This document shows positions 1 to 64,000 of a stretch of 64,000 nt of DNA, one piece after another. The translations under genes and the position numbers were made by a program. Source of the stretch: Sandaracinobacteroides hominis (lineage in GTDB: Bacteria; Pseudomonadota; Alphaproteobacteria; Sphingomonadales; Sphingomonadaceae); contig NZ_JADCUC010000003.1 in the NCBI RefSeq assembly GCF_016464365.1, positions 372,001 through 436,000 of the forward strand, in the 5' to 3' direction. The first letter of the stretch is position 1, and each line of letters opens with the position of its first letter. The notes under the pieces are model-generated. The model did not search any database. It was given only the letters and a program-made list of their open reading frames with translations, and was not told where the DNA came from.

Positions 1-279
1 GTCCATAAGCCGGCCGACATCCTGCAGATAGGTGAGCGGCACATAGGTGAGCGGATCGCGGGCATAGCCGCTGTCTCCGCGGCCGCGGAAGCTGGGGGTG
101 ACGACGCGGAAACGAGGCGCGAAATGCTGGGCGAAGGCTTCGAAATCGCGGGCGTTGCGGGTGAGCCCGGGCAGGCAGAGCAGCGCCGGCTGGCCCTTTT
201 TCGCCGTGCCATAGTCGCGATAGTGCAGACGCACATTGTCGCTTGTCCACAGGTATCGGTCGGCCCAGTTTTGCTGCAC
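1..279 (-). CDS. Alpha/beta hydrolase, N-terminal part (runs off the window)
   Basis: The visible 93 residues are the N-terminus of an alpha/beta-hydrolase-fold enzyme. They contain the oxyanion-side strand LLCLPGLTRNARDFE followed by VVTPSFRGRGDSGYA, the typical segment before the nucleophile elbow. The catalytic Ser, Asp and His lie beyond base 1, so the substrate cannot be judged. I chose the GTG at 277-279 because an in-frame TAG lies four codons upstream, with an AGGAA ribosome site in front. It is divergent from a TetR regulator 146 bases away, which probably controls it. Confidence 0.8.
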   Translation of the reverse strand, partial: MQQNWADRYLWTSDNVRLHYRDYGTAKKGQPALLCLPGLTRNARDFEAFAQHFAPRFRVVTPSFRGRGDSGYARDPLTYVPLTYLQDVGRLMD

Positions 280-318
280 GAGGGCTTCCTAGGCAATGCC
301 GGGGCAGAGCGCAATTTC

Positions 319-350
319 CGCGAACTTTTGACTGCCACTCAGTTTTCGCG
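319..350. promoter_or_regulatory. Imperfect inverted repeat between hydrolase and TetR gene
   Basis: CGCGAA at 319-324 faces TTCGCG at 345-350 across a 20-base centre in the divergent intergenic region. TetR proteins usually bind inverted repeats in such positions. This is a candidate operator only; the half-sites are short and GC-rich. Confidence 0.3.
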
Positions 351-425
351 CATATGAGGTGGCGGGGATGCTCATCCGGGCCGGTTGGCGCGGGGATCTG
401 GGTGCGAAAGAGAGGTCTGAGGTCC

Positions 426-1124
426 GTGGCTACCAAGGCGAGTGCAGTGCAGGTTGTGAAGGGCGGCAAGACCGCCGCGCGGACGGCAAAGCTGGAACCC
501 GACAACAAGTCTCGCCGCTATGATCCGGCCGAAACCCGCACCCGCGTTCTGGAGGCTGCCTATGTGCTGTTTGGCACGCGCGGTTATTCCTGCACCGGCA
601 CGGCCGACATTGCGGCTATGGCAGACGTTTCCGAAGGCTCGATCTTCTATCATTTCGGCTCCAAGCGGGCGCTGCTGGTGGAGCTGGGCCGGATGCACGG
701 CCAGAAGATGGTGGCGGCGATGGAAGCCGGCGAGCCGCTGGATACGCTCTCGTTCGAAGTTTCGATGAACCGCTGCTTCGACTTCTGCGAAGTGAACAAC
801 ATGTGGGAAGAGGTGGCGCACGACGGCGATTGTCCGCCGCTGAACCAGAAGATTTCCAAGAAGACGCCCGAGGCCGAGCCCTTTTTCCATGCCGCGAAGG
901 AAACCGTGGTTGCCTGGACCAAGGCGCATCTCGATGCGATCACCGCGCGCCACAATCTGAAGGTCATGGATACCGAAATCGCCGCAAACATGATCTTCGC
1001 ACTGGCCGGTGAAGCGCTGCAAAGCTATTTTGCGCCGGAAACCACGCCGGAGATGCAGGCGCGAATCCGGGCGGAGTGCATCCGCTTCTGCACGGCGGCA
1101 ATCGGCTATCCTAGCAATAGCTGA
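426..1124 (+). CDS. TetR/AcrR family transcriptional regulator
   Basis: Single-component DNA-binding repressor of about 232 residues. After a basic, probably disordered N-terminal tail of about 35 residues comes a classic TetR helix-turn-helix: RVLEAAYVLFGTRGYSCTG, then ADIAAMADVSEGSIFYHFGS and KRALLVELG. The remainder is a divergent ligand-binding domain with no recognisable ligand signature. I take the GTG at 426 (AGG just upstream) as start; an in-frame GTG about 24 bases earlier is also possible. The divergent hydrolase is the likely target. Confidence 0.8.
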   Translation: MATKASAVQVVKGGKTAARTAKLEPDNKSRRYDPAETRTRVLEAAYVLFGTRGYSCTGTADIAAMADVSEGSIFYHFGSKRALLVELGRMHGQKMVAAMEAGEPLDTLSFEVSMNRCFDFCEVNNMWEEVAHDGDCPPLNQKISKKTPEAEPFFHAAKETVVAWTKAHLDAITARHNLKVMDTEIAANMIFALAGEALQSYFAPETTPEMQARIRAECIRFCTAAIGYPSNS

Positions 1125-1161
1125 CGCTTGATTCGCAGGCGCGCCCCCGCCATTCCGGGGC

Positions 1162-2547
1162 ATGGCAGAGCTTCCCGATTTCCGTCCCTCGCAAGCCGTG
1201 CTCGAGCTTGGCGGCGATTTCTACGATGCGGTGCGGGCGGCGGATTTTCCGGCGCATGTTCTGCGATTCCGTAACGGGCGGGCTGCCGCCGAAATCGGGC
1301 TGGAACCGCTTTCCGATGCAGATTGGGTGCAGCATTTCGGTCGTTTCGAGCCGCTGCCGGGCAGCCTGAACCAGCCGCTGGCGCTGCGCTATCACGGGCA
1401 CCAGTTCCGCACCTACAACCCTGAACTGGGCGACGGACGGGGGTTTCTGTTTTCGCAGATGCTGGATTCGTCCGGGCGGCTGATGGACCTGGGCACCAAG
1501 GGCTCCGGGCAGACGCCCTGGTCGCGGGCTGGCGATGGGCGACTGACGCTGAAGGGCGGCATGCGCGAGGTGCTGGCGACGGAAATGCTGCAGGCGTTGG
1601 GGGTGACGACCTCCCGCAGCTTCTCGCTGATCGAGACCGGCGAGGAGCTGGAGCGCAACGACGAGCCTTCGCCTACACGATCGGCGGTGCTGGTGCGGTT
1701 GTCGCACAGCCATGTGCGCTATGGCAGTTTCCAGCGGCTGGCGGCGCTGGAGCAGCCGGAGAATATCGCGAAGCTGACCGGCTATGTGCTGCGGCATCTG
1801 GCCAGACGCGACGGGGGCGAGGATCCCTATGCCGTGCTGATGGGCTATGCCGTGGAGGGGGCGGCACGGCTGCTGGCGGAATGGCATGTGGCGGGATTCG
1901 TGCACGGGGTGCTGAACACCGACAATATGAACATCACGGGCGAGAGCTTCGACTATGGGCCGTGGCGGTTCCTTCCGGTTTGGGATTCGGCTTTCACCGC
2001 GGCCTATTTCGACCAGTTCGGCCTCTATGCCTTTGGGCGGCAGGCGGAGGCGCTGCACTGGAACCTGTTCCAGCTGGCGCAGGCGCTGCGCAAGGTGACG
2101 CCGGCGGAAAGCCTGATTCCGTCGCTGAAGCTATGGCCGGATCTGGTGGGCGAGGCTGTGCGCGCGCAGGCGCTGTGGCGGCTGGGCCTGAAGCGGCGCG
2201 ATGCCGCCGACGAGGAAGCGCTGATCCGCGCCTTTGAGGTCGGCCTGGGCGAAAGCGGCGTGCAGCCGGATGCGGCCTGGTTCGGGTTTCGCGGTGGGCG
2301 GGCGTGGAAGGATGCACCGCCGGCCTTTGCGTTGTTTCAGGAGCAGCTGGCGGGTTTCGAGGCCGTGGAAGGCGCGCTGGCGCATGGCTATTGGGCCGAT
2401 CCCTTTCCCTGCACGATGCTGGTCGAGGAAGTGGAGACGCTGTGGTCGGCGATTGCCGAGCGCGACGACTGGGCGCCGCTGGAAGCGAAGATCGCCGCAA
2501 TCCGGCGGATGGGCGAGGCGCATGGGAGCCGCGAGTCTGCCCTTTAG
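1162..2547 (+). CDS. selO: Protein adenylyltransferase SelO (YdiU/UPF0061 family)
   Basis: Pseudokinase-fold enzyme that transfers AMP from ATP to Ser/Thr/Tyr of target proteins; the family is linked to redox homeostasis. The 461 residues match the usual length (about 480). Visible family landmarks are LALRYHGHQFRTYNPELGDG (about 74-93), the nucleotide-binding DLGTKGSGQTPWSRAGDGR (about 110-128), GGMREVLATEMLQALGV, and the metal/AMP site GFVHGVLNTDNMNITGESFDYGP split around 250. The C-terminal Sec found in eukaryotic and some bacterial members is absent. Its stop overlaps that of the converging small gene by four bases. Confidence 0.92.
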   Translation: MAELPDFRPSQAVLELGGDFYDAVRAADFPAHVLRFRNGRAAAEIGLEPLSDADWVQHFGRFEPLPGSLNQPLALRYHGHQFRTYNPELGDGRGFLFSQMLDSSGRLMDLGTKGSGQTPWSRAGDGRLTLKGGMREVLATEMLQALGVTTSRSFSLIETGEELERNDEPSPTRSAVLVRLSHSHVRYGSFQRLAALEQPENIAKLTGYVLRHLARRDGGEDPYAVLMGYAVEGAARLLAEWHVAGFVHGVLNTDNMNITGESFDYGPWRFLPVWDSAFTAAYFDQFGLYAFGRQAEALHWNLFQLAQALRKVTPAESLIPSLKLWPDLVGEAVRAQALWRLGLKRRDAADEEALIRAFEVGLGESGVQPDAAWFGFRGGRAWKDAPPAFALFQEQLAGFEAVEGALAHGYWADPFPCTMLVEEVETLWSAIAERDDWAPLEAKIAAIRRMGEAHGSRESAL

Positions 2548-2888
2548 TCGGCCCAATAATCGAAGGCGCGCTGCTGGTGCTTGCGGACGAAGGCCGCGGC
2601 TTCCGGGCCGACGAACAGCCCGCTCCATTCGTCATGTCCCTTGGATAGCCACCAGCCCTGCCCCGGTATGCCGTCTGACTGGCGGACGACAAGGGAGGCG
2701 AGCGACGGGCGGTCCTGCGCGCGCTGCAGGCTGTCCACCTCTTCCAGTGCAGCGCTGAGCTGGCCCACCTTAAAGCGGACGAACGGGTGGCCGAACCAGC
2801 GGAAGACGTCGCCATAGCTGATCGATTCTTCGCTCTTGGCTTTCAGGATCAGCAAGGCTTCCAGTTCGTCTGTGGGGAAGAGTGGCAT
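2544..2888 (-). CDS. Conserved small hypothetical protein, 114 aa
   Basis: I do not recognise a named family. The protein starts MPLFPTDELEALLILKAKSE, has a hydrophobic/aromatic middle (FRWFGHPFVRFKVGQL) and a glycine-tryptophan segment GIPGQGWWLSKGHDEWSGLF, and ends in an acidic WAD. It has no signal peptide or membrane span and is probably cytoplasmic. Codon use looks native. It converges with selO, the two stop codons overlapping (2544-2547), and is divergent from hemB. The reading frame stays open far upstream over hemB, but only from this ATG does the sequence look like a folded protein. Confidence 0.6.
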   Translation of the reverse strand: MPLFPTDELEALLILKAKSEESISYGDVFRWFGHPFVRFKVGQLSAALEEVDSLQRAQDRPSLASLVVRQSDGIPGQGWWLSKGHDEWSGLFVGPEAAAFVRKHQQRAFDYWAD

Positions 2889-2905
2889 GGCGGTAAGGCT
2901 AGCGC

Positions 2906-2953
2906 CAAGTGGCGCGCTACCCAAGGGTAGCGCGAAGGCAAGTGGCGCGCTAC
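2906..2953. repeat. Direct repeat pair with embedded perfect hairpin, upstream of hemB
   Basis: The 15-mer CAAGTGGCGCGCTAC occurs at 2906-2920 and again at 2939-2953. Between them the first copy forms a perfect 10-bp stem with a two-base loop: CGCGCTACCC (2913-2922), AA, GGGTAGCGCG (2925-2934). It fills most of the spacer between the divergent small gene and hemB. It could be a bidirectional regulatory site, a small dispersed palindromic element or a terminator-like structure. Confidence 0.6.
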
Positions 2954-2963
2954 ACGCCGGTTG

Positions 2964-3959
2964 ATGACAAATGGGGACTTTCCCGCCACCCGCCTGAGAC
3001 GCCTTCGCCGCAGCCCCTGGTCGCGGGCGATGGTGGCCGAAACGCGGATTTCGCCTGCGGACCTGATCTGGCCGATCTTCGTGCGCGACGGGACGGATAT
3101 TGCCGAGCCGATCGCCACCATGCCCGGGGTCTTCCGACATTCGGTGGACCGGCTGCCGGCGCTGATGCGGGAGGCGCAAGCGCTGGGGATTCCGGCGATT
3201 GCGCTGTTTCCCTACACCCAGCCCGAACGCCGAACCGAAGGCGGAGAGGAAGCGCACAACCCCGACAATCTGGTTTGCCGGGCGCTGCGGGCGATGCGCG
3301 ACACCGGTGCCAATGTCGGCCTGCTGACCGATGTGGCGCTGGACCCCTATACCAGCCACGGCCATGACGGGCTGGTGGACGGCGAAGGCTATGTGCTGAA
3401 CGATGTGACAGTGGATGTGCTGGTGGGGCAGGCGCTGAACCAGGCGCGGGCCGGAGCCGATATCGTCGCTCCTTCGGACATGATGGACGGGCGCGTGGCG
3501 GCGATCCGCAGCGCGCTGGAGGCGGACGGTTTCCACGACACCCAGATCATGGCCTACTCCGCCAAATATGCGAGCGGCTTCTATGGGCCTTTCCGCGATG
3601 CGGTGGGCGCGGGCGGTTACCTGAAGGGCGACAAGAAGACCTATCAGATGGACCCGGCGAACGGCCGCGAGGCGCTGCGCGAAGTGGCGCTGGACATCGC
3701 CGAGGGCGCCGACAGCGTGATGGTGAAGCCGGGCCTCCCCTATCTGGATATCGTCGCACGCGTGGCGGAGCGCTTTGATGTGCCGGTGTTCGCCTATTGC
3801 GTATCGGGCGAATATGCGATGGTGGAAGCGGCCGCCGCTGCCGGCATGCTGGACCGCGAGAAGGTGGTGCTGGAGTTGCTGACCGCCTTTCGCCGGGCGG
3901 GGGCGTCGGGCGTGCTCACCTACCATGCGCCGCTGGCCGCGAGGTTGCTGAACGGATGA
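2964..3959 (+). CDS. hemB: Delta-aminolevulinic acid dehydratase (porphobilinogen synthase)
   Basis: Condenses two 5-aminolevulinate molecules to porphobilinogen, the second common step of haem synthesis, in the cytoplasm. The 331 residues match the family. Signatures seen: RMRR-like N-terminus RLRRLRRSPWSRAMVAE, DLIWPIFV, the metal/active-site region TDVALDPYTSHGHDGL, the first active Lys in MAYSAKYASGFYGPFRDA (about 200) and the Schiff-base Lys in SVMVKPGLPYLDI (about 253), followed by PVFAYCVSGEYAM. The ATG at 2964 is preferred over the adjacent TTG. Its stop overlaps the aminopeptidase start (ATGA), so they are co-translated. Confidence 0.96.
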   Translation: MTNGDFPATRLRRLRRSPWSRAMVAETRISPADLIWPIFVRDGTDIAEPIATMPGVFRHSVDRLPALMREAQALGIPAIALFPYTQPERRTEGGEEAHNPDNLVCRALRAMRDTGANVGLLTDVALDPYTSHGHDGLVDGEGYVLNDVTVDVLVGQALNQARAGADIVAPSDMMDGRVAAIRSALEADGFHDTQIMAYSAKYASGFYGPFRDAVGAGGYLKGDKKTYQMDPANGREALREVALDIAEGADSVMVKPGLPYLDIVARVAERFDVPVFAYCVSGEYAMVEAAAAAGMLDREKVVLELLTAFRRAGASGVLTYHAPLAARLLNG

Positions 3960-5338
3960 CCGATTTCGCCCGGCTGCTGGCGCCCGATCAGGGCGAGGCC
4001 GCGACACAGATTCATCTGGTTTCGTCAGCCGGGTTCGAGGCGTTTCTGGGCAAGCTGCCGGAAGTGGCGCGGGCGGCGGTGGCGGCCGCCGGCTTCCGCG
4101 GACGCGCCGATAGTGCCGTGTTCCTGCCGGGCGGCGGCACGGAATGGTCGCTGGCGGTGGGGTTGGGCGACAGCGAGGAGGCCGGGCGCTGGACGCTGGC
4201 TTCGGCTGCAGCCCAGCTGCCGGAGGGCCGGTATCGGCTGTCCGGCCCGGTGCCGGCGTTGGCTCTGCATGGCTGGCTGATGGCGCAGCATCGCTTTGGC
4301 AAATATCGCGTGGAGGAACATCCGCGCGGGCCCCGCCAGTTGCTGCTGTCCGATGTGGCGGCGATGCGCCGCGCGCTGGCAGAAGCGGTAGCGGCGGCCG
4401 AGGTGCGCGATCTGGTGGATACGCCCGCCGAGGACATGGGCCCCGGAGAAATCGAGGCGGCGATCCGCGCGTTGGGCGACAGTGCGGGTGCCAAGGTGAG
4501 CGCCGTCGTTGGCGAAGCGCTGATCGAGCAGAATTTCCCGGCCATCCATGCGGTTGGCCGCGCCTCTCCGCGCCGGCCGCGAATCGTGACGATGGAGTGG
4601 GGCGAGCCTTCGCATCCGCTGGTCGCGCTGGTGGGCAAGGGCGTGTGCTTCGATACCGGCGGGCTGAACCTGAAGCCCGGCAATTCGATGGGGCTGATGA
4701 AGAAGGACATGGGGGGCGCAGCGCATGCCATCGCGCTTGCCCGGCTGATCGTCGCGCGCGGGTTGAAAGTGCGACTGAAGCTGGTGGTGGCGACGGTCGA
4801 CAATGCCGTTGCCGGCGACGCCATCCGCCCCGGCGACGTGATTTCCACGCGCAAGGGGCTGAGCGTGGAAATCGGCAATACCGATGCCGAGGGGCGACTG
4901 ATTTTGTCGGACGCGCTGGCGCTGGCGGTGGAGGCGAAGCCGGCGCTGATCCTCGATTTCGCCACGCTGACGGGTGCGGCACGGGTGGCGCTGGGTCCGG
5001 ATCTGCCGGCGCTGATGGCGAACGACCGGGTGCTGGCCGACCAGCTGCTGGCGGCGGGCGAGGAAAATGACGATCCGCTGTGGGAGCTGCCCCTGTGGAA
5101 GCCCTACAACCGGCTGTTCCGATCGGACATCGCCGACCTGAACAACAACAGCGACAGCGGTTTTGCGGGCGCCATCGTCGGCGGCCTGTTCCTCGACCGC
5201 TTCGTGCCGAAGGATATCCCCTGGGCGCATATGGACCTTTATGCTTGGAACCCGACGCCCCGGCCCGGCCGCCCCAAGGGCGGTGCGGCGATGACGATCT
5301 TCGCCTGTCTCGCCATGCTGGAAGGCCGCTTCGCATGA
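3956..5338 (+). CDS. Leucyl aminopeptidase family protein (peptidase M17)
   Basis: Cytoplasmic two-metal aminopeptidase that removes N-terminal residues during peptide turnover. The C-terminal M17 domain shows metal and catalytic motifs: VGKGVCFDTGGLNLKP (metal Lys/Asp, about 224-239), MKKDMGGAA, and the PROSITE-type signature NTDAEGRLILSDAL (about 310), then DFATLTGAARVALG. The 460-residue length is typical. The N-terminal domain is divergent from PepA. The start overlaps the hemB stop and its own stop overlaps the next ORF, making hemB-M17-NlpC/P60 one operon. Confidence 0.92.
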   Translation: MTDFARLLAPDQGEAATQIHLVSSAGFEAFLGKLPEVARAAVAAAGFRGRADSAVFLPGGGTEWSLAVGLGDSEEAGRWTLASAAAQLPEGRYRLSGPVPALALHGWLMAQHRFGKYRVEEHPRGPRQLLLSDVAAMRRALAEAVAAAEVRDLVDTPAEDMGPGEIEAAIRALGDSAGAKVSAVVGEALIEQNFPAIHAVGRASPRRPRIVTMEWGEPSHPLVALVGKGVCFDTGGLNLKPGNSMGLMKKDMGGAAHAIALARLIVARGLKVRLKLVVATVDNAVAGDAIRPGDVISTRKGLSVEIGNTDAEGRLILSDALALAVEAKPALILDFATLTGAARVALGPDLPALMANDRVLADQLLAAGEENDDPLWELPLWKPYNRLFRSDIADLNNNSDSGFAGAIVGGLFLDRFVPKDIPWAHMDLYAWNPTPRPGRPKGGAAMTIFACLAMLEGRFA

Positions 5339-6225
5339 GCGTTCCGGTTCGCAGCGTCCGCATCGATGGCCCGCGTTGCGCCCGGCCGCTCGGGCCGCTG
5401 GACCCGCGCGACAATGCCTGGCGCGACGATCTGGCCGACATCGCGCTGGCCGGCCGGGTTGCAGTGCCGCACTATGTGAAGCCCGCCGAAATGCAGGTGC
5501 TGCGGCAGGTGCCGCTGATGCATGCCGACAGCCCGATGGCGGTGGCTGTGAGCGAGCTGTTGCCGGGCGAGCGCTTTGCCGTGCTGGACAGCGGCCATGG
5601 CTATGCCTGGGGCTTTGGTTTGCACGACGGCTATGTGGGGCATGTGGCGCTGGATGCGCTGGGGCCGGTCGCGATGTCGGGCGAGGCGGGCCTGATCGGG
5701 CCGGGCGACGCGCTGCTGTTTGCCGAGCCGCTGATAAAGGCGCCGGTTGTGGGAACGCTTGCCGCGGGCAGCCGCGTCAGCTGGGAAGCACAGGACGAGC
5801 GGTTCGTAAAGCTCGCCGGGGGATATCTGCACCGGCGTCATCTGCTGCCGATGGAGGGCGATCCGACCGCCGACTGGGTGACGCTGGCGCTGCAGTTCGT
5901 CGGCGCCCCCTATCGCTGGGGCGGGCGCAGCCGGGCCGGGATCGATTGCTCGGGGCTGGTGCAGGTGGCGCGGCAACTGGGCGGCCACCCGTGCCGACGA
6001 GACAGCGACATGCAGTTCGCCGACGCAACCGAAGTGGCAGCCGACGATGCAAGGCGCGGCGACATCGCCTGGTGGCCGGGACATATCGGCATTGTGCTCG
6101 GCGACGGAATGTTTCTGCACGCCACCGCGCACTGGATGGCCTGCCTTGTGGAGCCGTTGGCAGACGTGATCGCACGCGCGGCGGCAGGAAACGGGCCGGC
6201 GGAGCCGAAAATCGGCCGTTTCTGA
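5335..6225 (+). CDS. NlpC/P60 family cysteine peptidase with SH3-like region
   Basis: Probable peptidoglycan or cell-wall-peptide hydrolase. Residues about 55-185 contain SH3-like beta segments (AVSELLPGERFAVLDSGHGY). The C-terminal NlpC/P60 domain carries the catalytic Cys in GGRSRAGIDCSGLVQVA (about 205), His in RRGDIAWWPGHIGIVLGDG, and the third polar residue in FLHATAHWM. No signal peptide is apparent at the chosen ATG, which is unusual for a cell-wall enzyme. The start overlaps the aminopeptidase stop by four bases; the pairing with an M17 peptidase suggests recycling of wall-derived peptides. Confidence 0.88.
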   Translation: MSVPVRSVRIDGPRCARPLGPLDPRDNAWRDDLADIALAGRVAVPHYVKPAEMQVLRQVPLMHADSPMAVAVSELLPGERFAVLDSGHGYAWGFGLHDGYVGHVALDALGPVAMSGEAGLIGPGDALLFAEPLIKAPVVGTLAAGSRVSWEAQDERFVKLAGGYLHRRHLLPMEGDPTADWVTLALQFVGAPYRWGGRSRAGIDCSGLVQVARQLGGHPCRRDSDMQFADATEVAADDARRGDIAWWPGHIGIVLGDGMFLHATAHWMACLVEPLADVIARAAAGNGPAEPKIGRF

Positions 6226-6380
6226 GCCGTTCTTGCGATTAATTGCCGAACTGCAACAGGTTCAGGAATCTGAAGATATTCGCGGTTGCTTGGCTTGTGC
6301 CCCATGGGGGGCTGAGCTATGGGCCGCCGCAGGCGTAGCATGGGAAGCGGCGCATCCCGGCTCGGCAGGAGGATGTTTGC

Positions 6381-6866
6381 GTGTCGGATGCTCAGACGAA
6401 GCGCAGTGAAGCCAATATTATCGACCACTCAAGCCTGGTTGCAGAGCTTCAGCGGCTGGAACTTCCCAAGGATTATCGTCCGTCCGACGACGAACCGTTC
6501 ATGAATGATCGGCAGCTCGCCTATTTCAGGGCGCGGCTGCTGCATTGGCGGGCCGATATCGCGGCGGAAGCGAAATCCACGCTGGAAACGCTGAAGGAAG
6601 GCCCTATTCAGGAGCCTGACCAGACAGACCGGGCGTCGTCCGAAACCGATTGGGCGCTGGAACTGCGCACGCGGGACCGGCAGCGCAAGCTGATCTCCAA
6701 GATCGACGCGGCCCTGCGGCGGATCGAAACCGGCGACTACGGCTATTGCGAGATCACCGGCGAACCGATTTCGCTGCAACGGCTGGAAGCGCGGCCTATC
6801 GCCACTATGACTCTCGAGGCGCAAGAGCGTCACGAGCGCGAGGAGCGGGTTTCGCGGGATGATTGA
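6381..6866 (+). CDS. dksA: RNA polymerase-binding transcription factor DksA
   Basis: Secondary-channel RNA polymerase regulator that works with ppGpp in the stringent response. At 161 residues it has the coiled-coil region (FRARLLHWRADIAAEAKSTL onward, about 50-110) and the C-terminal globular motif ETGDYGYCEITGEPISLQRL. Only one Cys of the usual four-Cys zinc finger remains; the other positions are Thr, Thr and Ala, as in known Zn-independent alphaproteobacterial DksA proteins. The GTG start at 6381 has an AGGAGG eight bases upstream. The stop codon lies in the base of a hairpin. Confidence 0.94.
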   Translation: MSDAQTKRSEANIIDHSSLVAELQRLELPKDYRPSDDEPFMNDRQLAYFRARLLHWRADIAAEAKSTLETLKEGPIQEPDQTDRASSETDWALELRTRDRQRKLISKIDAALRRIETGDYGYCEITGEPISLQRLEARPIATMTLEAQERHEREERVSRDD

Positions 6867-6884
6867 GGCGCCGAAAGGCGCCTC
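6865..6884. terminator. Hairpin at the 3' ends of dksA and the converging DUF465 gene
   Basis: GAGGCGCC (6865-6872), loop GAAA, GGCGCCTC (6877-6884): a perfect 8-bp stem with a stable GNRA tetraloop, beginning inside the dksA stop codon. It lies between two converging genes, so it could stop both transcripts. Neither side has a strong T-tract, so it may only be a 3'-end stabiliser. Confidence 0.6.
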
Positions 6885-6899
6885 AACTATGTCCGGGGA

Positions 6900-7064
6900 C
6901 TAGAGAGCCGCGAAGGTTGCGGCCTCTTCCTTCACCTTCAGCTTCTGCTTCTTCAGCTGGGCAATCTTCGTCGTATCCGGAAGTGGACGCATCATCTCGG
7001 CATCGATCTGGCCCTCGATACGGGCTTTGCGAGCGTTCAGGGCTTCGAGATGGGCGCTGGCCAT
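6900..7064 (-). CDS. Small DUF465 (YdcH-like) coiled-coil protein, 54 aa
   Basis: A 54-residue protein with start ATG at 7062-7064 preceded by AGGAATT. It begins MASAHLEALNARKARIEGQI and continues with MMRPLPDTTKIAQLKKQKLK; the helical heptads and the KIAQLKKQKLKVKEE core are diagnostic of the DUF465/YdcH family of short alpha-helical proteins of unknown function. No membrane span or signal. A second family member lies 260 bases away on the opposite strand. Confidence 0.85.
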   Translation of the reverse strand: MASAHLEALNARKARIEGQIDAEMMRPLPDTTKIAQLKKQKLKVKEEAATFAAL

Positions 7065-7325
7065 GGTGGCAATTCCTTTCCAGTTACAGCGTTGGGAGGG
7101 GAGTTAATCACGCGTTGATGCGCTTGTCAGCGTCGATTTGGGCATGGCTGCTCTTATCAGGATGTGGAGTGCCTGAGGTGCGATGGACCACCAGATGTCG
7201 GCTTTCGTTCAGGGCGGGCGTCGGCGGCAGGCAAACGACTCGGATGCTCCCCGGCGCCTGTTGACGCCGGGCACGGCTGTGGCAAATGCGGTGGGCTAGG
7301 TCGCGCGCTCAGAAACGGGGCTGGG

Positions 7326-7523
7326 ATGGACGAATCGGAACTGAAGGCGAGACTGAACGCGCTGTCGCTGGAGCACCGCGACCTGGACGCTGCGATCGAT
7401 GCGCTGGCGCGTTCCGCGACTGCCGACATGCTGCAGATTGCGCGGCTGAAGAAGCGTAAGCTGCGGCTGAAGGATGAGATGTCGGTTATTCAGGATATGC
7501 TGATCCCCGACATTATTGCCTAG
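7326..7523 (+). CDS. Small DUF465 (YdcH-like) coiled-coil protein, 65 aa
   Basis: Starts at ATG 7326 behind GGGGCTGGG. The protein runs MDESELKARLNALSLEHRDL and contains MLQIARLKKRKLRLKDEM, the same short antiparallel helical hairpin pattern as the 54-residue paralogue at 6900-7064. Function is unknown; the family is widespread in Proteobacteria and often sits near dksA or regulators. The 260 bases between the two paralogues show no further gene. Confidence 0.85.
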   Translation: MDESELKARLNALSLEHRDLDAAIDALARSATADMLQIARLKKRKLRLKDEMSVIQDMLIPDIIA

Positions 7524-7543
7524 CCGGGCTTTGGCCGGTTGCG

Positions 7544-7566
7544 CGCGGGCGAGCAGTCGCGCTTGC
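7544..7566. repeat. Dispersed 23-nt intergenic repeat, copy 1
   Basis: This 23-mer between the DUF465 gene and the Rieske oxygenase matches 13657-13679 at 22 of 23 positions. Shared core: GCAGTCGCGCTTGC. Both copies lie just past the 3' end of a minus-strand gene. Two copies are too few to define an element family from this window alone. Confidence 0.4.
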
Positions 7567-7596
7567 CGCGCTTTGCGCCCGGCGTGGGTTGCTGCC

Positions 7597-8754
7597 TCAG
7601 GTCAGCGCTGCTTCGACCGTTTCGTGGAAGCGGCGGATGCCCTGCTCCAGGCTGCCCAGATGAATTTCGCTGATTGCGCCTGAGGCGAGGCCCTTCTGCC
7701 CGGCTTCGGCGGCGCCGAAATCCTCTGTCCCGAACACCATGCCATCCAGCAGTGCCCAGCTTTTCGCCCAGTGCGCCTCGGCTTTTTCATCGCGCGGCGG
7801 CTCCGGGATCAGCATGAAATCCTCGACCATGGTTTCATCGACGCCCTGCGGCATCAGCACCATCAGGTTCACATAGTCCGGGCTGGCGACCAGCACCGTG
7901 CCGGGGAAAAGCTGATAGGCATAGGTGACGATGCGGCGCAGCGCCGGCCAGTCGGAAAGATCGACCCCCTCCAGCCCGCCGACGCGGGCGACGGCCGAGC
8001 GCATGTGCGGGCCGACCGTATCGCCAGAGGTGACGCCATCCTCGAAGAAGCGGGCGATCGAATTCTGGTGCAGCCGCTGGACATGGTAGCTTTCCAGGAA
8101 GGCATCCATGATCAGCTTCCAGTTGGAACGGACCTTGTGCGTGCGGCGGTTATAGAGGTGCATCTCGCCAAGGCCGAGGGCGTCGAAATCGGCGGCGAGG
8201 GGGCCTTCCGGCAGACTGAAGTCAGGGTCGGCAGGGCGGAATGGCGCAGCCCAGATCAGCCCACCGGCCTCGACCGAAGGCACTTCCACGAGCCCCATTT
8301 CACCCTTGTCCATGCCGGGGAAGGTCTCGGCGCGGGGCACGCCCTTCAGCCGGCCGTCCAGGCTGTAGGCCCAGGCGTGATAGGGGCAGATGAGGACCGG
8401 CGATTTCGTCGGTTCGGGCGCATCGATCAGCCGGGTGCCGCGGTGGCGGCAGGCGTTCAGGAACACCCGCAGGGCGCCGCGCGCGTCGCGCATCAAGAGC
8501 AGCGGCACGCCGAAGCCGTCATGCGTCATCGCCGTGCCGGGATCCGGCAACATGGCGCCGGGGCCGATGACGACGGGGAGCGTGCGGAACATCTTCGCCT
8601 GTTCGGCTTCGAAGCGTTCGGGCGACAGATAGACGGAGGCCGGGACGGTGGAGCGGTTGAGATCGCGCGCGCCGGTGCCGTCGCGGCACTGTGCGGCAAG
8701 GGCGATTTGCGCGTCGGTGGGCGTCCGCCGCGCTGGCTGGAAGGGCGCGTTCAT
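7597..8754 (-). CDS. Rieske-type aromatic ring-hydroxylating oxygenase, alpha subunit
   Basis: Non-haem iron oxygenase of the ring-hydroxylating or carnitine/choline-type Rieske family, 385 residues, cytoplasmic. The Rieske 2Fe-2S ligands are C102 and H104 (CRHRG) and C123 and H126 (CPYH). The mononuclear iron motif follows in LIMDAFLESYHVQRLHQNS (about 212-230). No beta subunit, ferredoxin or reductase is adjacent, so electrons must come from elsewhere and the substrate is unknown. I start at ATG 8754, where homology-like sequence begins; an earlier in-frame start would add 17 basic residues. Divergent from the ampG-like gene. Confidence 0.88.
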   Translation of the reverse strand: MNAPFQPARRTPTDAQIALAAQCRDGTGARDLNRSTVPASVYLSPERFEAEQAKMFRTLPVVIGPGAMLPDPGTAMTHDGFGVPLLLMRDARGALRVFLNACRHRGTRLIDAPEPTKSPVLICPYHAWAYSLDGRLKGVPRAETFPGMDKGEMGLVEVPSVEAGGLIWAAPFRPADPDFSLPEGPLAADFDALGLGEMHLYNRRTHKVRSNWKLIMDAFLESYHVQRLHQNSIARFFEDGVTSGDTVGPHMRSAVARVGGLEGVDLSDWPALRRIVTYAYQLFPGTVLVASPDYVNLMVLMPQGVDETMVEDFMLIPEPPRDEKAEAHWAKSWALLDGMVFGTEDFGAAEAGQKGLASGAISEIHLGSLEQGIRRFHETVEAALT

Positions 8755-8831
8755 GCGGCAATGATGCGCCTTTTGACGTGACCCGCGCAAGCTTGTTCCA
8801 TTCATAGGGAAAAGCGGGCAGGAAGGTGGGG

Positions 8832-10148
8832 ATGGAGAGCAGCGAAACCGAAGGTCGCGGGTGGGCGGCAGCCGTCACACCCTATCTGCAGCGCGAAACG
8901 ATCGGGGCCCTTCTGCTGGGGCTGTCGTCAGGGGCGCCGTTTGCGATGATCGCCTCGACGCTGACGACGCGGCTGGCGGAATCGGGCATCGACAAGAAGA
9001 CTGTGACGGCCTTTGCCCTCACCTTCCTGCTCTATAATTTCAAGTTTCTCTGGGCGCCTCTGGTGGATCGGGTGCGGCTGCCACTGCTGGCGAACGCGCT
9101 GGGCCAGCGCCGCGCCTGGCTGGTGCTGATCGCTGCCTGCACGATGGCGGCGATCATCTGGATGGGGCGCGTGGATCCAGTTGCCGATATTGGCATGATG
9201 GTAGCAGCGGCACTCACCGTAGCCTTCTTTGGCGCTACCTTTGACATCATCATCGATGCCTTTCGGATCGACAGCCTGAAGCCCGAGCAGCTCGGGGCCG
9301 GATCGGGCATGAGCCAGTATGGCTGGCGGCTGGGTTCCGCGGGGGCGGGAGCGCTGGCGTTGTTTCTTGCCAACCGTGGCGGCTGGGACGTAGCCTATGC
9401 GGCGGCGGCACTGTTTGCGCTCCCCGCGGTGGCTGCGGGCTTCCTGCTGGGCGAGCCGGTGCGGCGGACTGCCGTGCTGGCGAAGGAAAAGGCCGAGCCG
9501 TTCCTCAAGAAGGTGCAGTCAACCTTCGTTGCACCACTGGCGGATTTCCTGACCCGGCCCAACGCCTGGCTGGTGCTTCTGTTCGTCGTGATGCACAAGA
9601 TCGGCGACACGCTCGCCAACCTCTCTTTGCGGATCCTGCTGGCGGACCTGGGCTTCGACAAGGATGCGATTGCCACCTACGACGTCGGGCTGGGGCTGAT
9701 TGCCTTCCTGATCGGCATTTTCGTCGGCGGCATTGTCTATGCGAAGCTGGGAATGATGCGGGCGGTGATGGTCTGCCTGATCCTGATGGGTGTTTCCAAC
9801 CTGATGTTCGCCTGGCTGGCCACGATGGGCCCGGTGAATTGGGCGCTGGCGGCGACGATGGGCTTCGAGAATTTCGCCAGCGGCATGGGTGGGGTGGCGG
9901 TAGTCGCCTATCTCAGCTGGCTGTGCGACCTGCGCTTTACCGCGACCCAGTTCGCGCTGCTGTCTGCGATGTCGTCGATCCTGGGGCGGTTCGTGCAGGG
10001 AACGACCGCCGGCGCGCTGATAGAGTCGTTGGGTTTCGTGCAATTCTATCTGCTGACGACGGTGCTGGCGCTGCCCGGAATCCTGCTGTTCTGGCTGCTG
10101 ATGAAGCGGGAAGCGCCTGCCCCTGCGACTGCAACTGCGCCGTCTTAA
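8832..10148 (+). CDS. MFS transporter, AmpG-like permease
   Basis: Inner-membrane major-facilitator protein of 438 residues with about 12 hydrophobic spans. N-terminal features resemble the AmpG muropeptide permease/acetyl-CoA transporter branch: LLLGLSSGAPFAMIASTL, then FLLYNFKFLWAPLVDRVRLP and FGATFDIIIDAFRIDSL; TM11 region has CDLRFTATQFALLSAMSSI. AmpG imports anhydromuropeptides for wall recycling, but exact substrate here is inferred from family only. ATG 8832 has AGGAAGG at 8820-8826 in front. Confidence 0.82.
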   Translation: MESSETEGRGWAAAVTPYLQRETIGALLLGLSSGAPFAMIASTLTTRLAESGIDKKTVTAFALTFLLYNFKFLWAPLVDRVRLPLLANALGQRRAWLVLIAACTMAAIIWMGRVDPVADIGMMVAAALTVAFFGATFDIIIDAFRIDSLKPEQLGAGSGMSQYGWRLGSAGAGALALFLANRGGWDVAYAAAALFALPAVAAGFLLGEPVRRTAVLAKEKAEPFLKKVQSTFVAPLADFLTRPNAWLVLLFVVMHKIGDTLANLSLRILLADLGFDKDAIATYDVGLGLIAFLIGIFVGGIVYAKLGMMRAVMVCLILMGVSNLMFAWLATMGPVNWALAATMGFENFASGMGGVAVVAYLSWLCDLRFTATQFALLSAMSSILGRFVQGTTAGALIESLGFVQFYLLTTVLALPGILLFWLLMKREAPAPATATAPS

Positions 10149-10232
10149 AAACTGCGACATACTGTCATATAACGCGTCTAGAGCCGCGCCAACGGGGGGG
10201 CGGAAGCCCGCCATAGCGAGACAGGGAACTTG

Positions 10233-11102
10233 ATGCTTCAAGCTCTTGCCAGCACGTCCGTCGCTCCGCACCTTCTGGCCGCTGCACCGCATATCCACCG
10301 GCAAGGCCAGCTGGATGTGCGCATCGCGACATCGGAGGAAGAAATCGCTGCCGCACAGGCGCTGCGCTATCGCATCTTCTATGACGAGATGGGCGCGCAG
10401 CCGACGCCGCTGATGCAGGCGACACGCCGCGACATCGATGATTATGACATGATCTGCGATCATCTGCTGGTGATTGATCACGGAGCCGGAGGGCGACCAA
10501 ACGGATACGGCGCGGATGGCCTGCCACATGTGGTGGGCACCTATCGGCTGCTGCGGCAGGTTGTGGCCGAGCAGCATCGCGGCTTCTACTCGTCGGGCGA
10601 ATATGATCTGTCGCCGCTGCTGGGCACCTCGCAGGGGCAGTTGCTGGAGCTGGGGCGCAGCTGCGTCGCGCCCGAGCATCGCAACACCACCACCATCAGC
10701 CTGCTGTGGCGCGGCATTGCCAGCTACCTCGCCACGCACTGCATCAGCCACATGTTCGGCTGTGCCTCGCTGCATGGGACCGATCCGGCGCATCACGCCG
10801 CCGAGCTGAGCTATCTCTACCACCATCATCTGGCGCCGCCGCCGCTGCGGGCCAGGGCTCTGGATCATGTGCCGATGGATTTGCTTGTCGCCGGAAGCTA
10901 TGACGTCCGGGCGGCGCAGCGGGCGCTGCCGCCGCTGGTGAAAGGCTATCTGAGGGTTGGCGCGATGGTTGGCGACGGCGCATTCGTGGACCGGCAGTTC
11001 AATACTGTCGATGTCTTCGTGCTGATGCCCGTTGAAGGCATCACGCGGCGTTATCTCGACCGCTTCACAGGCGGTGGGGACGCGGCCAACGACCCCGTTT
11101 GA
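10233..11102 (+). CDS. OlsB-like ornithine/amino-acid N-acyltransferase (GNAT-fold)
   Basis: Predicted N-acyltransferase of the OlsB family, which transfers a 3-hydroxyacyl chain from ACP to ornithine to form lyso-ornithine lipid. Landmarks: LDVRIATSEEEIAAAQALRY, then RIFYDEMGA, YDMICDHLLVID, VVGTYRLLR, LELGRSCVAPEHRN and ISHMFGCASLHGTDP. The 289 residues fit OlsB (270-300). The usual partner acyltransferase OlsA/PlsC is not adjacent. ACAGGGA precedes the ATG. The stop overlaps the next gene's TTG start (TTGA), suggesting translational coupling. Confidence 0.85.
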   Translation: MLQALASTSVAPHLLAAAPHIHRQGQLDVRIATSEEEIAAAQALRYRIFYDEMGAQPTPLMQATRRDIDDYDMICDHLLVIDHGAGGRPNGYGADGLPHVVGTYRLLRQVVAEQHRGFYSSGEYDLSPLLGTSQGQLLELGRSCVAPEHRNTTTISLLWRGIASYLATHCISHMFGCASLHGTDPAHHAAELSYLYHHHLAPPPLRARALDHVPMDLLVAGSYDVRAAQRALPPLVKGYLRVGAMVGDGAFVDRQFNTVDVFVLMPVEGITRRYLDRFTGGGDAANDPV

Positions 11103-11818
11103 GACTGTTCGGGCGAAAGCCTGAGCCTGAAGCCCCGGCGACGATCGAGGGGCTGCCGCTGAAGATCGTGACGAGCGCACGGGCGCGGCGGGTGTCGCTG
11201 CGCGTCTGCGCCGGCACGCGCACCCTGAAGCTGACCGTGCCGAAGGGCGTTTCGCGGGCGCGGGCGCTGGACTTTGTGGAGCAGCATCGCGGCTGGATCG
11301 CGGCGCAGGCGGCGCGGCGGGTGCCCGATGCCGTTCCCTTTCGGCCGGGCGCGGTGCTGCCGCTGGGCGACGGCGAATTGCGCCTGGAGCGGGGGAGCGG
11401 GCGGATCGCCCGGCGCGAGGGCGACATCCTGCGGGTGCCGGGCGAGGGAACGCTTTTTGCCGGCCGGGTGCAGCGCTGGCTGGCGGCCGAGGCGAAGCGC
11501 GTACTGGAAACGGAGACGCGGGCGCTGGCCGTGCGCACCGGCAAGCCGGTACGCGAGGTGCGGGTGGGCGACTTCCGCAGCCGCTGGGGCAGCTGTGCGC
11601 CGGACGGGCGGATTGCCTATAGCTGGCGGCTGCTGCTGGCGCCCGCGCATGTGCGGCACAGCGTGGTGGCGCATGAAGTCGCGCACTTGCTGGAGCAGAA
11701 CCACGGCCCCGGCTTCTGGCGGCTGGCGACCGAGCTGCTGGGGCATTCGCATCGCGACGCGCGGGGCTGGCTGAAAGCCAACGGCCCGGCGCTGCACAGC
11801 TATGGCGTAGAGGGCTGA
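11099..11818 (+). CDS. YgjP-like (DUF45) zinc metallopeptidase
   Basis: Putative metal-dependent hydrolase of the YgjP/DUF45 (M48-related) family, 239 residues. The zinc site is VVAHEVAHLLEQNHGPGFW (HExxH-like with a third His downstream, about 188-206), preceded by the family signature VGDFRSRWGSCAPDGRIAYS and RLLLAPAHV. TTG at 11099 is taken as start because it overlaps the upstream stop (TTGA) and no better in-frame start exists. No signal peptide, so cytoplasmic. Biological substrate unknown. Confidence 0.87.
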   Translation: MRLFGRKPEPEAPATIEGLPLKIVTSARARRVSLRVCAGTRTLKLTVPKGVSRARALDFVEQHRGWIAAQAARRVPDAVPFRPGAVLPLGDGELRLERGSGRIARREGDILRVPGEGTLFAGRVQRWLAAEAKRVLETETRALAVRTGKPVREVRVGDFRSRWGSCAPDGRIAYSWRLLLAPAHVRHSVVAHEVAHLLEQNHGPGFWRLATELLGHSHRDARGWLKANGPALHSYGVEG

Positions 11819-11822
11819 GCTG

Positions 11823-12083
11823 TTACTTCGCCCCGCCGTCGATCATCCGCCAGATGCCCAGCACGATCATCGCGCCGATGACGGCGCCGATGAAGCCGGC
11901 ATTTTCACCCGGCCCGTACATTCCCGCCATCTGCCCCAGCCAAGTGAAGACACCGGCGCCCAGAACGCCCAGAACAGTGGTAAGCAGGCAGCCCTGCGGA
12001 TCGCGCGGGTTGCCGGAGAACATCCGCGCGACAAGGCCGGCGAAGAAGCCGATCAGGATTACGCCGATCCAACTGGAAGCCAT
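11823..12083 (-). CDS. GlsB/YeaQ/YmgE family small membrane protein
   Basis: An 86-residue inner-membrane protein with three hydrophobic helices (about 4-23, 34-52, 60-80), starting MASSWIGVILIGFFAGLVAR. The glycine-rich pattern LTTVLGVLGAGVFTWLG and GAVIGAMIVLGIW are typical of the transglycosylase-associated family, often stress induced. ATG 12083 is preferred because GGGGGAA lies seven bases upstream; an in-frame TTG five codons earlier is the alternative. Confidence 0.88.
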   Translation of the reverse strand: MASSWIGVILIGFFAGLVARMFSGNPRDPQGCLLTTVLGVLGAGVFTWLGQMAGMYGPGENAGFIGAVIGAMIVLGIWRMIDGGAK

Positions 12084-12106
12084 GCTGTTTTCCCCCAAGA
12101 ACTGAC

Positions 12107-12124
12107 CCGGTTACCCCTAACCGG
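12107..12124. terminator. Perfect short hairpin downstream of the amidase gene
   Basis: CCGGTTA (12107-12113), CCCC loop, TAACCGG (12118-12124), between the amiC-like gene and the small membrane protein, both read leftward. There is no T-run after it, so it may be an attenuator or partial terminator. Confidence 0.4.
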
Positions 12125-12154
12125 TCGGGCCCGGCGTGGGAAGCGGAATTGACC

Positions 12155-13579
12155 TCAGCGGCCGCCTGCATATTGCACGACAGCCTCGCCTATGCCGTCC
12201 GCGATCGCCTGCTGGCCCTTGCTGGAGAACAGGTAGCGGGCGTCCTCCTCGTTGGAGAGGAAGCCGGTTTCGAGGAGGACGGCGGGCACGCCGAGGTTCC
12301 GCAGAACCTGGAAATTGGCGAAGCGGTGGAACTGGGTGCGGAAGGTGACGCCCTCCGGTTCCATGCCCTTTTGCAGCTCCTGCGCAAAATCGACGCTGGC
12401 ATTCATCGCATCGCGATTGCCGATGTCGACGAGGATCGAGGCAACTTCGCGATCCTCGCCGGAAAGGTCGATGCCGGCGATGAGGTCGGCGCGGTTTTCC
12501 TTGGTGGCGACGCGGGCCGCTTCGCGGTCGGAGGCGACTTCGGAGAGGGTATAGACCGAGGCGCCGCGCGCCAGCACATTGGGGGCGCTGTCGGCGTGGA
12601 TCGAGATGAACAGGTCGGCGCTCCACTGGCGGGCCAGACGAACACGACCGCCCAGCGGGATGAAGATGTCATTGTCGCGCGTGAGGCGGACCTCGATTGG
12701 GATGCCCTTGCGGCGGGCCTCCTTTTCGATGGCGGATTTCGCGCGTTTCGCGATGGCGAGAACGGCATCCTTTTCGGTGGGACCGCCCAGTGCGGAAGGC
12801 GCTCCCGGATCCTTGCCGCCGTGGCCGGGATCGATGGCGACGATGAATTTGCCGCGCCGCGGCTTGCGGGCCGTGGCAACGGGCTGCGGGAGCGGCGGCG
12901 GCGCCGGCGTTGCCACCGCAGGTACGGCCGGCGGCTTTGGCTTTACCCGCGTGTCGATGGGTTGCTGTGGCTGGACGACCGGCTCCTGCGCGGCCGGAAG
13001 TTGCGGCTTTGCGGCAGGCGCGGGCGGCTGCAATTCGCGCTGGGCTTCGGCCAGCGCCGATTCCACCGCATCCAGCCGGGCGGCGCTGTCGGCGGCAAGA
13101 TCTACCGGCGGCTTTGGACCGGGGGGGACGGCGCGCGGCACCTCCTGGCGGAAGCCGGCGATGTCGCTGCGTCCGCGCGAGACCTGCTGGCGGAAGCCCG
13201 CGGCATCCGTGGGGCGAAAGCGCAGTTCCAGCGCCTGGCCGCGATCCTGAAAGACCTCGGCAAGCTGCATCGGCTGGTTGAACTCGACGACGAGGCGAAC
13301 GGTCTCCGGATCGAACTGGGAGATTCGGGCGTTTTTCGCCTCGCCTCCACCGGGCGCTTCCCAGCGCATGCTGGAAGCACCGCGCATGTCGATGGCCCAG
13401 CGCATCGGATCGTTGAGGGCAAAGGCCTTCGGAACGACAGGAAGCGGCTCTGACAGGGCGACGCGGACGGTCACACCCTCTGCCGTGGAGATCACCCGCA
13501 TGGCGCCGACGACGGCCGTCGCGAAGGCCGGCTGGGAAAGGACAAGCAACAGGACAAGCAGGAGCCGGCGGAAGGGCAT
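12155..13579 (-). CDS. amiC: N-acetylmuramoyl-L-alanine amidase, AmiC type (AMIN + Amidase_3)
   Basis: Periplasmic zinc amidase that splits septal peptidoglycan between MurNAc and L-Ala. A Sec signal (MPFRRLLLVLLLVLSQPAFA, 1-20) is followed by an AMIN domain (about 25-130), a Pro/Ala-rich linker (about 150-240) and the Amidase_3 catalytic domain (about 245-470). Zinc and catalytic residues are visible: His in AIDPGHGGKDPGA, Glu in GPTEKDAVL, His in LFISIHADSAP, and Glu in VLLETGFLSNEEDA. 474 residues, normal for the family. Monocistronic in appearance, upstream of nothing but a hairpin. Confidence 0.93.
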   Translation of the reverse strand: MPFRRLLLVLLLVLSQPAFATAVVGAMRVISTAEGVTVRVALSEPLPVVPKAFALNDPMRWAIDMRGASSMRWEAPGGGEAKNARISQFDPETVRLVVEFNQPMQLAEVFQDRGQALELRFRPTDAAGFRQQVSRGRSDIAGFRQEVPRAVPPGPKPPVDLAADSAARLDAVESALAEAQRELQPPAPAAKPQLPAAQEPVVQPQQPIDTRVKPKPPAVPAVATPAPPPLPQPVATARKPRRGKFIVAIDPGHGGKDPGAPSALGGPTEKDAVLAIAKRAKSAIEKEARRKGIPIEVRLTRDNDIFIPLGGRVRLARQWSADLFISIHADSAPNVLARGASVYTLSEVASDREAARVATKENRADLIAGIDLSGEDREVASILVDIGNRDAMNASVDFAQELQKGMEPEGVTFRTQFHRFANFQVLRNLGVPAVLLETGFLSNEEDARYLFSSKGQQAIADGIGEAVVQYAGGR

Positions 13580-13656
13580 GGGAGCCTTTAGCCAAGGGCG
13601 GCGGACAATGGGAAGGGGTCTTGCCTGCGGCGCTTCGCGCCGGTTCCGCGCATTGG

Positions 13657-13679
13657 CGCGGGCGCGCAGTCGCGCTTGC
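13657..13679. repeat. Dispersed 23-nt intergenic repeat, copy 2
   Basis: 22 of 23 bases match 7544-7566. It lies 18 bases past the 3' end of flhB, in the GC-rich 117-base spacer before the amidase gene, near other short palindromes (GCGCTTCGCGC). A role at the end of the flagellar transcript is possible but unproven. Confidence 0.4.
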
Positions 13680-13696
13680 GGCCTGCGGCCGGGAGT

Positions 13697-14821
13697 CTAG
13701 GTTACCTGCTTGCCGTTTTCGTCGAACTGGGCGCCTGCCGGGGCTTCGGCTTCGGGCTGCTCCCCTTGCGGGCCGCCCACCCGCAGCACGAAGGCAAGGA
13801 TGGTGGCGACGGCGGCATAGAGATCGGCGCGGATCACGCCGCCGACCCGGCCGGTGAAATAGACCGCACGGGCGACCGACGGGTAGCTCAGCACCGGCAC
13901 CTGCCGTTCGGCGGCAAGCTCGCGGATGACTTCGGCAACAATCCCGCGTCCGCGCGCGACAATGACGGGTGCGGCATCGAGTTCCGGGCGATAGCGCAGC
14001 GCCACGGCGAAGTGGGTGGGGTTGGTCAGCACCACCGTTGCATCGGCCATGGCGGTGCGGCTGGCGCGCTTCAGGCTGTCGCGCGCCATGCGGCGGATGG
14101 CGTGTTTCACTTCGGCCGAGCCCTCCTGCTGCTTGAACTCGTCCTTCACTTCCTGCTTGGTCATGCGCAGACGCTGCAGGAAGCGGCGCAGCTGGATGGG
14201 GAGATCGATGGCGGCGATGAGGGCGAGGCCGCCGGTGAGCCAGAGGATGAGGCTGACCGATTCCGCGCCGACCAAGCGCATCGCCGCCTGCAGCGGCATG
14301 GCGGAGAGTCCGGCAAGGAGGGGTATGGCGGAAACCAGCAGCCAGCCGGCCAGGCCAAGGATGACAGCAGCCTTGGCGAGCGACTTCAGCAGTTCGACAA
14401 AACCCTGCGGCCCGAACATGCGCGCCAACCCCTTTGCAGGGCTGAGCTTTTCCGGCTTTGGGGCCAGAAGCGAAAGGTTGAACGAGAGGCCGCCGGTGAC
14501 GGCCTGACCCAGAATGGCGGCGGCGGCGGCCATGGCGGCGAGCGCCCCGAGTGCGGTGCCGAGGGGAAGGAACAGCTTCCAGATGGCACGGACGGGATCG
14601 AAGCTGACGAGGTCGGCGTGATCGAATTGCAGCGATCCGGCGAGCATGGCCTTCAGCCCCTCGGCAAGATCGGCGCCATAGCGGGATAGCCAGAGGGCCC
14701 CGGCGATGCCGGCCATGGCGGTCGCCAGTTCGCGCGAGGCAAGCCGGTCGCCCTTTTCGCGCGCCTGCTCGCGGCGGCGCTGGGTTGGCGCTTCGGTCTT
14801 TTCGCCTGCGTTCTCAGCCAA
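13697..14821 (-). CDS. flhB: Flagellar export switch protein FlhB
   Basis: Inner-membrane component of the flagellar type III export gate that switches substrate class after autocleavage. About 374 residues: N-terminal EKTEAPTQRRREQAREKG, four hydrophobic spans between 35 and 210, then a soluble domain with the cleavage site VVLTNPTHFAVALRY (N-P-T-H). I prefer the TTG at 14819-14821, which has AGAGG seven bases upstream inside the end of fliR; an in-frame TTG five codons earlier exists. Last gene of the operon. Confidence 0.95.
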   Translation of the reverse strand: MAENAGEKTEAPTQRRREQAREKGDRLASRELATAMAGIAGALWLSRYGADLAEGLKAMLAGSLQFDHADLVSFDPVRAIWKLFLPLGTALGALAAMAAAAAILGQAVTGGLSFNLSLLAPKPEKLSPAKGLARMFGPQGFVELLKSLAKAAVILGLAGWLLVSAIPLLAGLSAMPLQAAMRLVGAESVSLILWLTGGLALIAAIDLPIQLRRFLQRLRMTKQEVKDEFKQQEGSAEVKHAIRRMARDSLKRASRTAMADATVVLTNPTHFAVALRYRPELDAAPVIVARGRGIVAEVIRELAAERQVPVLSYPSVARAVYFTGRVGGVIRADLYAAVATILAFVLRVGGPQGEQPEAEAPAGAQFDENGKQVT

Positions 14822-15590
14822 GCAGCACCTCTGCAAGATTGCCCTGCATGCTGGTCAGCGCACCCTGCAGGCTGTCGGCGAGGCCGGGGAGCGCGAGCGG
14901 CAGCCCGGCGAGGCCGACGAGCAGCATCAGAGGGAATCCCACCGAGAAGAGGTTGAGCTGCGGCGCGGAGCGGGCAGCGACCGCTATCGAGAGGTTCACC
15001 AGCAGCATGGCCGCGCCCAGCGGCAGGGCGGCGAGCAGACCCGAGAGCATGGCGAAGCTGCCCCAGCCGGCGATGGCGGAGAGGCGCCGGGGTTCGAACA
15101 GCGCGCCGGCCGACGGCATGGCGGCATAGCTCTCGACCAGCGTCTGGATCAGCAGCAAATGCCCGCCGGAGCCCAGGAACAGCACCCACATCAGCAGCGC
15201 GAGCAGACCGGACAGCACCGGGAAAGGCGCGGCGCCGGGATCGACCATGGTGGCAAAGCCAAGGCCCATCGATTGCGCCAGCCAGTCCCCGGCGATCATC
15301 GCAGCGGCAAAGCCGGCGTGCAGCGCAAGGGCAGCGACGGCACCGATCATCAGCTCGCCGGCGATGGCGGCAAGACCGGGAAGGCCGAGGAAGTCGGCGG
15401 GTGGAACCGGGTGCACCGGCGCGCTCATCACCAGAAAACCGATGGCCCCGGCGATCCCGATACGGACGCGGACGGGGATCAGCTGGCCGCCGATCGCCGG
15501 CAGCATCGCCAGCAGCGCGCCCATGCGTAGTGAAGCAAAGAGCAGCTCCAGTGCGAAACGCTCAGGGCTGAGCGCCCAGGCTTGCTCCAT
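14814..15590 (-). CDS. fliR: Flagellar biosynthesis protein FliR
   Basis: Polytopic export-gate subunit, 258 residues, about six membrane spans. Characteristic segments are FASLRMGALLAMLPAIGG, PVRVRIGIAGAIGFLVMS, and MGLGFATMVDPGAAPFPVLS. It associates with FliP and FliQ in the basal-body export channel. ATG 15590 overlaps the fliQ stop (TGATG); its stop overlaps flhB by eight bases. Confidence 0.95.
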   Translation of the reverse strand: MEQAWALSPERFALELLFASLRMGALLAMLPAIGGQLIPVRVRIGIAGAIGFLVMSAPVHPVPPADFLGLPGLAAIAGELMIGAVAALALHAGFAAAMIAGDWLAQSMGLGFATMVDPGAAPFPVLSGLLALLMWVLFLGSGGHLLLIQTLVESYAAMPSAGALFEPRRLSAIAGWGSFAMLSGLLAALPLGAAMLLVNLSIAVAARSAPQLNLFSVGFPLMLLVGLAGLPLALPGLADSLQGALTSMQGNLAEVLLG

Positions 15591-15862
15591 CACCTTGCCA
15601 TTTGCGGGATCGCGGCGGCAATCTCGCGGGTGAAATCCACGAGCAGGCCACCGGTGATACCGCCGAACAGCATCAGCGCCAGGAACACCCCGACAAGATT
15701 CGGAACGAAGGTGAGCGTCTGTTCCTGCACAGATGTCGCCGCCTGGATGAGGCCGATGACGAGGCCGATGGCAAGCGCCGGAAGCAGCGCCGGAAGCGTG
15801 GCAAGCACCAGCACCCAGACGGCGCTGGCCGCGCTGTCATAGAGGAGGTCTTCGGCGCTCAT
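15590..15862 (-). CDS. fliQ: Flagellar biosynthesis protein FliQ
   Basis: Small two-helix export-gate subunit, 90 residues, starting MSAEDLLYDSAASAVWVLVL. The family core IGLVIGLIQAATSVQEQTLT and FVPNLVGVFLALMLFG is clear. ATG at 15862 overlaps the fliP stop (ATGA), and the stop overlaps fliR by one base. Confidence 0.95.
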   Translation of the reverse strand: MSAEDLLYDSAASAVWVLVLATLPALLPALAIGLVIGLIQAATSVQEQTLTFVPNLVGVFLALMLFGGITGGLLVDFTREIAAAIPQMAR

Positions 15863-16650
15863 GTGGCGAAACTCTGCGCCAGCGAGGCCATCACCAGCGC
15901 CCATCCGTCGACTGCCACGAACAGCATCAGCTTGAACGGCAGCGCGATCATGACCGGCGACACCATCATCATCCCCAGCGCCATCAACACGCTGGCGACG
16001 ACCAGATCGATGATGAGGAAGGGCAGGAACAGCAAGACGCCGATCATGAAGGCGGTCTTCAGCTCGGAGGTGGCGAAAGCCGGCATCAGCACACGCATCG
16101 GCACGTCGGCCTTGCCGGCATAGGGTCTTTCGCCGGCGATGTCGGAAAATAGCTTGAGATCGGCCTTGCGCGTGTTCGCAAGCATGAAGCCGTGCAGCAC
16201 GTTCCCCGAAGCGGCGATGGCCTGCTCGGCCGGCATCTGGTCGGCGACGAAGGGCTGCAGGGCACGCGCATTTATCTCCGCCAGTTGCGGCTGCATCACG
16301 AAGAAAGTGAGGAACAGCGACAGGCCGACCAGCAGCTGGTTCGGCGGCGCCTGCTGCAGGCCGATGGCCTGGCGCAGGATCGAAAGCACGATCATGATGC
16401 GCACGAACGCCGTCATCATCAGCAGCACCGACGGCAGCAGCGTCAGCAGCGACATCAGCAGCAGCACCTGCAGCGATAGCGAGAAGGGCGTCCCCTTTTC
16501 GCCGCCGGCGAGTGCTATGAGGCCGCCCAGCGCCGAGGGGGCCTCCTGTGCGGCTGCGGGCACGGCGCCGAGCAACAGCGCCGCAAGGCCGATGGTAAAC
16601 AGCAGGATGTGCAGCGGGCGGCGGGTCTGTCGGTAGCTCAGGCGGTGCAT
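15859..16650 (-). CDS. fliP: Flagellar biosynthesis protein FliP
   Basis: Core of the export gate, 263 residues. It starts with a cleavable-looking hydrophobic leader ending in VPAAAQEAP (about 30-38), as FliP proteins do. Signatures: LLMSLLTLLPSVLLMMTAFV, RIMIVLSILRQAIGLQQAPP, NQLLVGLSLFLTFFVM, and the C-terminal PFLIIDLVVASVLMALGMMM. ATG 16650 lies inside the 3' end of fliO (13-base overlap). Confidence 0.96.
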   Translation of the reverse strand: MHRLSYRQTRRPLHILLFTIGLAALLLGAVPAAAQEAPSALGGLIALAGGEKGTPFSLSLQVLLLMSLLTLLPSVLLMMTAFVRIMIVLSILRQAIGLQQAPPNQLLVGLSLFLTFFVMQPQLAEINARALQPFVADQMPAEQAIAASGNVLHGFMLANTRKADLKLFSDIAGERPYAGKADVPMRVLMPAFATSELKTAFMIGVLLFLPFLIIDLVVASVLMALGMMMVSPVMIALPFKLMLFVAVDGWALVMASLAQSFAT

Positions 16651-16943
16651 ATCGGGGCCTCCCCGGATTGTGGCTGTGCAGTGGTGAGAAGGACGATGTG
16701 CTGGCCGCTGACACCGACGAGATGGTCGCGGCCGTCGAAGCGAACCACGGCCAGGCGGGCGGTGGGGGTGAGGGATTTGACGCAGACAAGGTCGAGCGGC
16801 TGGGCGGTTGCGGGAAGCGATGGGCGCCGGGTGAAGCTGGGCAGGCGGATCCAGCCGCGCTTCACCGCGAGCAGGCTGACGAAGGCCGCCGCGCATACCA
16901 GCGGCAGGGCGATGGCGAGGCGCGCAAGGAACTCGCCCAGCAT
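16638..16943 (-). CDS. fliO: Flagellar biosynthetic protein FliO
   Basis: Single-span membrane protein, 101 residues, which helps assemble the FliP ring. It has an N-terminal helix (LARLAIALPLVCAAAFVSLL), then a short basic and SH3-like segment (LTPTARLAVVRFDGRDHLVG, VSGQHIVLLTTA). Sequence similarity within the family is low; position between fliN and fliP and the topology support the call. ATG overlaps the fliN stop by one base. Confidence 0.88.
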   Translation of the reverse strand: MLGEFLARLAIALPLVCAAAFVSLLAVKRGWIRLPSFTRRPSLPATAQPLDLVCVKSLTPTARLAVVRFDGRDHLVGVSGQHIVLLTTAQPQSGEAPICTA

Positions 16944-17392
16944 CAGGCCTCTCCGCAGATTTCGGTGAGGCGGACGCCGAAGCGCTCACCGACGGCAACG
17001 ATCTCGCCGCGGGCGAAGGGCTTGCCGTTCACCAGCACCGAGACGGGTTCGGCGGTCATGCGGTCGAGCGGGAAGAGCTGGCCGGGTTCTACCTGCATCA
17101 GCTCGCGCAAGGGCAGGCGCAGGCCACCAACCTCGACCGAGAGGCGAACTTCGATACCGGCCAGTTGCGGGGGCATCGCCGTTCCGGCTTCGGGCTTAGG
17201 CTGGTTGCGCTTTGCCCGGCCCGTTTGCGCGTCGGCTGCGGCAGACGGGCCCAGCGCCGCTGCCGGTTCGGTGAAGGTCGCTGGGTCGTCGTCGAAGTCC
17301 ATCGTCAGCCGGACATGGTCGTCGCCGGCGCGGGCCTTGGGTGACAGGGTTTCGGGGTCCGGGGTAAGTCCGCCGGGCGAAATGGCGTTCAT
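16943..17392 (-). CDS. fliN: Flagellar motor switch protein FliN
   Basis: C-ring component that forms the export-substrate docking and switching ring. 149 residues: an acidic, poorly conserved N-terminus (about 1-70) and a SpoA domain (IEVRLSVEVGGLRLPLREL, VEPGQLFPLDR, VSVLVNGKPFARGEIVAVGE). ATG 17392 overlaps the fliM stop (ATGA). Confidence 0.93.
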   Translation of the reverse strand: MNAISPGGLTPDPETLSPKARAGDDHVRLTMDFDDDPATFTEPAAALGPSAAADAQTGRAKRNQPKPEAGTAMPPQLAGIEVRLSVEVGGLRLPLRELMQVEPGQLFPLDRMTAEPVSVLVNGKPFARGEIVAVGERFGVRLTEICGEA

Positions 17393-18213
17393 GGGTCCGT
17401 CCGATCGGGTTCGGTGGGCAGGAAGCTGGCGGCGGGAAGCCGGCCGATGCGCCGACCCTCCACCAGCAGGTCGAGCGCGTGCGGGCGTTCGAGCGGCAGT
17501 ATGTCTCCGGCGCGCAGCGGTGCGACGGTGGCGAGCGCGACGCGGGTTTCGGCGAGGCGCAGCGTGACCGGCAGTTCCAGATCGAGGGCGCGGGCCTGTG
17601 CGCGGGCGCGCCATTGCTGCGCATCGGGCGTGGCTGGCGCCGGGGCGACGGCGACCGGCATCGGTTCGGCGGTAAGGGCGAGCGCCGCGGGCGTGCCATC
17701 GAGATCGAGGGCGAGGATGGTGTCGGCGGGTTCGGAGCGCTGGGCTTCTGCAAGGACCGCGCGCGGCGGCAGCAGCGGGCCGCCGCCGAGCTGCACGCCG
17801 TTCGCCTCAAAGGCGCGGCCAAGCGCCCGGGATATATGGCGGCACAGCGTCGCCCAGCAGGCGGAGCCGGGCGGCAGGCTGACGAGGGCGTCGACGGGGG
17901 CGGCCGCGGACTGCGACGGGGAGGCGCCGAACATCCGCTCCATCAGGCAGGCGGTGGCCTGGGCGGGGAGATCGACATCGATGGCGCGGACGGCATCGCC
18001 GGCCTTCAGGCGTATGCGGCAGATGCGGAGCATGGCCTGCGTGGCGGGCTTGCCGCCCGTGCGGGCGCCGATGCGGAAGCCGGCAAGGCGGGAAAGTTCA
18101 GGGCCAAGTGCCGCCGCGACGCCGTCGAGATCGATGCCGGCGAACGGCCCGGCATCCGCCGGCGGTGGCGCTTCGGCCGCAGGGGCCGTCGGCCAGATGA
18201 TGGAGCGCGCCAC
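17389..18213 (-). CDS. fliM: Flagellar motor switch protein FliM (short, divergent)
   Basis: C-ring protein binding CheY-P in other bacteria. At about 274 residues it is shorter than typical FliM (about 330), and the canonical N-terminal CheY-binding peptide (LSQxEIDALL) is not visible. The C-terminal SpoA domain is recognisable (LPVTLRLAETRVALATVAPL, then RAGDILPLERP). The start is uncertain: I take GTG 18213, ten bases after the fliL stop. Position between fliL and fliN supports identity. Loss of the CheY-binding motif would affect how switching is controlled. Confidence 0.82.
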   Translation of the reverse strand: MARSIIWPTAPAAEAPPPADAGPFAGIDLDGVAAALGPELSRLAGFRIGARTGGKPATQAMLRICRIRLKAGDAVRAIDVDLPAQATACLMERMFGASPSQSAAAPVDALVSLPPGSACWATLCRHISRALGRAFEANGVQLGGGPLLPPRAVLAEAQRSEPADTILALDLDGTPAALALTAEPMPVAVAPAPATPDAQQWRARAQARALDLELPVTLRLAETRVALATVAPLRAGDILPLERPHALDLLVEGRRIGRLPAASFLPTEPDRTDP

Positions 18214-18223
18214 CGATCCCGAC

Positions 18224-18715
18224 CTATTGCAGCACGAAGTTGACCAGGAAGACATCGTCGATCCCGGCAATTCCGCTCTTGCGCTGGAGCACGTCGTTGA
18301 TCGCCATCCGCATGCGACGGGCGAGCGCTTCCCGGCCGGAGGTGCTTTGCACATCCTCTTCGCTGCTGTCCGCCAGAATGGAAAGGACAGCGGCGACGAT
18401 CGCCGGCTTGTGTCGTTGCACTGCCTCCACCACCGGAGCACCCCCCTGGGTGGAGATGGCGATACGGACCTGCACGAAGCGGCCGGTGTCGCGCAGGTTG
18501 GCGGTGAAGTTGTTGTCGATCTCGACATACTCCAGCGGCGCGACCTGCGGCTTCGGCGGCGTCTTCTCGGCATGGGAGACAGGCATCAGCGTCGGCAGGA
18601 ACATGGCTCCGGCGACGCCGCCGATGCTGCCCAGCAGCAGCAGCGCAAGCGGCAGCATCAGGCGGGCGAGCAACCCCTTTTTCTTCGGAGATTCTGCGGC
18701 GGCGGCTTCAGCCAT
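18224..18715 (-). CDS. fliL: Flagellar basal-body-associated protein FliL
   Basis: Stator-associated inner-membrane protein, 163 residues. KKKGLLARLMLPLALLLLGS begins the single TM helix (about 14-40), and the periplasmic domain includes YVEIDNNFTANLRDTGRFVQ, VRIAISTQG, and the C-terminal SGIAGIDDVFLVNFVLQ. Separated by 29 bases from fliK, the largest gap inside the operon. Confidence 0.94.
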   Translation of the reverse strand: MAEAAAAESPKKKGLLARLMLPLALLLLGSIGGVAGAMFLPTLMPVSHAEKTPPKPQVAPLEYVEIDNNFTANLRDTGRFVQVRIAISTQGGAPVVEAVQRHKPAIVAAVLSILADSSEEDVQSTSGREALARRMRMAINDVLQRKSGIAGIDDVFLVNFVLQ

Positions 18716-18744
18716 GGCGCTGGGTTTCCTTCCGGCGGGTTGGG

Positions 18745-20019
18745 TCAGGCATATCGATCGACCTGCTGCGACTGGGTAAAGCTGTGGGCGGACGCCTGAA
18801 CAAACGGGCGCGGCGGCGAGGCGGGTTGCCGCGCATGCGATTGCTGCTGGTCGCGCTGCTGCATCGGTGATTGCCCCGCTCTGCCGTCGCCCGCCCTGCT
18901 GTCACCCTCTCTGCCGGCAGCGGAACGGGGGTCGGCCATTGTCTCGCCCCTTGATTGGGCGCCTGGCGGGGAACCTGGCTCCGAGCCGGGGCGCAGTTCC
19001 ACCCGGATCGCCTCCACTTCGGCACCTATTGCCGTAAGGTCGTGGTCCAGTTCGCTCCGCGAGGCTTCCAGCCGGTCACGAATGGCGGCGTCGGCGGCGG
19101 CGATGGTCACATCGAGCGCTTGCGTGTCGGAGAGGCTGATGATGACATCTGCCGGCGCTTCGGGGAGCGCGGCTGGGCCGGCTTCGGATGCGGTGGGCGA
19201 TGACGGGATTTCCACTTCACCGGATACGGCCGCGTCGGTGAAGAGCTGCGGCGCGTCAGCGCCGAATTCCAGCCGGAATGGTGCCATCTGGGCCGAGGCG
19301 GCGGCGGCTTTTGCCGGGGCAGAGCGGGATTCGCCGCCGGAGGAACGGCTGTCGCCACCCGAATCGCGGGGGATGGAGGCGCGCGGCACGGCCAGGCCAA
19401 CGGCGACTGCATTGGAGGCTGGCGGGCTGACAGCGGGAAGGCTGGTTGCAGCCGGTGCCGGCGCTTTTGCGAGAGCTTCGGTGGAAGGTGCCGGTACCGG
19501 GGGGCTGACAGATGGCGCGCTGACGGGGGCTTGCGGCGGCTGTGCCGGGAGCGGAGGCGTCGAGGGCCGGGCTGTAGGCGGTAGAGCGGGCGCATCGCCG
19601 GCAGCATCGGTTGCGATAGCGTCGGGAAGATCGGTGTCCGGCATCGGGGCAGGCGCAGGCAGTTCCGGGTGGGGAGCAGCGTCGCTGGACGCGACGATGT
19701 CCGGCACCGCAATTCCCGGCCCAAGTGGGGTGGACGCAGGCGTGCCGGCTGGCGTCTCGGCCGGCATCGGCGGCACGGCGGGGGGCTGCATATCCGGCAG
19801 CAAGGCGAGGATCGGCTGCGATGAAGGGTCGGACGGAAGTGGCTCGTCCTCGGCTTTCGGGCCCGCCTTTGCCGGGACTTCGGCGACGGCCGGCTCGGGC
19901 GTGTCCGCCAGCAGGAAGGGCGGCAAGTGGGGGCGCGATCCCTTGCCTGCGCGGCCGGCGGCCCGGAGGTTCGCGGGGTCGGAAGCACCGTTGCCGGAGG
20001 CGGCGATACTGGCGCTCAT
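18745..20019 (-). CDS. fliK: Flagellar hook-length control protein FliK
   Basis: Secreted molecular ruler that sets hook length and triggers the FlhB switch. 424 residues, extremely Pro/Ala-rich from about 60 to 210 (the disordered ruler), with a C-terminal Flg_hook-type region around LDVTIAAADAAIRDRLEASR and VEAIRVELRPG (about 300-345), then a Gln/Ser-rich tail. Primary similarity is weak, but composition, layout and position between fliJ and fliL make the identification firm. Confidence 0.87.
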   Translation of the reverse strand: MSASIAASGNGASDPANLRAAGRAGKGSRPHLPPFLLADTPEPAVAEVPAKAGPKAEDEPLPSDPSSQPILALLPDMQPPAVPPMPAETPAGTPASTPLGPGIAVPDIVASSDAAPHPELPAPAPMPDTDLPDAIATDAAGDAPALPPTARPSTPPLPAQPPQAPVSAPSVSPPVPAPSTEALAKAPAPAATSLPAVSPPASNAVAVGLAVPRASIPRDSGGDSRSSGGESRSAPAKAAAASAQMAPFRLEFGADAPQLFTDAAVSGEVEIPSSPTASEAGPAALPEAPADVIISLSDTQALDVTIAAADAAIRDRLEASRSELDHDLTAIGAEVEAIRVELRPGSEPGSPPGAQSRGETMADPRSAAGREGDSRAGDGRAGQSPMQQRDQQQSHARQPASPPRPFVQASAHSFTQSQQVDRYA

Positions 20020-20423
20020 CGGGAATTCCTTGCGCGGTGGGGCCGATCGTCGGCGGCCTTCACTTCCGCCTGGCGCTCCTGCAGACGGCGGGCGTCGGCC
20101 TGCATTTGCTGCAGGCGGCCATGGCGGGCCTCGGCTGCAAGCAGGGCGGCGCGGGCGGTTCCGGCGGCTTCAGATGCCGTTCCGGCGCGATGGCTTGCGG
20201 CGTCCTGCGCCTGTTGCAGCAAGGCGCGCAGGCTCGCGGCGGCGGAGAGTCTGGAGGGGTCGGTGGTTCCCGTCGATGCGCCACCCTCCAGGATCAGCAG
20301 TTCGGCGCGACGGGCCTGCGTTTCGGCCGCCTGCCGTTTCGACAAGGCCTCGGCCAGCCGCTGGCGGGCGGCCTTGCGCTCGATTTCGGCGAAGGCGAGG
20401 AGGCGGGTAAGGATCCGGCTCAT
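20016..20423 (-). CDS. fliJ: Flagellar export chaperone FliJ
   Basis: Small coiled-coil stalk protein of the flagellar ATPase complex, 135 residues, almost entirely helical and rich in Ala, Arg, Gln (RLLAFAEIERKAARQRLAEA; RHGRLQQMQADARRLQERQA). ATG 20423 overlaps the fliI stop (ATGA), preferred over an in-frame ATG three codons upstream. Downstream overlap with fliK is four bases. Confidence 0.9.
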   Translation of the reverse strand: MSRILTRLLAFAEIERKAARQRLAEALSKRQAAETQARRAELLILEGGASTGTTDPSRLSAAASLRALLQQAQDAASHRAGTASEAAGTARAALLAAEARHGRLQQMQADARRLQERQAEVKAADDRPHRARNSR

Positions 20424-21730
20424 GCGGTCCATCCGGCGATGAGGGTTTCAGCCGAAGCGGCGAAGTCGCTGCGCTCGCCGCGTGGCTGCGACAGGAAGGC
20501 TTCGAGGGCCGGGCGGCGATCGAGCGCGCGATCCAGATCGGCGTCTTGTCCGCGGCTGTAGGCACCCATGGCGATCAGATCGCGATTGCTGTCGATCAGG
20601 GCGGCGTCGCGGCGGAGTGCGGTGGCGGCGGCGAGCTGGGCGGGGGGGACGCAGGCGGGCATGGTGCGGCTGATGGAGACGCCGAGGTCGATGGCGGGGT
20701 AGCGGCCGCGTGCGGCAATCTGGCGATCGAGGATGATATGGCCATCCAGCACGCCGCGCGCAGTGTCGGCCACGGGGTCGGAAACGGTGTCGTCGCCGTC
20801 GGCCAGCACCGTGAAAATCGCGGTGATGGAGCCGCCGCTGGCGGCATCGTTGCCGGCGCGCTCGACGAGGCGCGGGATGAGGCCGAGCGCCGAGGGGGGA
20901 TAGCCGCGCAGGCCCGGCGGTTCGCCGGTGGCGAGGCCGGTTTCGCGCTGGGCGTGGGCGACACGGGTGAGGCTGTCGAGCAGGAGCAGCACCTGCTTGC
21001 CCTCGGCGCGGAGCCATTCGGCGATGGCGAAGGCGCGCATGGCGCCGCGCACGCGCAGCGGCCCGGCCTGATCGGCGGGGACGGCGACGACATGGCTGCG
21101 GGCGCGGGCGGCGGGGGAGAGATCAGCGAGGAAGCCGGCAATTTCGCGGCCGCGTTCGCCGATCAGGCCGACGACCACGGCGTCTGCTGCGCAGCCCTGC
21201 ACCAGTTGCTGCATCAGCACCGATTTGCCGACGCCGGAACCCGCAATCAGCCCCATGCGCTGGCCGCGCCCAAGGGTGAGGAGCGCGTCGATGGGGCGGA
21301 CGCCGGTGGGAAGGGCCTGGTGGACGTCGGCGCGGTCGAGCGGCGGGAGCGGGCGGCCGGCAAGCGGCCAGTGGGTGGTGGCACGGAGCGGGCCGAGGCT
21401 GTCGACGGGCGCGCCGAGCGCATCGCTGACGCGACCGAGCAGGGCCGGGCCGGTGGCGACGCTGTCCGCTGCGCTGCCAAGCCAGACGCGGGCGCCGGGT
21501 GACACGGCACCGCGCCCCAGCGCCATCAGCAGCAACTGGTGTTGGCGGAAACCCACGACTTCAGCGGCGAGCGGCCCCTCCTGCGCATCGACCTCGACGA
21601 GGGAGCCGACAGGCGCTTCAAGCCCCTCGCAGCTCAGCAGCAGCCCCTCGCAGGAGAGGATGCGGCCGCCGATTCTGGGATGGTAAGGTCTGGGGCGGAA
21701 GGGCCTGGGATGGAAGTCGAGCGCGTTCAT
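20420..21730 (-). CDS. fliI: Flagellum-specific ATP synthase FliI
   Basis: ATPase of the flagellar type III export apparatus, 436 residues. Walker A GLIAGSGVGKSVLMQQLVQG (about 170), Walker B-like VLLLLDSLTRVAHAQRETGL, and LRGYPPSALGLIPRLVERAG are diagnostic. The N-terminus is odd: a Pro/Arg/His stretch (FHPRPFRPRPYHPRI) and a tandem seven-residue duplication LSCEGLL-LSCEGLE at residues 25-38. Confidence 0.96.
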   Translation of the reverse strand: MNALDFHPRPFRPRPYHPRIGGRILSCEGLLLSCEGLEAPVGSLVEVDAQEGPLAAEVVGFRQHQLLLMALGRGAVSPGARVWLGSAADSVATGPALLGRVSDALGAPVDSLGPLRATTHWPLAGRPLPPLDRADVHQALPTGVRPIDALLTLGRGQRMGLIAGSGVGKSVLMQQLVQGCAADAVVVGLIGERGREIAGFLADLSPAARARSHVVAVPADQAGPLRVRGAMRAFAIAEWLRAEGKQVLLLLDSLTRVAHAQRETGLATGEPPGLRGYPPSALGLIPRLVERAGNDAASGGSITAIFTVLADGDDTVSDPVADTARGVLDGHIILDRQIAARGRYPAIDLGVSISRTMPACVPPAQLAAATALRRDAALIDSNRDLIAMGAYSRGQDADLDRALDRRPALEAFLSQPRGERSDFAASAETLIAGWTA

Positions 21731-22299
21731 AGCTGGGTGCGCGCCTGTTCGAGGCGGTGGGCGAGGCTGGCGAGCGCGATGGAGGGGCCGGCTTCGGCGA
21801 TGGCCGTGGTCGGGTCGATGTCGGGATCGGTCACGAGCGTCCAGCCGGCGGGAAGTTCGGGTGCGCAGGCGGCAAGGGCGGGATGAAGGCGGAGCGTGCC
21901 GACGTCGCCTGGCCGGGCGGTAGAGAGAGCCTCGGCGATCAGGGAGGCGACGGTGTCGGGGGCCAGCGCCGGTTCGGTCGCCAGAATGGCGGCGGTGACT
22001 TCCAGCGCGAGGGTGGCGATGCTTTCGGCATAGGCGGATTGCAGCGCCTGCAAGGCGGTTTCCTGCGCCATGCGGATATCTGCGAGCTGCGCCTGATGCC
22101 CGCGCTGTTCGCTTGCCAGGCGCTCTTCGAGAGCGGCGATGCGGGGGAGAAGTTCGGCCTCCGCATCCGCCCTGCCCTGCGCTTGAAGTGCAGCCGTCTC
22201 GGCCTGCCGCATGGCCTCTGCGACACGCGGCGGCGGCCCGGGATTTAGCAGCGCCGAGAGGCGTATGGTCCGAACGGATGCAGAGACTGGTTCAGACAA
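21727..22299 (-). CDS. fliH: Flagellar assembly protein FliH
   Basis: Regulator of FliI, forming a FliH2-FliI complex. About 190 residues with a long helical region (MRQAETAALQAQGRADAEAE; LASEQRGHQAQLADIRMAQE) and a C-terminal domain LALEVTAAILATEPALAPDT. The start is a TTG at 22297-22299 that has AGGGAGG five bases upstream and overlaps the fliG stop by eight bases; no ATG is available nearby. Confidence 0.87.
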   Translation of the reverse strand: MSEPVSASVRTIRLSALLNPGPPPRVAEAMRQAETAALQAQGRADAEAELLPRIAALEERLASEQRGHQAQLADIRMAQETALQALQSAYAESIATLALEVTAAILATEPALAPDTVASLIAEALSTARPGDVGTLRLHPALAACAPELPAGWTLVTDPDIDPTTAIAEAGPSIALASLAHRLEQARTQL

Positions 22300-23278
22300 A
22301 TCCACCTCCCTTGCCGGGCAGGCTGATGGTGCCGTCGGCGCCCAGCTGGCGGGCGGCGGCAGCAATCTGCTTCTGCGCATTCAGGGCTTCGTCGAGCTTC
22401 ACCGGGCCACGGCTGTCCATCTCGTCCTTCAGCGCTTCGGCGGCGCGCTGGGGCATCGCCGCCAACAGCTTTGCGGCCAGCTCGTCCGGCGCAGCGCGGA
22501 GCGCAGGCACCAGCAATTCGGCGTCGAGGCTGCGGACAAGCGTCTGCAGGCCGCGCGGATCGAGGCGGGCGAGGTCGGCGAAGGTGAACATGGTTTCGGA
22601 GAGGACCGAAGCCGCCGTCGGATCCACCTGGCTGAGCGCTTCCAGTGCGGCTTCGGCATCGATCCCGGATAGGGTGATGAGATCGGCCGCGCGGCGCATG
22701 CCGCCGTGGTCGGTGATCGGCTGGCGCGGGCGGGCAGCAGTGATCCGGTCCGACAGCGAGAAGTCCAGCGCTTCTGCGGAATGGGGGGTGACGGCGCCGA
22801 TCGTGGCGACGCGCCGGACAAGATCGGGCTGGCGGGCGATGGGCAGGCGGGCCAGCACCTGCGCGGCGCGTGCACTGGGCAACTGGGCGAGCACAAAGGC
22901 CTGCGCCTGAGGATGCTCGCCCTCCAGCAGGCTTGCCAGTGCATAGGGTTCCAGCCAACGCATCCGCTCGAACAGCGGCGGGCGGGCTTCTTCACCGAGG
23001 CGCTCGATGATACCGCCGGCGCGCTCGTCCCCCAGCGAGCGGACGAGGAGGTCGCGCGTCGTGGGCGGGCCGTCGCCTACGGGGACGGTTTCGCGGGCGA
23101 TGCTCAGCACTTCGTCCAGCAGGCAGTCGATAGTTTCGGGCGTCGCCTCCGCGACCGAGAGCATGGCACGGCCGACGGTTTCGACTTCGCCGGGCTCGAG
23201 GCGGGCGAGCAGGCCTGCCGCCTCCGGTTCTTCCAGCAGGAGCAGCATCAGCGCGGTTTTTTCGGCACCGTTCAGCAT
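22292..23278 (-). CDS. fliG: Flagellar motor switch protein FliG
   Basis: C-ring protein that generates torque with the stator. 328 residues with three FliG domains. The C-terminal torque domain is visible in DLARLDPRGLQTLVRSLDAE, then LLVPALRAAPDELAAKLLAA and MPQRAAEALKDEMDSRGPVK. The N-terminal start MLNGAEKTALMLLLLEEPEA is typical. ATG 23278 overlaps the fliF stop by one base. Confidence 0.95.
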   Translation of the reverse strand: MLNGAEKTALMLLLLEEPEAAGLLARLEPGEVETVGRAMLSVAEATPETIDCLLDEVLSIARETVPVGDGPPTTRDLLVRSLGDERAGGIIERLGEEARPPLFERMRWLEPYALASLLEGEHPQAQAFVLAQLPSARAAQVLARLPIARQPDLVRRVATIGAVTPHSAEALDFSLSDRITAARPRQPITDHGGMRRAADLITLSGIDAEAALEALSQVDPTAASVLSETMFTFADLARLDPRGLQTLVRSLDAELLVPALRAAPDELAAKLLAAMPQRAAEALKDEMDSRGPVKLDEALNAQKQIAAAARQLGADGTISLPGKGGGFV

Positions 23279-24849
23279 CAGCCGGCCTGCGGTTCGGCGA
23301 GCAGGCGGCGGGCGACCGCGGTGGCGCGGGCACTGTCCGATGCGGCGAGCAGCCGGGCTTCGGCAAGTTTCTGCGAATAGTCGGGGAGGGCCGGAGGTGG
23401 CGTGACCTCGCCGAACGCGGCCGCGCCTTCGGCACGCTCGGCAGGCGGCGGGATGATCCGCTTCATTGCCGGGCGGATAACGAAGGCCAGGAGGGCAATG
23501 GCGACCAGCGCGGCCGAAAGCCACTTGGAGCTTTCGACCAGCACCGGCTCCTTCCACAGCGGCACCTGGGTTTCGGCCGGCGGTGCAAAGCTGCGGGCGG
23601 CGACCGCGATCTTGTCTCCGCGCGCCTGGTCATAGCCGACGGCGCCCTCCACCAGCGAGCGGATGTCGGCCAGTACGCGGGCGCGGCCGGCGGGGGGCCC
23701 CAGCGCTTCGGCGCGGATGGCGACGGCGGCGGTCAGGCGGCGGACGTCGCCTCCGCTGCGGCGCGTCACTTCGACCGATCGGCCCAGTTCATAATTGCGG
23801 GTGGAGGCCTCGGTGCCTGTGGTTTGCACGGTGGGGCCGGTAACGGCTGGCGGGGCGTTGGCGGTGACGGTGGGCGCGGCGGGAATGGTGTTGCTGAGCG
23901 CACCGGGGATGCCGATGGCGCGCGGCTCGGAGGCGGTGGTGCGGCTCAGCTGTTCGGAGCGGAGCGCGCCTTCCCGGTCATAGCGTTCCTGCGCCGCCTC
24001 GCGCGAGGCGTTGTCTAGTTCGATGGCGACCTGCGCGGTGACGTTCTCCGGGCCGACCATCGGCCCGAGCAGGGTGAGGATCGCCTGCCGCGCGCGGGCT
24101 TCCATTTCGGCGCGGGTACGCAGGCGCTGGTCCTCTGCCTGCGACATCCGCCCTGCCCCCGGTTCGCCGGCCAGCAGGCGGCCGCCCTGATCGGCGATGG
24201 CGACATTGTCGGGCGAGAGGCCCGGGACAGCGCCGGCGACGAGGTGGATGATGGCACGCGATTGCGATTCCGAGAGCGAGCGACCGGGCGCGAGGGTGAC
24301 CGTGATGGAGGCGGTGACGGGGGCCTGATCGCGGACGAAGGGCGACGCTTCCGGACGGGCGATGAGGACGCGGGCGGACTCTATGCCGTCCAGCACCTCG
24401 ATGGACGCGGCCAGTTCGCGCTCCTGCGCGGCCTTCAGACGGGCACTCTCCATGGCGCGGCTGGTGCCCAGCGGCATGTCGGGGATGAGCTCGGAGCCGG
24501 CGGGCGCGGCGCGGGGAAGGCCCTGCCCCGCCAGCAGCATGCGGGCGCGGGCGTGCTCCTCCGGCGGGAGCATGACGGCGCCGGAACGGGGATCGAGCGC
24601 GACCGGCAGACCGGCCTCTTCGAGCGCGGCCATGACGGCGGCCTTGTCCGATTCCGGGAGCTGGCCATAGAGCGGCGCGCGCGAGGGTTCGGAGAAGAAG
24701 AGCCAGCTGAGCAGAGCGATTGCGGCGATGAGACCAACGCCGACCGGAAGCGCAGCGCGGGCGGCGAGCGGATTCGCGCGCAGCCGCTCCAGCGGGCCCG
24801 CAAAGGCGGCGGGAAGTGCGAAGGGGGCGGGGACGTTGCCTTCAGCCAT
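23278..24849 (-). CDS. fliF: Flagellar MS-ring protein FliF
   Basis: Inner-membrane MS-ring scaffold, 523 residues, with TM helices near 36-52 (VGVGLIAAIALLSWLFF) and about 440-460 (ALVAIALLAFVIRPAMKRI). YscJ/FliF domain motifs: APLYGQLPESDKAAVMAALE, SARVLIARPEASPFVRDQAP, ASITVTLAPGRSLSESQSRA, IIHLVAGAVPGLSPDNVAIA. The C-terminus is the FliG-binding tail. Three bases separate it from fliE. Confidence 0.96.
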   Translation of the reverse strand: MAEGNVPAPFALPAAFAGPLERLRANPLAARAALPVGVGLIAAIALLSWLFFSEPSRAPLYGQLPESDKAAVMAALEEAGLPVALDPRSGAVMLPPEEHARARMLLAGQGLPRAAPAGSELIPDMPLGTSRAMESARLKAAQERELAASIEVLDGIESARVLIARPEASPFVRDQAPVTASITVTLAPGRSLSESQSRAIIHLVAGAVPGLSPDNVAIADQGGRLLAGEPGAGRMSQAEDQRLRTRAEMEARARQAILTLLGPMVGPENVTAQVAIELDNASREAAQERYDREGALRSEQLSRTTASEPRAIGIPGALSNTIPAAPTVTANAPPAVTGPTVQTTGTEASTRNYELGRSVEVTRRSGGDVRRLTAAVAIRAEALGPPAGRARVLADIRSLVEGAVGYDQARGDKIAVAARSFAPPAETQVPLWKEPVLVESSKWLSAALVAIALLAFVIRPAMKRIIPPPAERAEGAAAFGEVTPPPALPDYSQKLAEARLLAASDSARATAVARRLLAEPQAG

Positions 24850-24852
24850 CGC

Positions 24853-25197
24853 TTACACCGGCATGTTCATGATGTCGCGGTAGGCGGAGAGCAGGCGGTT
24901 TCGGCCCTGCAGCGTCGCTTCGAAGGCGATGCTCGCCTTTTGCCGGCTCAGCATCACCGAGGCGATGTCGTGCGTTTCGCCGCGTTCCCAGGCGGCGCCC
25001 TGCGCGCTGCTTTCGGATTGCAGCCCGTTCACCGCCTTCAGTGCTTCCGACATGGCGTTGCCGAAGCCACCAGCCGGTGTGGGGGCGGGGGTGGGCTGGG
25101 CCGTGGTCGTCGGTTGCAACGCCTGGCTGCGCTGGAGGATCTCGTTGCGCAGCGCGAGGACGCCCTGCATGCCGAGGCCGGGGCCGATGGCGGTCAT
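24853..25197 (-). CDS. fliE: Flagellar hook-basal body complex protein FliE
   Basis: Rod/MS-ring adaptor, 114 residues. The diagnostic C-terminal half is AAWERGETHDIASVMLSRQK, ASIAFEATLQGRNRLLSAYR, DIMNMPV. The N-terminus has a Thr/Pro/Gln-rich linker. ATG 25197 overlaps the stop of the sigma-54 activator gene (ATGA), showing the activator and fliE are co-translated. Confidence 0.94.
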   Translation of the reverse strand: MTAIGPGLGMQGVLALRNEILQRSQALQPTTTAQPTPAPTPAGGFGNAMSEALKAVNGLQSESSAQGAAWERGETHDIASVMLSRQKASIAFEATLQGRNRLLSAYRDIMNMPV

Positions 25198-26198
25198 TGC
25201 AGCATCGCCGTGCGGGAGGCTGCGCGTGGCCGGCCGGCTTCGGCGGCGAGCTTGTAGCGCAGCGCGCGTTCGGAGATGCCGAGGCGTCGGGCGGCTTCGC
25301 GGCGGCGGCCATCGCTTTCGGCGAGTGCGCGGCGGACGAGGCTGGTTTCGTGCTGGCGCAGCGTTTGCGGAAGGGCAGCGGTGCCGGGGGCACCGACATC
25401 GAAGCAGATGTGCCCAGCTTCCACCCGGCCTGCATCGGCAAGAATGCTGGCCCGCTGCAGCACGTTCGCCAGCTCGCGGACATTGCCGGGCCACTCGTGG
25501 GCGACGAGGCGGGCGAGGGCATCTTCGCTGAAGGAAACGGTGCGGCCGGCGCGGGCTTCCAGTGCGGCCGCAAGCGGCAGGATATCGGCGGGGCGTGCAG
25601 CGAGCGGCAGCAGCGCGAGGGGGAAGACGGCGAGCCGCCAGTAGAGATCGGCGCGGAAGCGGCCGGCGGCGACTTCGGCGGGGAGATCGCGGTTGGTGGC
25701 GGCGACAAGGCGGACATCTACCGGCACAGGCGTGGTGGCGCCCAGCGGCAGGACTTCGCCCTGCTCGATCGCGCGCAGCAATTTGGACTGCAGCGCCAGC
25801 GGCAGTTCGCCCAGTTCGTCGAGGAACAGCGTGCCGCCATGGGCAGCGCGGAACAGACCGGACGCCTCGCGTTCGGCGCCGGTAAAGGCGCCGCGCTGGT
25901 GGCCGAAGAGCAGGGATTCGAGCATCGCTTCGGGCAGCGCAGCGCAGTTGACGGCGATGAAAGCGCTGCCGGCGCGGGGGCTGCTGTCGTGGATGTGGCG
26001 GGCCATCACTTCCTTGCCGGCGCCGGACGGGCCGGTGACGAGAATGGTGGCGTCGGTCGCAGCAGCGCGCGCGGCGACGCGGAGTAGTTCGAGGCTGGCG
26101 GGATCGGCGGCGACCGGGCCGGTTTGCGGCTGTGCGCGCAGTTTGGCGAACCTTGCGGAAAGCGGCCCCTGCCCTGTTTCAATTTCGACCATGCCCAT
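25194..26198 (-). CDS. Sigma-54-dependent flagellar transcriptional activator (FlbD/FleQ-like, no receiver)
   Basis: AAA+ enhancer-binding protein, 334 residues. The AAA+ core has Walker A VTGPSGAGKEVMARHIHDSS (about 60), the sigma-54-contact loop GAFTGA, Walker B GTLFLDELGELPLALQSK, and the arginine-finger region FRADLYWRLAVFPLALLPL. A Fis-type helix-turn-helix ends the protein (RRREAARRLGISERALRYKL). Only about 40 residues precede the AAA+ domain, so no receiver or other sensor domain is present. ATG 26198 has AAAGGGGAC in front. It heads the flagellar operon behind a sigma-54 promoter, so it probably activates itself and the operon. Confidence 0.93.
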   Translation of the reverse strand: MGMVEIETGQGPLSARFAKLRAQPQTGPVAADPASLELLRVAARAAATDATILVTGPSGAGKEVMARHIHDSSPRAGSAFIAVNCAALPEAMLESLLFGHQRGAFTGAEREASGLFRAAHGGTLFLDELGELPLALQSKLLRAIEQGEVLPLGATTPVPVDVRLVAATNRDLPAEVAAGRFRADLYWRLAVFPLALLPLAARPADILPLAAALEARAGRTVSFSEDALARLVAHEWPGNVRELANVLQRASILADAGRVEAGHICFDVGAPGTAALPQTLRQHETSLVRRALAESDGRRREAARRLGISERALRYKLAAEAGRPRAASRTAMLQ

Positions 26199-26235
26199 GT
26201 CCCCTTTGCGAGCGTTGCGACTGTTTTCCGGGAGG

Positions 26236-26270
26236 GCGCCCGCCGGGGGGTCGCATCTCCCGGCGGGCGC
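26236..26270 (-). promoter_or_regulatory. Strong leader hairpin upstream of the sigma-54 activator gene
   Basis: GCGCCCGCCGGG (26236-26247) and CCCGGCGGGCGC (26259-26270) form a perfect 12-bp GC stem with an 11-base loop. It lies in the inferred 5' leader, between the predicted start near 26324 and the ATG at 26198. No T-tract follows, so attenuation, RNA stability or a protein-binding site are alternatives to termination. Confidence 0.65.
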
Positions 26271-26334
26271 TTCGGCCAGCTGCTTGCGAGGGATAGGCAA
26301 GCAATCCGGTTTCCGGCCGTTCATGGGGGGAAGG

Positions 26335-26351
26335 AGCAAAAGCCGTGCCAA
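26335..26351 (-). promoter_or_regulatory. Sigma-54 (-24/-12) promoter of the flagellar operon
   Basis: On the minus strand the sequence reads TTGGCACG-GCTT-TTGCT, matching the sigma-54 consensus (YTGGCACG-N4-TTGCW) at every conserved position, with GG and GC at the required spacing. The inferred start site is about 26324, giving a leader of about 126 bases to the activator ATG. Because the first gene encodes a sigma-54 activator, this promoter implies positive autoregulation. Confidence 0.88.
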
Positions 26352-26441
26352 CCCGCGCGCCCTAGGTGGCGGAGGAGGATTTACGTCTGGGGCGTCAATT
26401 GATTGGCGGTTGGGACGCTTGTGGCGTCAAGCTTTTGACGC

Positions 26442-26891
26442 TCAATCGCCGGTGGGTTTTCCACGTCCTGATTTCACGTCGCTGCGGCGCTTCTTGGAAT
26501 CGAGGCGGCGCGTCTTGGAGCCCATTGTCGGCTTGGTCGGGCGGCGTGGCTTGGGCGGTACGACCGCCTCGGCGAGCAGCTCGACGAGGCGCTGGATGGC
26601 GTCCTTTCGGTTGGCAAGCTGGGTGCGAAACCGGTCTGCCGAGAGCACGATCACGCCTTCGTCCGTCAGCCGATTGCCTGCCAGCCGGGCGGCCCGGTTC
26701 TTCACCGGCCAGGGCAGCGAAGGGGTGTTCAACAGGTCGAACCGCAGCTGCACCGCCGTCGAAACCTTGTTGACGTTCTGCCCGCCCGGACCCGACGCGC
26801 GGACGAAGCGCAGCTCCACCTCGTCTGCGTGGATGGCGAGGCCGGGGGCGATGCGGATCAGGCCGGTCGGAGGCGGGGTCAGCTCGTCCAT
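26442..26891 (-). CDS. arfB: Alternative ribosome-rescue factor ArfB (YaeJ-like peptidyl-tRNA hydrolase)
   Basis: Releases peptides from ribosomes stalled on non-stop mRNAs. 149 residues with the catalytic GGQ in VRASGPGGQNVNKVSTAVQL (about 32-51) and a basic C-terminal tail (KPRRPTKPTMGSKTRRLDSK, then KKRRSDVKSGRGKP) that inserts in the empty mRNA channel. The ATG at 26891 overlaps the upstream MFS gene by 13 bases. Confidence 0.93.
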   Translation of the reverse strand: MDELTPPPTGLIRIAPGLAIHADEVELRFVRASGPGGQNVNKVSTAVQLRFDLLNTPSLPWPVKNRAARLAGNRLTDEGVIVLSADRFRTQLANRKDAIQRLVELLAEAVVPPKPRRPTKPTMGSKTRRLDSKKRRSDVKSGRGKPTGD

Positions 26892-28087
26892 TTGTGGATG
26901 CCGGCGATGCGGATAAGTGAATAGGCCGAACCTGCGAAACCGGCGAGGATGCCCGCGGCCATCGCGGTCGGTCCGTTGCTGGCAAAAGGCGCCGTGATCG
27001 CGCTGGCCACCGCGCCAACGGCGAAGGAGGCCGCGCCGATCAGCGCCGAAATCGCGCCTGCACGGATCGGCATGGCACCCAGCGCCAGCGCCGAGGTGTT
27101 GCCACCCACGAAGCCGAAACTGCCGAGGCCAAGGAACAGCAAGGCGATGGTGACAGGCATTGTCGCCAGCCCAAGGATCGAGAGCAGCAGCAGCACCGCC
27201 GCGAAAAAGGTGGCCGCCAGCACGGCGAAGTGGGCGATGCGCGCCGGCGTATAGCGCAGCAGCAGGTAGCGGTTGATCTGGCTGGCGATCACCAGACCGC
27301 CGGCGTTGACGGCGAAAATCCAGCCGAAGGCATGCGGGTTCTGGCCGAAATATTCCATGAACAGCGCGGGCGACGTGCCGATATAGGTGAAGAGTGCGGC
27401 GCCGTTCAGTGCCCCTGCCAGTACGGTTCCCAGCACCCGGCGATTCTGCAGCGCCGCCCGATAGCTTTGCAGCGGAGATTCGCTGGCGGCGTGCAGCGCG
27501 GTTTCCACGCTGCGGCTCTCGGGCAGGCCAAACCAGATGGCGGCGGCCGAGATCAGGCCGAAGGCGGAAAGCACCAGAAAGATCGATTGCCAGCCACTTA
27601 TTTCCAGCAGCAGCGCGCCAAGGCTGGGCGCCAGCATAGGTGCAACACTGAGCACCAGGAACATCAGCGAGAAGAGGCGCGCGGACTCGGTGGTGTCGAA
27701 CTTGTCGCGCACGACAGCGCGGGCGATCACCACCCCGGCGCAAGCGCCGAGCGCCTGCACGAAGCGGCCGACCGCAAGCATTTCGATGGAGGGGGCAAGC
27801 GCCAATGCCAGCGACGCGAACGTGTAGATAAGCGCCCCGGCGATCAGCGGGATGCGGCGGCCAATTCGATCGGAGAGCGGCCCGAACACCAGCTGGCCCA
27901 GGGCCATCCCGGCTAAAAAGGCCGACATGGTAATCTGCGCCGCCGCAACCGGGGCGTGAAAATGGCGGGCAATGGTGGGCAGCGCCGGCAGGTAGAGATC
28001 GATCGAGATCGCCCCGAACGCCGTGAGCGCGCCGAGCAGGATGACCAGGCCTACGGACGGGCGCGCGGGTTTGGCAGGTGCATGCAT
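26879..28087 (-). CDS. MFS multidrug efflux transporter, Bcr/CflA family
   Basis: Twelve-span drug/H+ antiporter, 402 residues. Motifs: ILLGALTAFGAISIDLYLPA, LPTIARHF, then motif A GQLVFGPLSDRIGRRIPLI and QALGACAGVVIARAVVRD, which are diagnostic of Bcr/CflA exporters. ATG 28087 is used; 19 extra residues from an upstream in-frame start look non-coding. Substrate cannot be inferred. Confidence 0.92.
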   Translation of the reverse strand: MHAPAKPARPSVGLVILLGALTAFGAISIDLYLPALPTIARHFHAPVAAAQITMSAFLAGMALGQLVFGPLSDRIGRRIPLIAGALIYTFASLALALAPSIEMLAVGRFVQALGACAGVVIARAVVRDKFDTTESARLFSLMFLVLSVAPMLAPSLGALLLEISGWQSIFLVLSAFGLISAAAIWFGLPESRSVETALHAASESPLQSYRAALQNRRVLGTVLAGALNGAALFTYIGTSPALFMEYFGQNPHAFGWIFAVNAGGLVIASQINRYLLLRYTPARIAHFAVLAATFFAAVLLLLSILGLATMPVTIALLFLGLGSFGFVGGNTSALALGAMPIRAGAISALIGAASFAVGAVASAITAPFASNGPTAMAAGILAGFAGSAYSLIRIAGIHKWTS

Positions 28088-28203
28088 TTTACGGCCCCCT
28101 AACACGACCTGCGGCAACTGGCACCTGCCACAGCCGCTTGGCACCCATGCAGGCGGAAGCTATCCAGCGCAGAGCTGCAGATTGGCGGCAAGGGGAAGGG
28201 CCT

Positions 28204-28677
28204 ATGGTGAAGGTGCTCGCAATCTCGTCGACTGGCGGCCACTGGGTGCAGCTGCTGCGGCTGATGCCCGCCTGGGACGATTGCGAAGTGCATTACGCCT
28301 GCACCTCGCCCGACCATGAAGCCCGCGTGCGGGCGCTGGCGGATGCGCGGGGAACGCCGGTGGCCGGATATCACGCCATCACCGACGCCAACCGCTGGGC
28401 GAAGATGAAGCTGGTGAAGCAGATGCTGGAGGTCGGGTCGCTGATCGCCAGGGTGCGGCCCGACGTCATCATTACCACCGGCGCGTCTGCCGGATATTTC
28501 GCCATCCGCTTCGGCAAGCTGCTGGGGGCGCGCGTCTGCTGGCTGGACAGTATCGCCAACGCGCAGGAGCTGTCGCTTTCGGGGGCCAAGGCCGGCCCGC
28601 ACGCCGATCTCTGGTTGACGCAGTGGCCGGAAATAGCCCGCGAGAACGGGCCGCATTACAAGGGTGCCGTGCTTTGA
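28204..28677 (+). CDS. Alg14/PssD-like glycosyltransferase component
   Basis: Membrane-anchor/donor half of a split UDP-sugar glycosyltransferase, 157 residues. It begins MVKVLAISSTGGHWVQLLRL, the glycine-rich Alg14 nucleotide-fold motif, and contains PDVIITTGASAGYFAIRFGK and RVCWLDSIANAQELSLSG. Unlike many Alg14 proteins no N-terminal TM helix is obvious. Good ribosome site AAGGGGAAGGG. It overlaps the Alg13-like gene by TTGA, so the two halves are made together. Confidence 0.87.
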   Translation: MVKVLAISSTGGHWVQLLRLMPAWDDCEVHYACTSPDHEARVRALADARGTPVAGYHAITDANRWAKMKLVKQMLEVGSLIARVRPDVIITTGASAGYFAIRFGKLLGARVCWLDSIANAQELSLSGAKAGPHADLWLTQWPEIARENGPHYKGAVL

Positions 28678-29168
28678 TCTTCCTTACCGTGGGCACGCAG
28701 GAGCCCTTCGACCGGCTGACCAAGGCAGTGGACGCATGGGCTGCAACCCATGACGAGCCGGTGTTCGGCCAGCTGGGGGCGCTGAAGCCGGACAGCTATC
28801 GCCCGACCCATTTCGAATGGCGGGAGTTTATCTCCGCCGATGAGTATCAGGCAAAGCTGGAAGGCTGCCGGCTGCTGGTGGCGCATGCCGGGATGGGCTC
28901 GATCATCTCGGCGCTGACCTGGGGCAAGCCGCTGCTGATGATGGCGCGGCGGGCAACCATGGGGGAGCATCGCAACGAGCATCAGCGGGCGACGGCGGAG
29001 AAATTCCGCGAACGGGCAGGCATCCACGTCGCCTCGGGCGAAATGGATGTGGGGCCGATGATCGATGAACTGCTGGCGGCCGAGGCGAACGCCGGAGACG
29101 CGCTTTCGGCGGAAGCTTCCCCCGATCTCATCGCCACGCTCCGGAACTTCATCCACAAGCTGGGCTGA
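28674..29168 (+). CDS. Alg13/PssE-like glycosyltransferase catalytic component
   Basis: Catalytic partner of the preceding gene, 164 residues. It starts at TTG 28674 (LIFLTVGTQEPFDRLTKAVD) and has the GT28-type C-terminal donor site LLVAHAGMGSIISALTWGKP followed by LLMMARRATMGEHRNEHQ. In exopolysaccharide systems such pairs add the second sugar to a lipid-linked glucuronosyl or glucosyl acceptor. No other polysaccharide genes are near, so the acceptor is unknown. Confidence 0.87.
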   Translation: MIFLTVGTQEPFDRLTKAVDAWAATHDEPVFGQLGALKPDSYRPTHFEWREFISADEYQAKLEGCRLLVAHAGMGSIISALTWGKPLLMMARRATMGEHRNEHQRATAEKFRERAGIHVASGEMDVGPMIDELLAAEANAGDALSAEASPDLIATLRNFIHKLG

Positions 29169-29204
29169 CTGTTCAGCCGGGGCAGCGGCGTGCTAGGAAA
29201 GGCC

Positions 29205-31454
29205 ATGCTGCAACGTTCCCCCGAGACGCCTGAGAACAAGCCCGGCGCAACCCGTTTCCTGCCTTCGCGGCGCGGATTCCTGATCGGAACCGGCGCCACC
29301 GTCGGATTGGTGGTGGGCTATGCGTTGTGGCCGCGCACCTATCCAGGCGGCTGGACCGCGGACGAAGGCGAGACGCTGCTGGGCCCGTGGGTGAAGATCG
29401 GCCCTGATGGCCGGGTCACGGTGCCGGTGCCGCAGGCCGAAATGGGCCAGGGCGTGATGAGCGGCTTTGCCCAGATCGTCGCCGACGAGCTGGGTGCGGC
29501 GTGGAAAATGATGGCCGTGGAGCCGGCCCCCTGGCACCCCGACTATGCCAATGTGGGCATGGCGTATCTGGGCACCAAGTCGCTGCCGCCGATGGTACGC
29601 GGGCTTGGCAGCCGCATCGGCGTGGAAGTCATCCGGCGGATGAACCTGCACCTGACCGGCGGCAGCACCTCCATCAAGAGCTATCATGACCAGCTGCGGG
29701 GCGCGGCGGCAGAGGCAAGGCAGCGTCTGGTGGCGGCGGCCGCGAAGGAATGGGGTGTCTCTGCAGGCGATGTCGACACCGCCGACAATTTCGTCGTCTA
29801 CAAGGCGAACCGCATGGCCTTTGCCGATGCGGTGAAGCTGGTGGACGCGACTGCCGATGTGCCGGAGGCGAAGCTGCGCGCGCCCTCGGCGCAGAAGCTT
29901 GCGGGCAAGGCGCTGCCGCGGATCGACCTGCCGCCCAAGGTGGACGGGAGCGCGCGCTATGGCGGCGATGTGCGCCTGCCGGGGATGGTCTATGCGGCAA
30001 TCCGGCATGGGCCGGTGGGTGCTTCGAAGCTGGTAAGCGCCAAGGCGCCCGCCGGCGTGACTCTGGTGAAAGGCCCGAGCTGGGTTGCGACCGTCGGCGC
30101 CACGACCTGGGATGCGCGGCGCATGCTGGAATCCGTGGAGGCGAGCTTTTCGGTCGAGGGGCGCAAGGCCGGGCCATGGATCGCCGAGGAACTTGCCAAG
30201 GCGGCCAGCGGCGACGGCGGCGGCGTGGTGGCCGAGGAAGGGGATGTAGAGCCCCGGCTGGGCAGCGTCCCGGTGACGGCGGAATACAGCCTTCCCTTCC
30301 TGTCGCACGCGACGATGGAGCCGATGACGGCGACCGCGCGCGTCACCGGCGGGCAGGCGGAGGTGTGGGGGCCGATCCAGTCGCTCACCATCGGCCATAT
30401 GCAGGTGGCCGACGCGCTGGGGCTGGAAACCGACGCGGTGGTCATCCACCCAACCATCATCGGCGGCGGCTTCGGCCGGAAAGCCGAGGCCGACGCCATG
30501 GTGGAGGCAGCGCTGATCGCCAGGGCGGTGGGCAAGCCGGTGCAGCTGATCTGGAGCCGCGAGGAGGATATGGGCTCCGGCCGATATCGGCCGCCGGTGC
30601 ATGCGCGGATGCGTGGCGCGGTGACGCCCGAGCGCGGCATTGCAGCCTGGGATGCGCGGGTGGCAGTGCCCGACGTCGGCAACAGCTTCATGAGCCGCAA
30701 CATGCCGATGATGGCGAAGGACAAGCCCGGCCCGTCGGCGCCGGCGATCGAGGGGTTGGCGGAAATCCCCTATGCGACCGAGTCCTTCCGCGTGGCGCAT
30801 ATCCCCATCGAACAGCCGGTGCCGCTGGGATACTGGCGTTCGGTCGGCCACAGCTTCTCCGGTTTCGTGGTGGAGAGCTTTGCCGACGAACTGGCAGCAG
30901 CGGCGGGTGCCGATCCGCTGAACTTCCGACTGGAGCTGCTGAAGGACAAGCCTCGCCATGCTGCCGTGCTGAAGGCGGCTGCGGACGCCGGGCGGTGGAA
31001 CGACCCGGCACCCAGGGGCTTTGCCCGCGGCATCGCCCTGCACGAGAGTTTCGGCTCCATCGCGGCGATGGTGGTCCTGGCCGGCCTCGTCGAGGGGAAG
31101 GTGAAGGTGCTGGAAGTGGCGACCGCCATCGATTGCGGCCGGGCAATCGCGCCGGACAGCGTGCGCGCGCAGCTGGAGGGCGCGGCGATCATGGGCCTTT
31201 CGGCCGCCATCGGAGAAGCCGTGACGTTTGAGGATGGCGAGGCGCAGCAGCGCAATTTCCACATGTATCCGGTGCTGCAGATGGCAGACACGCCGGTGCG
31301 GCTGGTGACGGTGATCCTGGATTCCGGCGCGGAGCTTGGCGGCGTCGGCGAGCCGGGGCTGCCGTGCGCGGCCCCCGCGCTGGCGAATGCGCTGGCCAAG
31401 GCTACGGGCAAGCGGGCGCGGAGCCTGCCGCTGGCGCAGGTCTACACGGCCTGA
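29205..31454 (+). CDS. Tat-exported molybdopterin oxidoreductase large subunit (IorB/xanthine-oxidase family)
   Basis: Molybdenum-cytosine-dinucleotide hydroxylase subunit, 749 residues. The Tat signal is SRRGFLIGTGATVGLVVGYA (about 20-39). Family motifs: GPWVKIGPDGRVTVPVPQAE with MGQGV, GGGFGRKAEADAMVEAALIA, and the catalytic Glu in GAELGGVGEPGLPCAAPALA near the C-terminus. The small 2Fe-2S subunit normally paired with it is not adjacent. ATG 29205 is preceded by AGGAAAGG. It overlaps hemH by one base. Substrate unknown (aldehyde or N-heterocycle). Confidence 0.88.
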   Translation: MLQRSPETPENKPGATRFLPSRRGFLIGTGATVGLVVGYALWPRTYPGGWTADEGETLLGPWVKIGPDGRVTVPVPQAEMGQGVMSGFAQIVADELGAAWKMMAVEPAPWHPDYANVGMAYLGTKSLPPMVRGLGSRIGVEVIRRMNLHLTGGSTSIKSYHDQLRGAAAEARQRLVAAAAKEWGVSAGDVDTADNFVVYKANRMAFADAVKLVDATADVPEAKLRAPSAQKLAGKALPRIDLPPKVDGSARYGGDVRLPGMVYAAIRHGPVGASKLVSAKAPAGVTLVKGPSWVATVGATTWDARRMLESVEASFSVEGRKAGPWIAEELAKAASGDGGGVVAEEGDVEPRLGSVPVTAEYSLPFLSHATMEPMTATARVTGGQAEVWGPIQSLTIGHMQVADALGLETDAVVIHPTIIGGGFGRKAEADAMVEAALIARAVGKPVQLIWSREEDMGSGRYRPPVHARMRGAVTPERGIAAWDARVAVPDVGNSFMSRNMPMMAKDKPGPSAPAIEGLAEIPYATESFRVAHIPIEQPVPLGYWRSVGHSFSGFVVESFADELAAAAGADPLNFRLELLKDKPRHAAVLKAAADAGRWNDPAPRGFARGIALHESFGSIAAMVVLAGLVEGKVKVLEVATAIDCGRAIAPDSVRAQLEGAAIMGLSAAIGEAVTFEDGEAQQRNFHMYPVLQMADTPVRLVTVILDSGAELGGVGEPGLPCAAPALANALAKATGKRARSLPLAQVYTA

Positions 31455-32476
31455 TGGCGCGGCCGCCGGGGCACCCGCCGGCTCCTGCCGGGCGGGTGGG
31501 TTTGCTGTTGGTGAACCTGGGTTCTCCCGATTCGCCGGATGCGCCTTCGGTGCGGCGCTATCTGGATCAGTTCCTGTCTGATCCGCGCGTCGTGGAGATC
31601 CCGCGGATCATCTGGCAGCCGATCCTGAAGCTGTTCGTGCTGACCCGACGGCCAAAGGTTTCGGCCGCGAACTATGCGAAGATCTGGGACCGGGAGGCCA
31701 ATGAAAGCCCCTTGAAGCTGATCACCAGGCTACAATCGGAAGCCCTGCAGGGGGCATTCGGGCCTGAGGTGATCGTGGATCATGCGATGCGCTATGGCAG
31801 CCCCGCGATCGGCGAGCGACTGGCGGCGCTGCGGGCGCAGGGCTGCGACCGGATCTGCGTGGCGCCGCTCTATCCGCAATATTCCGGCGCGACGACGGGG
31901 AGCGTGCTGGACGAGGTCTTCGATGTGCTGCGCGGCGAGCGGTGGATGCCCGCCCTCCGCACGATGCCGCCCTATCACGATCATCCCGCGCACATTGCCG
32001 CGCTGAAAACCGGCCTGGAACGGGGGCTGGCCAAGCTGGATTTCGTGCCGGACCGTATCCTGCTGAGCTTCCACGGCATGCCGAAGCGGACGCTGGAGCT
32101 GGGCGACCCCTATCACTGCCAATGCCAGAAGACAGCGCGTCTGCTGCGGGAATCCACCGGGCGCAGCGAGGCGGAGATGCCGATCGGCTTCCAGTCGCTG
32201 TTCGGGCGGGCGGAGTGGCTGAAGCCCTATACCCTGCCGCTACTGGAAGAGATGGCGGGCAGCGGCTTCAGACGGGTGGCAGTGCTGATGCCGGGATTTT
32301 CTGCGGACTGTGTGGAGACGCTGGAAGAGATTGCAGTCGAGGCGCGGGAGGCGTTTCTGGCGGCGGGCGGAACGCATTTCGCGGCGCTGCCCTGCCTGAA
32401 CGACAGCGACGAAGGGATGGAAATGCTGCAGATTTTGCTGCGGGAGAGCCTTGCCGGGTGGGTAGGGGCAGACTAG
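31454..32476 (+). CDS. hemH: Ferrochelatase
   Basis: Inserts Fe2+ into protoporphyrin IX to make haem. 340 residues. GLLLVNLGSPDSPDAPSVRR is the N-terminal signature; the active-site His is in RILLSFHGMPKRTLELGDPY (about 200), followed by HCQCQKTARLL, and the metal-site Glu is in GFSADCVETLEEI. ATG overlaps the preceding TGA (TGATG). It lies with an oxidoreductase rather than other haem genes. Confidence 0.95.
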   Translation: MARPPGHPPAPAGRVGLLLVNLGSPDSPDAPSVRRYLDQFLSDPRVVEIPRIIWQPILKLFVLTRRPKVSAANYAKIWDREANESPLKLITRLQSEALQGAFGPEVIVDHAMRYGSPAIGERLAALRAQGCDRICVAPLYPQYSGATTGSVLDEVFDVLRGERWMPALRTMPPYHDHPAHIAALKTGLERGLAKLDFVPDRILLSFHGMPKRTLELGDPYHCQCQKTARLLRESTGRSEAEMPIGFQSLFGRAEWLKPYTLPLLEEMAGSGFRRVAVLMPGFSADCVETLEEIAVEAREAFLAAGGTHFAALPCLNDSDEGMEMLQILLRESLAGWVGAD

Positions 32477-32501
32477 CTTCCGAGTTCAACGAGGGGAGAG
32501 G

Positions 32502-33227
32502 ATGATGGCGCGGGTTGCTTTGGTCACGGGCGGCACCAGGGGTATCGGGGAAGCCATCTGCAAAGGTCTGCAGGCGGCGGGCTTCACGGTTGCGGCAAAC
32601 TATGTCGGGTCCGACGACCGGGCGAAGGACTTCTCCGAACGGACCGGCATGCGGACGTGGAAGTGGAACGTCGCCGACCATCAGGCGACGCTGGATAATG
32701 TCGCCTCGATCGAGGCGGAGCTGGGGCCGGTGGACGTGGTGGTGAACAACGCCGGCATCACCCGCGACGGCACGCTGCTGAAGATGACCTATGAAGCCTG
32801 GAAAGAGGTGATGGACGTGAACCTGGGCGGCTGCTTCAACACCGCCAAGGCGACCTTTCCGGGGATGCGCCAGCGGGGCTGGGGCCGGATCGTGAACATC
32901 GGCAGCATCAACGGCCAGGCCGGGCAATATGGGCAGGTGAACTATGCCGCCGCAAAAAGCGGCATCCACGGCTTCACCAAGGCACTGGCGCAGGAAGGGG
33001 CGAAGTTCGGGGTGACGGTGAACGCCATCGCGCCGGGCTATATCGACACCGACATGGTGGCGGCGGTGCCGGCGGACGTGCTCGAGAAAATCGTCGCGAA
33101 GATCCCGGTGGGCCGGCTGGGCCATGCCGAGGAGATTGCCAGGGCGGTGGTATTCCTGTGCTCCGAGGATGCAGGGTTTGTGACCGGGAGCACGATGAGC
33201 GTGAATGGCGGGCAACATATGTACTAG
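32502..33227 (+). CDS. phaB: Acetoacetyl-CoA reductase PhaB (SDR family)
   Basis: NADPH-dependent reductase giving (R)-3-hydroxybutyryl-CoA for polyhydroxyalkanoate synthesis; 241 residues, cytoplasmic. SDR features: ALVTGGTRGIGEAICKGLQA (nucleotide site), VDVVVNNAGITRDGTLLKMT, catalytic Ser in VNIGSINGQAGQYGQVNYAA with Tyr/Lys following (YAAAKSG), and VNAIAPGYIDTDM. This pattern is that of PhaB rather than FabG. GAGGGGAGAGG precedes two ATGs; I use the first. A terminator lies about 100 bases downstream. The synthase is not in the window. Confidence 0.92.
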   Translation: MMARVALVTGGTRGIGEAICKGLQAAGFTVAANYVGSDDRAKDFSERTGMRTWKWNVADHQATLDNVASIEAELGPVDVVVNNAGITRDGTLLKMTYEAWKEVMDVNLGGCFNTAKATFPGMRQRGWGRIVNIGSINGQAGQYGQVNYAAAKSGIHGFTKALAQEGAKFGVTVNAIAPGYIDTDMVAAVPADVLEKIVAKIPVGRLGHAEEIARAVVFLCSEDAGFVTGSTMSVNGGQHMY

Positions 33228-33242
33228 CGGAGGCGGCCGCGA

Positions 33243-33259
33243 TTAGGGCGCAGCCCTAA
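33243..33259. repeat. Small perfect hairpin 3' of phaB
   Basis: TTAGGGC (33243-33249), loop GCA, GCCCTAA (33253-33259). It is followed by GC-rich sequence, not T's, and precedes the better terminator at 33325. The rest of the 268-base spacer between phaB and the next gene is pyrimidine-rich and shows no gene. Confidence 0.45.
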
Positions 33260-33324
33260 CTCGCGGACTCGCCGCAGCGTTCGGCCGGCGGAGTCGCGGC
33301 TCTCCAGCCGCGGCCCGTCCGACG

Positions 33325-33358
33325 GCGCAGGCTTTGCCTGCGCTTCTTCTTTCTTTCC
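33325..33358 (+). terminator. Rho-independent terminator of phaB
   Basis: GCGCAGGC (33325-33332), loop TTT, GCCTGCGC (33336-33343), followed by the T-rich tail TTCTTCTTTCTTTCC. Orientation and position fit the end of the hemH-phaB transcript. Confidence 0.8.
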
Positions 33359-33496
33359 CTGTTCCCCTCTCCTTGCCCTTTGCGCCGCGCTGCCACCCGA
33401 ACGCCTCCTGGGAACCGAAGGTCGGCCAAAGGCTGAACGGAAGGGGCTTTGTTGCGCGGACTCGGCAGCTTTGCTGCCGGCCGCTATACCCCCCCG

Positions 33497-33700
33497 ATGC
33501 TCGTAAAACGCAGCTTCACCATCCAGGGCCACCGCACCTCCGTCGCGCTGGAACCCGAATTCTGGAAAGCCTTCGACGAAGCAGTCGCGCAGGACAACAC
33601 CTACCCAGCCCAATGGGTCGCCACCCTCGACGAAGCCCGCACCACCCCGCTGGCGAGCGCGATCCGTGTAGAGCTGCTCAAACGAGCGAAAGCGCGATAA
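33497..33700 (+). CDS. Ribbon-helix-helix domain protein, 67 aa
   Basis: Small protein starting MLVKRSFTIQGHRTSVALEP and continuing EFWKAFDEAVAQDNTYPAQW, the pattern of the RHH_4 family (also found fused to or beside sulfotransferase-annotated proteins). It probably binds DNA as a dimer through the N-terminal beta strand. The ATG at 33497 is favoured over a GC-rich upstream extension. It overlaps the converging Nudix gene by 23 bases. Confidence 0.78.
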   Translation: MLVKRSFTIQGHRTSVALEPEFWKAFDEAVAQDNTYPAQWVATLDEARTTPLASAIRVELLKRAKAR

Positions 33701-34220
33701 GCAGCCGGGTATCGATCACGCAGCCCCGCGCCCGTGCCGCGGCGATGAAGTCCCACAGCCCGGAAACCGGCACGACGTGCACGACGATCCCCTCGTTATC
33801 GACGCCCCCACCCGGCCCCACGCGCTTCAGGCCTGTCGCCCGGTAGAAGTGAAAGATCTCCCCGACCATTCCGGGAGAAGACGCAAACTCCCCGAACGGC
33901 TCCCAATGCGCCGCCTCGAAGCCGGTTTCCTCCATCAGCTCGCGCCGGGCAGAGGCGAACACCTCCTCGCCGTGCGTCACGTCGCCCACCAGCCCGGCGG
34001 GCAGTTCGATGCATTGGGCCGACAATGCCGGACGATACTGTTCCACCAGCACGATTTCGTGCGCGTCGGTTAGGGCAAGGATCACGGCCGCCTGTATTCC
34101 GCGCGCCCGCTTCACGAACTCCCACTGCCCGCCATCCCCCCACGGGACGACCTGTACCTGCAGGAACTTGCCCTGCCATACGGGACGGCCTTCGCCGTCG
34201 GGCCCCACCGTCTCGCTCAC
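33678..34220 (-). CDS. Nudix hydrolase (ADP-ribose pyrophosphatase-like)
   Basis: Nucleoside-diphosphate-X hydrolase, 180 residues. The Nudix box is complete: G79, E85, R93-E94, E97-E98, G100 (in GDVTHGEEVFASARRELMEE). Upstream VLVEQYRPALSAQCIELPAG matches the ADP-ribose pyrophosphatase subgroup. Its ATG overlaps the acyl-CoA dehydrogenase stop, making it the last gene of a three-gene operon; it may cleave an ADP-ribose or CoA-like by-product. Confidence 0.9.
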   Translation of the reverse strand: MSETVGPDGEGRPVWQGKFLQVQVVPWGDGGQWEFVKRARGIQAAVILALTDAHEIVLVEQYRPALSAQCIELPAGLVGDVTHGEEVFASARRELMEETGFEAAHWEPFGEFASSPGMVGEIFHFYRATGLKRVGPGGGVDNEGIVVHVVPVSGLWDFIAAARARGCVIDTRLLIALSLV

Positions 34221-35455
34221 TCGGCGGCCTTTACATAGGGCGCTGGCAGGCCATCCGCAGTGGGAGTGGGTGTAAACTCGCTGCCCGCGCGCGCCAGCTG
34301 GCGGCCGATGGCGAACTTGTGCACTTCGGTCGGGCCGTCATAGAGGCGGAAGGCGCGCATATCGCGATAGATCATTTCGACGATGGTCTCGTCGGTGATG
34401 CCGATGCCGCCCAGCACCTGCACGCAGCGGTCGGTCACCTGGAACAGCCTCTCGGAGATTTCCGCCTTTGCGATCGAGCTTTCGTGGCGGCCCTTCACGC
34501 CATTGTCCATCATCCACGAGGTCTGCCACGTCAGCAGGCGGCAGACCTTCAGGTCGATCTCGTTCTGGGCGAGCTGGAACGACACGCCCTGATGGTCGAT
34601 GATCGGCTTGCCGAAAGCGGTGCGGGTGCGGGCATGATCGATGGCGACGGCCTGTGCGCGGGCGGCCGCGCCGATCCAGCGCATGCAGTGCGTCATCCGC
34701 GCCGGCGCCAGACGCATCTGCGCATAGCGGAAGGCTTCGCCTGCCTCGCCCAGCAACGCGTCTGCCGGCAGCTTCAGATTGTTGAAGCGAACGACGCCGT
34801 GGCCCTCCACATAGTTGCGGTCCATCGAGTTCATGATCCGCTGGATCTCGATGCCGGGCGTGTCGCCTTCGCAGAGGAACAGCGTCGGGCCTTCGGGCAG
34901 GTGCGGGTTTGGCGCCAGCTTTGCCATGATGATCCAGGTCTTCGCGCCATTGGCCCCGGTGATCAGCCACTTCAGGCCGTTGATGGTGAAGTGGGTGCCG
35001 TCGAAGGTCGCCTCGGTGAGAAGCTGGCCGGGGTCAGAGCCGGCGCCCTCCGGCTCGGTCATGGCGAAGACGCTGCGCTGGTGGCCCTGCACCACCGGCT
35101 TCAGGAAGCGCTCGGCCTGATCGGGGCGGCAGATCTTGCCGAGGATATACATATTGCCCTCGTCGGGCGCGGCGCAGTTCATGGCGACGGGGCCCAGCGT
35201 GGACCAGCCCGCGGCCTCCAGCACCACGGCAGCCTCGACATGCGAAAGCCCCATGCCGCCATAGGTCTTGGCGCATTGGACGGAGAGAAGGCCGGCTGCC
35301 CGGGCCTTTTCCACCATTTCCTGCCGCATCTCGTCATTGGGGCCGTGCTGGGTGAGGCGGGGGTCGCGCTCATAGGGGACGATCTCATCGATGACGAACT
35401 GGCGGACGCGCTTCGCGAGAGCGGCAAGCTCCGGCGTAATGGAAAAGTCGATCAT
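34217..35455 (-). CDS. Acyl-CoA dehydrogenase (ACAD10/11-like)
   Basis: FAD-dependent acyl-CoA dehydrogenase, 412 residues. Signatures: VFAMTEPEGAGSDPGQLLTE, GLKWLITGANGAKTWIIM, and the C-terminal CVQVLGGIGITDETIVEMIY with RAFRLYDGPTEVHK. Together with the upstream APH-type kinase it reproduces, as separate genes, the two-domain architecture of mammalian ACAD10/ACAD11, which act on 4-hydroxyacyl-CoA. Start ATG 35455 overlaps the kinase stop (ATGA). Confidence 0.9.
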   Translation of the reverse strand: MIDFSITPELAALAKRVRQFVIDEIVPYERDPRLTQHGPNDEMRQEMVEKARAAGLLSVQCAKTYGGMGLSHVEAAVVLEAAGWSTLGPVAMNCAAPDEGNMYILGKICRPDQAERFLKPVVQGHQRSVFAMTEPEGAGSDPGQLLTEATFDGTHFTINGLKWLITGANGAKTWIIMAKLAPNPHLPEGPTLFLCEGDTPGIEIQRIMNSMDRNYVEGHGVVRFNNLKLPADALLGEAGEAFRYAQMRLAPARMTHCMRWIGAAARAQAVAIDHARTRTAFGKPIIDHQGVSFQLAQNEIDLKVCRLLTWQTSWMMDNGVKGRHESSIAKAEISERLFQVTDRCVQVLGGIGITDETIVEMIYRDMRAFRLYDGPTEVHKFAIGRQLARAGSEFTPTPTADGLPAPYVKAAE

Positions 35456-36489
35456 GGGGTGTCTCCGAAGCTGTCGAGTGCGTGCGCCAATATGGCGGAG
35501 GCAAGATGTGCGAAGCCCGCATAGCGCGTGCCTTCGAGCGACCCCTGCTGCCACAAGCGATAGAGTTGCATCCAGGCGGTGGCGAGGCGTAGGCGGGCAA
35601 GCGCCAGATGCCAGCCGAGGTGCGGCGGTATGCCGCCCGATGCGCGGGCATAGGATTGGATCACGGCATCGCGCCCGGGCCAGTCGGGGGCGAGCGAGGG
35701 GACGGCGCTGAGGCTGTGCGTCGCCTGCGGGTCGCCCGGCTCGATCCAGTAGGAGAGGAGCACGGCCAGATCGAAGGCCGGCGGGCCGAGCGTTGCCATA
35801 TCCCAGTCGATGAGAGCGGTGGCGCTGCGGGTTTCGGCGTCCACCAGCAGATTGTCGAACTTCGGGTCCATGTGGAGAAGGCCGGCCGGGGGGTCGGGCG
35901 GCAGGCCTGCCTCCATCCGGGCCAGCAGCGCTGCGAGCTGCGGCGGGGCTTCCTCGGCGAAGGCAGCGGCGGCGCGCTTTGTCCAGCCACGCAGCTGGCG
36001 TTCGGCGAAACCTGTGGGCTTGCCCAGATCGGCAAGGCCGGCAGCGGCCGGATCGATGGCGTGGAGCGCCGCCATCGCGCCCGAAAGCGCATCCAGCAGC
36101 CAGCCGGCGTCCGCGACGGTGAATCCCGTGGGCAGCTCGCCGCCGATTGCCGCGCCCGGGCGGAACTCGAGGATCTGGAACGGAACGCCCAGCACCGACC
36201 GGTCATCGCAGAAGGCGATCAGGCCCGGCGCCAGCGGAAAGCAGCGGTTGAGGCCGGTGAGCACCTTCGCCTCGCGCGCCATGTCGGACGCACCATGGGC
36301 AAGCTCGCCGCCGGGCGGGCGGCGGAACACCGCGGGCGCGCCATCCAGCAGCACGCGGTAGTTCAGGTTGGCAAGGCCGCCGGCGAACTGGCGCGGGGCC
36401 GGATCGGTTTCCAGCGCATGCCCCTGCGCGGCGAGCCAGCCGGCGAGCGCCGGCCAATCCTGCGGAAGTCCCTGTTGCTTGAAGCTCAT
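35452..36489 (-). CDS. APH-family phosphotransferase (ACAD10/11 kinase-like)
   Basis: Aminoglycoside-phosphotransferase-fold kinase, 345 residues. Motifs: FAGGLANLNYRVLLDGAPAV, catalytic loop LLHMDPKFDNLLVD (HxDxxxxN, about 207-220) and metal site ALIDWDMATLGPPAFDLAVL. In the ACAD10/11 and levulinate-type pathways such kinases phosphorylate 4-hydroxyacyl-CoA before the dehydrogenase step. Antibiotic resistance is an unlikely role given the operon. Confidence 0.88.
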   Translation of the reverse strand: MSFKQQGLPQDWPALAGWLAAQGHALETDPAPRQFAGGLANLNYRVLLDGAPAVFRRPPGGELAHGASDMAREAKVLTGLNRCFPLAPGLIAFCDDRSVLGVPFQILEFRPGAAIGGELPTGFTVADAGWLLDALSGAMAALHAIDPAAAGLADLGKPTGFAERQLRGWTKRAAAAFAEEAPPQLAALLARMEAGLPPDPPAGLLHMDPKFDNLLVDAETRSATALIDWDMATLGPPAFDLAVLLSYWIEPGDPQATHSLSAVPSLAPDWPGRDAVIQSYARASGGIPPHLGWHLALARLRLATAWMQLYRLWQQGSLEGTRYAGFAHLASAILAHALDSFGDTP

Positions 36490-36623
36490 GTCGGGCGGAG
36501 CATTGCCACCCTGCGGACGGGATCGAAACCCGCATCTCTCTCAGCTTTCAGGAATTCGCCCAGCGAATCGGCACGCCCACCCTCACCCATCGCGAGAAGG
36601 AGCTTTTACCCTGGCGGCGCGAA

Positions 36624-36995
36624 TCATTCCTTTGGCTTGGGCTTGTCCTTGTCGGCTGTTGCGTCGCCCGTTGCGTCGTCCTTCACTTCGCCTGCAGCTT
36701 CGGCCTTTGCCTTTTCGGCCGGCCTCGCAGAGCGGACCGTGCCGGAGAAGGCGCGCGGCAGGTTCAGGTTGGTGCGGTCTGCGTCCACCCGCAGGCAGGT
36801 GCCGCCGAAGAAGGGCCTTGGGCACAGCTCCCAGGCCTCGCCATCGACCTTCACCGAGCGAGGGGTGAAGCTCATATTGTTGCTGGCGCGCGTGAGTGCA
36901 TGCTGGTTGCCGGTGAAGCCGGGCTGGTTGAACAGCGTGATGCCCGCGCTGGCGGGAGCGGAGACAACCAGGAGAGTGAGCAACAGGTTACGCAT
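36624..36995 (-). CDS. Secreted beta/gamma-crystallin-like protein, 123 aa
   Basis: Exported small protein: signal MRNLLLTLLVVSAPASA (1-17). The Greek-key signature (Y/F/W-x4-F-x-G) appears in ITLFNQPGFTGNQHA (F..F.G) and an allied turn in CPRPFFGGTCLRV; two Cys may form a disulfide. A charged Lys/Glu/Asp tail (about 95-123) follows. No calcium-site Asn/Asp pair is obvious. It is nine bases from a related gene upstream, so the pair is co-transcribed. Confidence 0.75.
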   Translation of the reverse strand: MRNLLLTLLVVSAPASAGITLFNQPGFTGNQHALTRASNNMSFTPRSVKVDGEAWELCPRPFFGGTCLRVDADRTNLNLPRAFSGTVRSARPAEKAKAEAAGEVKDDATGDATADKDKPKPKE

Positions 36996-37003
36996 GCTTT
37001 TCC

Positions 37004-37600
37004 CTAATAGCCGGAGCGGACGCAAAGGACGTCGGCAAGGTAGACGCGGCGGTTGACGGTTTCCATCAGCTCGCGGGCAGAGCCGGCCCAACCGTTGCTG
37101 CGGCAGAAGCGATCCGCCGTCTGCGCGGCGCAATTTGCGGTCGAGTTGCCGGCGCCGGTGCAGGCGAGCACGCGCTGGGCGCTGGAGCCGCGGCCTTCGC
37201 GCGGGGCAGGGAAGAATTCCGATGCCATGCCGCGCAGCGACTGTTGCGGGGTGGGGCCGCCACCTCCCCCACCACCCCAGCCACCGTCGGCGGGGCGCAT
37301 CGATTGCAGCGGCCCGGGCCAGTTGTAGCTGCGCCGCAGATCGGCGGTGCTTTGGCGGATCGTTATGCAGGTGCCGCGGAAATTCGGCTGCGAACAAAGC
37401 TCCCACGGGGTGCGGGAAACCCGCAGCGAGAAGACCTGGAAATTTAGCTGCATGTTCGGGTTCGGCCGGCTCACGGCAACGGCGGGGCCACGGAAGTTGG
37501 TGTCGCGATAGATGGTGGCTTCTTCGGCCTGCGCCCACGCGGGAAGCGCTGTGGATAACGCCCATGCCGTTGCGGCCAAGATGACTAACGAACGGATCAT
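37004..37600 (-). CDS. Secreted beta/gamma-crystallin-like protein with Cys-rich C-terminal domain, 198 aa
   Basis: Signal peptide MIRSLVILAATAWALSTALP ending ..AWA (about 1-23). Greek-key motifs ATIYRDTNFRGPAVAV (Y..F.G) and LCSQPNFRGTCITI lie at about 28-80, a poly-Gly linker (GGWGGGGGGG) at about 105-114, then a separate C-terminal domain with four Cys (LACTGAGNSTANCAAQTADR, FCRSNGW, VLCVRSGY). The C-terminal part may be a second envelope domain of unknown role. Divergent from the alkylsulfatase gene. Confidence 0.77.
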   Translation of the reverse strand: MIRSLVILAATAWALSTALPAWAQAEEATIYRDTNFRGPAVAVSRPNPNMQLNFQVFSLRVSRTPWELCSQPNFRGTCITIRQSTADLRRSYNWPGPLQSMRPADGGWGGGGGGGPTPQQSLRGMASEFFPAPREGRGSSAQRVLACTGAGNSTANCAAQTADRFCRSNGWAGSARELMETVNRRVYLADVLCVRSGY

Positions 37601-37717
37601 GCCCCTGCCCTCCTGCGTCGATGCTAGCCCTTCAGACAGCGACTTGGAAAGGCCCAATCGGGTGCAGACTCCGGCTCGGAGACTCCCTAGGTTCCGCAAA
37701 AATCGAGGGAGGATGAC

Positions 37718-39646
37718 ATGCAAAGGGCGGCTCTGCTGGCGGGGATGCTGGCGGTGATTGCAGCGCCGGGTGCAGCTTTGGCGCAGGGCGCGAACAGTGC
37801 GACCCGTGCGGCCAATGCAGCGGCAGCGGCGGCGCTTCCCAGGGACGACGGGCAGGATGCGGAGTTTGCCGCGCGCGGCTTCCTGGGCACCTGGCCGGAA
37901 AAGCAGATCATGCGCGACGACGGCACGGGCCCGGCCTGGGATTTCGCCGTGCTGGACGCCGTGAAGGGCGATGCGCCCGATACGGTGAACCCGTCGCTGT
38001 GGCGGCATTCGAAGCTGCTGGCGAAGCACGGCCTGTTTCAGGTGGCGCCCCGCGTCTATCAGGTGCGCGGTTTCGATATCTCGGTGATGACGGTGATCGT
38101 GGGCGACACCGGCTATATCCTTGTCGATCCGCTGACGGCGACGGAAACCGCGCGCGCAGCCCTTACGCTGGTGAAGCAGAAGCTGGGCGACAAGCCGGTG
38201 AAGGCGCTGATCTATACCCACAGCCACGGCGACCATTTCGGCGGCGCGCTGGGGGTGGTGAGCGAGGCCGATGCGGCCGCCGGCAAGGTCGCGATCCTCG
38301 CGCCCGACGGTTTCCTGGAGCATGCCGTTTCCGAGAACCTGATCGCCGGGAACGCCATGGGCCGGCGCGCGCTCTACCAGTTCGGCTCGCCCCTGCCGTT
38401 CGGGCCGACGGGCAGGATAAGCTCCGGGATCGGGCCTGCCCTTTCCACCGGCACCATTTCGCTGCTGCCGCCCAACGACGTCATCAAGGCGACGGGCGAC
38501 GCCCGCACCCTCGACGGCGTGCGCTTCGTCTTCCAGCTGACGCCCAACACCGAGGCGCCGGCGGAAATGAACTTCTTCCTGCCGGATTTCCGCATCCTGT
38601 GCCTGGCCGAGAATGCCAATGTCACCATGCACAATGTGCTGACCCCGCGCGGGGCGCTGGTGCGCGACAGCAAGAGCTGGGCCGACTATCTGACGGCGGC
38701 GCTGAGGCTCTATGGCAAGGACACCGACACGATGGTGACAAGCCACGGCTGGCCGCGTTTCGGCCACGAGGTCGTCACCGACTTCATCAGCTCGCACCGC
38801 GACGCCTATAAATATCTGCACGACCAGAGCGTCCGGCTGATGAACAAGGGGCTGACGATGGACGAGGTGGCCGAGGAGATCGCGCTGCCGCCCGTGCTGG
38901 CGAACCGCTGGTTCAACCGCGGCTACTACGGGACGATGAACCACAACTCCAAGGCAGTCTATCAGCGCTATCTGGGCTGGTATTCGGCCAATCCGGCCGC
39001 GCTGAACCGGCATCCGCCCGAGGCGCTGGGCAAGCGCTATGTGGAGGCACTGGGCGGACCGGAGCGGGTGAAGGCGCTGGCAGCGAATGCGGCGGCTTCC
39101 GGCGACCATCGCTGGGCGGCGACGCTGCTCGACAACCTCGTCTTCTCCGGACAGGCGGATTCCGCGGCGAAAGCGCAGTTGGCGGAAAGCTATCGGCAGA
39201 TGGGCTTTGCCGCCGAAGGCTCGCTGTGGCGCAACATGTATCTGGTGGCGGCGCAGGAACTGGAGAAGGGCGTCACCCCGGCACCGCCCAGCGTCGGCGG
39301 CGCTGCCATGGCGCGCTTCATCCCGACCTCGATGATGCTGGACCTGCTGGCCGTGCGGCTGGTGCCGGAGCGGGTGCCCGCGCAACCCTTCACACTGGCG
39401 CTGGTGCTGCCGGATGCGAAGGAGCGGCACTTCATTCGAGTGGGCAATGGGGTGCTGGTGCATGAGGCCGGCGTCGACGATGCGGCCGACGTGACGGTGA
39501 CGATGTCGCGCGGGGATTTCCTGCGGGCGCTGGGCGGGGTGCCGGGCGGCAACCCGCCCCGGATCGAGGGGAAGCGCGAGCTGCTGCCGGTATTCCTGGG
39601 GCTGTTCGAGACGCCGAAGGCCGATTTCCCGATCGTTACGCCTTAG
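37718..39646 (+). CDS. Alkyl sulfatase / linear primary-alkylsulfatase family metallo-beta-lactamase
   Basis: Periplasmic zinc hydrolase that releases sulfate from alkyl sulfates (SdsA1/BDS1-like), 642 residues. Sec signal MQRAALLAGMLAVIAAPGAA. The zinc motif is IYTHSHGDHFGGALG (about 165-180), with further ligands in LAENANVTMHN and TSHGWPRFGHEVV. After the catalytic domain come an alpha-helical dimerisation domain (LHDQSVRLMNKGLTMDEVAE; GGYYGT-like RGYYGTMNHN) and a C-terminal SCP2-like domain. The stop overlaps the opposing kinase by 11 bases. Context suggests sulfur scavenging. Confidence 0.9.
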   Translation: MQRAALLAGMLAVIAAPGAALAQGANSATRAANAAAAAALPRDDGQDAEFAARGFLGTWPEKQIMRDDGTGPAWDFAVLDAVKGDAPDTVNPSLWRHSKLLAKHGLFQVAPRVYQVRGFDISVMTVIVGDTGYILVDPLTATETARAALTLVKQKLGDKPVKALIYTHSHGDHFGGALGVVSEADAAAGKVAILAPDGFLEHAVSENLIAGNAMGRRALYQFGSPLPFGPTGRISSGIGPALSTGTISLLPPNDVIKATGDARTLDGVRFVFQLTPNTEAPAEMNFFLPDFRILCLAENANVTMHNVLTPRGALVRDSKSWADYLTAALRLYGKDTDTMVTSHGWPRFGHEVVTDFISSHRDAYKYLHDQSVRLMNKGLTMDEVAEEIALPPVLANRWFNRGYYGTMNHNSKAVYQRYLGWYSANPAALNRHPPEALGKRYVEALGGPERVKALAANAAASGDHRWAATLLDNLVFSGQADSAAKAQLAESYRQMGFAAEGSLWRNMYLVAAQELEKGVTPAPPSVGGAAMARFIPTSMMLDLLAVRLVPERVPAQPFTLALVLPDAKERHFIRVGNGVLVHEAGVDDAADVTVTMSRGDFLRALGGVPGGNPPRIEGKRELLPVFLGLFETPKADFPIVTP

Positions 39647-40361
39647 GACGGATGAGCGTCAGGGCATGGTCGCGCGCCTTGCCGACAACGGTGTCGGCAA
39701 GCGGGCGCGAGTGGATGATGTTCTCTCGCAGGTTGGGGAGGTTGATCCCTTCCCACACCACCGTCCGGGCGAACTCCCGCGCACCTTCCTCCCCCAGCGG
39801 CAGAAAGCGGGCATAGAAGCTGGCGGCGTCCGTCTGCGCGGCGTGCCACAGGGCCATGAAGCGGCTGAGGAACCAGTGCTCCAGATCGCCTTCGCTGGCG
39901 TCCAGATAGATCAGGCTGTCGAGGGCGTCAGCCACGCTGCTGTCCTCGTCCGCCGGCGCGAAGCCGAGGCCTTCGACCAGCAGCAGATCGGGGCGGTCGA
40001 TGCAGCGGGTGAGCGCCGGATCTATATCGTAGAGGCTGTGCGAATAGCCGGGGACGGCAACCGGGCCTTGGCGCGCGGCGGCGAGCGTTTCGGCAAGGCG
40101 GGAGATGTCGTAGGTTTCGGGGAAGCCCTTGCGCATGGTGAGGCCGCGCGGATCGAGAATGGCATTGGGGAACAGGAAGCCGTCGGTGGAGATGATCTCC
40201 ACCCGGCGTGTCGAGGCGAGCGTTTCGGCGATCTGCCCGGCCAGCGTCGATTTGCCCGCCGCCACCGAACCGGTGATGCCAAGAATGGTGGGGCGGCCCG
40301 GCTGCAGCCGCGCGGCGATGCGGGCGGCCAGCGTTTCAGCGGTGATGGGCAGGCCCGGCAT
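39636..40361 (-). CDS. P-loop kinase, pantothenate/uridine-kinase-like
   Basis: Cytoplasmic small-molecule kinase, 241 residues. Walker A ILGITGSVAAGKSTLAGQIA (about 27-46), EIISTDGFLFPNAILDPRGL and MRKGFPETYD match the type I pantothenate kinase (CoaA) branch, but it is about 75 residues shorter than CoaA. It may phosphorylate another substrate. It is last in a minus-strand unit with the TonB-dependent receptor, so an imported nutrient is a possible substrate. Confidence 0.78.
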   Translation of the reverse strand: MPGLPITAETLAARIAARLQPGRPTILGITGSVAAGKSTLAGQIAETLASTRRVEIISTDGFLFPNAILDPRGLTMRKGFPETYDISRLAETLAAARQGPVAVPGYSHSLYDIDPALTRCIDRPDLLLVEGLGFAPADEDSSVADALDSLIYLDASEGDLEHWFLSRFMALWHAAQTDAASFYARFLPLGEEGAREFARTVVWEGINLPNLRENIIHSRPLADTVVGKARDHALTLIRPKA

Positions 40362-40416
40362 AGGGCGAGAATGGCGCGGTTCGGCCGGCGCCTCAAGCGG
40401 CGCCGGCCGGCTGGCG

Positions 40417-42762
40417 TCAGAAACGGATCGTGCCGGTGACGCCATAGGTGCGCGGATCGCCGAGCTGGCCGACGATCAGGCCGGTGGAGCCGGGCGCGGC
40501 GGTGAGGAAATCGAAATATTCGGTGTCGAAGGCGTTGCGCACCCAGCCATAGACTTCCCATCCCTTTTCGGAACGATAGCCGGCGCGCAGGTTGGTGAGC
40601 ACATAGCCTTCGACATTCTGGTAGCGTGACGGCGTCGGGCTGGAGGAGAAGTCCGACCGGAGCGAGCCGTCGATGCCGACATAGGCGTCGCCGCCGCCCG
40701 CCGGCAGGCGATATTCCCCACCGTAGCTCAACGCATATTCCGACACGCCGGGCAGCCGCCCACCGGAGGCGTCGACCATCTGCACCGAGCCACCCGACCG
40801 CTCGATCGGCGGCGGCGCGCCGGGAAAGGAGACATAGGATGCGTCGGTATAGGCGAAGTTCAGATAGGCGTTGAGGCGCGGGGTCGGACGGGCGCTGAAA
40901 TCGACTTCAAACCCCTGCGTCCGCACCTTGGGCACATTGGCGAGATAGCCGCGGATCACGCCGACCGAGCCGTTCACGACGGTCGCCTGATAGTCCTTGA
41001 TGTCGGTGCGGAAGGCAGCAATGTTGAGCGTCGCCGTGTTCTCGAACAGCGTCGATTTCACGCCGAACTCATAGTGGTTCACCTCCTCGGGCTTCACCGT
41101 CGCCGTTTCCAGCGCCGGGGTGACGCCATCCGCCAGCGTCGGCAGGCCGGAAAGGTTGATGCCGCCCGATTTGAAGCTGCGGGCATAGGTTGCATAGACC
41201 AGCAGCCTGTCGGTCGGCTTCCACGAGCCGGTAATGTCGCCCGAAATGTTCCAGTCGGAGAAGTCGGCTTCATATTGCTGGTTCTGCAGCACACCGTTCT
41301 TCAGCGCCTGCTGGGCTGGAGTCGGGTTGGCGAGGCCGCCCGTCACCACCGCATCATAGCTTCCCCATTTCTTGTCGTAGTTCACGCGCACGCCGGGCGA
41401 GATGCTGAACTGGTCGGAGATATTCCACGTCAGCTTGCCGTAAAGCGCGGCACTGGTGTTGCGATAGTGGATGTCGTTGTCGGAGCGCAGGCCGTCGAGC
41501 AGCGCCGGATTGGAGCCGTTCGTCGGCCCCAGCAGCCACAGCGAGGCGGCGCTGCCCTGCTCCTGCACGCCCTGCGTGTTGATCTCCTGGTGGAAGTAAT
41601 AGAGCCCCACCACATAGTCGAAGCGGTTGGAGCCGTTGGACGCCAGCCGCAGTTCCTGGCTGAACTGTTCCTGCTGCGAGGGGTTCATCGACAGCGTGGT
41701 GATCGGCAGGCCGGTGAAATCCCGGTCGTTCGCGGGCCGCCAATCCCAATCCCGATAGGCGGTGATCGAGGTCAGCGTCGCGGCCCCCAGATCCCAGTTG
41801 GCAAGGATGGAGCCGCCGAAGATCGTCTGCTTGGCCCGAAGCTGCGCATCGTTGTCGACCAGCCGGTCAAACGGATCGGTGCTGGCCGGCGCATAGTTCG
41901 ATAGCCGCGCAAGATTTGCATACTGGCGATTTGCGGAGCGGAGCGTCGGCACCACCCTCACATAGTTCTGCGCGAAGCCTTCCGGATTCTGCTGGTTCCA
42001 GTCGGCGCTCAGCGTAATATCGACTGTGTCGGTCGGCTCCCACAGCAGCTGTCCGCGCACACCGATATTGTCGAGCCCGTTCACGTCGCGCTCGGTGATG
42101 CTGTTATACAGCATCCCGTCGCGCCGCGTGAACGAGGTGCTGATGCGGGCGGCCAGCTTGTTTGCGACGATGGGGCCAGAGAGCGATGCCTTGGCCTGGA
42201 TGAAATCATAATTGCCATAGCTCAGCTCGGCCCGGCCCTCGAAATCGAAGCTGGGCTTGCGGGTGGTGATGCTGACGGCGCCGGCGGTGGTATTCTTGCC
42301 ATAGAGCGTGCCTTGCGGGCCGCGCAGCACTTCGATCGATTCCACATCGACGAAGTCCAGCGTCGCCGAGCCGATGCGGGCGTAATAGACCTGATCGACA
42401 TAGAGACCGACTCCCTGCTCGATACCGTCGTTGGTAAGGCCGAACGGCGCGCCGAGGCCGCGGATGTTGATTGCCGAGTTGCGCGGGTTGGACGTGATGA
42501 ACTGCACCGAAGGCTGCAGCTGCACCAGCCGGGCGACGTTGAAGGCGCCCTGCCGCTCCAGCGTCTCGCCGGTGACGACCGAGACGGCGATCGGCACGTC
42601 CTGCAGATCTTCGGATCTGCGGCGGGCGGTGATGATGATGTCGTTCGAGGCATCCGCCGCGTCGGCGGCGGCCAGATCGATCTGCGGCGTCTGGGCGAGC
42701 GCGCCCGTGCTGCCGACGATGGTCGCGAGGGCGGTGGAGAGGTGGTAGATGGTCAGGCGCAT
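40417..42762 (-). CDS. TonB-dependent outer-membrane receptor
   Basis: 781-residue outer-membrane transporter. Signal peptide about 1-24 (ending GALAQ), TonB-box-like SNDIIITARRRSEDLQDV, plug domain with IAVSVVTGETLERQGAFNVA and IEVLRGPQGTLYGKNTTAGA, then a 22-strand barrel ending GVTGTIRF (terminal Phe). GGAGGAT precedes ATG 42762. No siderophore signature; in this context with a YezD/OscA-like protein, an alkylsulfatase and an Rrf2 regulator, a sulfur compound is a more plausible ligand than iron. Confidence 0.92.
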   Translation of the reverse strand: MRLTIYHLSTALATIVGSTGALAQTPQIDLAAADAADASNDIIITARRRSEDLQDVPIAVSVVTGETLERQGAFNVARLVQLQPSVQFITSNPRNSAINIRGLGAPFGLTNDGIEQGVGLYVDQVYYARIGSATLDFVDVESIEVLRGPQGTLYGKNTTAGAVSITTRKPSFDFEGRAELSYGNYDFIQAKASLSGPIVANKLAARISTSFTRRDGMLYNSITERDVNGLDNIGVRGQLLWEPTDTVDITLSADWNQQNPEGFAQNYVRVVPTLRSANRQYANLARLSNYAPASTDPFDRLVDNDAQLRAKQTIFGGSILANWDLGAATLTSITAYRDWDWRPANDRDFTGLPITTLSMNPSQQEQFSQELRLASNGSNRFDYVVGLYYFHQEINTQGVQEQGSAASLWLLGPTNGSNPALLDGLRSDNDIHYRNTSAALYGKLTWNISDQFSISPGVRVNYDKKWGSYDAVVTGGLANPTPAQQALKNGVLQNQQYEADFSDWNISGDITGSWKPTDRLLVYATYARSFKSGGINLSGLPTLADGVTPALETATVKPEEVNHYEFGVKSTLFENTATLNIAAFRTDIKDYQATVVNGSVGVIRGYLANVPKVRTQGFEVDFSARPTPRLNAYLNFAYTDASYVSFPGAPPPIERSGGSVQMVDASGGRLPGVSEYALSYGGEYRLPAGGGDAYVGIDGSLRSDFSSSPTPSRYQNVEGYVLTNLRAGYRSEKGWEVYGWVRNAFDTEYFDFLTAAPGSTGLIVGQLGDPRTYGVTGTIRF

Positions 42763-42850
42763 GCAATCCTCCGGCAGAGGTCTGGAGAGAGGCATGGCTC
42801 CGGTTGTCCGGTCACCACGGAGTGAAATCAGGGCTGGAGGTCAGTTCAGC

Positions 42851-42895
42851 CCCTGTGGAATCAGCCCCCGTGAAATCAGCTTCTGTGAAATCAGC
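42851..42895. repeat. Three tandem 15-bp repeats at the 3' end of the DUF2292 gene
   Basis: On the plus strand the units are CCCTGTGGAATCAGC (42851-42865), CCCCGTGAAATCAGC (42866-42880) and TTCTGTGAAATCAGC (42881-42895); a decayed fourth unit precedes them. The last unit contains the DUF2292 stop codon (42891-42893), and each unit carries the same in-frame stop. They may be slippage products or a binding array before the receptor gene. Confidence 0.75.
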
Positions 42896-43070
42896 TTTGG
42901 GGAAGTCGTGTTTTCTCGGTCACGTCGATCTGCACGAGGCGCCCTTCGTGCACGGTGAGGCGGATGTCGCCGAAGCGGACCCGGCCCAGCGCCTCGGCAA
43001 CGATGGCGAGCGCGGCTTCCGTCGGCTGCACGGGCAGGTGCACCGGCCGGTCATGGCCCAGCGCGCTCAT
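42891..43070 (-). CDS. YezD/OscA-like small protein (DUF2292), 59 aa
   Basis: A 59-residue protein beginning MSALGHDRPVHLPVQPTEAA; the family core is IVAEALGRVRFGDIRLTVHE followed by GRLVQIDVTEKTRL, closely matching the DUF2292 pattern (FGxxxxTVHxGxxxQIxxxEKxR). Family members include OscA of Pseudomonas, connected with organosulfur use, and YezD of Bacillus. It has no signal peptide. ATG 43070 overlaps the upstream hydrolase stop (ATGA). Tandem 15-bp repeats begin at its stop codon. Confidence 0.85.
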   Translation of the reverse strand: MSALGHDRPVHLPVQPTEAALAIVAEALGRVRFGDIRLTVHEGRLVQIDVTEKTRLPQS

Positions 43071-43777
43071 GCCGGAAGCCCCCGGCCAAGACCGAGCGCG
43101 CCCTCGGAACCGATGGAGAGGAAGCGCGCCGCCTTGGCAAGGCTGCGGTCGGCATCCGCCCGCAGGCTCGCCGCATCGACCAGCCGGTCGACCAGCGAAA
43201 GCCCCAGCGGCCAGTCGCCCAGACCACTTTCGGCGTTGATGTGGCCACTGTGGCCGGCATCGACGAGATGGCTGCCCCAGCGGCCGGCAAATTCCGCCGA
43301 CCGTTCGAAGCTGGCATAGGGATCGTTGCGGCTGGCGACGAGCACCGACGGGAAAGGCAGCGGGTGGAAGGGTGTTGGCCCGAACTGCGAGACATTGGCG
43401 CAGGCCAGCGGATGTTCGGGATCGGCCGGCGCCACCAGCAAGGCGCCGGCGACGGGGTCGCGATAGCTCTGGCCGCACATGCTGGCCCACCAGGAAACCG
43501 CAAGGCAGCCAAGGCTGTGCGCGACGAGGATCACCGGCTGCGAGGCGCGGCGGATGGCTTCGTCCAGCCGCTGCACCCAGACATTGCGATCGGGCGAGTC
43601 CCACAGGCCCAGCGACACCCGCTGAAACCAGGGATAGCGATCCTCCCACCGGCTCTGCCAATGGGCCGGGCCGCTGTTGCCAAGGCCTGGCACGTTCAGG
43701 ATCGGCGGCTGCCCCGATCCCTGCCGGTTCAGCGCAGAGAGAGGTGTGCGATCGGCAAATCGATTGGTTGTCGTCAT
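43067..43777 (-). CDS. RBBP9/YdeN-family serine hydrolase
   Basis: Alpha/beta hydrolase of the RBBP9/YdeN family, 236 residues, cytoplasmic. PILNVPGLGNSGPAHWQSRW is the family opening; the nucleophile elbow is ILVAHSLGCLAVSWWA (Ser about 93), and the base is in the His-rich HLVDAGHSGHINAESGLG. It is first in the unit hydrolase-DUF2292-receptor-kinase. Upstream lie repeated GGAGACAT elements and a palindrome. Confidence 0.87.
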   Translation of the reverse strand: MTTTNRFADRTPLSALNRQGSGQPPILNVPGLGNSGPAHWQSRWEDRYPWFQRVSLGLWDSPDRNVWVQRLDEAIRRASQPVILVAHSLGCLAVSWWASMCGQSYRDPVAGALLVAPADPEHPLACANVSQFGPTPFHPLPFPSVLVASRNDPYASFERSAEFAGRWGSHLVDAGHSGHINAESGLGDWPLGLSLVDRLVDAASLRADADRSLAKAARFLSIGSEGALGLGRGLPA

Positions 43778-43830
43778 CCCGCGTCTCCCTTCTTGCCCGG
43801 AGACATCCGTCTCCTTTCAGCTTGGAGACA

Positions 43831-43843
43831 TGAGTCTAACTCA
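43831..43843. promoter_or_regulatory. Perfect 13-nt palindrome, candidate regulator site
   Basis: TGAGT-CTA-ACTCA is a perfect odd palindrome, 54 bases upstream of the hydrolase ATG and 50 from the Rrf2 stop. Nearby, GGAGACAT occurs twice (43799 and 43824), the first forming the inverted pair GGAGAC-ATCC-GTCTCC. This is the best candidate operator for the Rrf2 protein or another sulfur regulator. Confidence 0.45.
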
Positions 43844-43892
43844 ACTTAAGTGATAGACAAGCCCGATTCCGCCGAAGCGTGGCTTGGCCGCG

Positions 43893-44315
43893 CTAAAGCA
43901 GGACTTCGCCAGGGGAGTCGGCCAGCGTGAACTTGTCGAGAACCTCCGCCGTCGCATCCCGCACGGCGAGCATGATGGGCCGCAGGTAACATTCATTCTC
44001 TGGCACGCAATTTTCGCACGGCTCATAGGCAAGGCGGGCAGCACAGGGCACCAGCGCCAGCGAGCCGCGCGTGATGCGGACGATATCGCCGAGGCTGACG
44101 CTGGAGGGCTCGCGTTCCAGCCAATAGCCGCCCAGCCGCCCACGCTTGGTGCCGACGACCCCCTCCCGCGAGAGTTCCGAGAGGATGACGGTAAGGAACT
44201 TGCGCGGGATGCGCTGCGTGTCGGCGATTTCGCCGATCTGGATGGGGCCATCGCCGTGGCGTTGGGCAAGATAGAGGAGCGCTCGCATGGCGTAGCGCGA
44301 TTTCATGTTCAGCAT
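43893..44315 (-). CDS. Rrf2 family transcriptional regulator
   Basis: Winged-helix regulator of 140 residues. N-terminal MKSRYAMRALLYLAQRHGDG, helix-turn-helix IQIGEIADTQRIPRKFLTVI and wing GTKRGRLGGYWL are diagnostic. Four Cys (C91, C100, C103, C109; segment CENCVPENEC) could hold an Fe-S cluster or act as a thiol sensor. It resembles the IscR/NsrR/CymR group, so it may respond to sulfur or redox state. It is upstream of and co-oriented with the hydrolase-DUF2292-receptor unit. Confidence 0.9.
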   Translation of the reverse strand: MLNMKSRYAMRALLYLAQRHGDGPIQIGEIADTQRIPRKFLTVILSELSREGVVGTKRGRLGGYWLEREPSSVSLGDIVRITRGSLALVPCAARLAYEPCENCVPENECYLRPIMLAVRDATAEVLDKFTLADSPGEVLL

Positions 44316-44478
44316 TGCCCGCGCGCATGCGCCTCAAGGGCGATTTTATCAACCCTTTTGGCAGACTTTGCGGCCCTCCTCCCGCAGCGAAAGCATCCAC
44401 CATGCGGATAGTGTGGCTGCAAAGCGGCCGGCGGCTGCAGAACCGCCTATCATTTCGCCTCTGGAGCGAGACGGACAT

Positions 44479-46041
44479 ATGACGCTGAAGCAGCAACTGG
44501 AAGACATCGTCGGCGCGGCCGGTGTGAGCGACGACCTGGCACGGCGGGAGCTGTTCAGCGAGGATATCTGGCAGCGTGGCGGCCATGTCGCAGCGCTGGT
44601 GGCGGTGCCGCGTTCGGTGGCAGAGATTTCCGCCATCGCCAAGGCGGCAAGCGTGGCGGGCGTACCGCTTTCGCTGCGCGGCGCGGGCATGAGCTATACC
44701 GGCTCCTACCTGCCCGAAAGCGACACCGGGGTGGCGCTGGACCTTACCGCCATGAACCGGGTGCTGCGCATCAGCCCCGAGGACATGACCGTTACCGTCG
44801 AAGCCGGTTGCAGCTGGGCGACGCTGAACGACGCGCTGAAGCCATTGGGCCTGCGCACGCCCTTCTGGGGGCCGATGTCGGGGATTTACTCCACAATCGG
44901 CGGCGGGCTTTCGCAGCTGAATGCGATGTTCGGGGCCGGGCATTATGGCACCTCCAGCGAGAGCGTGATCGCGCTGACGATGGTGCTGGGCGACGGGCGG
45001 GTGCTGAAGACCGGGGCCCGCGGGCCGGATGGCGAAACGCCCTTCTATCGCAATTTCGGGCCGGATCTCGCCGGGTTGTTCATGGGCGACAGCGGCGTGT
45101 TCGGGATCAAGGCCGAGGTCACGCTGCGGCTGATCCGCCGGCCAGCCCATGAGGATCAGGCTTCGTTCCAGTTCGGAACCGGCCAGGAGCTGCTGCAGGC
45201 GATGGCGGAAATGGCGCGGGCGGGGATCGCCTGCGAGATGTGCGCCTTCGATCCCGGCCTCACCAAGGTGCGGATGGCACGCGCCTCGCTCACCAGCGAC
45301 GTGAAGACCTTGGGCTCGGTCATCTCGAGCCAGAAATCGCTGGGCAAGGGGCTGATGGCGGCGGCGAAGATCGCGCTGGCCGGCCGCAAGTTCATCGAGG
45401 AAGACAGCTATCCTTTGCATGTGATCGCCGAAGGGCGCAGCGAAGCGGGCGTCGCGCACGACATGGCGGAAGCGCGGGCGATTGCAGCGCGCTTTGGCGG
45501 CGAGGAGATCGAGAACACCATCGCCAAGGTGATCCGCTCCATGCCCTTCCCGCCGCCCAATTCGATGCTGGGACCGCGGGGCGAGGCCTGGGCACCGGTG
45601 CACGGGCATGTGTCGCTGTCGAACGCGCCGGCGATGTTCGGCGAGATACTGGCGATGTTCGAGGCCCGCGCGGCGGAGTTCGAGGCGGCGGGGGTTTCGA
45701 CCGGCTTCCTGTTCACCAGCCTTGCGACCAATGCGCTGACGATCGAGCCGGTGTTCTACTGGCCCACCGGCTATCGGCCCGTCCACGCCTCCATGGTGGA
45801 GCCGGCGCACCTGCAACGGCTGACCAAGTTCAACGACAATCCCGAGGCTACCGCCGTGGTGGCTTCCGCGCGCAAGGCCGTCATCGAAATCGCCCGCCGC
45901 TATGGCTGCGCACATTTCCAGATCGGCCGCAGCTATCCCTATCTGGAAAGCCGGGACGAAGCCTCCGTCGCGCTGCTGCAGGCGGTGAAGGACAGCGTCG
46001 ATCCGGACCATGTGGTGAACCGGGGAATCCTGGGGCTGTGA
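44479..46041 (+). CDS. FAD-linked oxidase (D-lactate/glycolate dehydrogenase-like)
   Basis: FAD-binding (PCMH-type) oxidoreductase, about 520 residues. FAD-binding segment: VPRSVAEISAIAKAASVAGV, then PLSLRGAGMSYTGSYLPESD and the GPMSGIYSTIGGGLSQLNAM loop, GDSGVFGIKAEVTLRLI, and C-terminal VDPDHVVNRGILGL, typical of the FAD-oxidase C family. Substrate probably a 2-hydroxy acid or alkyl alcohol. GTGA overlap with the next gene links it to a quinone oxidoreductase-like gene. Confidence 0.85.
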   Translation: MTLKQQLEDIVGAAGVSDDLARRELFSEDIWQRGGHVAALVAVPRSVAEISAIAKAASVAGVPLSLRGAGMSYTGSYLPESDTGVALDLTAMNRVLRISPEDMTVTVEAGCSWATLNDALKPLGLRTPFWGPMSGIYSTIGGGLSQLNAMFGAGHYGTSSESVIALTMVLGDGRVLKTGARGPDGETPFYRNFGPDLAGLFMGDSGVFGIKAEVTLRLIRRPAHEDQASFQFGTGQELLQAMAEMARAGIACEMCAFDPGLTKVRMARASLTSDVKTLGSVISSQKSLGKGLMAAAKIALAGRKFIEEDSYPLHVIAEGRSEAGVAHDMAEARAIAARFGGEEIENTIAKVIRSMPFPPPNSMLGPRGEAWAPVHGHVSLSNAPAMFGEILAMFEARAAEFEAAGVSTGFLFTSLATNALTIEPVFYWPTGYRPVHASMVEPAHLQRLTKFNDNPEATAVVASARKAVIEIARRYGCAHFQIGRSYPYLESRDEASVALLQAVKDSVDPDHVVNRGILGL

Positions 46042-47030
46042 GCAGCCGGGCGATCCGGATGGAGCGCTTCGCGGCGAGCTTCCGCGAGGCCGCCGATATC
46101 GTGACGCTGGAGGAATTGCCGCCTGCAGTCGGCGAGATCGCGGTGCGCAACAGCTGGTGCGGCGTGAACGGCGTGTTCGACACGCAGATCGCCCGCAACG
46201 CTGTGGACTATGTAAAGGTCGACCTGCCGACCTTCACCGGCGTCGAGGCAATGGGTGTCGTGGAGGCCGTGGGCGACGGCGTTGCCGGCTTTGCTGTCGG
46301 CGACCATGTGGTGACGACGCGGTTCGGCGGCGGCTATCGCGAACGCAACGTCGCCTCTGCGGGTCGCTTCGTGCCCGTTCCGGGGCCTGAGCGGGAGTGG
46401 CTGGCGCTGGCATCCACCGGCGTTTCGGCGCTGCTGGCGCTGGACCATGGCGAGGCGAAGGCGGGCGAGACGGTGGCGATCTCGGCGGCGGCCGGCGGCC
46501 TTGGGCATCTGCTGGTGCAGCTGGCGAAACTGCGCGGCTGCCAGGTGATCGGCATTGCCGGCGGTGCGGAAAAGGGCGCGATGGTGCGCGAACTGGGCGC
46601 CGACGACGTGATCGACTACCACGCCGTGCCCATCGGCGAGGCTTTGGCCGGGCGAAAGATCGATGTCGCCATCGATACCGTCAGCGGCGCGGTGTTCGAC
46701 GCGATGCTGGCCAATATGGCCGATCATGGCCGGCTGGTGGTGGCGGGCGCAGCTGCCGATCTGGAGGGCAAGCCCGAGATCGTCACCGGGCCTCGCATCG
46801 CCCACAGCATCTATTATCGCGGCGTGTCCGTGCGCGGCTTCATGAACGGGCTGCTGACAGCGAAATGGCCGGCGGCGCGCGCGGCGCTGTTCGATCTTTA
46901 TCGGGCAGGCAAGCTCGACATCCGCTTCGATCAGCCGGGTTTTGCCGGGCTTGAGGGCGTTTATGATGCCGTCGAGCGGCTGCTTTCCAGACATTCCTCG
47001 GGCAAGGTCGTTGTCGACCTCCGCCCCTGA
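46038..47030 (+). CDS. Quinone oxidoreductase-like MDR protein
   Basis: Medium-chain dehydrogenase/reductase without the structural zinc lobe, 330 residues. The Rossmann motif is VAISAAAGGLGHLLVQLAKL (about 140), NADPH-type, with IGIAGGAEKGAMVRELGADD and VIDYHA. GTG 46038 is used because it overlaps the preceding stop (GTGA); ATG 46059 is an alternative. It probably reduces an enone or quinone produced by the upstream oxidase. Confidence 0.85.
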   Translation: MSSRAIRMERFAASFREAADIVTLEELPPAVGEIAVRNSWCGVNGVFDTQIARNAVDYVKVDLPTFTGVEAMGVVEAVGDGVAGFAVGDHVVTTRFGGGYRERNVASAGRFVPVPGPEREWLALASTGVSALLALDHGEAKAGETVAISAAAGGLGHLLVQLAKLRGCQVIGIAGGAEKGAMVRELGADDVIDYHAVPIGEALAGRKIDVAIDTVSGAVFDAMLANMADHGRLVVAGAAADLEGKPEIVTGPRIAHSIYYRGVSVRGFMNGLLTAKWPAARAALFDLYRAGKLDIRFDQPGFAGLEGVYDAVERLLSRHSSGKVVVDLRP

Positions 47031-47046
47031 ACCGGAGTTTTTCCAG

Positions 47047-48066
47047 ATGTTTGCCTATCAGATCGGCCCGCAGCAGGGCATCGCTTCGCTGAACCGCGCA
47101 GACGTCACAACGCCAGTGCCGGGCGCCGGCGAAGTGCTGGTGAAGGTGAAGCGGGTGTGCCTGAACCACCGCGACCTGCTGATCGTTTCCGGAAAATATG
47201 GCCCGACGCGCCCGGAAAACCGCATCCCCTGCTCGGACGGTGTGGGCGAAGTGGCGGCGGTGGGCGAGGGCGTTTCGGACCTTGCCATAGGCGACCGCGT
47301 GAGCTGCGGGCATTTCGTCACCTGGCTGGATGGCGCCTTCTCGCAATCCATCTTCGGTGCCGACCTGGGTGTCAGCCGCGACGGCTGGCTGGCGGAATAT
47401 GTGCGGGTGCCGGCAGCAGCCCTGCAGAAGATTCCGGCGAGCATTTCCGACGAATCCGCAGCCCCCCTCGCCGCCGCAGGCCTCACCGCCTGGCACGCCG
47501 TTGTAGAATTCGGCGGCGTGAAGCCCGGCGATATCGTGCTCGCCCCCGGCACAGGCGGCGTTTCCATCTTCGCCTTGCAGATCGCCAAGATGGCCGGCGC
47601 CCGCGTCGTCGTCACCTCCTCCTCCGACGAGAAGCTGGAGATCGCCCGCAAGCTGGGGGCGGACATCACCCTCAACTATCGCACCACGCCGGATTGGCCG
47701 GGCGCGCTGATGGCGGCGACCGGCGGGCACGGCGCCGACATCGTGCTGGAAATGGGCGGACAGGCGGCGCTGGCGCAGTCGATCGCCGCCGCCGCCGTCA
47801 ACGGCCGCATCGCCATCATCGGCGCGCTGGCGGGGCCTGCGGGCGAATCCATCCCGAATTTCCCCTCGATCATCGGCAAGAACCTGCTGCTGAAGGGCAT
47901 CGCGGCGGGTAGTCAGGCAATGTTCGGCCGCTTCGTGGCGGCAGTGGCGGCAAACGGACTGGAGCCGGTGATCGACCGCGCCTTTCCGTTCAACGAAGCG
48001 AAGGCCGCCTACGCGCATCTCCACTCAGGCGCGCACATCGGCAAGGTGATGATCGAAGTCGGCTGA
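47047..48066 (+). CDS. Zinc-independent NAD(P)-dependent alcohol dehydrogenase (MDR)
   Basis: Second MDR paralogue, 339 residues. VKRVCLNHRDLLIVSGKYGP replaces the usual catalytic zinc Cys/His set, EVAAVGEGVSDLAIGDRVS, and Rossmann motif IVLAPGTGGVSIFALQIAKM (about 180) followed by VVVTSSSDEKLEIARKLGAD. Starts 16 bases after the preceding gene, so the three oxidoreductases form one operon, probably a catabolic module for a hydroxylated compound. Confidence 0.86.
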   Translation: MFAYQIGPQQGIASLNRADVTTPVPGAGEVLVKVKRVCLNHRDLLIVSGKYGPTRPENRIPCSDGVGEVAAVGEGVSDLAIGDRVSCGHFVTWLDGAFSQSIFGADLGVSRDGWLAEYVRVPAAALQKIPASISDESAAPLAAAGLTAWHAVVEFGGVKPGDIVLAPGTGGVSIFALQIAKMAGARVVVTSSSDEKLEIARKLGADITLNYRTTPDWPGALMAATGGHGADIVLEMGGQAALAQSIAAAAVNGRIAIIGALAGPAGESIPNFPSIIGKNLLLKGIAAGSQAMFGRFVAAVAANGLEPVIDRAFPFNEAKAAYAHLHSGAHIGKVMIEVG

Positions 48067-48104
48067 GCGCCCATCACCTCTTCTGGAGCGGAGTAACAAG
48101 GAAA

Positions 48105-48126
48105 GGGACGGTCTTTCGACCGGCCC
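48105..48126 (-). terminator. Probable terminator of the DUF1838 gene
   Basis: Stem GGGACGGTC (48105-48113) with GACCGGCCC (48118-48126), one mismatch, loop TTTC. Read on the minus strand it is followed by TTTCCTTGTTAC, T-rich, placing it correctly 22 bases past the DUF1838 stop. It may also act on the opposing alcohol dehydrogenase transcript. Confidence 0.6.
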
Positions 48127-48148
48127 CTCCTGATCCACTTGCCTCAGC

Positions 48149-49147
48149 CTAGCGCGGTTGCGGTGGCTTTGGCGGGGTCCAGCCGGCCGGTACCGGGGCC
48201 GGGGTCTGTTCGCGGGCGAAATTCTCCAGGCTGGAGAGCGACGGGCCATAATCCTCGGTGGGGGCGCTCAGCCACTTCTTGTCCATCGCGGCGGCGGCGG
48301 CGACGATGTCGGCCGGCAGCTCCTTGATACTGTTGGCGGTGGCGAAATGGGTGAAATAGCTGATATGGCCTTCGGCCTGCCCCATCAGCATCCACGGCAG
48401 CCAGGGCGTGATGCGCGACCAGGCACCGATATGCTTCAGGTGCGTCATCTTCGGGTTCAGGACATCTGCCTTCTTCACCGTGTAGATGAAATGCTCGGAG
48501 ACGCGGTTCATCCTGCCCGAACTTTCGCGCACCCATTTATCCGGCTGCAGCGCGTTCGGATACATCATGTCGATGCCGGTCTGGCAGACGAGCGTATCGT
48601 CCGGACCCTCAAACCAGTTGAGCAGGAACGGCTTCTTCGGCGGCGCCTTGTCGTCGCGCAGGCCACCATAGGAGGGGCCGCCCTGGATCCAGGCGCTGTG
48701 CGTGAAGTTGAACGGATCGTTGGCGATCGGCACAACGCGCACATCCTCATTGGTGTAGGGGTTGCGCCAGGTCTTCAGGATCTCCCTGGTTTCGGGATCG
48801 CGATAGAAGACGATCTCGCGCAGCATCCGGCGCCAGTCGCCGTTGGGCAGCTGCTTGATGCGAACGAAGCTGAAGCCATCGACTTCGAACAGGGTGCGAA
48901 CGGTTTCGTTCGGGCGAACGCCGAAGGCCTTGCCCTTGATCCAGCCGATCTTCTCGTTGTTGGGGTTCAGGTCGCCGTCCATCCGCGCATAGGTATCGCG
49001 GTTCCAGATCGGGTCCTTGAAATCGATCTTCGTCACGAACGGCGGCGCGCCGGTGGCGGCCATTGCCGGTGCGGCGACGGTAGCGGCGGTGGCGGCCGCC
49101 AGCCCGGCGAACTGCAACCCTTGCCGGCGGGTGATTCCGTTATCCAT
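48149..49147 (-). CDS. Tat-exported DUF1838 protein
   Basis: 332-residue exported protein of the DUF1838 family, function unknown. The Tat signal is GITRRQGLQFAGLAAATAAT (about 4-23) followed by an Ala-rich h-region and cleavage near AMAATGA. Conserved-looking blocks: IKGKAFGVRPNETVRTLFEV, LREIVFYRDPETREILKTWR, GRMNRVSEHFIYTVKKADVL and THFATANSIKELPADIVAAA. ATG 49147 is chosen because it starts the signal; 19 earlier in-frame residues look non-coding. The folded-export route suggests a cofactor or oligomer. Confidence 0.8.
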   Translation of the reverse strand: MDNGITRRQGLQFAGLAAATAATVAAPAMAATGAPPFVTKIDFKDPIWNRDTYARMDGDLNPNNEKIGWIKGKAFGVRPNETVRTLFEVDGFSFVRIKQLPNGDWRRMLREIVFYRDPETREILKTWRNPYTNEDVRVVPIANDPFNFTHSAWIQGGPSYGGLRDDKAPPKKPFLLNWFEGPDDTLVCQTGIDMMYPNALQPDKWVRESSGRMNRVSEHFIYTVKKADVLNPKMTHLKHIGAWSRITPWLPWMLMGQAEGHISYFTHFATANSIKELPADIVAAAAAMDKKWLSAPTEDYGPSLSSLENFAREQTPAPVPAGWTPPKPPQPR

Positions 49148-49243
49148 TCTCGGCTCCCTGAGATTTTGACGTTGCAACCTGTTGCGCGCGCAGGCGGGCG
49201 TCACGCGCGGAGCGGTGTTTGGCCGCCTTGCGGATAGAGCGCC

Positions 49244-50257
49244 TCAGCGCTTGCCGAAAGCCTGTGCGCGACGAACGGCATCGGCGCGGATATCCGCCCA
49301 GAACAGGCCGAAATCATGATAGTGCAGGCTGCCGCCCGGAAGCGGCTTCAGCGCAAGCGCTGCGTCTGGCGCGACGACCAGAAAACCGCGGTCGCACTTG
49401 GCCGCGACTGCGCCCGCAACCAGCGCTTGCAGCGGACCTGCGCCGGGATCGCCGGGGATGGCGCCCAACGCCTCGCCACGCGGCGTTTCCGGGCGTGCAG
49501 CTTCGAAGCTGACGGGGTTCATGCATAGCGTCTGCTTGCCCGGCACGTCGCCGTATTTGGCGACAAATCCGGCCTGCGAGCGGGTGGCGCCGGCATCGAG
49601 ATCGGTTTCCGGCAGCACGGCGTTCCATTGCAGCACGCAGCCTGTGTCGGTGCGGGTGGCACAGGGTTTCAGCGACTTGTACGTGCGGCCGAAATCGCCC
49701 TCGGCAAGATTGAAGCCGATGGCATAGGCGGCGACCAGCCGCTTTTGCAGCGGGGTGCCGTCGATGCGCTTTTCCAGCAGAGTTGCCACGTGCAGCCCGC
49801 CCTGGCTGTGCCCGGCGAGGAGGAAGGGGCGCCCCTTGGTATGCGTCAGAAACACATCGAAGGCGCGTTCGATATCGGAATAGGCCAGCGCATAAGCGGC
49901 GTCGCGCTGCTCCGGCGTGCCGCGCAGCGCCGGGATGGACGCCTGCCGATAGCGCGGCGCGAACACCCGGCAGCAGCCGGTGAAGGCGCTGGCCTGCCGG
50001 GCGATGCTGCTGGCATCCGCCCACTGGTTTGCCGTGGCGTCCGACACGTCCTGGTTGAGCTCGGTCTCGCCGCGATAGGTGGTGGGGTGGATGAAGAACA
50101 CGTCCACCTTCGGCTTCTTTGCGGCAGGGGTGGCGCCGGCCGGCAACGCAGATGCGGCCTGCGACCAATTGGCGGCGCTGGCATAGTCCGGCGCAGGCGG
50201 CTCGGCCAGAGCCGGGGCCGCCCGCAGCAATCCGAATGTCAGCGCGATCTTCCGCAT
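49244..50257 (-). CDS. DUF3089 alpha/beta hydrolase, exported
   Basis: 337-residue secreted hydrolase: signal MRKIALTFGLLRAAPALA (1-18). VDVFFIHPTTYRGETELNQD is the DUF3089 opening, the nucleophile elbow is PFLLAGHSQGGLHVATLLEK (Ser about 155), and the C-terminus has PGGSLHYHDFGLFWADIRAD (probable catalytic His). GGAGG precedes ATG 50257. Substrate unknown. Confidence 0.85.
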   Translation of the reverse strand: MRKIALTFGLLRAAPALAEPPAPDYASAANWSQAASALPAGATPAAKKPKVDVFFIHPTTYRGETELNQDVSDATANQWADASSIARQASAFTGCCRVFAPRYRQASIPALRGTPEQRDAAYALAYSDIERAFDVFLTHTKGRPFLLAGHSQGGLHVATLLEKRIDGTPLQKRLVAAYAIGFNLAEGDFGRTYKSLKPCATRTDTGCVLQWNAVLPETDLDAGATRSQAGFVAKYGDVPGKQTLCMNPVSFEAARPETPRGEALGAIPGDPGAGPLQALVAGAVAAKCDRGFLVVAPDAALALKPLPGGSLHYHDFGLFWADIRADAVRRAQAFGKR

Positions 50258-50358
50258 ATCAACCTCCACCGACAGCCAAACGTCCGAGTGGCGAGCCACG
50301 CCAGCCACAGCAAATGGAATGGTCGCCGGTCGGAGAAAAGCAACGGACAGAAAACTCG

Positions 50359-50902
50359 GTCTTCCGCGAGGTGAAGATCGACGGCGGCAATGGCGGTTCC
50401 TCGGCAGATGCCATCGCCCACATGCCCTATGCGAACACCGCGCGCCTGTATCTGCATCTGAAGGAACCCCTTCTGGGAGAAGGACGGGCTGCCCCCTTCC
50501 TTCCAGACCGATGGTCCGATCGGCATGTTCTGGGCGATCCGCAACTATGACGGCCCCAGCAACCGGGCGATGATCGTGCGGACCGGGCCGAGCGCCATGG
50601 CCATCACCAGGCGCGGTGCAGGCGGCGCGGAGTTCCTGCTTTCCGAACTGCACCGGCTGCGCCCGGCGTCCGTGGGCAAGGTGCGGATGAAGACCTACAA
50701 GGACTGGGCCTATGATCCGCTGCAACGCGGCTGCGGCTTCAGCCTGGCGCCGGGGCAGGTGAACCGATTTGCGCGCACCATGCCGGAGCCGTGGAAGACC
50801 ATGCACTTCGCCGGCGAGCATACCCGCCGCACCGATTTCGGCATGGAATCAGCGATGGAAAGCGGCGAGCGCGCGGTGCTGGAAATCCTCGCGCGGGGCT
50901 GA
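50359..50902 (+). pseudogene. Remnant of a flavin monoamine oxidase, 5'-truncated and frameshifted
   Basis: Only the C-terminal third of an FAD amine oxidase remains. Upstream frame: FREVKIDGGNGGSS, MPYANTARLYLHLKEP; after an extra C in the CCCC run at 50467-50470 the frame continues FWEKDGLPPSFQTDGPIGMF, WAIRNYDGPSNRAMIV, then the FAD-binding end MHFAGEHTRRTDFGMESAME, SGERAVLEILARG and stop. Deleting one C restores a continuous reading frame. The N-terminal Rossmann domain is missing; the DUF3089 gene starts about 100 bases upstream on the other strand. No function expected. Confidence 0.82.
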
Positions 50903-50976
50903 CGGCTGAAAGATTTTGCAGGCTCCGCGGGCGTTCGGTTGCGCAGGGCAGCCCTGCACCGAAGCATGCGTTGACT

Positions 50977-50993
50977 TTGCAATTCACTTGCAA
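50977..50993. promoter_or_regulatory. Candidate iron-responsive operator over a TTGACT promoter
   Basis: TTGCAATTCACTTGCAA consists of two self-complementary TTGCAA halves separated by five bases, so the 17-mer is an inverted repeat. It fills the spacer after a TTGACT -35-like hexamer at 50971-50976, 32 bases before the receptor ATG. A related motif occurs in front of the PepSY operon (58013-58029). Fur- or Mur/Irr-type control is inferred. Confidence 0.6.
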
Positions 50994-51024
50994 TAGCCCC
51001 CGACCAATTCAAAGGGGATTGCTA

Positions 51025-53340
51025 ATGCAAGTGACTGACAAAAGCGCAACTATACCTGCCTTCCTGGCGATGGGTTGCATCGGCTTCATCGCATCTGCCC
51101 AGCCGGCGTTGGCGCAAGAGGCGAAGCAGCCGGAAACATTGGGCCGCGTGGTTGTCACCGACACCGAGATCGAAGCCGAAAGCTATCGCACGGAAGCAGC
51201 TCCCTCGCGTGCTTTCACCGAGCCGCTGCTGGATACACCGCGCTCCGTCACCATCGTCAATGGCGACCTGATGCGCCGCACCGGTGTCACCAGTCTGTCG
51301 GAAGCGCTTCGGCTTGTTCCAGGCATCACCCTGGGCGCCGGCGAAGGCGGCAACCCGCAGGGCGACCGTCCCTTCATCCGCGGCTTCGACGCGCAGGGCA
51401 GCACCTTCATCGACGGCATCCGCAGCGTCGGCGGCCAGTCGCGGGAAATCTTCGCGATCGAGCAGGTCGAAGTCACCAAGGGCAGCGATTCCTCGTTCGC
51501 TGGCCGTGGCAGCGCCGGCGGCAGCATCAATCTGATCTCCAAGCGCGCACATCCAGGCACCGACGCCCGGGTTGAAGGAACGCTCGGCAACGACAGTTAC
51601 AAGCGCCTGACGGCCGACCTGAACTACCAGATCGGCGACATGGCTGCCATCCGCGTGAACGGCATGTGGCACGATCAGGATGTCTCCGGCCGCGATGCCA
51701 TGTCGTACAGCCGCTGGGGCATTGCCCCCACAGTCAGCTATGGCCTGGGCACGCCCACCGAAATGTCGCTGGGCTGGTATCACCTGGAAAGCGACGACCT
51801 GCCGGATCCCGGCATCCCGTTCGAGCGCACGCAGGCGCAGGCAGTGGCTTCGGGCAACAAGGCCATCGGCCCGGCGCTGAACGTAAACGGGCAGGATGTG
51901 CCGCGTGGGGTCTTTTATGGCCTCGCCGACCGCGACTTCCGCATCACCAATGTCGATGAATTCCACATCCGCTTCTCGCACGAGATCAGCGACAACGTCC
52001 GCGCCGAGTTCAACGCAAAATATTCCAATGTTGCGCAATCCTATATCATCTCCCAGCCAGACGACAGCCAGGGCAATGTGCAGAAGGGGCTGGTCTGGCG
52101 CCGCGTCAACAGCCGCTGGGCCGACGTCGACGCCTTCGTGCTGCAGCAGGGCTTCACCGGCACCTTCGACACCGGCTCGATCTCGCACAGCTTCTCGGCG
52201 GGCGGCGAGTGGAGCGCGGAAACCTCGAAGCGCGGCAGCTATGTGAGCAAGACCGGCAATGTGGCGATCAACACCTCGCCGCGCTGCACGCCCGAGGGCA
52301 TCGCCCTCTATAACTGCACCAGCCTGTTCACGCCCAACCCTTATGATCCATGGGTGAACCTCATCAACAATGTGCCGACAGACATCGTGCAGAGCCCGAT
52401 CACCGGCGACAACCGGGCAGAAACCTGGTCGCTCTATGCATTTGATACGATCAGCTTCACCGACAAGTTGCTGCTGAACCTGGGCGGCCGCTACGACAAT
52501 TATCGACAGCGGGCGATCACCCGTTCGGCCATCACCGGGCTGGCTACCGCCGACCTCGACTATCGTGACAGCTTCTTCAGCTATCAGGTCGGTTTCGTGT
52601 TCAAGCCGACAGAGAACGGCAGCATCTATATCTCGACGGGATCGTCGGTGACGCCGCCGGGCAGCTTCGTGGGCGAGGGTTCGGAAGGAAACGCAATCGG
52701 CGTTTCGCCGGTGATCACGCTCGACGACCTGAAGCCGGAGACGACCAAATCCTATGAGCTGGGCACGAAATGGGATCTGGTCGGCGGCGCGCTGTCGCTG
52801 ACGGGCGCGATCTTCCAGACGGAGACCAAGAATGCGCGGACCACGAACGCCAACGGCCTGCTGGAATATGTCGGCCAGAGGCGGGTGCGCGGCTTCGAGC
52901 TGAGCGCCACCGGGCGTCCGGTGGAATTCTGGAACCTCTATGCCGGCTATTCCTATATGGACAGCGAAGTGGTGGCGCTGGGCGACAACCCGACGGCGGC
53001 GCAGATCGCGACGCTGGGCAAGCCGTTCCCCAACACGCCGAAGAACAGCTTCACGGCACAGACGGACTTCACCTTTGCCGAGCGCTTCAACATCGGCGGA
53101 GGCGCAATCTATAACGACAAGCAATATGGCAGCTTCGGCATCGGTGGCGTCTCGCGCTATGCCCCGTCCTACTGGCGGTTCGACCTCAATGGCTCGGCGC
53201 AGATCACCGAAAATATCGATCTGCGGGTGAATGTGCAGAACCTGTTCGACAAGCGCTATTTCGACCGCACCTACACCACGCACTTTGTCAATCAGGCTCC
53301 CGGCCGGTTGGCGACGGCTACGCTGGCCGTGCACTTCTAG
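51025..53340 (+). CDS. TonB-dependent catecholate siderophore receptor, Fiu/CfrA-like
   Basis: 771-residue outer-membrane receptor. Signal peptide about 1-31 (ending PALAQE), TonB box near TLGRVVVTDTEIE, plug with TPRSVTIVNGDLMRRTGVTS, RGFDAQGSTFIDGIRSVGGQ and IEQVEVTKGSDSSFAGRGSA, barrel ending ATLAVHF. The DTPRSV plug opening is typical of Fiu-type ferric-catecholate receptors. AAAGGGG precedes ATG 51025. Adjacent tonB and piuC-type genes fit iron uptake, and a strong terminator follows. Confidence 0.93.
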   Translation: MQVTDKSATIPAFLAMGCIGFIASAQPALAQEAKQPETLGRVVVTDTEIEAESYRTEAAPSRAFTEPLLDTPRSVTIVNGDLMRRTGVTSLSEALRLVPGITLGAGEGGNPQGDRPFIRGFDAQGSTFIDGIRSVGGQSREIFAIEQVEVTKGSDSSFAGRGSAGGSINLISKRAHPGTDARVEGTLGNDSYKRLTADLNYQIGDMAAIRVNGMWHDQDVSGRDAMSYSRWGIAPTVSYGLGTPTEMSLGWYHLESDDLPDPGIPFERTQAQAVASGNKAIGPALNVNGQDVPRGVFYGLADRDFRITNVDEFHIRFSHEISDNVRAEFNAKYSNVAQSYIISQPDDSQGNVQKGLVWRRVNSRWADVDAFVLQQGFTGTFDTGSISHSFSAGGEWSAETSKRGSYVSKTGNVAINTSPRCTPEGIALYNCTSLFTPNPYDPWVNLINNVPTDIVQSPITGDNRAETWSLYAFDTISFTDKLLLNLGGRYDNYRQRAITRSAITGLATADLDYRDSFFSYQVGFVFKPTENGSIYISTGSSVTPPGSFVGEGSEGNAIGVSPVITLDDLKPETTKSYELGTKWDLVGGALSLTGAIFQTETKNARTTNANGLLEYVGQRRVRGFELSATGRPVEFWNLYAGYSYMDSEVVALGDNPTAAQIATLGKPFPNTPKNSFTAQTDFTFAERFNIGGGAIYNDKQYGSFGIGGVSRYAPSYWRFDLNGSAQITENIDLRVNVQNLFDKRYFDRTYTTHFVNQAPGRLATATLAVHF

Positions 53341-53364
53341 CCTTCTACAAACGAACTTCGTCAG

Positions 53365-53396
53365 CCCCGGCCGCGCCTGGCGCGGCCGGGGTTTTT
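53365..53396 (+). terminator. Rho-independent terminator after the siderophore receptor
   Basis: CCCCGGCCGCG (53365-53375), loop CCTGG, CGCGGCCGGGG (53381-53391), then TTTTT. A perfect 11-bp GC stem with a T-tract: the strongest terminator in the window. It separates the receptor from tonB, so tonB must have its own promoter or depend on read-through. Confidence 0.93.
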
Positions 53397-53464
53397 CGTT
53401 CCGGTGATCGAATGCGCGGCTGCCAAGCCGCCATCTGCAATTGCCTCTCAATACGGAGACAGCT

Positions 53465-53509
53465 ATGGCCCTGCGAAGGATTGGATACAGGTGGCGACTC
53501 AGGCGATAA
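53465..53509 (+). other. Possible 14-codon upstream ORF overlapping the tonB start
   Basis: ATG at 53465 has GGAG six bases upstream and encodes [14 protein letters not shown] then TAA. It ends 19 bases inside the presumed tonB frame start (GTG 53491), in a different frame. It has the better ribosome site of the two, so it may couple or limit tonB translation; it could also be chance. Confidence 0.35.
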
Positions 53510-54225
53510 ACAGTTTTGCGCTTGCCGGTGAACGGGCTGTTGCCCGGCGCTTGCCCGAACCCGTGTCTGCGCCTGCCGAAACCACTCCGCGCGAGCTGCG
53601 CTTTTCGTCCAAAATCTGGGCTGCCATCCTCGTGGCCTGTATGCACGCCGCCGTCCTGCTCGCCCTGCTGACCTATCGGCATGTCGTGAACGTCGAAAAG
53701 CCGCCCGAGGCGCTGGTGCTTCTGGATATTGCGGCTCCCCGCCCGCCCGAGCAGCAGGCACCGCCCGAAATCCCCGACATTGCGCCGGTCGTCATTCCGC
53801 CGCCGGTGGTCGAGATCGAGAACCGGCCGCCCTCCATCACCGCCGTGGTGATGGAAACTCCCCCGCCGCCCGCCCCGGTGGCGCCGGTCGTGAAGGCCGA
53901 AAGCCCGCCGGCGCCGCCTGCCGCGCCCGCACCTGCCGTCGCCGCGGATCTTTCCTCGTCTATGATCGAGGCGGCTCCCCCGCGCTACCCGCTGGAATCA
54001 CGCCGGCTGAAGGAACAGGGCACCGTCGTGCTGGAGCTGCTGCTGGGGCTGGATGGCCGAGTGGAGCGGATCCTGGTGCGCACAAGCAGCGGTTCGAATC
54101 GGCTGGACCAGGCGGCGCTGAACGCCGTGCGCAAATGGCGCTGGTCGCCGACCGTGCGCAACGGCACGCCGGTTGCCGTACGCGGCCTGGTCGAGATCCC
54201 CTTCGTTCTTGCCCCCCACCACTGA
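53491..54225 (+). CDS. tonB: TonB energy transducer
   Basis: Inner-membrane protein transmitting proton-motive force to outer-membrane receptors, about 244 residues. TM helix at about 42-61 ([20 protein letters not shown]), a Pro-rich periplasmic spacer (about 90-155; [20 protein letters not shown]), and a C-terminal TonB domain: [54 protein letters not shown]. The start is uncertain: GTG 53491 is preferred; a GTG at 53404 sits only eight bases past the terminator. Located between a siderophore receptor and piuC. Confidence 0.88.
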
Positions 54226-54238
54226 TGCTTCCCCGCTC

Positions 54239-54922
54239 ATGCTGATCGCCATACCAGACGTGCTGTCCGCCGACGAGGTTCGCCATTTCCGTGCGGCGAT
54301 GGCGACGGCCGAATGGGTGGATGGCAACATCACCTCTGGCCCGCAATCTGCGCTGGCGAAGGTCAACCTGCAGCTGCCCGAGGATGGCCCGGCCGCGCGC
54401 GAGCTGTCGCAGCGGGTGCTGGCAGCGCTGGGACGGACGCCGACGTTCATAGCGGCGGCGCTGCCCGCCAAGGTGTTTCCGCCGCTGTTCAACCGCTACC
54501 GGGTGGGCGAGACGTTCGGGACACATGTGGACAATGCGATCCGTATGCAGGCTGGGACGGAGTTCCGTATCCGCACCGATCTGTCGGCAACGCTCTTCCT
54601 CTCCGACCCGGATGAATATGACGGCGGCGAACTGACTATCGAGGGCGAGTTCGGCGAGAAGCAGGTAAAGCTGCCGGCCGGGCACATGATCCTCTATCCC
54701 GCCTCCAGCCTGCACCGGGTGACGCCGGTCACGCGCGGCGAGCGACTGGCGAGCTTCATGTGGATACAGTCGATGGTGCGCGACGATCGCGCGCGGCGAT
54801 CGCTCTACGAACTGGACGTCTCGATCCAGAAGCTGGCCGGCCGGCTCGGGCTCGGCGACCCGGAGGTCGTCTCACTGACCGGCATCTACCACAATCTGCT
54901 GCGCCGCTGGGCCGACGCCTAA
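54239..54922 (+). CDS. PiuC-type Fe(II)/2-oxoglutarate-dependent (PKHD) hydroxylase
   Basis: Cytoplasmic Fe(II)-dependent dioxygenase of the PKHD/YbiX family, 227 residues. The iron ligands lie in [12 protein letters not shown] (HxD) and in [17 protein letters not shown] (distal His and the 2-oxoglutarate Arg). C-terminal [20 protein letters not shown] matches PiuC. In many Proteobacteria it lies beside Fiu-like receptors and TonB under iron control. It starts 13 bases after tonB, and its stop overlaps the converging apbE stop by four bases. Confidence 0.9.
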
Positions 54923-55881
54923 AGCATTTCGAGCAGCGCCGGGGTCAGGATTTCGCGGAAGCGTTGCCCTTCGCGGATAAGAATCTGCGCAGCGAGGTTC
55001 CGGCCGGTCGCCCAGCGCAGCCCCTCCTCCGCGCCGAGCACGGTGATGGCGGTGGCTTCGCCATCGGCGAGCATGCAGGATTTGCCCAGCACGGCGACCG
55101 AGGCGATGCCTTCCGGGATGGGCTCGCCCGTGTGCGGATCGATGCTGTGCGAAAGTCGGCGGCCGTCCCGGTGAAAGGCGCGACGATAGTCGCCAGACGT
55201 TGCAATGCTGAAACCGGACAGCGCGGTGCGAAGCGGGCGCAGGGCAGCGCCCGGCGGCTGCTCGATCTCCACCCACCAGGGCTGGCCGTCCGGCCGGACG
55301 CCTTCTCCGCGATATTCACCGCCGATGCCGATCAGAAATTGCCGGATGCCGGATGCCAGCAGCGCTTCAGCGGCGCGGTCGACCGCCTGTCCCTTGGCGA
55401 TGCCGTTGAGATCGAGCCAGACGCCACCCGGTTGGGTGAGGGCGCCGTCGACCAGCTCAAGCGACGCAGCGGCAGCAGGCGGCGGGCTGGCCTGAGCGCC
55501 ATCCGGGCCGAAGCCCCAATGCGCAGACAGCCTGCCGATGCACGGGTCAAAGGCACCGCCGCTTTCCGCGGCAAGTTGCAGCGCGCAGCCGATGACGGCA
55601 TCGAAGCCGGGCGACAATGCAATCCGCTCGCCTGCCTTGGCCCGGTTGAAGCGGGAGATTTCGGAATCCGACTCCCAAAGGCTGGATTCGGCGATGACCT
55701 CGGCCAGCACGGCTTCGACCAGAGGGCGGACTTCCGCACCGCCACCAACCAGCGACAACGACCATTCCGTGCCCATCGTCGCGCCGCCCATCCGCCGCAC
55801 CTGCGCGCCCTTCGCCACGCCTGCGAACAGGTCTGGCGAAAGGTCGCGCGGGATGGCGACGCGCGGCTCCCAAGACGTCAC
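54919..55881 (-). CDS. apbE: FAD:protein FMN transferase (ApbE)
   Basis: Attaches FMN from FAD covalently to Thr/Ser of a target protein. 320 residues, GTG start. Motifs: [72 protein letters not shown], and [16 protein letters not shown] with the metal-site region [13 protein letters not shown]. No signal peptide is visible, although most characterised ApbE act in the periplasm. Downstream partner DUF2271 has a target motif. Last gene of the PepSY-DUF2271-DUF4198-apbE unit. Confidence 0.92.
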
Positions 55882-55978
55882 GGGAACCGCCTCAACCGGG
55901 CGTCAACCCGCAAGGCCGACCGGCCGCCCGCGCAAGTGCGCGGAGCCCGGCGGAACCCGGCGCCGAAGGCCAACGAAA

Positions 55979-56791
55979 TCAGGGGGCGAGCACTTCCAGC
56001 GTCGTGATGTAGACCAGCCTGCGCTGCGTCGCGCCTGGAACCGTCGTGTTCTTGTCCTGCAGCTGGGCTTCCATCCAATACATGCCCGGCGTCGGGAAAT
56101 CGACGGTCAGCACCCCGTTGGCGTCGGTGTTCAGCGTGCGGTCGTTCGGCTTGTCGCGATAACGCACGCCGCCCGGCACGACTTCTACCTCGATGCCGGC
56201 GGCGGGCTTTCCGTCGGCAAGGAAGCGCAGCTTTGCCGCTTCACCTGACACCAGATCATTCGGGTGCGTCAGCCACTCCACCTCCAGCCCTTTGCCCATG
56301 GGCTTCAGCACGGTGGTGGTCGGCGCGCCGGCGGTCACGAAAATCTCGTTGCGGCTGCTGTTCTCGCTGATCTGCACGTCGGTCGCGTCAGCGGGGATCA
56401 GTTTGGCGAGATCGGCGGCTGCTGCCCCGCGCGGCAGGCGCTTCTGCTCGCCGCCCTGCTTGTAGCTGCCCATGATGCCCTGATTGGAAGTGCCGATCTT
56501 CCAGGTGCCCTGCGCGTCCAGCTGCACGTCGAAGACGCTGCGATAGCGGCCGGTGGAGCCGTTCTGCAGCTTGCCTTCGGTGCCGTCGGGCCGCCACACC
56601 TTCACATTGTCCAGCCGCATCGGCATGTGATCGAAATAGAAGAGATCGTTGGAAACGGCGGCATCCACCGTCACCCAGGCCTTCTCACCGGAAACGACGG
56701 TCGTCGACGGATGCAGCCACTGGCGGTGCGCCAGCGACGGCGCGGCGGCAAGGCCGGCGAGGAGCGCGGCGATGGCGATTTTGCGGAACAT
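55979..56791 (-). CDS. DUF4198 periplasmic protein
   Basis: 270-residue exported protein of the DUF4198 family (related to NikK-type metal-binding periplasmic proteins). Signal peptide MFRKIAIAALLAGLAAAPSL followed by A and a predicted cleavage leaving HRQWLHPSTTVVSGEKAWVT, so the mature N-terminus would begin with His. Two beta-sandwich regions: DHMPMRLDNVKVWRPDGTEG, and the C-terminal Ig-like GMYWMEAQLQDKN. Its position between DUF2271 and apbE implies a role in iron handling or electron transfer. Confidence 0.87.
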   Translation of the reverse strand: MFRKIAIAALLAGLAAAPSLAHRQWLHPSTTVVSGEKAWVTVDAAVSNDLFYFDHMPMRLDNVKVWRPDGTEGKLQNGSTGRYRSVFDVQLDAQGTWKIGTSNQGIMGSYKQGGEQKRLPRGAAAADLAKLIPADATDVQISENSSRNEIFVTAGAPTTTVLKPMGKGLEVEWLTHPNDLVSGEAAKLRFLADGKPAAGIEVEVVPGGVRYRDKPNDRTLNTDANGVLTVDFPTPGMYWMEAQLQDKNTTVPGATQRRLVYITTLEVLAP

Positions 56792-56805
56792 CGATATTCT
56801 CCCTG

Positions 56806-57318
56806 TTACTTTTTCAGCGTGGCGGTGACGGCGCCCAGCTCGGCAGTGCCGGCGGCCTTCACCACCTCTCCGCCCTTGGGCGGCCACTGGAACGGCAGGC
56901 GGACAAGCTCGCGCCCGCCGACTTCGCGGGCGGCCTCGACCACCAGCTCATATTTGCCGGGCGCCAGGCGGCCGAGCGCGCCCTGCCCTTCCGTAAAGCT
57001 GACCTTCTGAGTGCCGGGAGCCTTGGTGGCACCCGAAACGCCATCGACGGGAAAGCTCAGCGTGCGGCCGGATTTCCGCCACCAGGTGCGGATATCGCGC
57101 AGCCACTTCTCGCCTTCCTTGTCCTTCAGCTTGGTGTCGTACCAGACCGCCAGCGTCTTCGCCTCGCCGCCGGCGGGCTCGATCCAGATCGCCACATAGG
57201 GGCGGTGATATTCCGCCACCTTCAGCGTCGGGATGGTGAGCGAGACATCGATGCCCGCCGCCAGTGCCGGGGCAGCGGAAAGCAGCAGGACAGGAGCGGC
57301 AAGGAGGTCTTTGCGCAT
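56806..57318 (-). CDS. DUF2271 periplasmic protein with an ApbE flavinylation motif
   Basis: 170-residue exported protein: signal MRKDLLAAPVLLLSAAPALA (1-20). The DUF2271 core is YHRPYVAIWIEPAGGEAKTL, AVWYDTKLKDKEGEKWLRDI, RTWWRKSGRTLSFPVDGVSG. Residues 92-98, DGVSGAT, match the ApbE target motif (D-x-x-S/T-G-A-T/S), so Thr98 is the predicted covalent FMN site. With PepSY upstream and apbE downstream it is likely a periplasmic flavoprotein electron carrier. Confidence 0.9.
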   Translation of the reverse strand: MRKDLLAAPVLLLSAAPALAAGIDVSLTIPTLKVAEYHRPYVAIWIEPAGGEAKTLAVWYDTKLKDKEGEKWLRDIRTWWRKSGRTLSFPVDGVSGATKAPGTQKVSFTEGQGALGRLAPGKYELVVEAAREVGGRELVRLPFQWPPKGGEVVKAAGTAELGAVTATLKK

Positions 57319-57326
57319 GGAAATCC

Positions 57327-57983
57327 CTAGTGAATGAAGAAGATGGCGAGGATGACGGGGATCAGCAGCCCCAGCCCGACCAGCGGCCAGGTGGACGGCC
57401 GGCGATGCGAATGCAGCCACAGCAGCACCAGCCCGGTGATGGCAAACACCAGCGAGGCAAAGGCGAAGATGTCGATGAACCAGCTCCAGGCGGTGCCGGT
57501 GTTACGGCCCTTGTGCAGGTCGTTCAGATAGGAAATCGCCCCGCGTGAGCTGCTTTCCGCGAGCACTTCGCCGGTGGCGCGATCGATGGAGACCCAGCCG
57601 TCCCCACCGGGCCGCGGCAGCGCCAGATAAATTTCATCGGCCGACCATTCCGCCGTCGCGCGAGGCTCCATCGAGAGCTCGCCGGCGATCCACTTCGACA
57701 GCTCGGTCGGCAGCGGCCGTTCCTGCTTCTCATCGGTTTCCGCCGGGCCGGGCTGCACCAGCTTCAACAGCGACGGTGGCAATTGCGCCTCGCGCTCGAT
57801 GGTGACTGGCTTCCCCTCGATCTGGCCGGCATGATTCAGCGTGAAGCCGGTGACGGTGAACAGCAGCAGCCCGACAAGGCTGACAGCCGAGCTGATCCAG
57901 TGCCAGCTGTGCAGCTGCTTCAGCCAGAAGGCGCGCTTCGCCTTTTGCGTCTGCTTTGCGGGAGGGGCAGCGGTGCCGTGCAT
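57327..57983 (-). CDS. PepSY-associated transmembrane protein
   Basis: 218-residue inner-membrane protein of the PepSY-TM/PiuB-related group. TM1 WHWISSAVSLVGLLLFTVTG (about 28-47), PepSY-like periplasmic segment GGDGWVSIDRATGEVLAESS, TM2 IDIFAFASLVFAITGLVLLW (about 168-188), TM3 WPLVGLGLLIPVILAIFFIH. Conserved His (LHSWHW, LNH, NDLHKG, LHSH) lie at the membrane edges and could bind haem b. First gene of the unit and likely route of electrons across the membrane to DUF2271. Confidence 0.88.
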   Translation of the reverse strand: MHGTAAPPAKQTQKAKRAFWLKQLHSWHWISSAVSLVGLLLFTVTGFTLNHAGQIEGKPVTIEREAQLPPSLLKLVQPGPAETDEKQERPLPTELSKWIAGELSMEPRATAEWSADEIYLALPRPGGDGWVSIDRATGEVLAESSSRGAISYLNDLHKGRNTGTAWSWFIDIFAFASLVFAITGLVLLWLHSHRRPSTWPLVGLGLLIPVILAIFFIH

Positions 57984-58009
57984 CGCCGCCTGCTATCGCC
58001 ACCAGCCAA

Positions 58010-58029
58010 CGAATGCAACTCATTCGCAA
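58010..58029. promoter_or_regulatory. Candidate iron-responsive operator upstream of the PepSY operon
   Basis: CGAATG-CAACT-CATTCG is a perfect inverted repeat at 58010-58026. On the minus strand 58029-58013 reads TTGCGAATGAGTTGCAT, sharing TTGC-N-A-N-TGA-N-TTGCA with the motif before the siderophore receptor (58013-58029 versus 50977-50993). It is 27 bases upstream of the PepSY ATG. Confidence 0.55.
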
Positions 58030-58155
58030 CAATGAAAAGGGCATTTGCCATCTGCGACATCTCTTCACCCCATCTGTGCGGCCGATCAACCAGACAAGGC
58101 GCGGCATTCGATGCGACGATGAAGCAAATCCACATCCTGAAGCCGGCGCAAGTCA

Positions 58156-58182
58156 GGGGAGCGGCGCGCGGAGCGGCTCCCC
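58156..58182. terminator. Weak GC hairpin upstream of the imuA promoter
   Basis: GGGGAGC (58156-58162) pairs with GCTCCCC (58176-58182) across a 13-base GC loop. It may insulate the SOS promoter; no T-tract follows. The rest of 57984-58197 contains the operator above and no gene I trust. Confidence 0.3.
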
Positions 58183-58197
58183 TTCCATGCAAGACGG

Positions 58198-58241
58198 TTG
58201 ACAGGGGCCGAGTCGAATCCAGATAAGAACATATAGTGAAC
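58198..58241 (+). promoter_or_regulatory. SOS promoter with alphaproteobacterial LexA box
   Basis: A consensus -35 TTGACA (58198-58203) is followed after 17 bases by AGATAA (58221-58226) as a poor -10. Directly after it is GAAC-ATATAGT-GAAC (58227-58241), an exact match to the alphaproteobacterial LexA site GAAC-N7-GAAC. The box covers the expected transcription start, so LexA binding would block initiation. The imuA ATG begins three bases after the box. Confidence 0.92.
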
Positions 58242-58243
58242 AT

Positions 58244-59038
58244 ATGCATGCTGAAACCGATGATCCGCGCGAACGGATTCGCCATTTGCTCCGGCTTGCC
58301 GGTGCCGTGCCCTTGCGCGAGCGGTCAGCCGGCGCCGGGTTCGGACATGCCGGTATCGATGCGGCATCGGGCGCGCTGGAGCGGGGGCAGCTGCACGAGC
58401 TGTTCCCGGCAAGCGCCGACGATCCGGCGGGCGCGGCGGGTTTTGCCGCCATGCTGTGCCGGCGGCTGGGCGGAACCTGCGTCTGGCTGCGGGAGGCGAA
58501 GGCGGAGCGGCAGTTGCAGCTGTTCGGGCCGGGGCTTTCGGGCATCGGTCTCGATCCGGAAAATCTGCTGCTGGGCGTTCTCCCCGATGCCGATGCCGTG
58601 CTGCGCGCGGGGGCCGATGTCCTGCGCTGCCCCGACGTGGGCGTGGCGGTGATCGAGCTGTGGCGCAATCCCCGCAACCTTGGCCTCACCGCCACGCGCC
58701 GCTTCCAGCTGGCGGCGGAAGCCTCCGGCGTTACGGCGTTGCTGCTGCGCATGGAGGCCGAGCCCAGTGCCAGCGCGGCTGCCACGCGCTGGTCGGTACG
58801 CTCCATTGCCTCGCGGGCGCTGGAGGGCAATGCGCCGGGGCGCCCGGCCTTCGAGCTGGAGCTGCTGAAGCATCGCGGTGGCGGGCGGGGGAGCTGGCGG
58901 CTGGAGTGGGATCGTGACTCCGCCTCCTTCCGCGACCTCCAACACACCCATGACCACGCGGCGCTTCCTGGCGCTGTGGTTTCCGTTCCTGCCGACCGAG
59001 CGGTGGCGGATGTCGTGCCATTCCGGAAAGCCGGATGA
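58244..59038 (+). CDS. imuA: ImuA, SOS mutasome component
   Basis: RecA/SulA-like mutagenesis factor of the ImuA-ImuB-DnaE2 translesion system, 264 residues. Landmarks: ASGALERGQLHELFPASADD, GAAGFAAMLCRRLGGTCVWL, LLLGVLPDADAVLRAGADVL, GVAVIELWRNPRNLGLTATR, then RRFQLAAEASGVTALLLRME and GRPAFELELLKHRGGGRGSW. The ATG at 58244 is almost leaderless, immediately after the LexA box, with no ribosome site. Overlaps imuB by 89 bases. Confidence 0.92.
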   Translation: MHAETDDPRERIRHLLRLAGAVPLRERSAGAGFGHAGIDAASGALERGQLHELFPASADDPAGAAGFAAMLCRRLGGTCVWLREAKAERQLQLFGPGLSGIGLDPENLLLGVLPDADAVLRAGADVLRCPDVGVAVIELWRNPRNLGLTATRRFQLAAEASGVTALLLRMEAEPSASAAATRWSVRSIASRALEGNAPGRPAFELELLKHRGGGRGSWRLEWDRDSASFRDLQHTHDHAALPGAVVSVPADRAVADVVPFRKAG

Positions 59039-60470
59039 GCCACTTGTGCTGGTGGCGACCGAGCGCAATGCCCGGCGGCTGACGGCGGCCTGCCCGCAGG
59101 CGCTGAAACTGGGCCTGGCGGCGGGGATGACCCTGGCCGACGCGCTGGCCCGCGTGCCGGACCTTTGCGTGGAGGAGGCAGATCCGGCGGCCGACGCGCG
59201 GCTGTTGCTGCATCTCTCTGACCTTGCCCTGCGCTGGTCGCCCATCGTCCAGCCCGATCCGCCCGATGGGTTGCTGATCGACATAGCCGGCTGCACGCAT
59301 CTGTTTGGCAGCGAAGCGGCCCTTGCCGCCGATGCAGTGGCGTTGCTGGGCCGGAATCTGGCCGTGCGCCACGCCTTTGCCTCCACGCCGTCGGCCGCCC
59401 ATGCGCTGGCGCGTTTTCCGGTGCAGGCCTCCTGCGAGATGCAGGCGATCCGCCGGTTACCGGTGGCGGCGCTGAGGCTCCCCGTCGAGGCGGAGACGGC
59501 GCTGCGCCGGGCCGGGCTGAAGCATGTGGGCGATCTGGCGGACAGGCCGACGATGCCCTTGTCGGCGCGTTTCGGAAAGCAGGCGACCCATGCGCTGGAC
59601 AGGCTTCTGGGGCGCGCCGACAGCCGGCTTTCGCCGCGAAGGCCTTTGCCGGCGCTGCACTTCGCCCGGCGCTTTGCCGAGCCGATCGCCCATGTCGACA
59701 GCGTACTGGGCGCCGTGGACGGGCTGGCGGCAAAGGCGTCACGCGTGCTGGAGCAGCGCCATCAGGGCGGGCGCAGCTTTGCCATCCGGCTGTATCGCAG
59801 CGACGGAGAGCTGCGCGACCTGACCATCGAAACCGGCCGGCCGACGCGCGATCCGGCATTGCTGGCGCGGCTGCTGCGGGAACGGGTGGAGGCTCTGGCC
59901 GATCCGCTGGACCCGGGCTTCGGCTTTGACCTCATCCGCTTTGCCGTGCCGGCCACGGAGCCGCTGGGACTATTGCAGGCCGATCTGGAGGCGCGGGGCC
60001 GGCAGGGGGAGGCGCTGTCCGCGCTGGTCGACCGGCTGAGCGTGCGGCACGGGCGCGAGCGCATCCGCCGCCTGCTGCCGGTGGAAAGCCATGTGCCGGA
60101 ACGCGCGGTGCGGTCGGTGCCGGCGCTGGGCGAGGCGCGGGCGGAATGGCCGCCTCCGCCCACTGGCGAGCCGCCGCTGCGCCCGATCTGCCTGTTCGAT
60201 CCGCCGCAGCCGATCATCGTGATGGCCGAGGTGCCTGATGCGCCGCCGCGCCGCTTCATCTGGCGCGGTGTGAACCATATTGTCGTCCGCGCTGAAGGGC
60301 CCGAGCGGATCGCCGCGCCCTGGTGGCAGAAGGCAAGCGAGGGGCGGCCGACACGAGATTACTACCGGGTGGAGGACGAGGCCGGGCGCCGCTTCTGGCT
60401 GTTCCGCCGGGGGCTGACCGGGCGCGAGGCAGCGCATCCGAGCTGGTACCTGCACGGCCTGTTCGCATGA
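58950..60470 (+). CDS. imuB: ImuB, Y-family polymerase-like SOS protein
   Basis: Catalytically inactive Y-family polymerase relative that scaffolds the mutasome through the beta clamp; 506 residues. It starts MTTRRFLALWFPFLPTERWR; palm segment GLLIDIAGCTHLFGSEAALA, then RFGKQATHALDRLLGRADSR. The C-terminal region contains LRPICLFDPPQPIIVM and RDYYRVEDEAGRRFWLFRRG, typical of ImuB. Overlaps imuA by 89 bases and dnaE2 by ATGA, so all three are translated from one mRNA. Confidence 0.94.
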   Translation: MTTRRFLALWFPFLPTERWRMSCHSGKPDEPLVLVATERNARRLTAACPQALKLGLAAGMTLADALARVPDLCVEEADPAADARLLLHLSDLALRWSPIVQPDPPDGLLIDIAGCTHLFGSEAALAADAVALLGRNLAVRHAFASTPSAAHALARFPVQASCEMQAIRRLPVAALRLPVEAETALRRAGLKHVGDLADRPTMPLSARFGKQATHALDRLLGRADSRLSPRRPLPALHFARRFAEPIAHVDSVLGAVDGLAAKASRVLEQRHQGGRSFAIRLYRSDGELRDLTIETGRPTRDPALLARLLRERVEALADPLDPGFGFDLIRFAVPATEPLGLLQADLEARGRQGEALSALVDRLSVRHGRERIRRLLPVESHVPERAVRSVPALGEARAEWPPPPTGEPPLRPICLFDPPQPIIVMAEVPDAPPRRFIWRGVNHIVVRAEGPERIAAPWWQKASEGRPTRDYYRVEDEAGRRFWLFRRGLTGREAAHPSWYLHGLFA

Positions 60471-63400
60471 GCGGATTTGCCGAGCTGGCGGCTGCCAGCA
60501 ACTACAGTTTCCTGCGCGGCGCCAGCCACCCGCACGAGATGGTCGCCGAGGCGCTGGCGTTGGGGATGGCCGGCATCGGCATCGCCGATCGGAACACGGT
60601 GGCGGGCGTTGTGCGGGCACATGTGGCGCTGCGGCAGGCAACCGACAAGGCTGTGGCGGCCGGGCTCAACTTGCCCCCCTTCCGGCTGGTGGTGGGGGCG
60701 CGGCTGGTGTTTGCCGACGGCACGCCGGAAATCGTCGCCTATCCCACGGATCGGATGGCCTGGGGGCGGCTGACCCGTCTGCTGTCGCTGGGCAACCGCC
60801 GCACGAAAAAAGGCGCGTGCGAACTGCATCTCGACGATCTGCTGGCGCATGGCGAAGGGTTGCTGCTGATCGCCTTTGCCCGGCAAGCGGATGCGGAGGC
60901 ACTGCGGCTGCTTCGGGAAGCGTTCCCCCGTCATCTGTGGCTCGCCGCCACCATGCCCCGCAAGGGAGACGACCAGCGCCAACTGGAGCGGTTGCGGCGA
61001 TTGGGGCGCGACCTGTTCATCCCGCTCATCGCCACCAACGACGCGCTCTATGCCGTGCCCCAAGACCGCCCGCTGCACGACGTGCTCAGCTGCATCCGCG
61101 AGAAGGTGACGATCCACACGGCCGGGCGGCGGCTGGAAGCGAATGCGGAGCGGCATCTGAAATCGCCCGCCGAAATGGCGCGGCTGTTCGAAAGCTGCCC
61201 CGAGGCGGTGGCGGAGAGCCTCAACCTCCTCGCCCGCATCCGCTTCTCGCTGGATCAGCTGAGCTATGAATATCCGCACGAGCCGGTGCCCGACGGCTGG
61301 GAGCCGCTGGGCTGGCTGAAGCACCTCGTGCTGCAGGCGGCACACGATCGCTATGGCGCCGAACTGCCACCCGGCGTGGTGAAACGGCTCGACGAGGAAT
61401 TCGACCTGATCGAGCGGCGAAACTACGCCTGCTATTTCCTGACCGTGCACGATCTCGTGCTGTTCGCCCGTGCACAGGAGCCGCCGATCCTCTGCCAGGG
61501 GCGCGGGTCTGCGGCCAATTCCATCGTCTGCTTCCTGCTGGGCGTGACGTCGGTCGATCCGGAAAAACACGATCTGCTGTTTTCCCGCTTCGTCTCCGAC
61601 GATCGCGCCGAGCCGCCCGACATCGATGTCGATTTCGAACACGAGCGGCGCGAAGAGGTGATGCAATATGTCTATCGCCGCTATGGCCGCGAGCGGGCGG
61701 GGATTGCGGCCACCGTCATCCATTATCGCCCGCGCAGCGCCGTGCGCGACGTGGGCAAGGTGCTGGGGCTGTCCGAGGATGTGACGAGCCGGCTTTCCTC
61801 GACCGTCTGGGGCAGCTTCTCCAGCGAGATGGAGGAAGAGCGCTATCGGGAGGCGGGCGTCGACCCGGCCAACCCCGAAATCGCCCGGCTGGCGATGCTG
61901 GTGAACCGGCTGCTGCACTTTCCGCGGCACCTCTCGCAGCATGTCGGCGGCTTCGTGCTGACCGAGGACCGGCTGGACGAGACGGTGCCGATCCACAATG
62001 CGGCAATGGAAGACCGCACCTTCATCGAGTGGGACAAGGACGATATCGATGCGCTGAACCTGATGAAAGTGGATGTGCTGGCGCTGGGGATGCTGACCTG
62101 CATCCGCAAATCCTTCGAGCTGATGCGCCAACACGGCCTTGGCGATCACGACCTGGAGCTGGACGGCACCACCGAGGACACGGCCGTCTATGACATGCTC
62201 TGCACGGGCGACAGCATCGGCTTGTTTCAGGTGGAAAGCCGGGCGCAGATCAACATGCTGCCACGGCTGAAGCCGCGCACGATCTATGATCTGACGATCC
62301 AGGTGGCGATCGTCCGCCCCGGCCCGATCGAGGGGGATATGGTGCACCCCTATCTCAGACGACGGAGCGGGCTGGAGAAGGTGGCGTATCCGTCCCCCGG
62401 CCCGCCGCACGATCCGGACGAGTTGAAGGGTCTTCTGGGCAAGACCTTCGGCGTCCCGCTGTTTCAGGAACAGGCGATGAAGCTCGCCATCGTCGCCGCC
62501 GGCTTCACCCCCGGCGAGGCGAACCAGCTGCGCAAGGCCATGGCCACTTTCCGCAACGTCGGCACCATTCACGAGTTCGAAGCGAAGATGATCGAAGGCA
62601 TGGCGGCTCGCGGCTATGAGCGGGCGTTCGCGCAGCGTTGCTATGACCAGATCAAGGGCTTCGGCAGCTATGGCTTTCCCGAAAGCCATGCGCTTGCCTT
62701 TGCGAAGCTCGTCTATGTCTCTGCCTGGATCAAATGCCACCAGCCGGCGGTCTTTGCCTGCGCCCTGCTGAACAGCCAGCCGATGGGCTTTTACGCCCCG
62801 GCGCAGATCGTCCGCGATGCGCGCGAGCATGGGGTGGAGGTGCGCCACATGGACGTGAATGCGAGCGACTGGGACAACAGCCTGGAGCGCGATGCCAAAG
62901 GCGCCCCGGCGCTGCGGCTGGGCCTCTGCCAGATCGATGGCTTTCGCGAGGAATGGGCCCTGAAGCTGCAGGCGGCCCGCGCAGGAGGCGGTTTTTCAGG
63001 GGTTGAGGAGCTGGCCCGCCGCGCCCGTCTGCCGGCGCGGGCGCTGCAGCTATTGGCGGATGCGGACGCCTTCCAGTCGCTCGCCATGCCGCGCCGCGAA
63101 GCCCTGTGGCAGACGCGCCGGACGCCTGCCGGGGAGCTGCCGCTGTTCGCCGCCGCCTGCGCCCGTGAACTGGGCGAGGAAGCCGACATGGCGCTGCCCG
63201 CCATGCCCGAAAGCGAGGAAGTGGTGACGGATTACCAGACCATCCGCCTGTCGCTGCGGCAGCATCCGATGCAGTTCCTGCGTGGCGAGCTGCGGGCGCG
63301 GGGCATATCTTCCAGTGCGGAGGCTGCCGCCGCGAAGCCCGGCCGCCGCGTGCAGGTGGCGGGCGTGGTGCTGATCCGCCAGCGCCCCGGCAAGGGCAAC

Positions 63401-63688
63401 GCCATCTTCGTGACGCTGGAGGACGAGACGGGCGTCACCAACCTCCTAATCTGGGCGCGCCTGTTCGAACGCATGCGCCGCCCGGTGATGTCGGCCCGGC
63501 TGATGCTGGCCGAAGGCATCCTGCAGCGCAGCGTGGAGGGCGTGGTCCACCTGATGACCGATCGGGTGGAGGATCTGACGCCGATGCTGGGGCTGCTGGA
63601 GGAATCGCAGGCCGAGCCGCGCCCGCCGGAACGCGCCCGCCACCCGCGAAATGTGCGCGTGCTGCCAAACTCGCGCGACTTTCATTAG
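60467..63688 (+). CDS. dnaE2: Error-prone DNA polymerase DnaE2 (ImuC)
   Basis: C-family translesion polymerase, 1073 residues, the usual size. Domains: PHP (AELAAASNYSFLRGASHPHE, about 1-220), palm with catalytic Asp pair in PPDIDVDFEHERREEVMQYV (about 385) and the third Asp in NLMKVDVLALGMLT (about 535), helix-hairpin-helix and OB fold (RVQVAGVVLIRQRPGKGNAI, about 960). The C-terminal peptide lacks a canonical clamp motif, consistent with ImuB supplying clamp contact. Starts at ATG 60467 within the imuB stop. Confidence 0.97.
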   Translation: MSGFAELAAASNYSFLRGASHPHEMVAEALALGMAGIGIADRNTVAGVVRAHVALRQATDKAVAAGLNLPPFRLVVGARLVFADGTPEIVAYPTDRMAWGRLTRLLSLGNRRTKKGACELHLDDLLAHGEGLLLIAFARQADAEALRLLREAFPRHLWLAATMPRKGDDQRQLERLRRLGRDLFIPLIATNDALYAVPQDRPLHDVLSCIREKVTIHTAGRRLEANAERHLKSPAEMARLFESCPEAVAESLNLLARIRFSLDQLSYEYPHEPVPDGWEPLGWLKHLVLQAAHDRYGAELPPGVVKRLDEEFDLIERRNYACYFLTVHDLVLFARAQEPPILCQGRGSAANSIVCFLLGVTSVDPEKHDLLFSRFVSDDRAEPPDIDVDFEHERREEVMQYVYRRYGRERAGIAATVIHYRPRSAVRDVGKVLGLSEDVTSRLSSTVWGSFSSEMEEERYREAGVDPANPEIARLAMLVNRLLHFPRHLSQHVGGFVLTEDRLDETVPIHNAAMEDRTFIEWDKDDIDALNLMKVDVLALGMLTCIRKSFELMRQHGLGDHDLELDGTTEDTAVYDMLCTGDSIGLFQVESRAQINMLPRLKPRTIYDLTIQVAIVRPGPIEGDMVHPYLRRRSGLEKVAYPSPGPPHDPDELKGLLGKTFGVPLFQEQAMKLAIVAAGFTPGEANQLRKAMATFRNVGTIHEFEAKMIEGMAARGYERAFAQRCYDQIKGFGSYGFPESHALAFAKLVYVSAWIKCHQPAVFACALLNSQPMGFYAPAQIVRDAREHGVEVRHMDVNASDWDNSLERDAKGAPALRLGLCQIDGFREEWALKLQAARAGGGFSGVEELARRARLPARALQLLADADAFQSLAMPRREALWQTRRTPAGELPLFAAACARELGEEADMALPAMPESEEVVTDYQTIRLSLRQHPMQFLRGELRARGISSSAEAAAAKPGRRVQVAGVVLIRQRPGKGNAIFVTLEDETGVTNLLIWARLFERMRRPVMSARLMLAEGILQRSVEGVVHLMTDRVEDLTPMLGLLEESQAEPRPPERARHPRNVRVLPNSRDFH

Positions 63689-63714
63689 CCAAGCCTTGCG
63701 AAGCCTGGCGCTGG

Positions 63715-64000
63715 TCAGAACAGGATCGTGAGCTTTGCCGTTCCCGAATGGGAACTGTATCCCTTGCCGAATTCCGGCGCATACTGAACCGAAAAGGCGA
63801 TGTTATTCGAGCCCAGCAGATCGGCGCCGATGGAAAAGCGGCCAAGCGTTCCGGGGCCGGCCGTGGTCTGCTGAAAACTGTCGCTCTGCGGCTGCCCGGC
63901 AAGCCTTGCCGTCGTCGTCCAGCTGCGATCCTGATCGAGCTCGATGGCGCCGCTGGCGAACGGGCGAAGTGCCAGCCTGTCTGAAAGCGCCACTCTTGTG
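63715..64000 (-). CDS. Autotransporter-like outer-membrane barrel, C-terminal end (partial)
   Basis: The last 94 residues of a protein continuing past the window. They end in beta strands AFSVQYAPEFGKGYSSHSGT and AKLTILF with C-terminal Phe, the outer-membrane barrel signal of autotransporter domains. Residues LRPFASGAIELDQDRSWTTT and GRFSIGADLLGSNNIAF fit the same domain. The passenger domain is not visible. Converges with dnaE2. Confidence 0.8.
   Translation of the reverse strand, partial: TRVALSDRLALRPFASGAIELDQDRSWTTTARLAGQPQSDSFQQTTAGPGTLGRFSIGADLLGSNNIAFSVQYAPEFGKGYSSHSGTAKLTILF

Follow-up and report, generated by a model that had tools for sequence, protein, structure and literature searches.

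Clusters of genes for PepSY, DUF2271 with an [ST]GA[ST] motif, secreted DUF4198 and ApbE have been defined by Meheust et al. (2021) as the PepSY-like flavinylation system and linked to iron (PMC8238504). According to the same paper, the DUF2271 protein of Amantichitinum ursilacus is flavinylated by its cognate ApbE, and a Thr-to-Ala mutant loses flavinylation. In Caulobacter crescentus, the cluster CCNA_03155-03159 is regulated by Fur and iron (PMC3751524) and has been associated with fitness in EDTA alongside the receptor CciT and the PiuC homologue CciO (PMC12004947, where the name PiuC is used). The siderophore reductases FoxB and HiuB are likewise PepSY-domain proteins with (proposed) histidine-ligated haems in a TonB-receptor context, but the accessible text on them does not mention a flavinylated partner (PMC13001220). 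The sequence-only reading of the DNA described here knew of no characterised function for such genes; this is out of date, as DUF2271 flavinylation (PMC8238504) and the Caulobacter iron data are published.

We examined a 64-kb window, that is, the whole stretch of 64,000 nucleotides analysed. Four co-oriented genes at 54919-57983, reported earlier, were confirmed on the minus strand, all scoring over Pfam cut-offs:

57327-57983, minus strand: PepSY_TM_like_2 membrane protein with three predicted transmembrane helices (PF16357, 260.5 bits; PF03929, 56.9 bits)
56806-57318, minus strand: DUF2271, predicted secreted FMN-carrier protein with a Sec-type signal peptide (PF10029, 161.5 bits)
57025-57045, minus strand: DGVSGAT flavinylation motif of DUF2271 (residues 92-98), predicted acceptor Thr98
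55979-56791, minus strand: DUF4198, secreted, with a putative divalent-metal site (PF10670, 192.1 bits)
54919-55881, minus strand: ApbE, FAD:protein FMN transferase, starting at GTG and lacking both signal peptide and lipobox (PF02424, 229 bits)

Because the intergenic gaps measure 8 nt (PepSY-DUF2271), 14 nt (DUF2271-DUF4198) and 97 nt (DUF4198-ApbE), the four genes likely form one operon. The cluster is of a kind already described, a PepSY-like flavinylation system: it encodes a protein matching PF03929 and PF16357, at least one flavinylation gene (that for DUF2271) specifies a signal peptide while ApbE is without one, and DUF2271 bears the [ST]GA[ST] acceptor motif. It shares with the Meheust system its composition and iron context, but differs in lacking the cytosolic reductase gene and in having a convergent receptor/TonB/dioxygenase operon next to it; a leaderless operon ApbE is not mentioned in the portion of that paper available (PMC8238504). 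The Caulobacter cluster encodes the same four proteins, and a PiuC homologue and receptor belong to the same phenotype class. It differs in having a fifth, flavoprotein gene, which is missing here, and in that its receptor and dioxygenase genes have distant locus numbers (CCNA_00027/28), whereas here they are adjacent to the operon. Through the linked genes for siderophore receptor, TonB and PiuC-type dioxygenase, the two loci that affect EDTA fitness in Caulobacter would come together in a single pathway.

The DGVSGAT motif was found at residues 92-98 of DUF2271, as claimed earlier, when counting from the ATG at 57318 (the mechanically called reading frame starts at 57420). With the flavinylation motif definition and seven-residue minimum taken from PMC12052999, D-x-x-[ST]-G-A-[ST] matches DUF2271 as the sole one of seven neighbouring proteins, and it arises in 176 of 200,000 shuffles of the DUF2271 protein. 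The structure model of DUF2271 has a mean pLDDT of 82.1; PF10029 alone matched at E 0.01, with no match to FMN_bind (PF04205). The proposal that DUF2271 is an ApbE substrate is supported by the demonstration for the A. ursilacus protein (PMC8238504). The acceptor Thr/Ser is kept in 91/91 loci, in line with the conservation anticipated by the sequence-only reading, and the strict [ST]GA[ST] motif (Asp not counted) is retained in just 53/91 DUF2271s. The latter was present in 42/63 linked loci and in none of the seven DUF2271s fused to ApbE, and since it also occurs in 11 of the 21 loci without a linked ApbE, the further expectation that the motif is conserved only when apbE is near was not borne out. 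These 21 loci represent 20 genomes, each of which has an ApbE elsewhere; they are part of the 60 other DUF2271 genomes phylum-wide that all contain ApbE (60/60). Among relatives, ApbE is present in 27/27 DUF2271-positive and 26/91 DUF2271-negative genomes (Fisher p 3e-12).

The signal-peptide pattern of DUF2271 is Sec-type and without a Tat motif. We considered Tat export across the 91 rows and rejected it: RR occurs in three rows, solely as MRR at the start, and three further rows have no signal call. A Tat route would permit export of a folded DUF2271 already flavinylated in the cytosol.

The absence of a signal peptide from ApbE had been overlooked. ApbE matches 5mgy at E 5e-54, and its core residues K163, D168, S229, G230, A272 and D273 are kept in 70/70 homologues, T277 in 69/70. 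Our purpose-made detector (hydropathy, lipobox and RR) found neither the signal peptide nor the lipobox of an exported lipoprotein ApbE. The same detector, which lets weak signals escape, called a signal in 81/84 and 57/79 DUF2271s of two sets, in 7/7 ApbE-DUF2271 fusions and in 47/55 unlinked ApbEs; among operon-linked unfused ApbEs it called one in only 5/63 and 5/61 (absent in 58/63 and 56/61). Caulobacter segnis (L243), a relative of C. crescentus, also encodes a leaderless ApbE. Four borderline calls (L060, L061, L259 and L264) stem from an R-V-L-I-P-like N-terminal segment that, by a pattern of our own, occurs in 29/51 PepSY-linked ApbEs, 0/12 linked without PepSY and 0/7 fused, and in 4/70 rows of an extra set, 13 of whose 70 rows duplicate linked loci. 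We also looked for a signal peptide hidden in a different frame ahead of ApbE; none was seen on reading the window, and none is present in relatives.

Because this ApbE lacks an export signal and no other is encoded in the genome, which also has a single DUF2271, modification in the cytosol before DUF2271 crosses Sec is the most likely arrangement here. For the sampled alpha- and betaproteobacterial PepSY/DUF2271 operons in general, we put forward tentatively, at somewhat under an even chance, that cytosolic ApbE flavinylates an unfolded or chaperone-held DUF2271 precursor and that the FMN-bearing chain then passes through Sec. A literature search for pre-export flavinylation of DUF2271 by a leaderless operon ApbE found no mention of it. 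A rather unlikely alternative is that flavinylation is periplasmic, ApbE being exported without a recognizable signal or its true start having been missed. A review describes secreted targets as receiving their flavin from ApbEs that are themselves exported, mostly as lipoproteins, and reports a knock-out strain in which an ApbE expressed in the cytosol could not substitute for the exported one (PMC12052999). Meheust et al. cloned a "signal peptide-truncated" cognate A. ursilacus apbE (PMC8238504), so in that operon at least the enzyme, WP_053936888.1, could have a signal and may be a counterexample to a leaderless ApbE; in our set, L076 is a linked ApbE with a lipobox, and the escape of weak signals from the detector (57/79 in the second DUF2271 set) also fits periplasmic modification. 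However, the stop-to-stop frame of 327 aa has room for 39 residues ahead of the G-x-TMGT motif, and these include no hydrophobic stretch. In addition, an SD-like GAGG lies upstream of the GTG start, and the missing signal recurs in both sets of linked unfused ApbEs.

It is also possible, but improbable, that the leaderless ApbE acts on some other, cytosolic protein and that DUF2271 is unflavinylated in these bacteria. The leaderless ApbE of Klebsiella pneumoniae, which has no signal peptide either, flavinylates cytosolic fumarate reductase (PMC12052999), and Flavodoxin_4 and FMN_red variants, which lie outside the families we searched for in the genome, are also proposed substrates (PMC11334425). 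Yet the Klebsiella enzyme is a cytoplasmic ApbE with a soluble substrate, whereas the apparent substrate here is Sec-exported. Furthermore, the genome lacks FMN_bind, DUF3570 and NQR2/RnfD, three known ApbE substrate families, DUF2271 and ApbE both co-occur and adjoin, and the acceptor residue is kept throughout the loci.

If flavinylation before export is correct, FMN loading ahead of Sec would remove the need for periplasmic FAD and Sec could carry a chain with attached FMN. An ApbE subfamily that is widespread and remains in the cytosol while its partner is exported by Sec would then constitute another route; the same chemistry would take place outside in lineages that have an exported lipoprotein ApbE at another locus or a signal-bearing ApbE-DUF2271 fusion. 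In leaderless-linked loci the DUF2271 signal peptides are less hydrophobic than those of DUF4198 (n=48, p 3e-9), and they differ from those of loci in which no ApbE is linked (n=15, p 0.0014). We had considered this as a sign of slow post-translational export; it was not counted because the comparison of family medians (7 vs 8 families) was not significant (p 0.12).

The span given by the sequence-only reading holds the four genes correctly but ends before the convergent genes at 51025-54922 and a putative Fur box:

58012-58030, no strand assigned: putative Fur box upstream of the PepSY operon (23.1 bits, top score in the 64-kb window, with a matrix learned de novo from 69 upstream regions including this one)
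50976-50994, no strand assigned: putative Fur box upstream of the receptor/TonB/dioxygenase operon (20.1 bits, second in the window, outside the training set)
51025-53340, plus strand: TonB-dependent siderophore receptor, Fiu-like (TIGR01783, 251.5 bits, cut-off 223.5)
53404-54225, plus strand: TonB energy transducer (PF03544, 76.2 bits)
54239-54922, plus strand: PiuC/YbiX-type Fe(II) dioxygenase, PKHD hydroxylase (NF003973 'Fe2+-dependent dioxygenase', 373.7 bits, cut-off 336)

The motif learned de novo from the regions preceding PepSY is that of a Fur box, and 61 of the 69 regions score over 10 bits. The receptor passes the broad TIGR01783 model but is under the cut-off for Fiu proper (equivalog 415 bits, cut-off 686). 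The dioxygenase, which we take to be of the type named PiuC, is under that for E. coli YbiX proper (NF003972, 270.1 bits, cut-off 399). It is convergent with ApbE, the stop codons overlapping at 54919-54922. Linkage to receptor and dioxygenase is frequent and not universal, a PiuC-type homologue being found in the fetched stretch of 29/91 and 19/80 loci. Fur boxes, siderophore receptor, TonB and dioxygenase support the ferric-siderophore context suggested earlier, and we consider it likely that the cluster is a Fur-controlled iron-assimilation operon that makes an iron-linked, flavinylated periplasmic ferric (siderophore) reductase.

The electron path, the substrate, the role of the dioxygenase, the DUF4198 metal and the site of flavinylation are parts of this model that we infer. 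Electrons would enter PepSY on the cytosolic or quinol side, cross to the periplasm by way of two histidine-ligated haems and pass on to FMN covalently bound to Thr98 of secreted DUF2271. Ferric chelates imported by the Fiu-like receptor and TonB would be reduced by DUF2271-FMN in its reduced state, the PiuC-type dioxygenase may modify the siderophore, whether loaded or already emptied, and FeoB, which is present in the genome, could take up the ferrous iron. PepSY His28, His51, His157, His191 and His218 are conserved in 71, 66, 71, 50 and 60 of 71 homologues and, judging from the hydrophobic segments, sit near the membrane edges; these residues support the electron-conduit role proposed earlier and are candidate haem ligands. 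A flavodoxin/NAD-binding reductase homologue occurs in 47/91 loci, which fits electron delivery to PepSY. No diflavin reductase is encoded in the window's operon, and a genome search, run without a positive control, gave no match. For PepSY proteins of Alteromonas, a role as siderophore permeases has been put forward as well (PMC7190382), but we give little credence to PepSY being an inner-membrane permease that flavin only assists: the Alteromonas proteins have 4 to 8 helices, whereas this one has three and the conserved membrane-edge histidines, and reductase domains adjoin or are fused in other loci.

The N-terminal histidine of secreted DUF4198 would hold a divalent metal. The earlier suggestion that DUF4198 handles released iron is unproven, because the metals in relatives with solved structures are Ni, Zn, Co or Cu: 9gcb binds Ni with a Kd of 18 nM (PMC12537917), and Zcp structures contain Zn, Cu and Co according to their titles (a literature search for Zcp found nothing). 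These metals would suit a module that handles nickel, zinc, copper or cobalt instead of iron and in which DUF4198 carries the metal. We regard this as quite unlikely, given the Fur boxes, the siderophore-receptor neighbours and the response of the Caulobacter (PMC3751524) and Alteromonas (PMC7190382) versions to iron limitation. The fold of DUF4198 is like those of metal-binding 9GCB (IsDUF4198) and Zcp (9mhi-9mhn), although identity is 14-16%. As in 9gcb, a histidine is predicted at the mature N-terminus (His22, cleavage A|H), so that post-cleavage histidine and 9gcb-like fold together suggest a histidine brace. Matched by number and not by residue alignment, mature residue 18 is Trp here, whereas 9gcb uses His18 as a ligand; conservation falls instead on His34 and His155 (mature numbering).

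Pfam matches confirmed the four genes PepSY, DUF2271, DUF4198 and ApbE of the sequence-only reading, and DGVSGAT is present at residues 92-98 of the DUF2271 protein. The operon and its surroundings are as follows.

49244 to 50242, minus strand: DUF3089 protein (210.6 bits), before the TonB receptor
50976 to 50994: putative Fur box before the receptor, second of the two best in the 64-kb scan
Plus strand, convergent with the operon: TonB-dependent siderophore receptor, TonB and PiuC/YbiX-type dioxygenase (family models)
54919 to 54922: overlapping stop codons of the dioxygenase and ApbE
54919 to 57983, minus strand: PepSY, DUF2271, DUF4198 and ApbE, in that gene order
57318, minus strand: ATG start codon of DUF2271
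58012 to 58030: putative Fur box before PepSY, best of the 64-kb scan

DGVSGAT is an exact match to the published flavinylation motif D-x-x-[S/T]-G-A-[S/T], whose seven residues are reported to be enough (PMC12052999); 176 of 200,000 shuffled DUF2271 sequences contained the motif. The proposal that these genes form a covalent-flavin ferric reductase module is largely right, but its outline has already been published and the module belongs to a known type. Meheust et al. 2021 reported 3220 PepSY-like flavinylation clusters, with DUF2271 in 2833 and DUF4198 in 1500, found the A. ursilacus DUF2271 to be flavinylated at the predicted Thr by the cognate ApbE, and proposed iron reduction, siderophore iron included, for these systems (PMC8238504). 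DUF2271 has been modelled as a separate fold of its own (PMC11334425), and a DUF4198 protein of Ideonella is reported to bind nickel and to have an N-terminal histidine (PMC12537917).

PF10029 was present in 27 of 118 relatives (the window's own genome counted) and exceeded the cut-off in 65 of 398 genomes of the phylum, some of which are shared with the 118. We sampled 100 neighborhoods, 90 with strong and 10 with weak PF10029 matches; the DUF2271 profile gave no match in the 10 weak ones, which were all dropped. The first set, window included, has 91 loci, which encode PepSY (71), DUF4198 (73) and ApbE (70), with the complete gene order in 49. For the second set we took, from at least 579 relatives with named genomes, the best 80, which biases it to close kin; the full order was found in 56 of these and ApbE in 61, and one locus (L263) duplicates a locus of the first set. 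ApbE is present in all 27 DUF2271-positive relatives versus 26 of the 91 DUF2271-negative ones, and in 60/60 other DUF2271 genomes of the phylum survey.

The acceptor Thr/Ser is kept in 91/91 loci of the first set. Strict [ST]GA[ST], a count that disregards the Asp of the motif, was found in 42 of 63 loci with a linked ApbE (encoded beside DUF2271), 11 of 21 without one, and 0 of 7 with ApbE and DUF2271 fused in a single polypeptide (L049, L051, L054, L055, L056, L105 and L107); a [ST]GPT variant accounts for 15 of the linked loci. The fusions carry TRPT (2), SRPT (2), AKPS, ARET and SGPT, as if their DUF2271 were a docking and not an acceptor domain.

The window's ApbE has just 39 residues of open frame ahead of the conserved G-x-TMGT. 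The signal-peptide counts given first all come from a single detector at a threshold of 1.7. A signal was called in 5/63 linked, unfused ApbEs of the first set and 5/61 of the second, in 7/7 fusions, and in 47/55 unlinked ApbEs (two incomplete sequences dropped). For DUF2271 the counts were 81/84 and, with one incomplete sequence dropped, 57/79, and for DUF4198 73/73 and 78/80 in the two sets. The count of 57/79 indicates that the detector overlooks weak signals, and 8 of the 55 unlinked ApbEs received no call either. DUF2271 signal peptides are Sec-like, and no Tat motif was found in them. The unlinked ApbEs are a selection, comprising 17 loci from the phylum survey and 40 hand-chosen from ApbE listings, with 13 duplicates of linked loci taken out. 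At a threshold of 1.9, 43/57 unlinked versus 5/63 linked ApbEs had a signal (Fisher p 6.5e-15, which is no clean probability because the loci are related). Among the 20 unlinked ApbEs that come from the order or family to which the window belongs (L182-L201), 13 were called at 1.9, and therefore the contrast is more than an effect of distant taxa. By hand tally, a borderline signal was called in 3 of 48 genomes whose sole ApbE is linked and unfused, and a signal in 13/13 genomes with no linked ApbE and a single one elsewhere.

In a tree of 127 ApbE sequences, linked unfused ApbEs form two clades, of 51 (support 0.894) and 12 (1.0) members, and the fused ones form one clade of 7 (1.0). Among the five linked ApbEs called in the first set, only L076, which falls inside the 51-member clade, has a convincing lipobox; the calls depend on an R-V-L-[IV]-P segment in L060 and L061 and on other weakly hydrophobic stretches in L050 and L098. 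The second leaderless clade (L059, L108-L114, L117-L119 and L121) lies beside DUF2271 proteins with TGAS/SGAS motifs; L108, the locus checked among these 12, encodes one PepSY-flavodoxin-NAD reductase polypeptide.

The window's genome encodes a single ApbE, and DUF2271 alone is present among the four known ApbE substrate families searched there (DUF2271, FMN_bind, DUF3570 and NQR2/RnfD); Flavodoxin_4 and FMN_red variants are further candidates proposed in PMC11334425. Since the sole ApbE has no export signal and only DUF2271 of the four families is present, DUF2271 is either flavinylated by a signal-less enzyme or not flavinylated. Attachment of FMN to the DUF2271 precursor before Sec export would be chemically plausible, because ApbE is reported to label short peptide tags and shortened ApbEs to be functional under cytosolic expression (PMC12052999); it would require the adduct to pass through Sec. 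However, the cognate apbE of A. ursilacus was called 'signal peptide-truncated' by Meheust (PMC8238504), and in a knock-out strain a cytosolic ApbE is reported to have been unable to take the place of the exported enzyme (PMC12052999), both of which argue against flavinylation before export. The literature searched, including passages of PMC8238504, PMC11334425 and PMC12052999, gave no prior report of a leaderless ApbE beside an exported DUF2271, and this topology of exported substrate and flavin transferase without an export signal is apparently unpublished. The combination recurs across the family and is open to testing.

In the regions preceding 69 PepSY genes, an unsupervised search for palindromes found AATGCGAATCATTCGCATT, which we take to be a Fur box. 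It scored above 10 bits in 61 of the 69 regions, with a log-likelihood of 476.6 versus 24.3 in a shuffled control (one set). The site before PepSY belongs to the matrix training set and the site before the receptor is outside it. Two sites of at least 15 bits were found in the 64 kb versus a mean of 0.15 over 20 single-base shuffles, where the highest score was 19.0. FeoB was found in the window's genome, and a PiuC-type homologue lies inside the sampled stretch in 29/91 loci of the first set and 19/80 of the second. The Caulobacter cluster is reported to be under iron and Fur regulation (PMC3751524), and its insertion mutants lose EDTA fitness, as do mutants of the receptor CciT and the PiuC homologue CciO (PMC12004947).

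DUF4198 proteins of loci L204, L205 and L206 have a Gly/Pro/Ala-rich insertion near the C-terminus, which the window's copy lacks. PDB entries 9mhi-9mhn (Zcp), with a fold close to DUF4198, bear the molecule name phosphoribosylglycinamide formyltransferase, possibly an inherited misannotation; their titles name Zcp together with zinc, copper or cobalt. The genes immediately upstream of the PepSY operon, which run in the opposite direction (58244-63688), encode IMS-domain and DNA polymerase III alpha-type proteins (Pfam), preceded by a first gene with no Pfam match; this looks like a mutasome cassette of genes that are presumably ImuA, ImuB and DnaE2.
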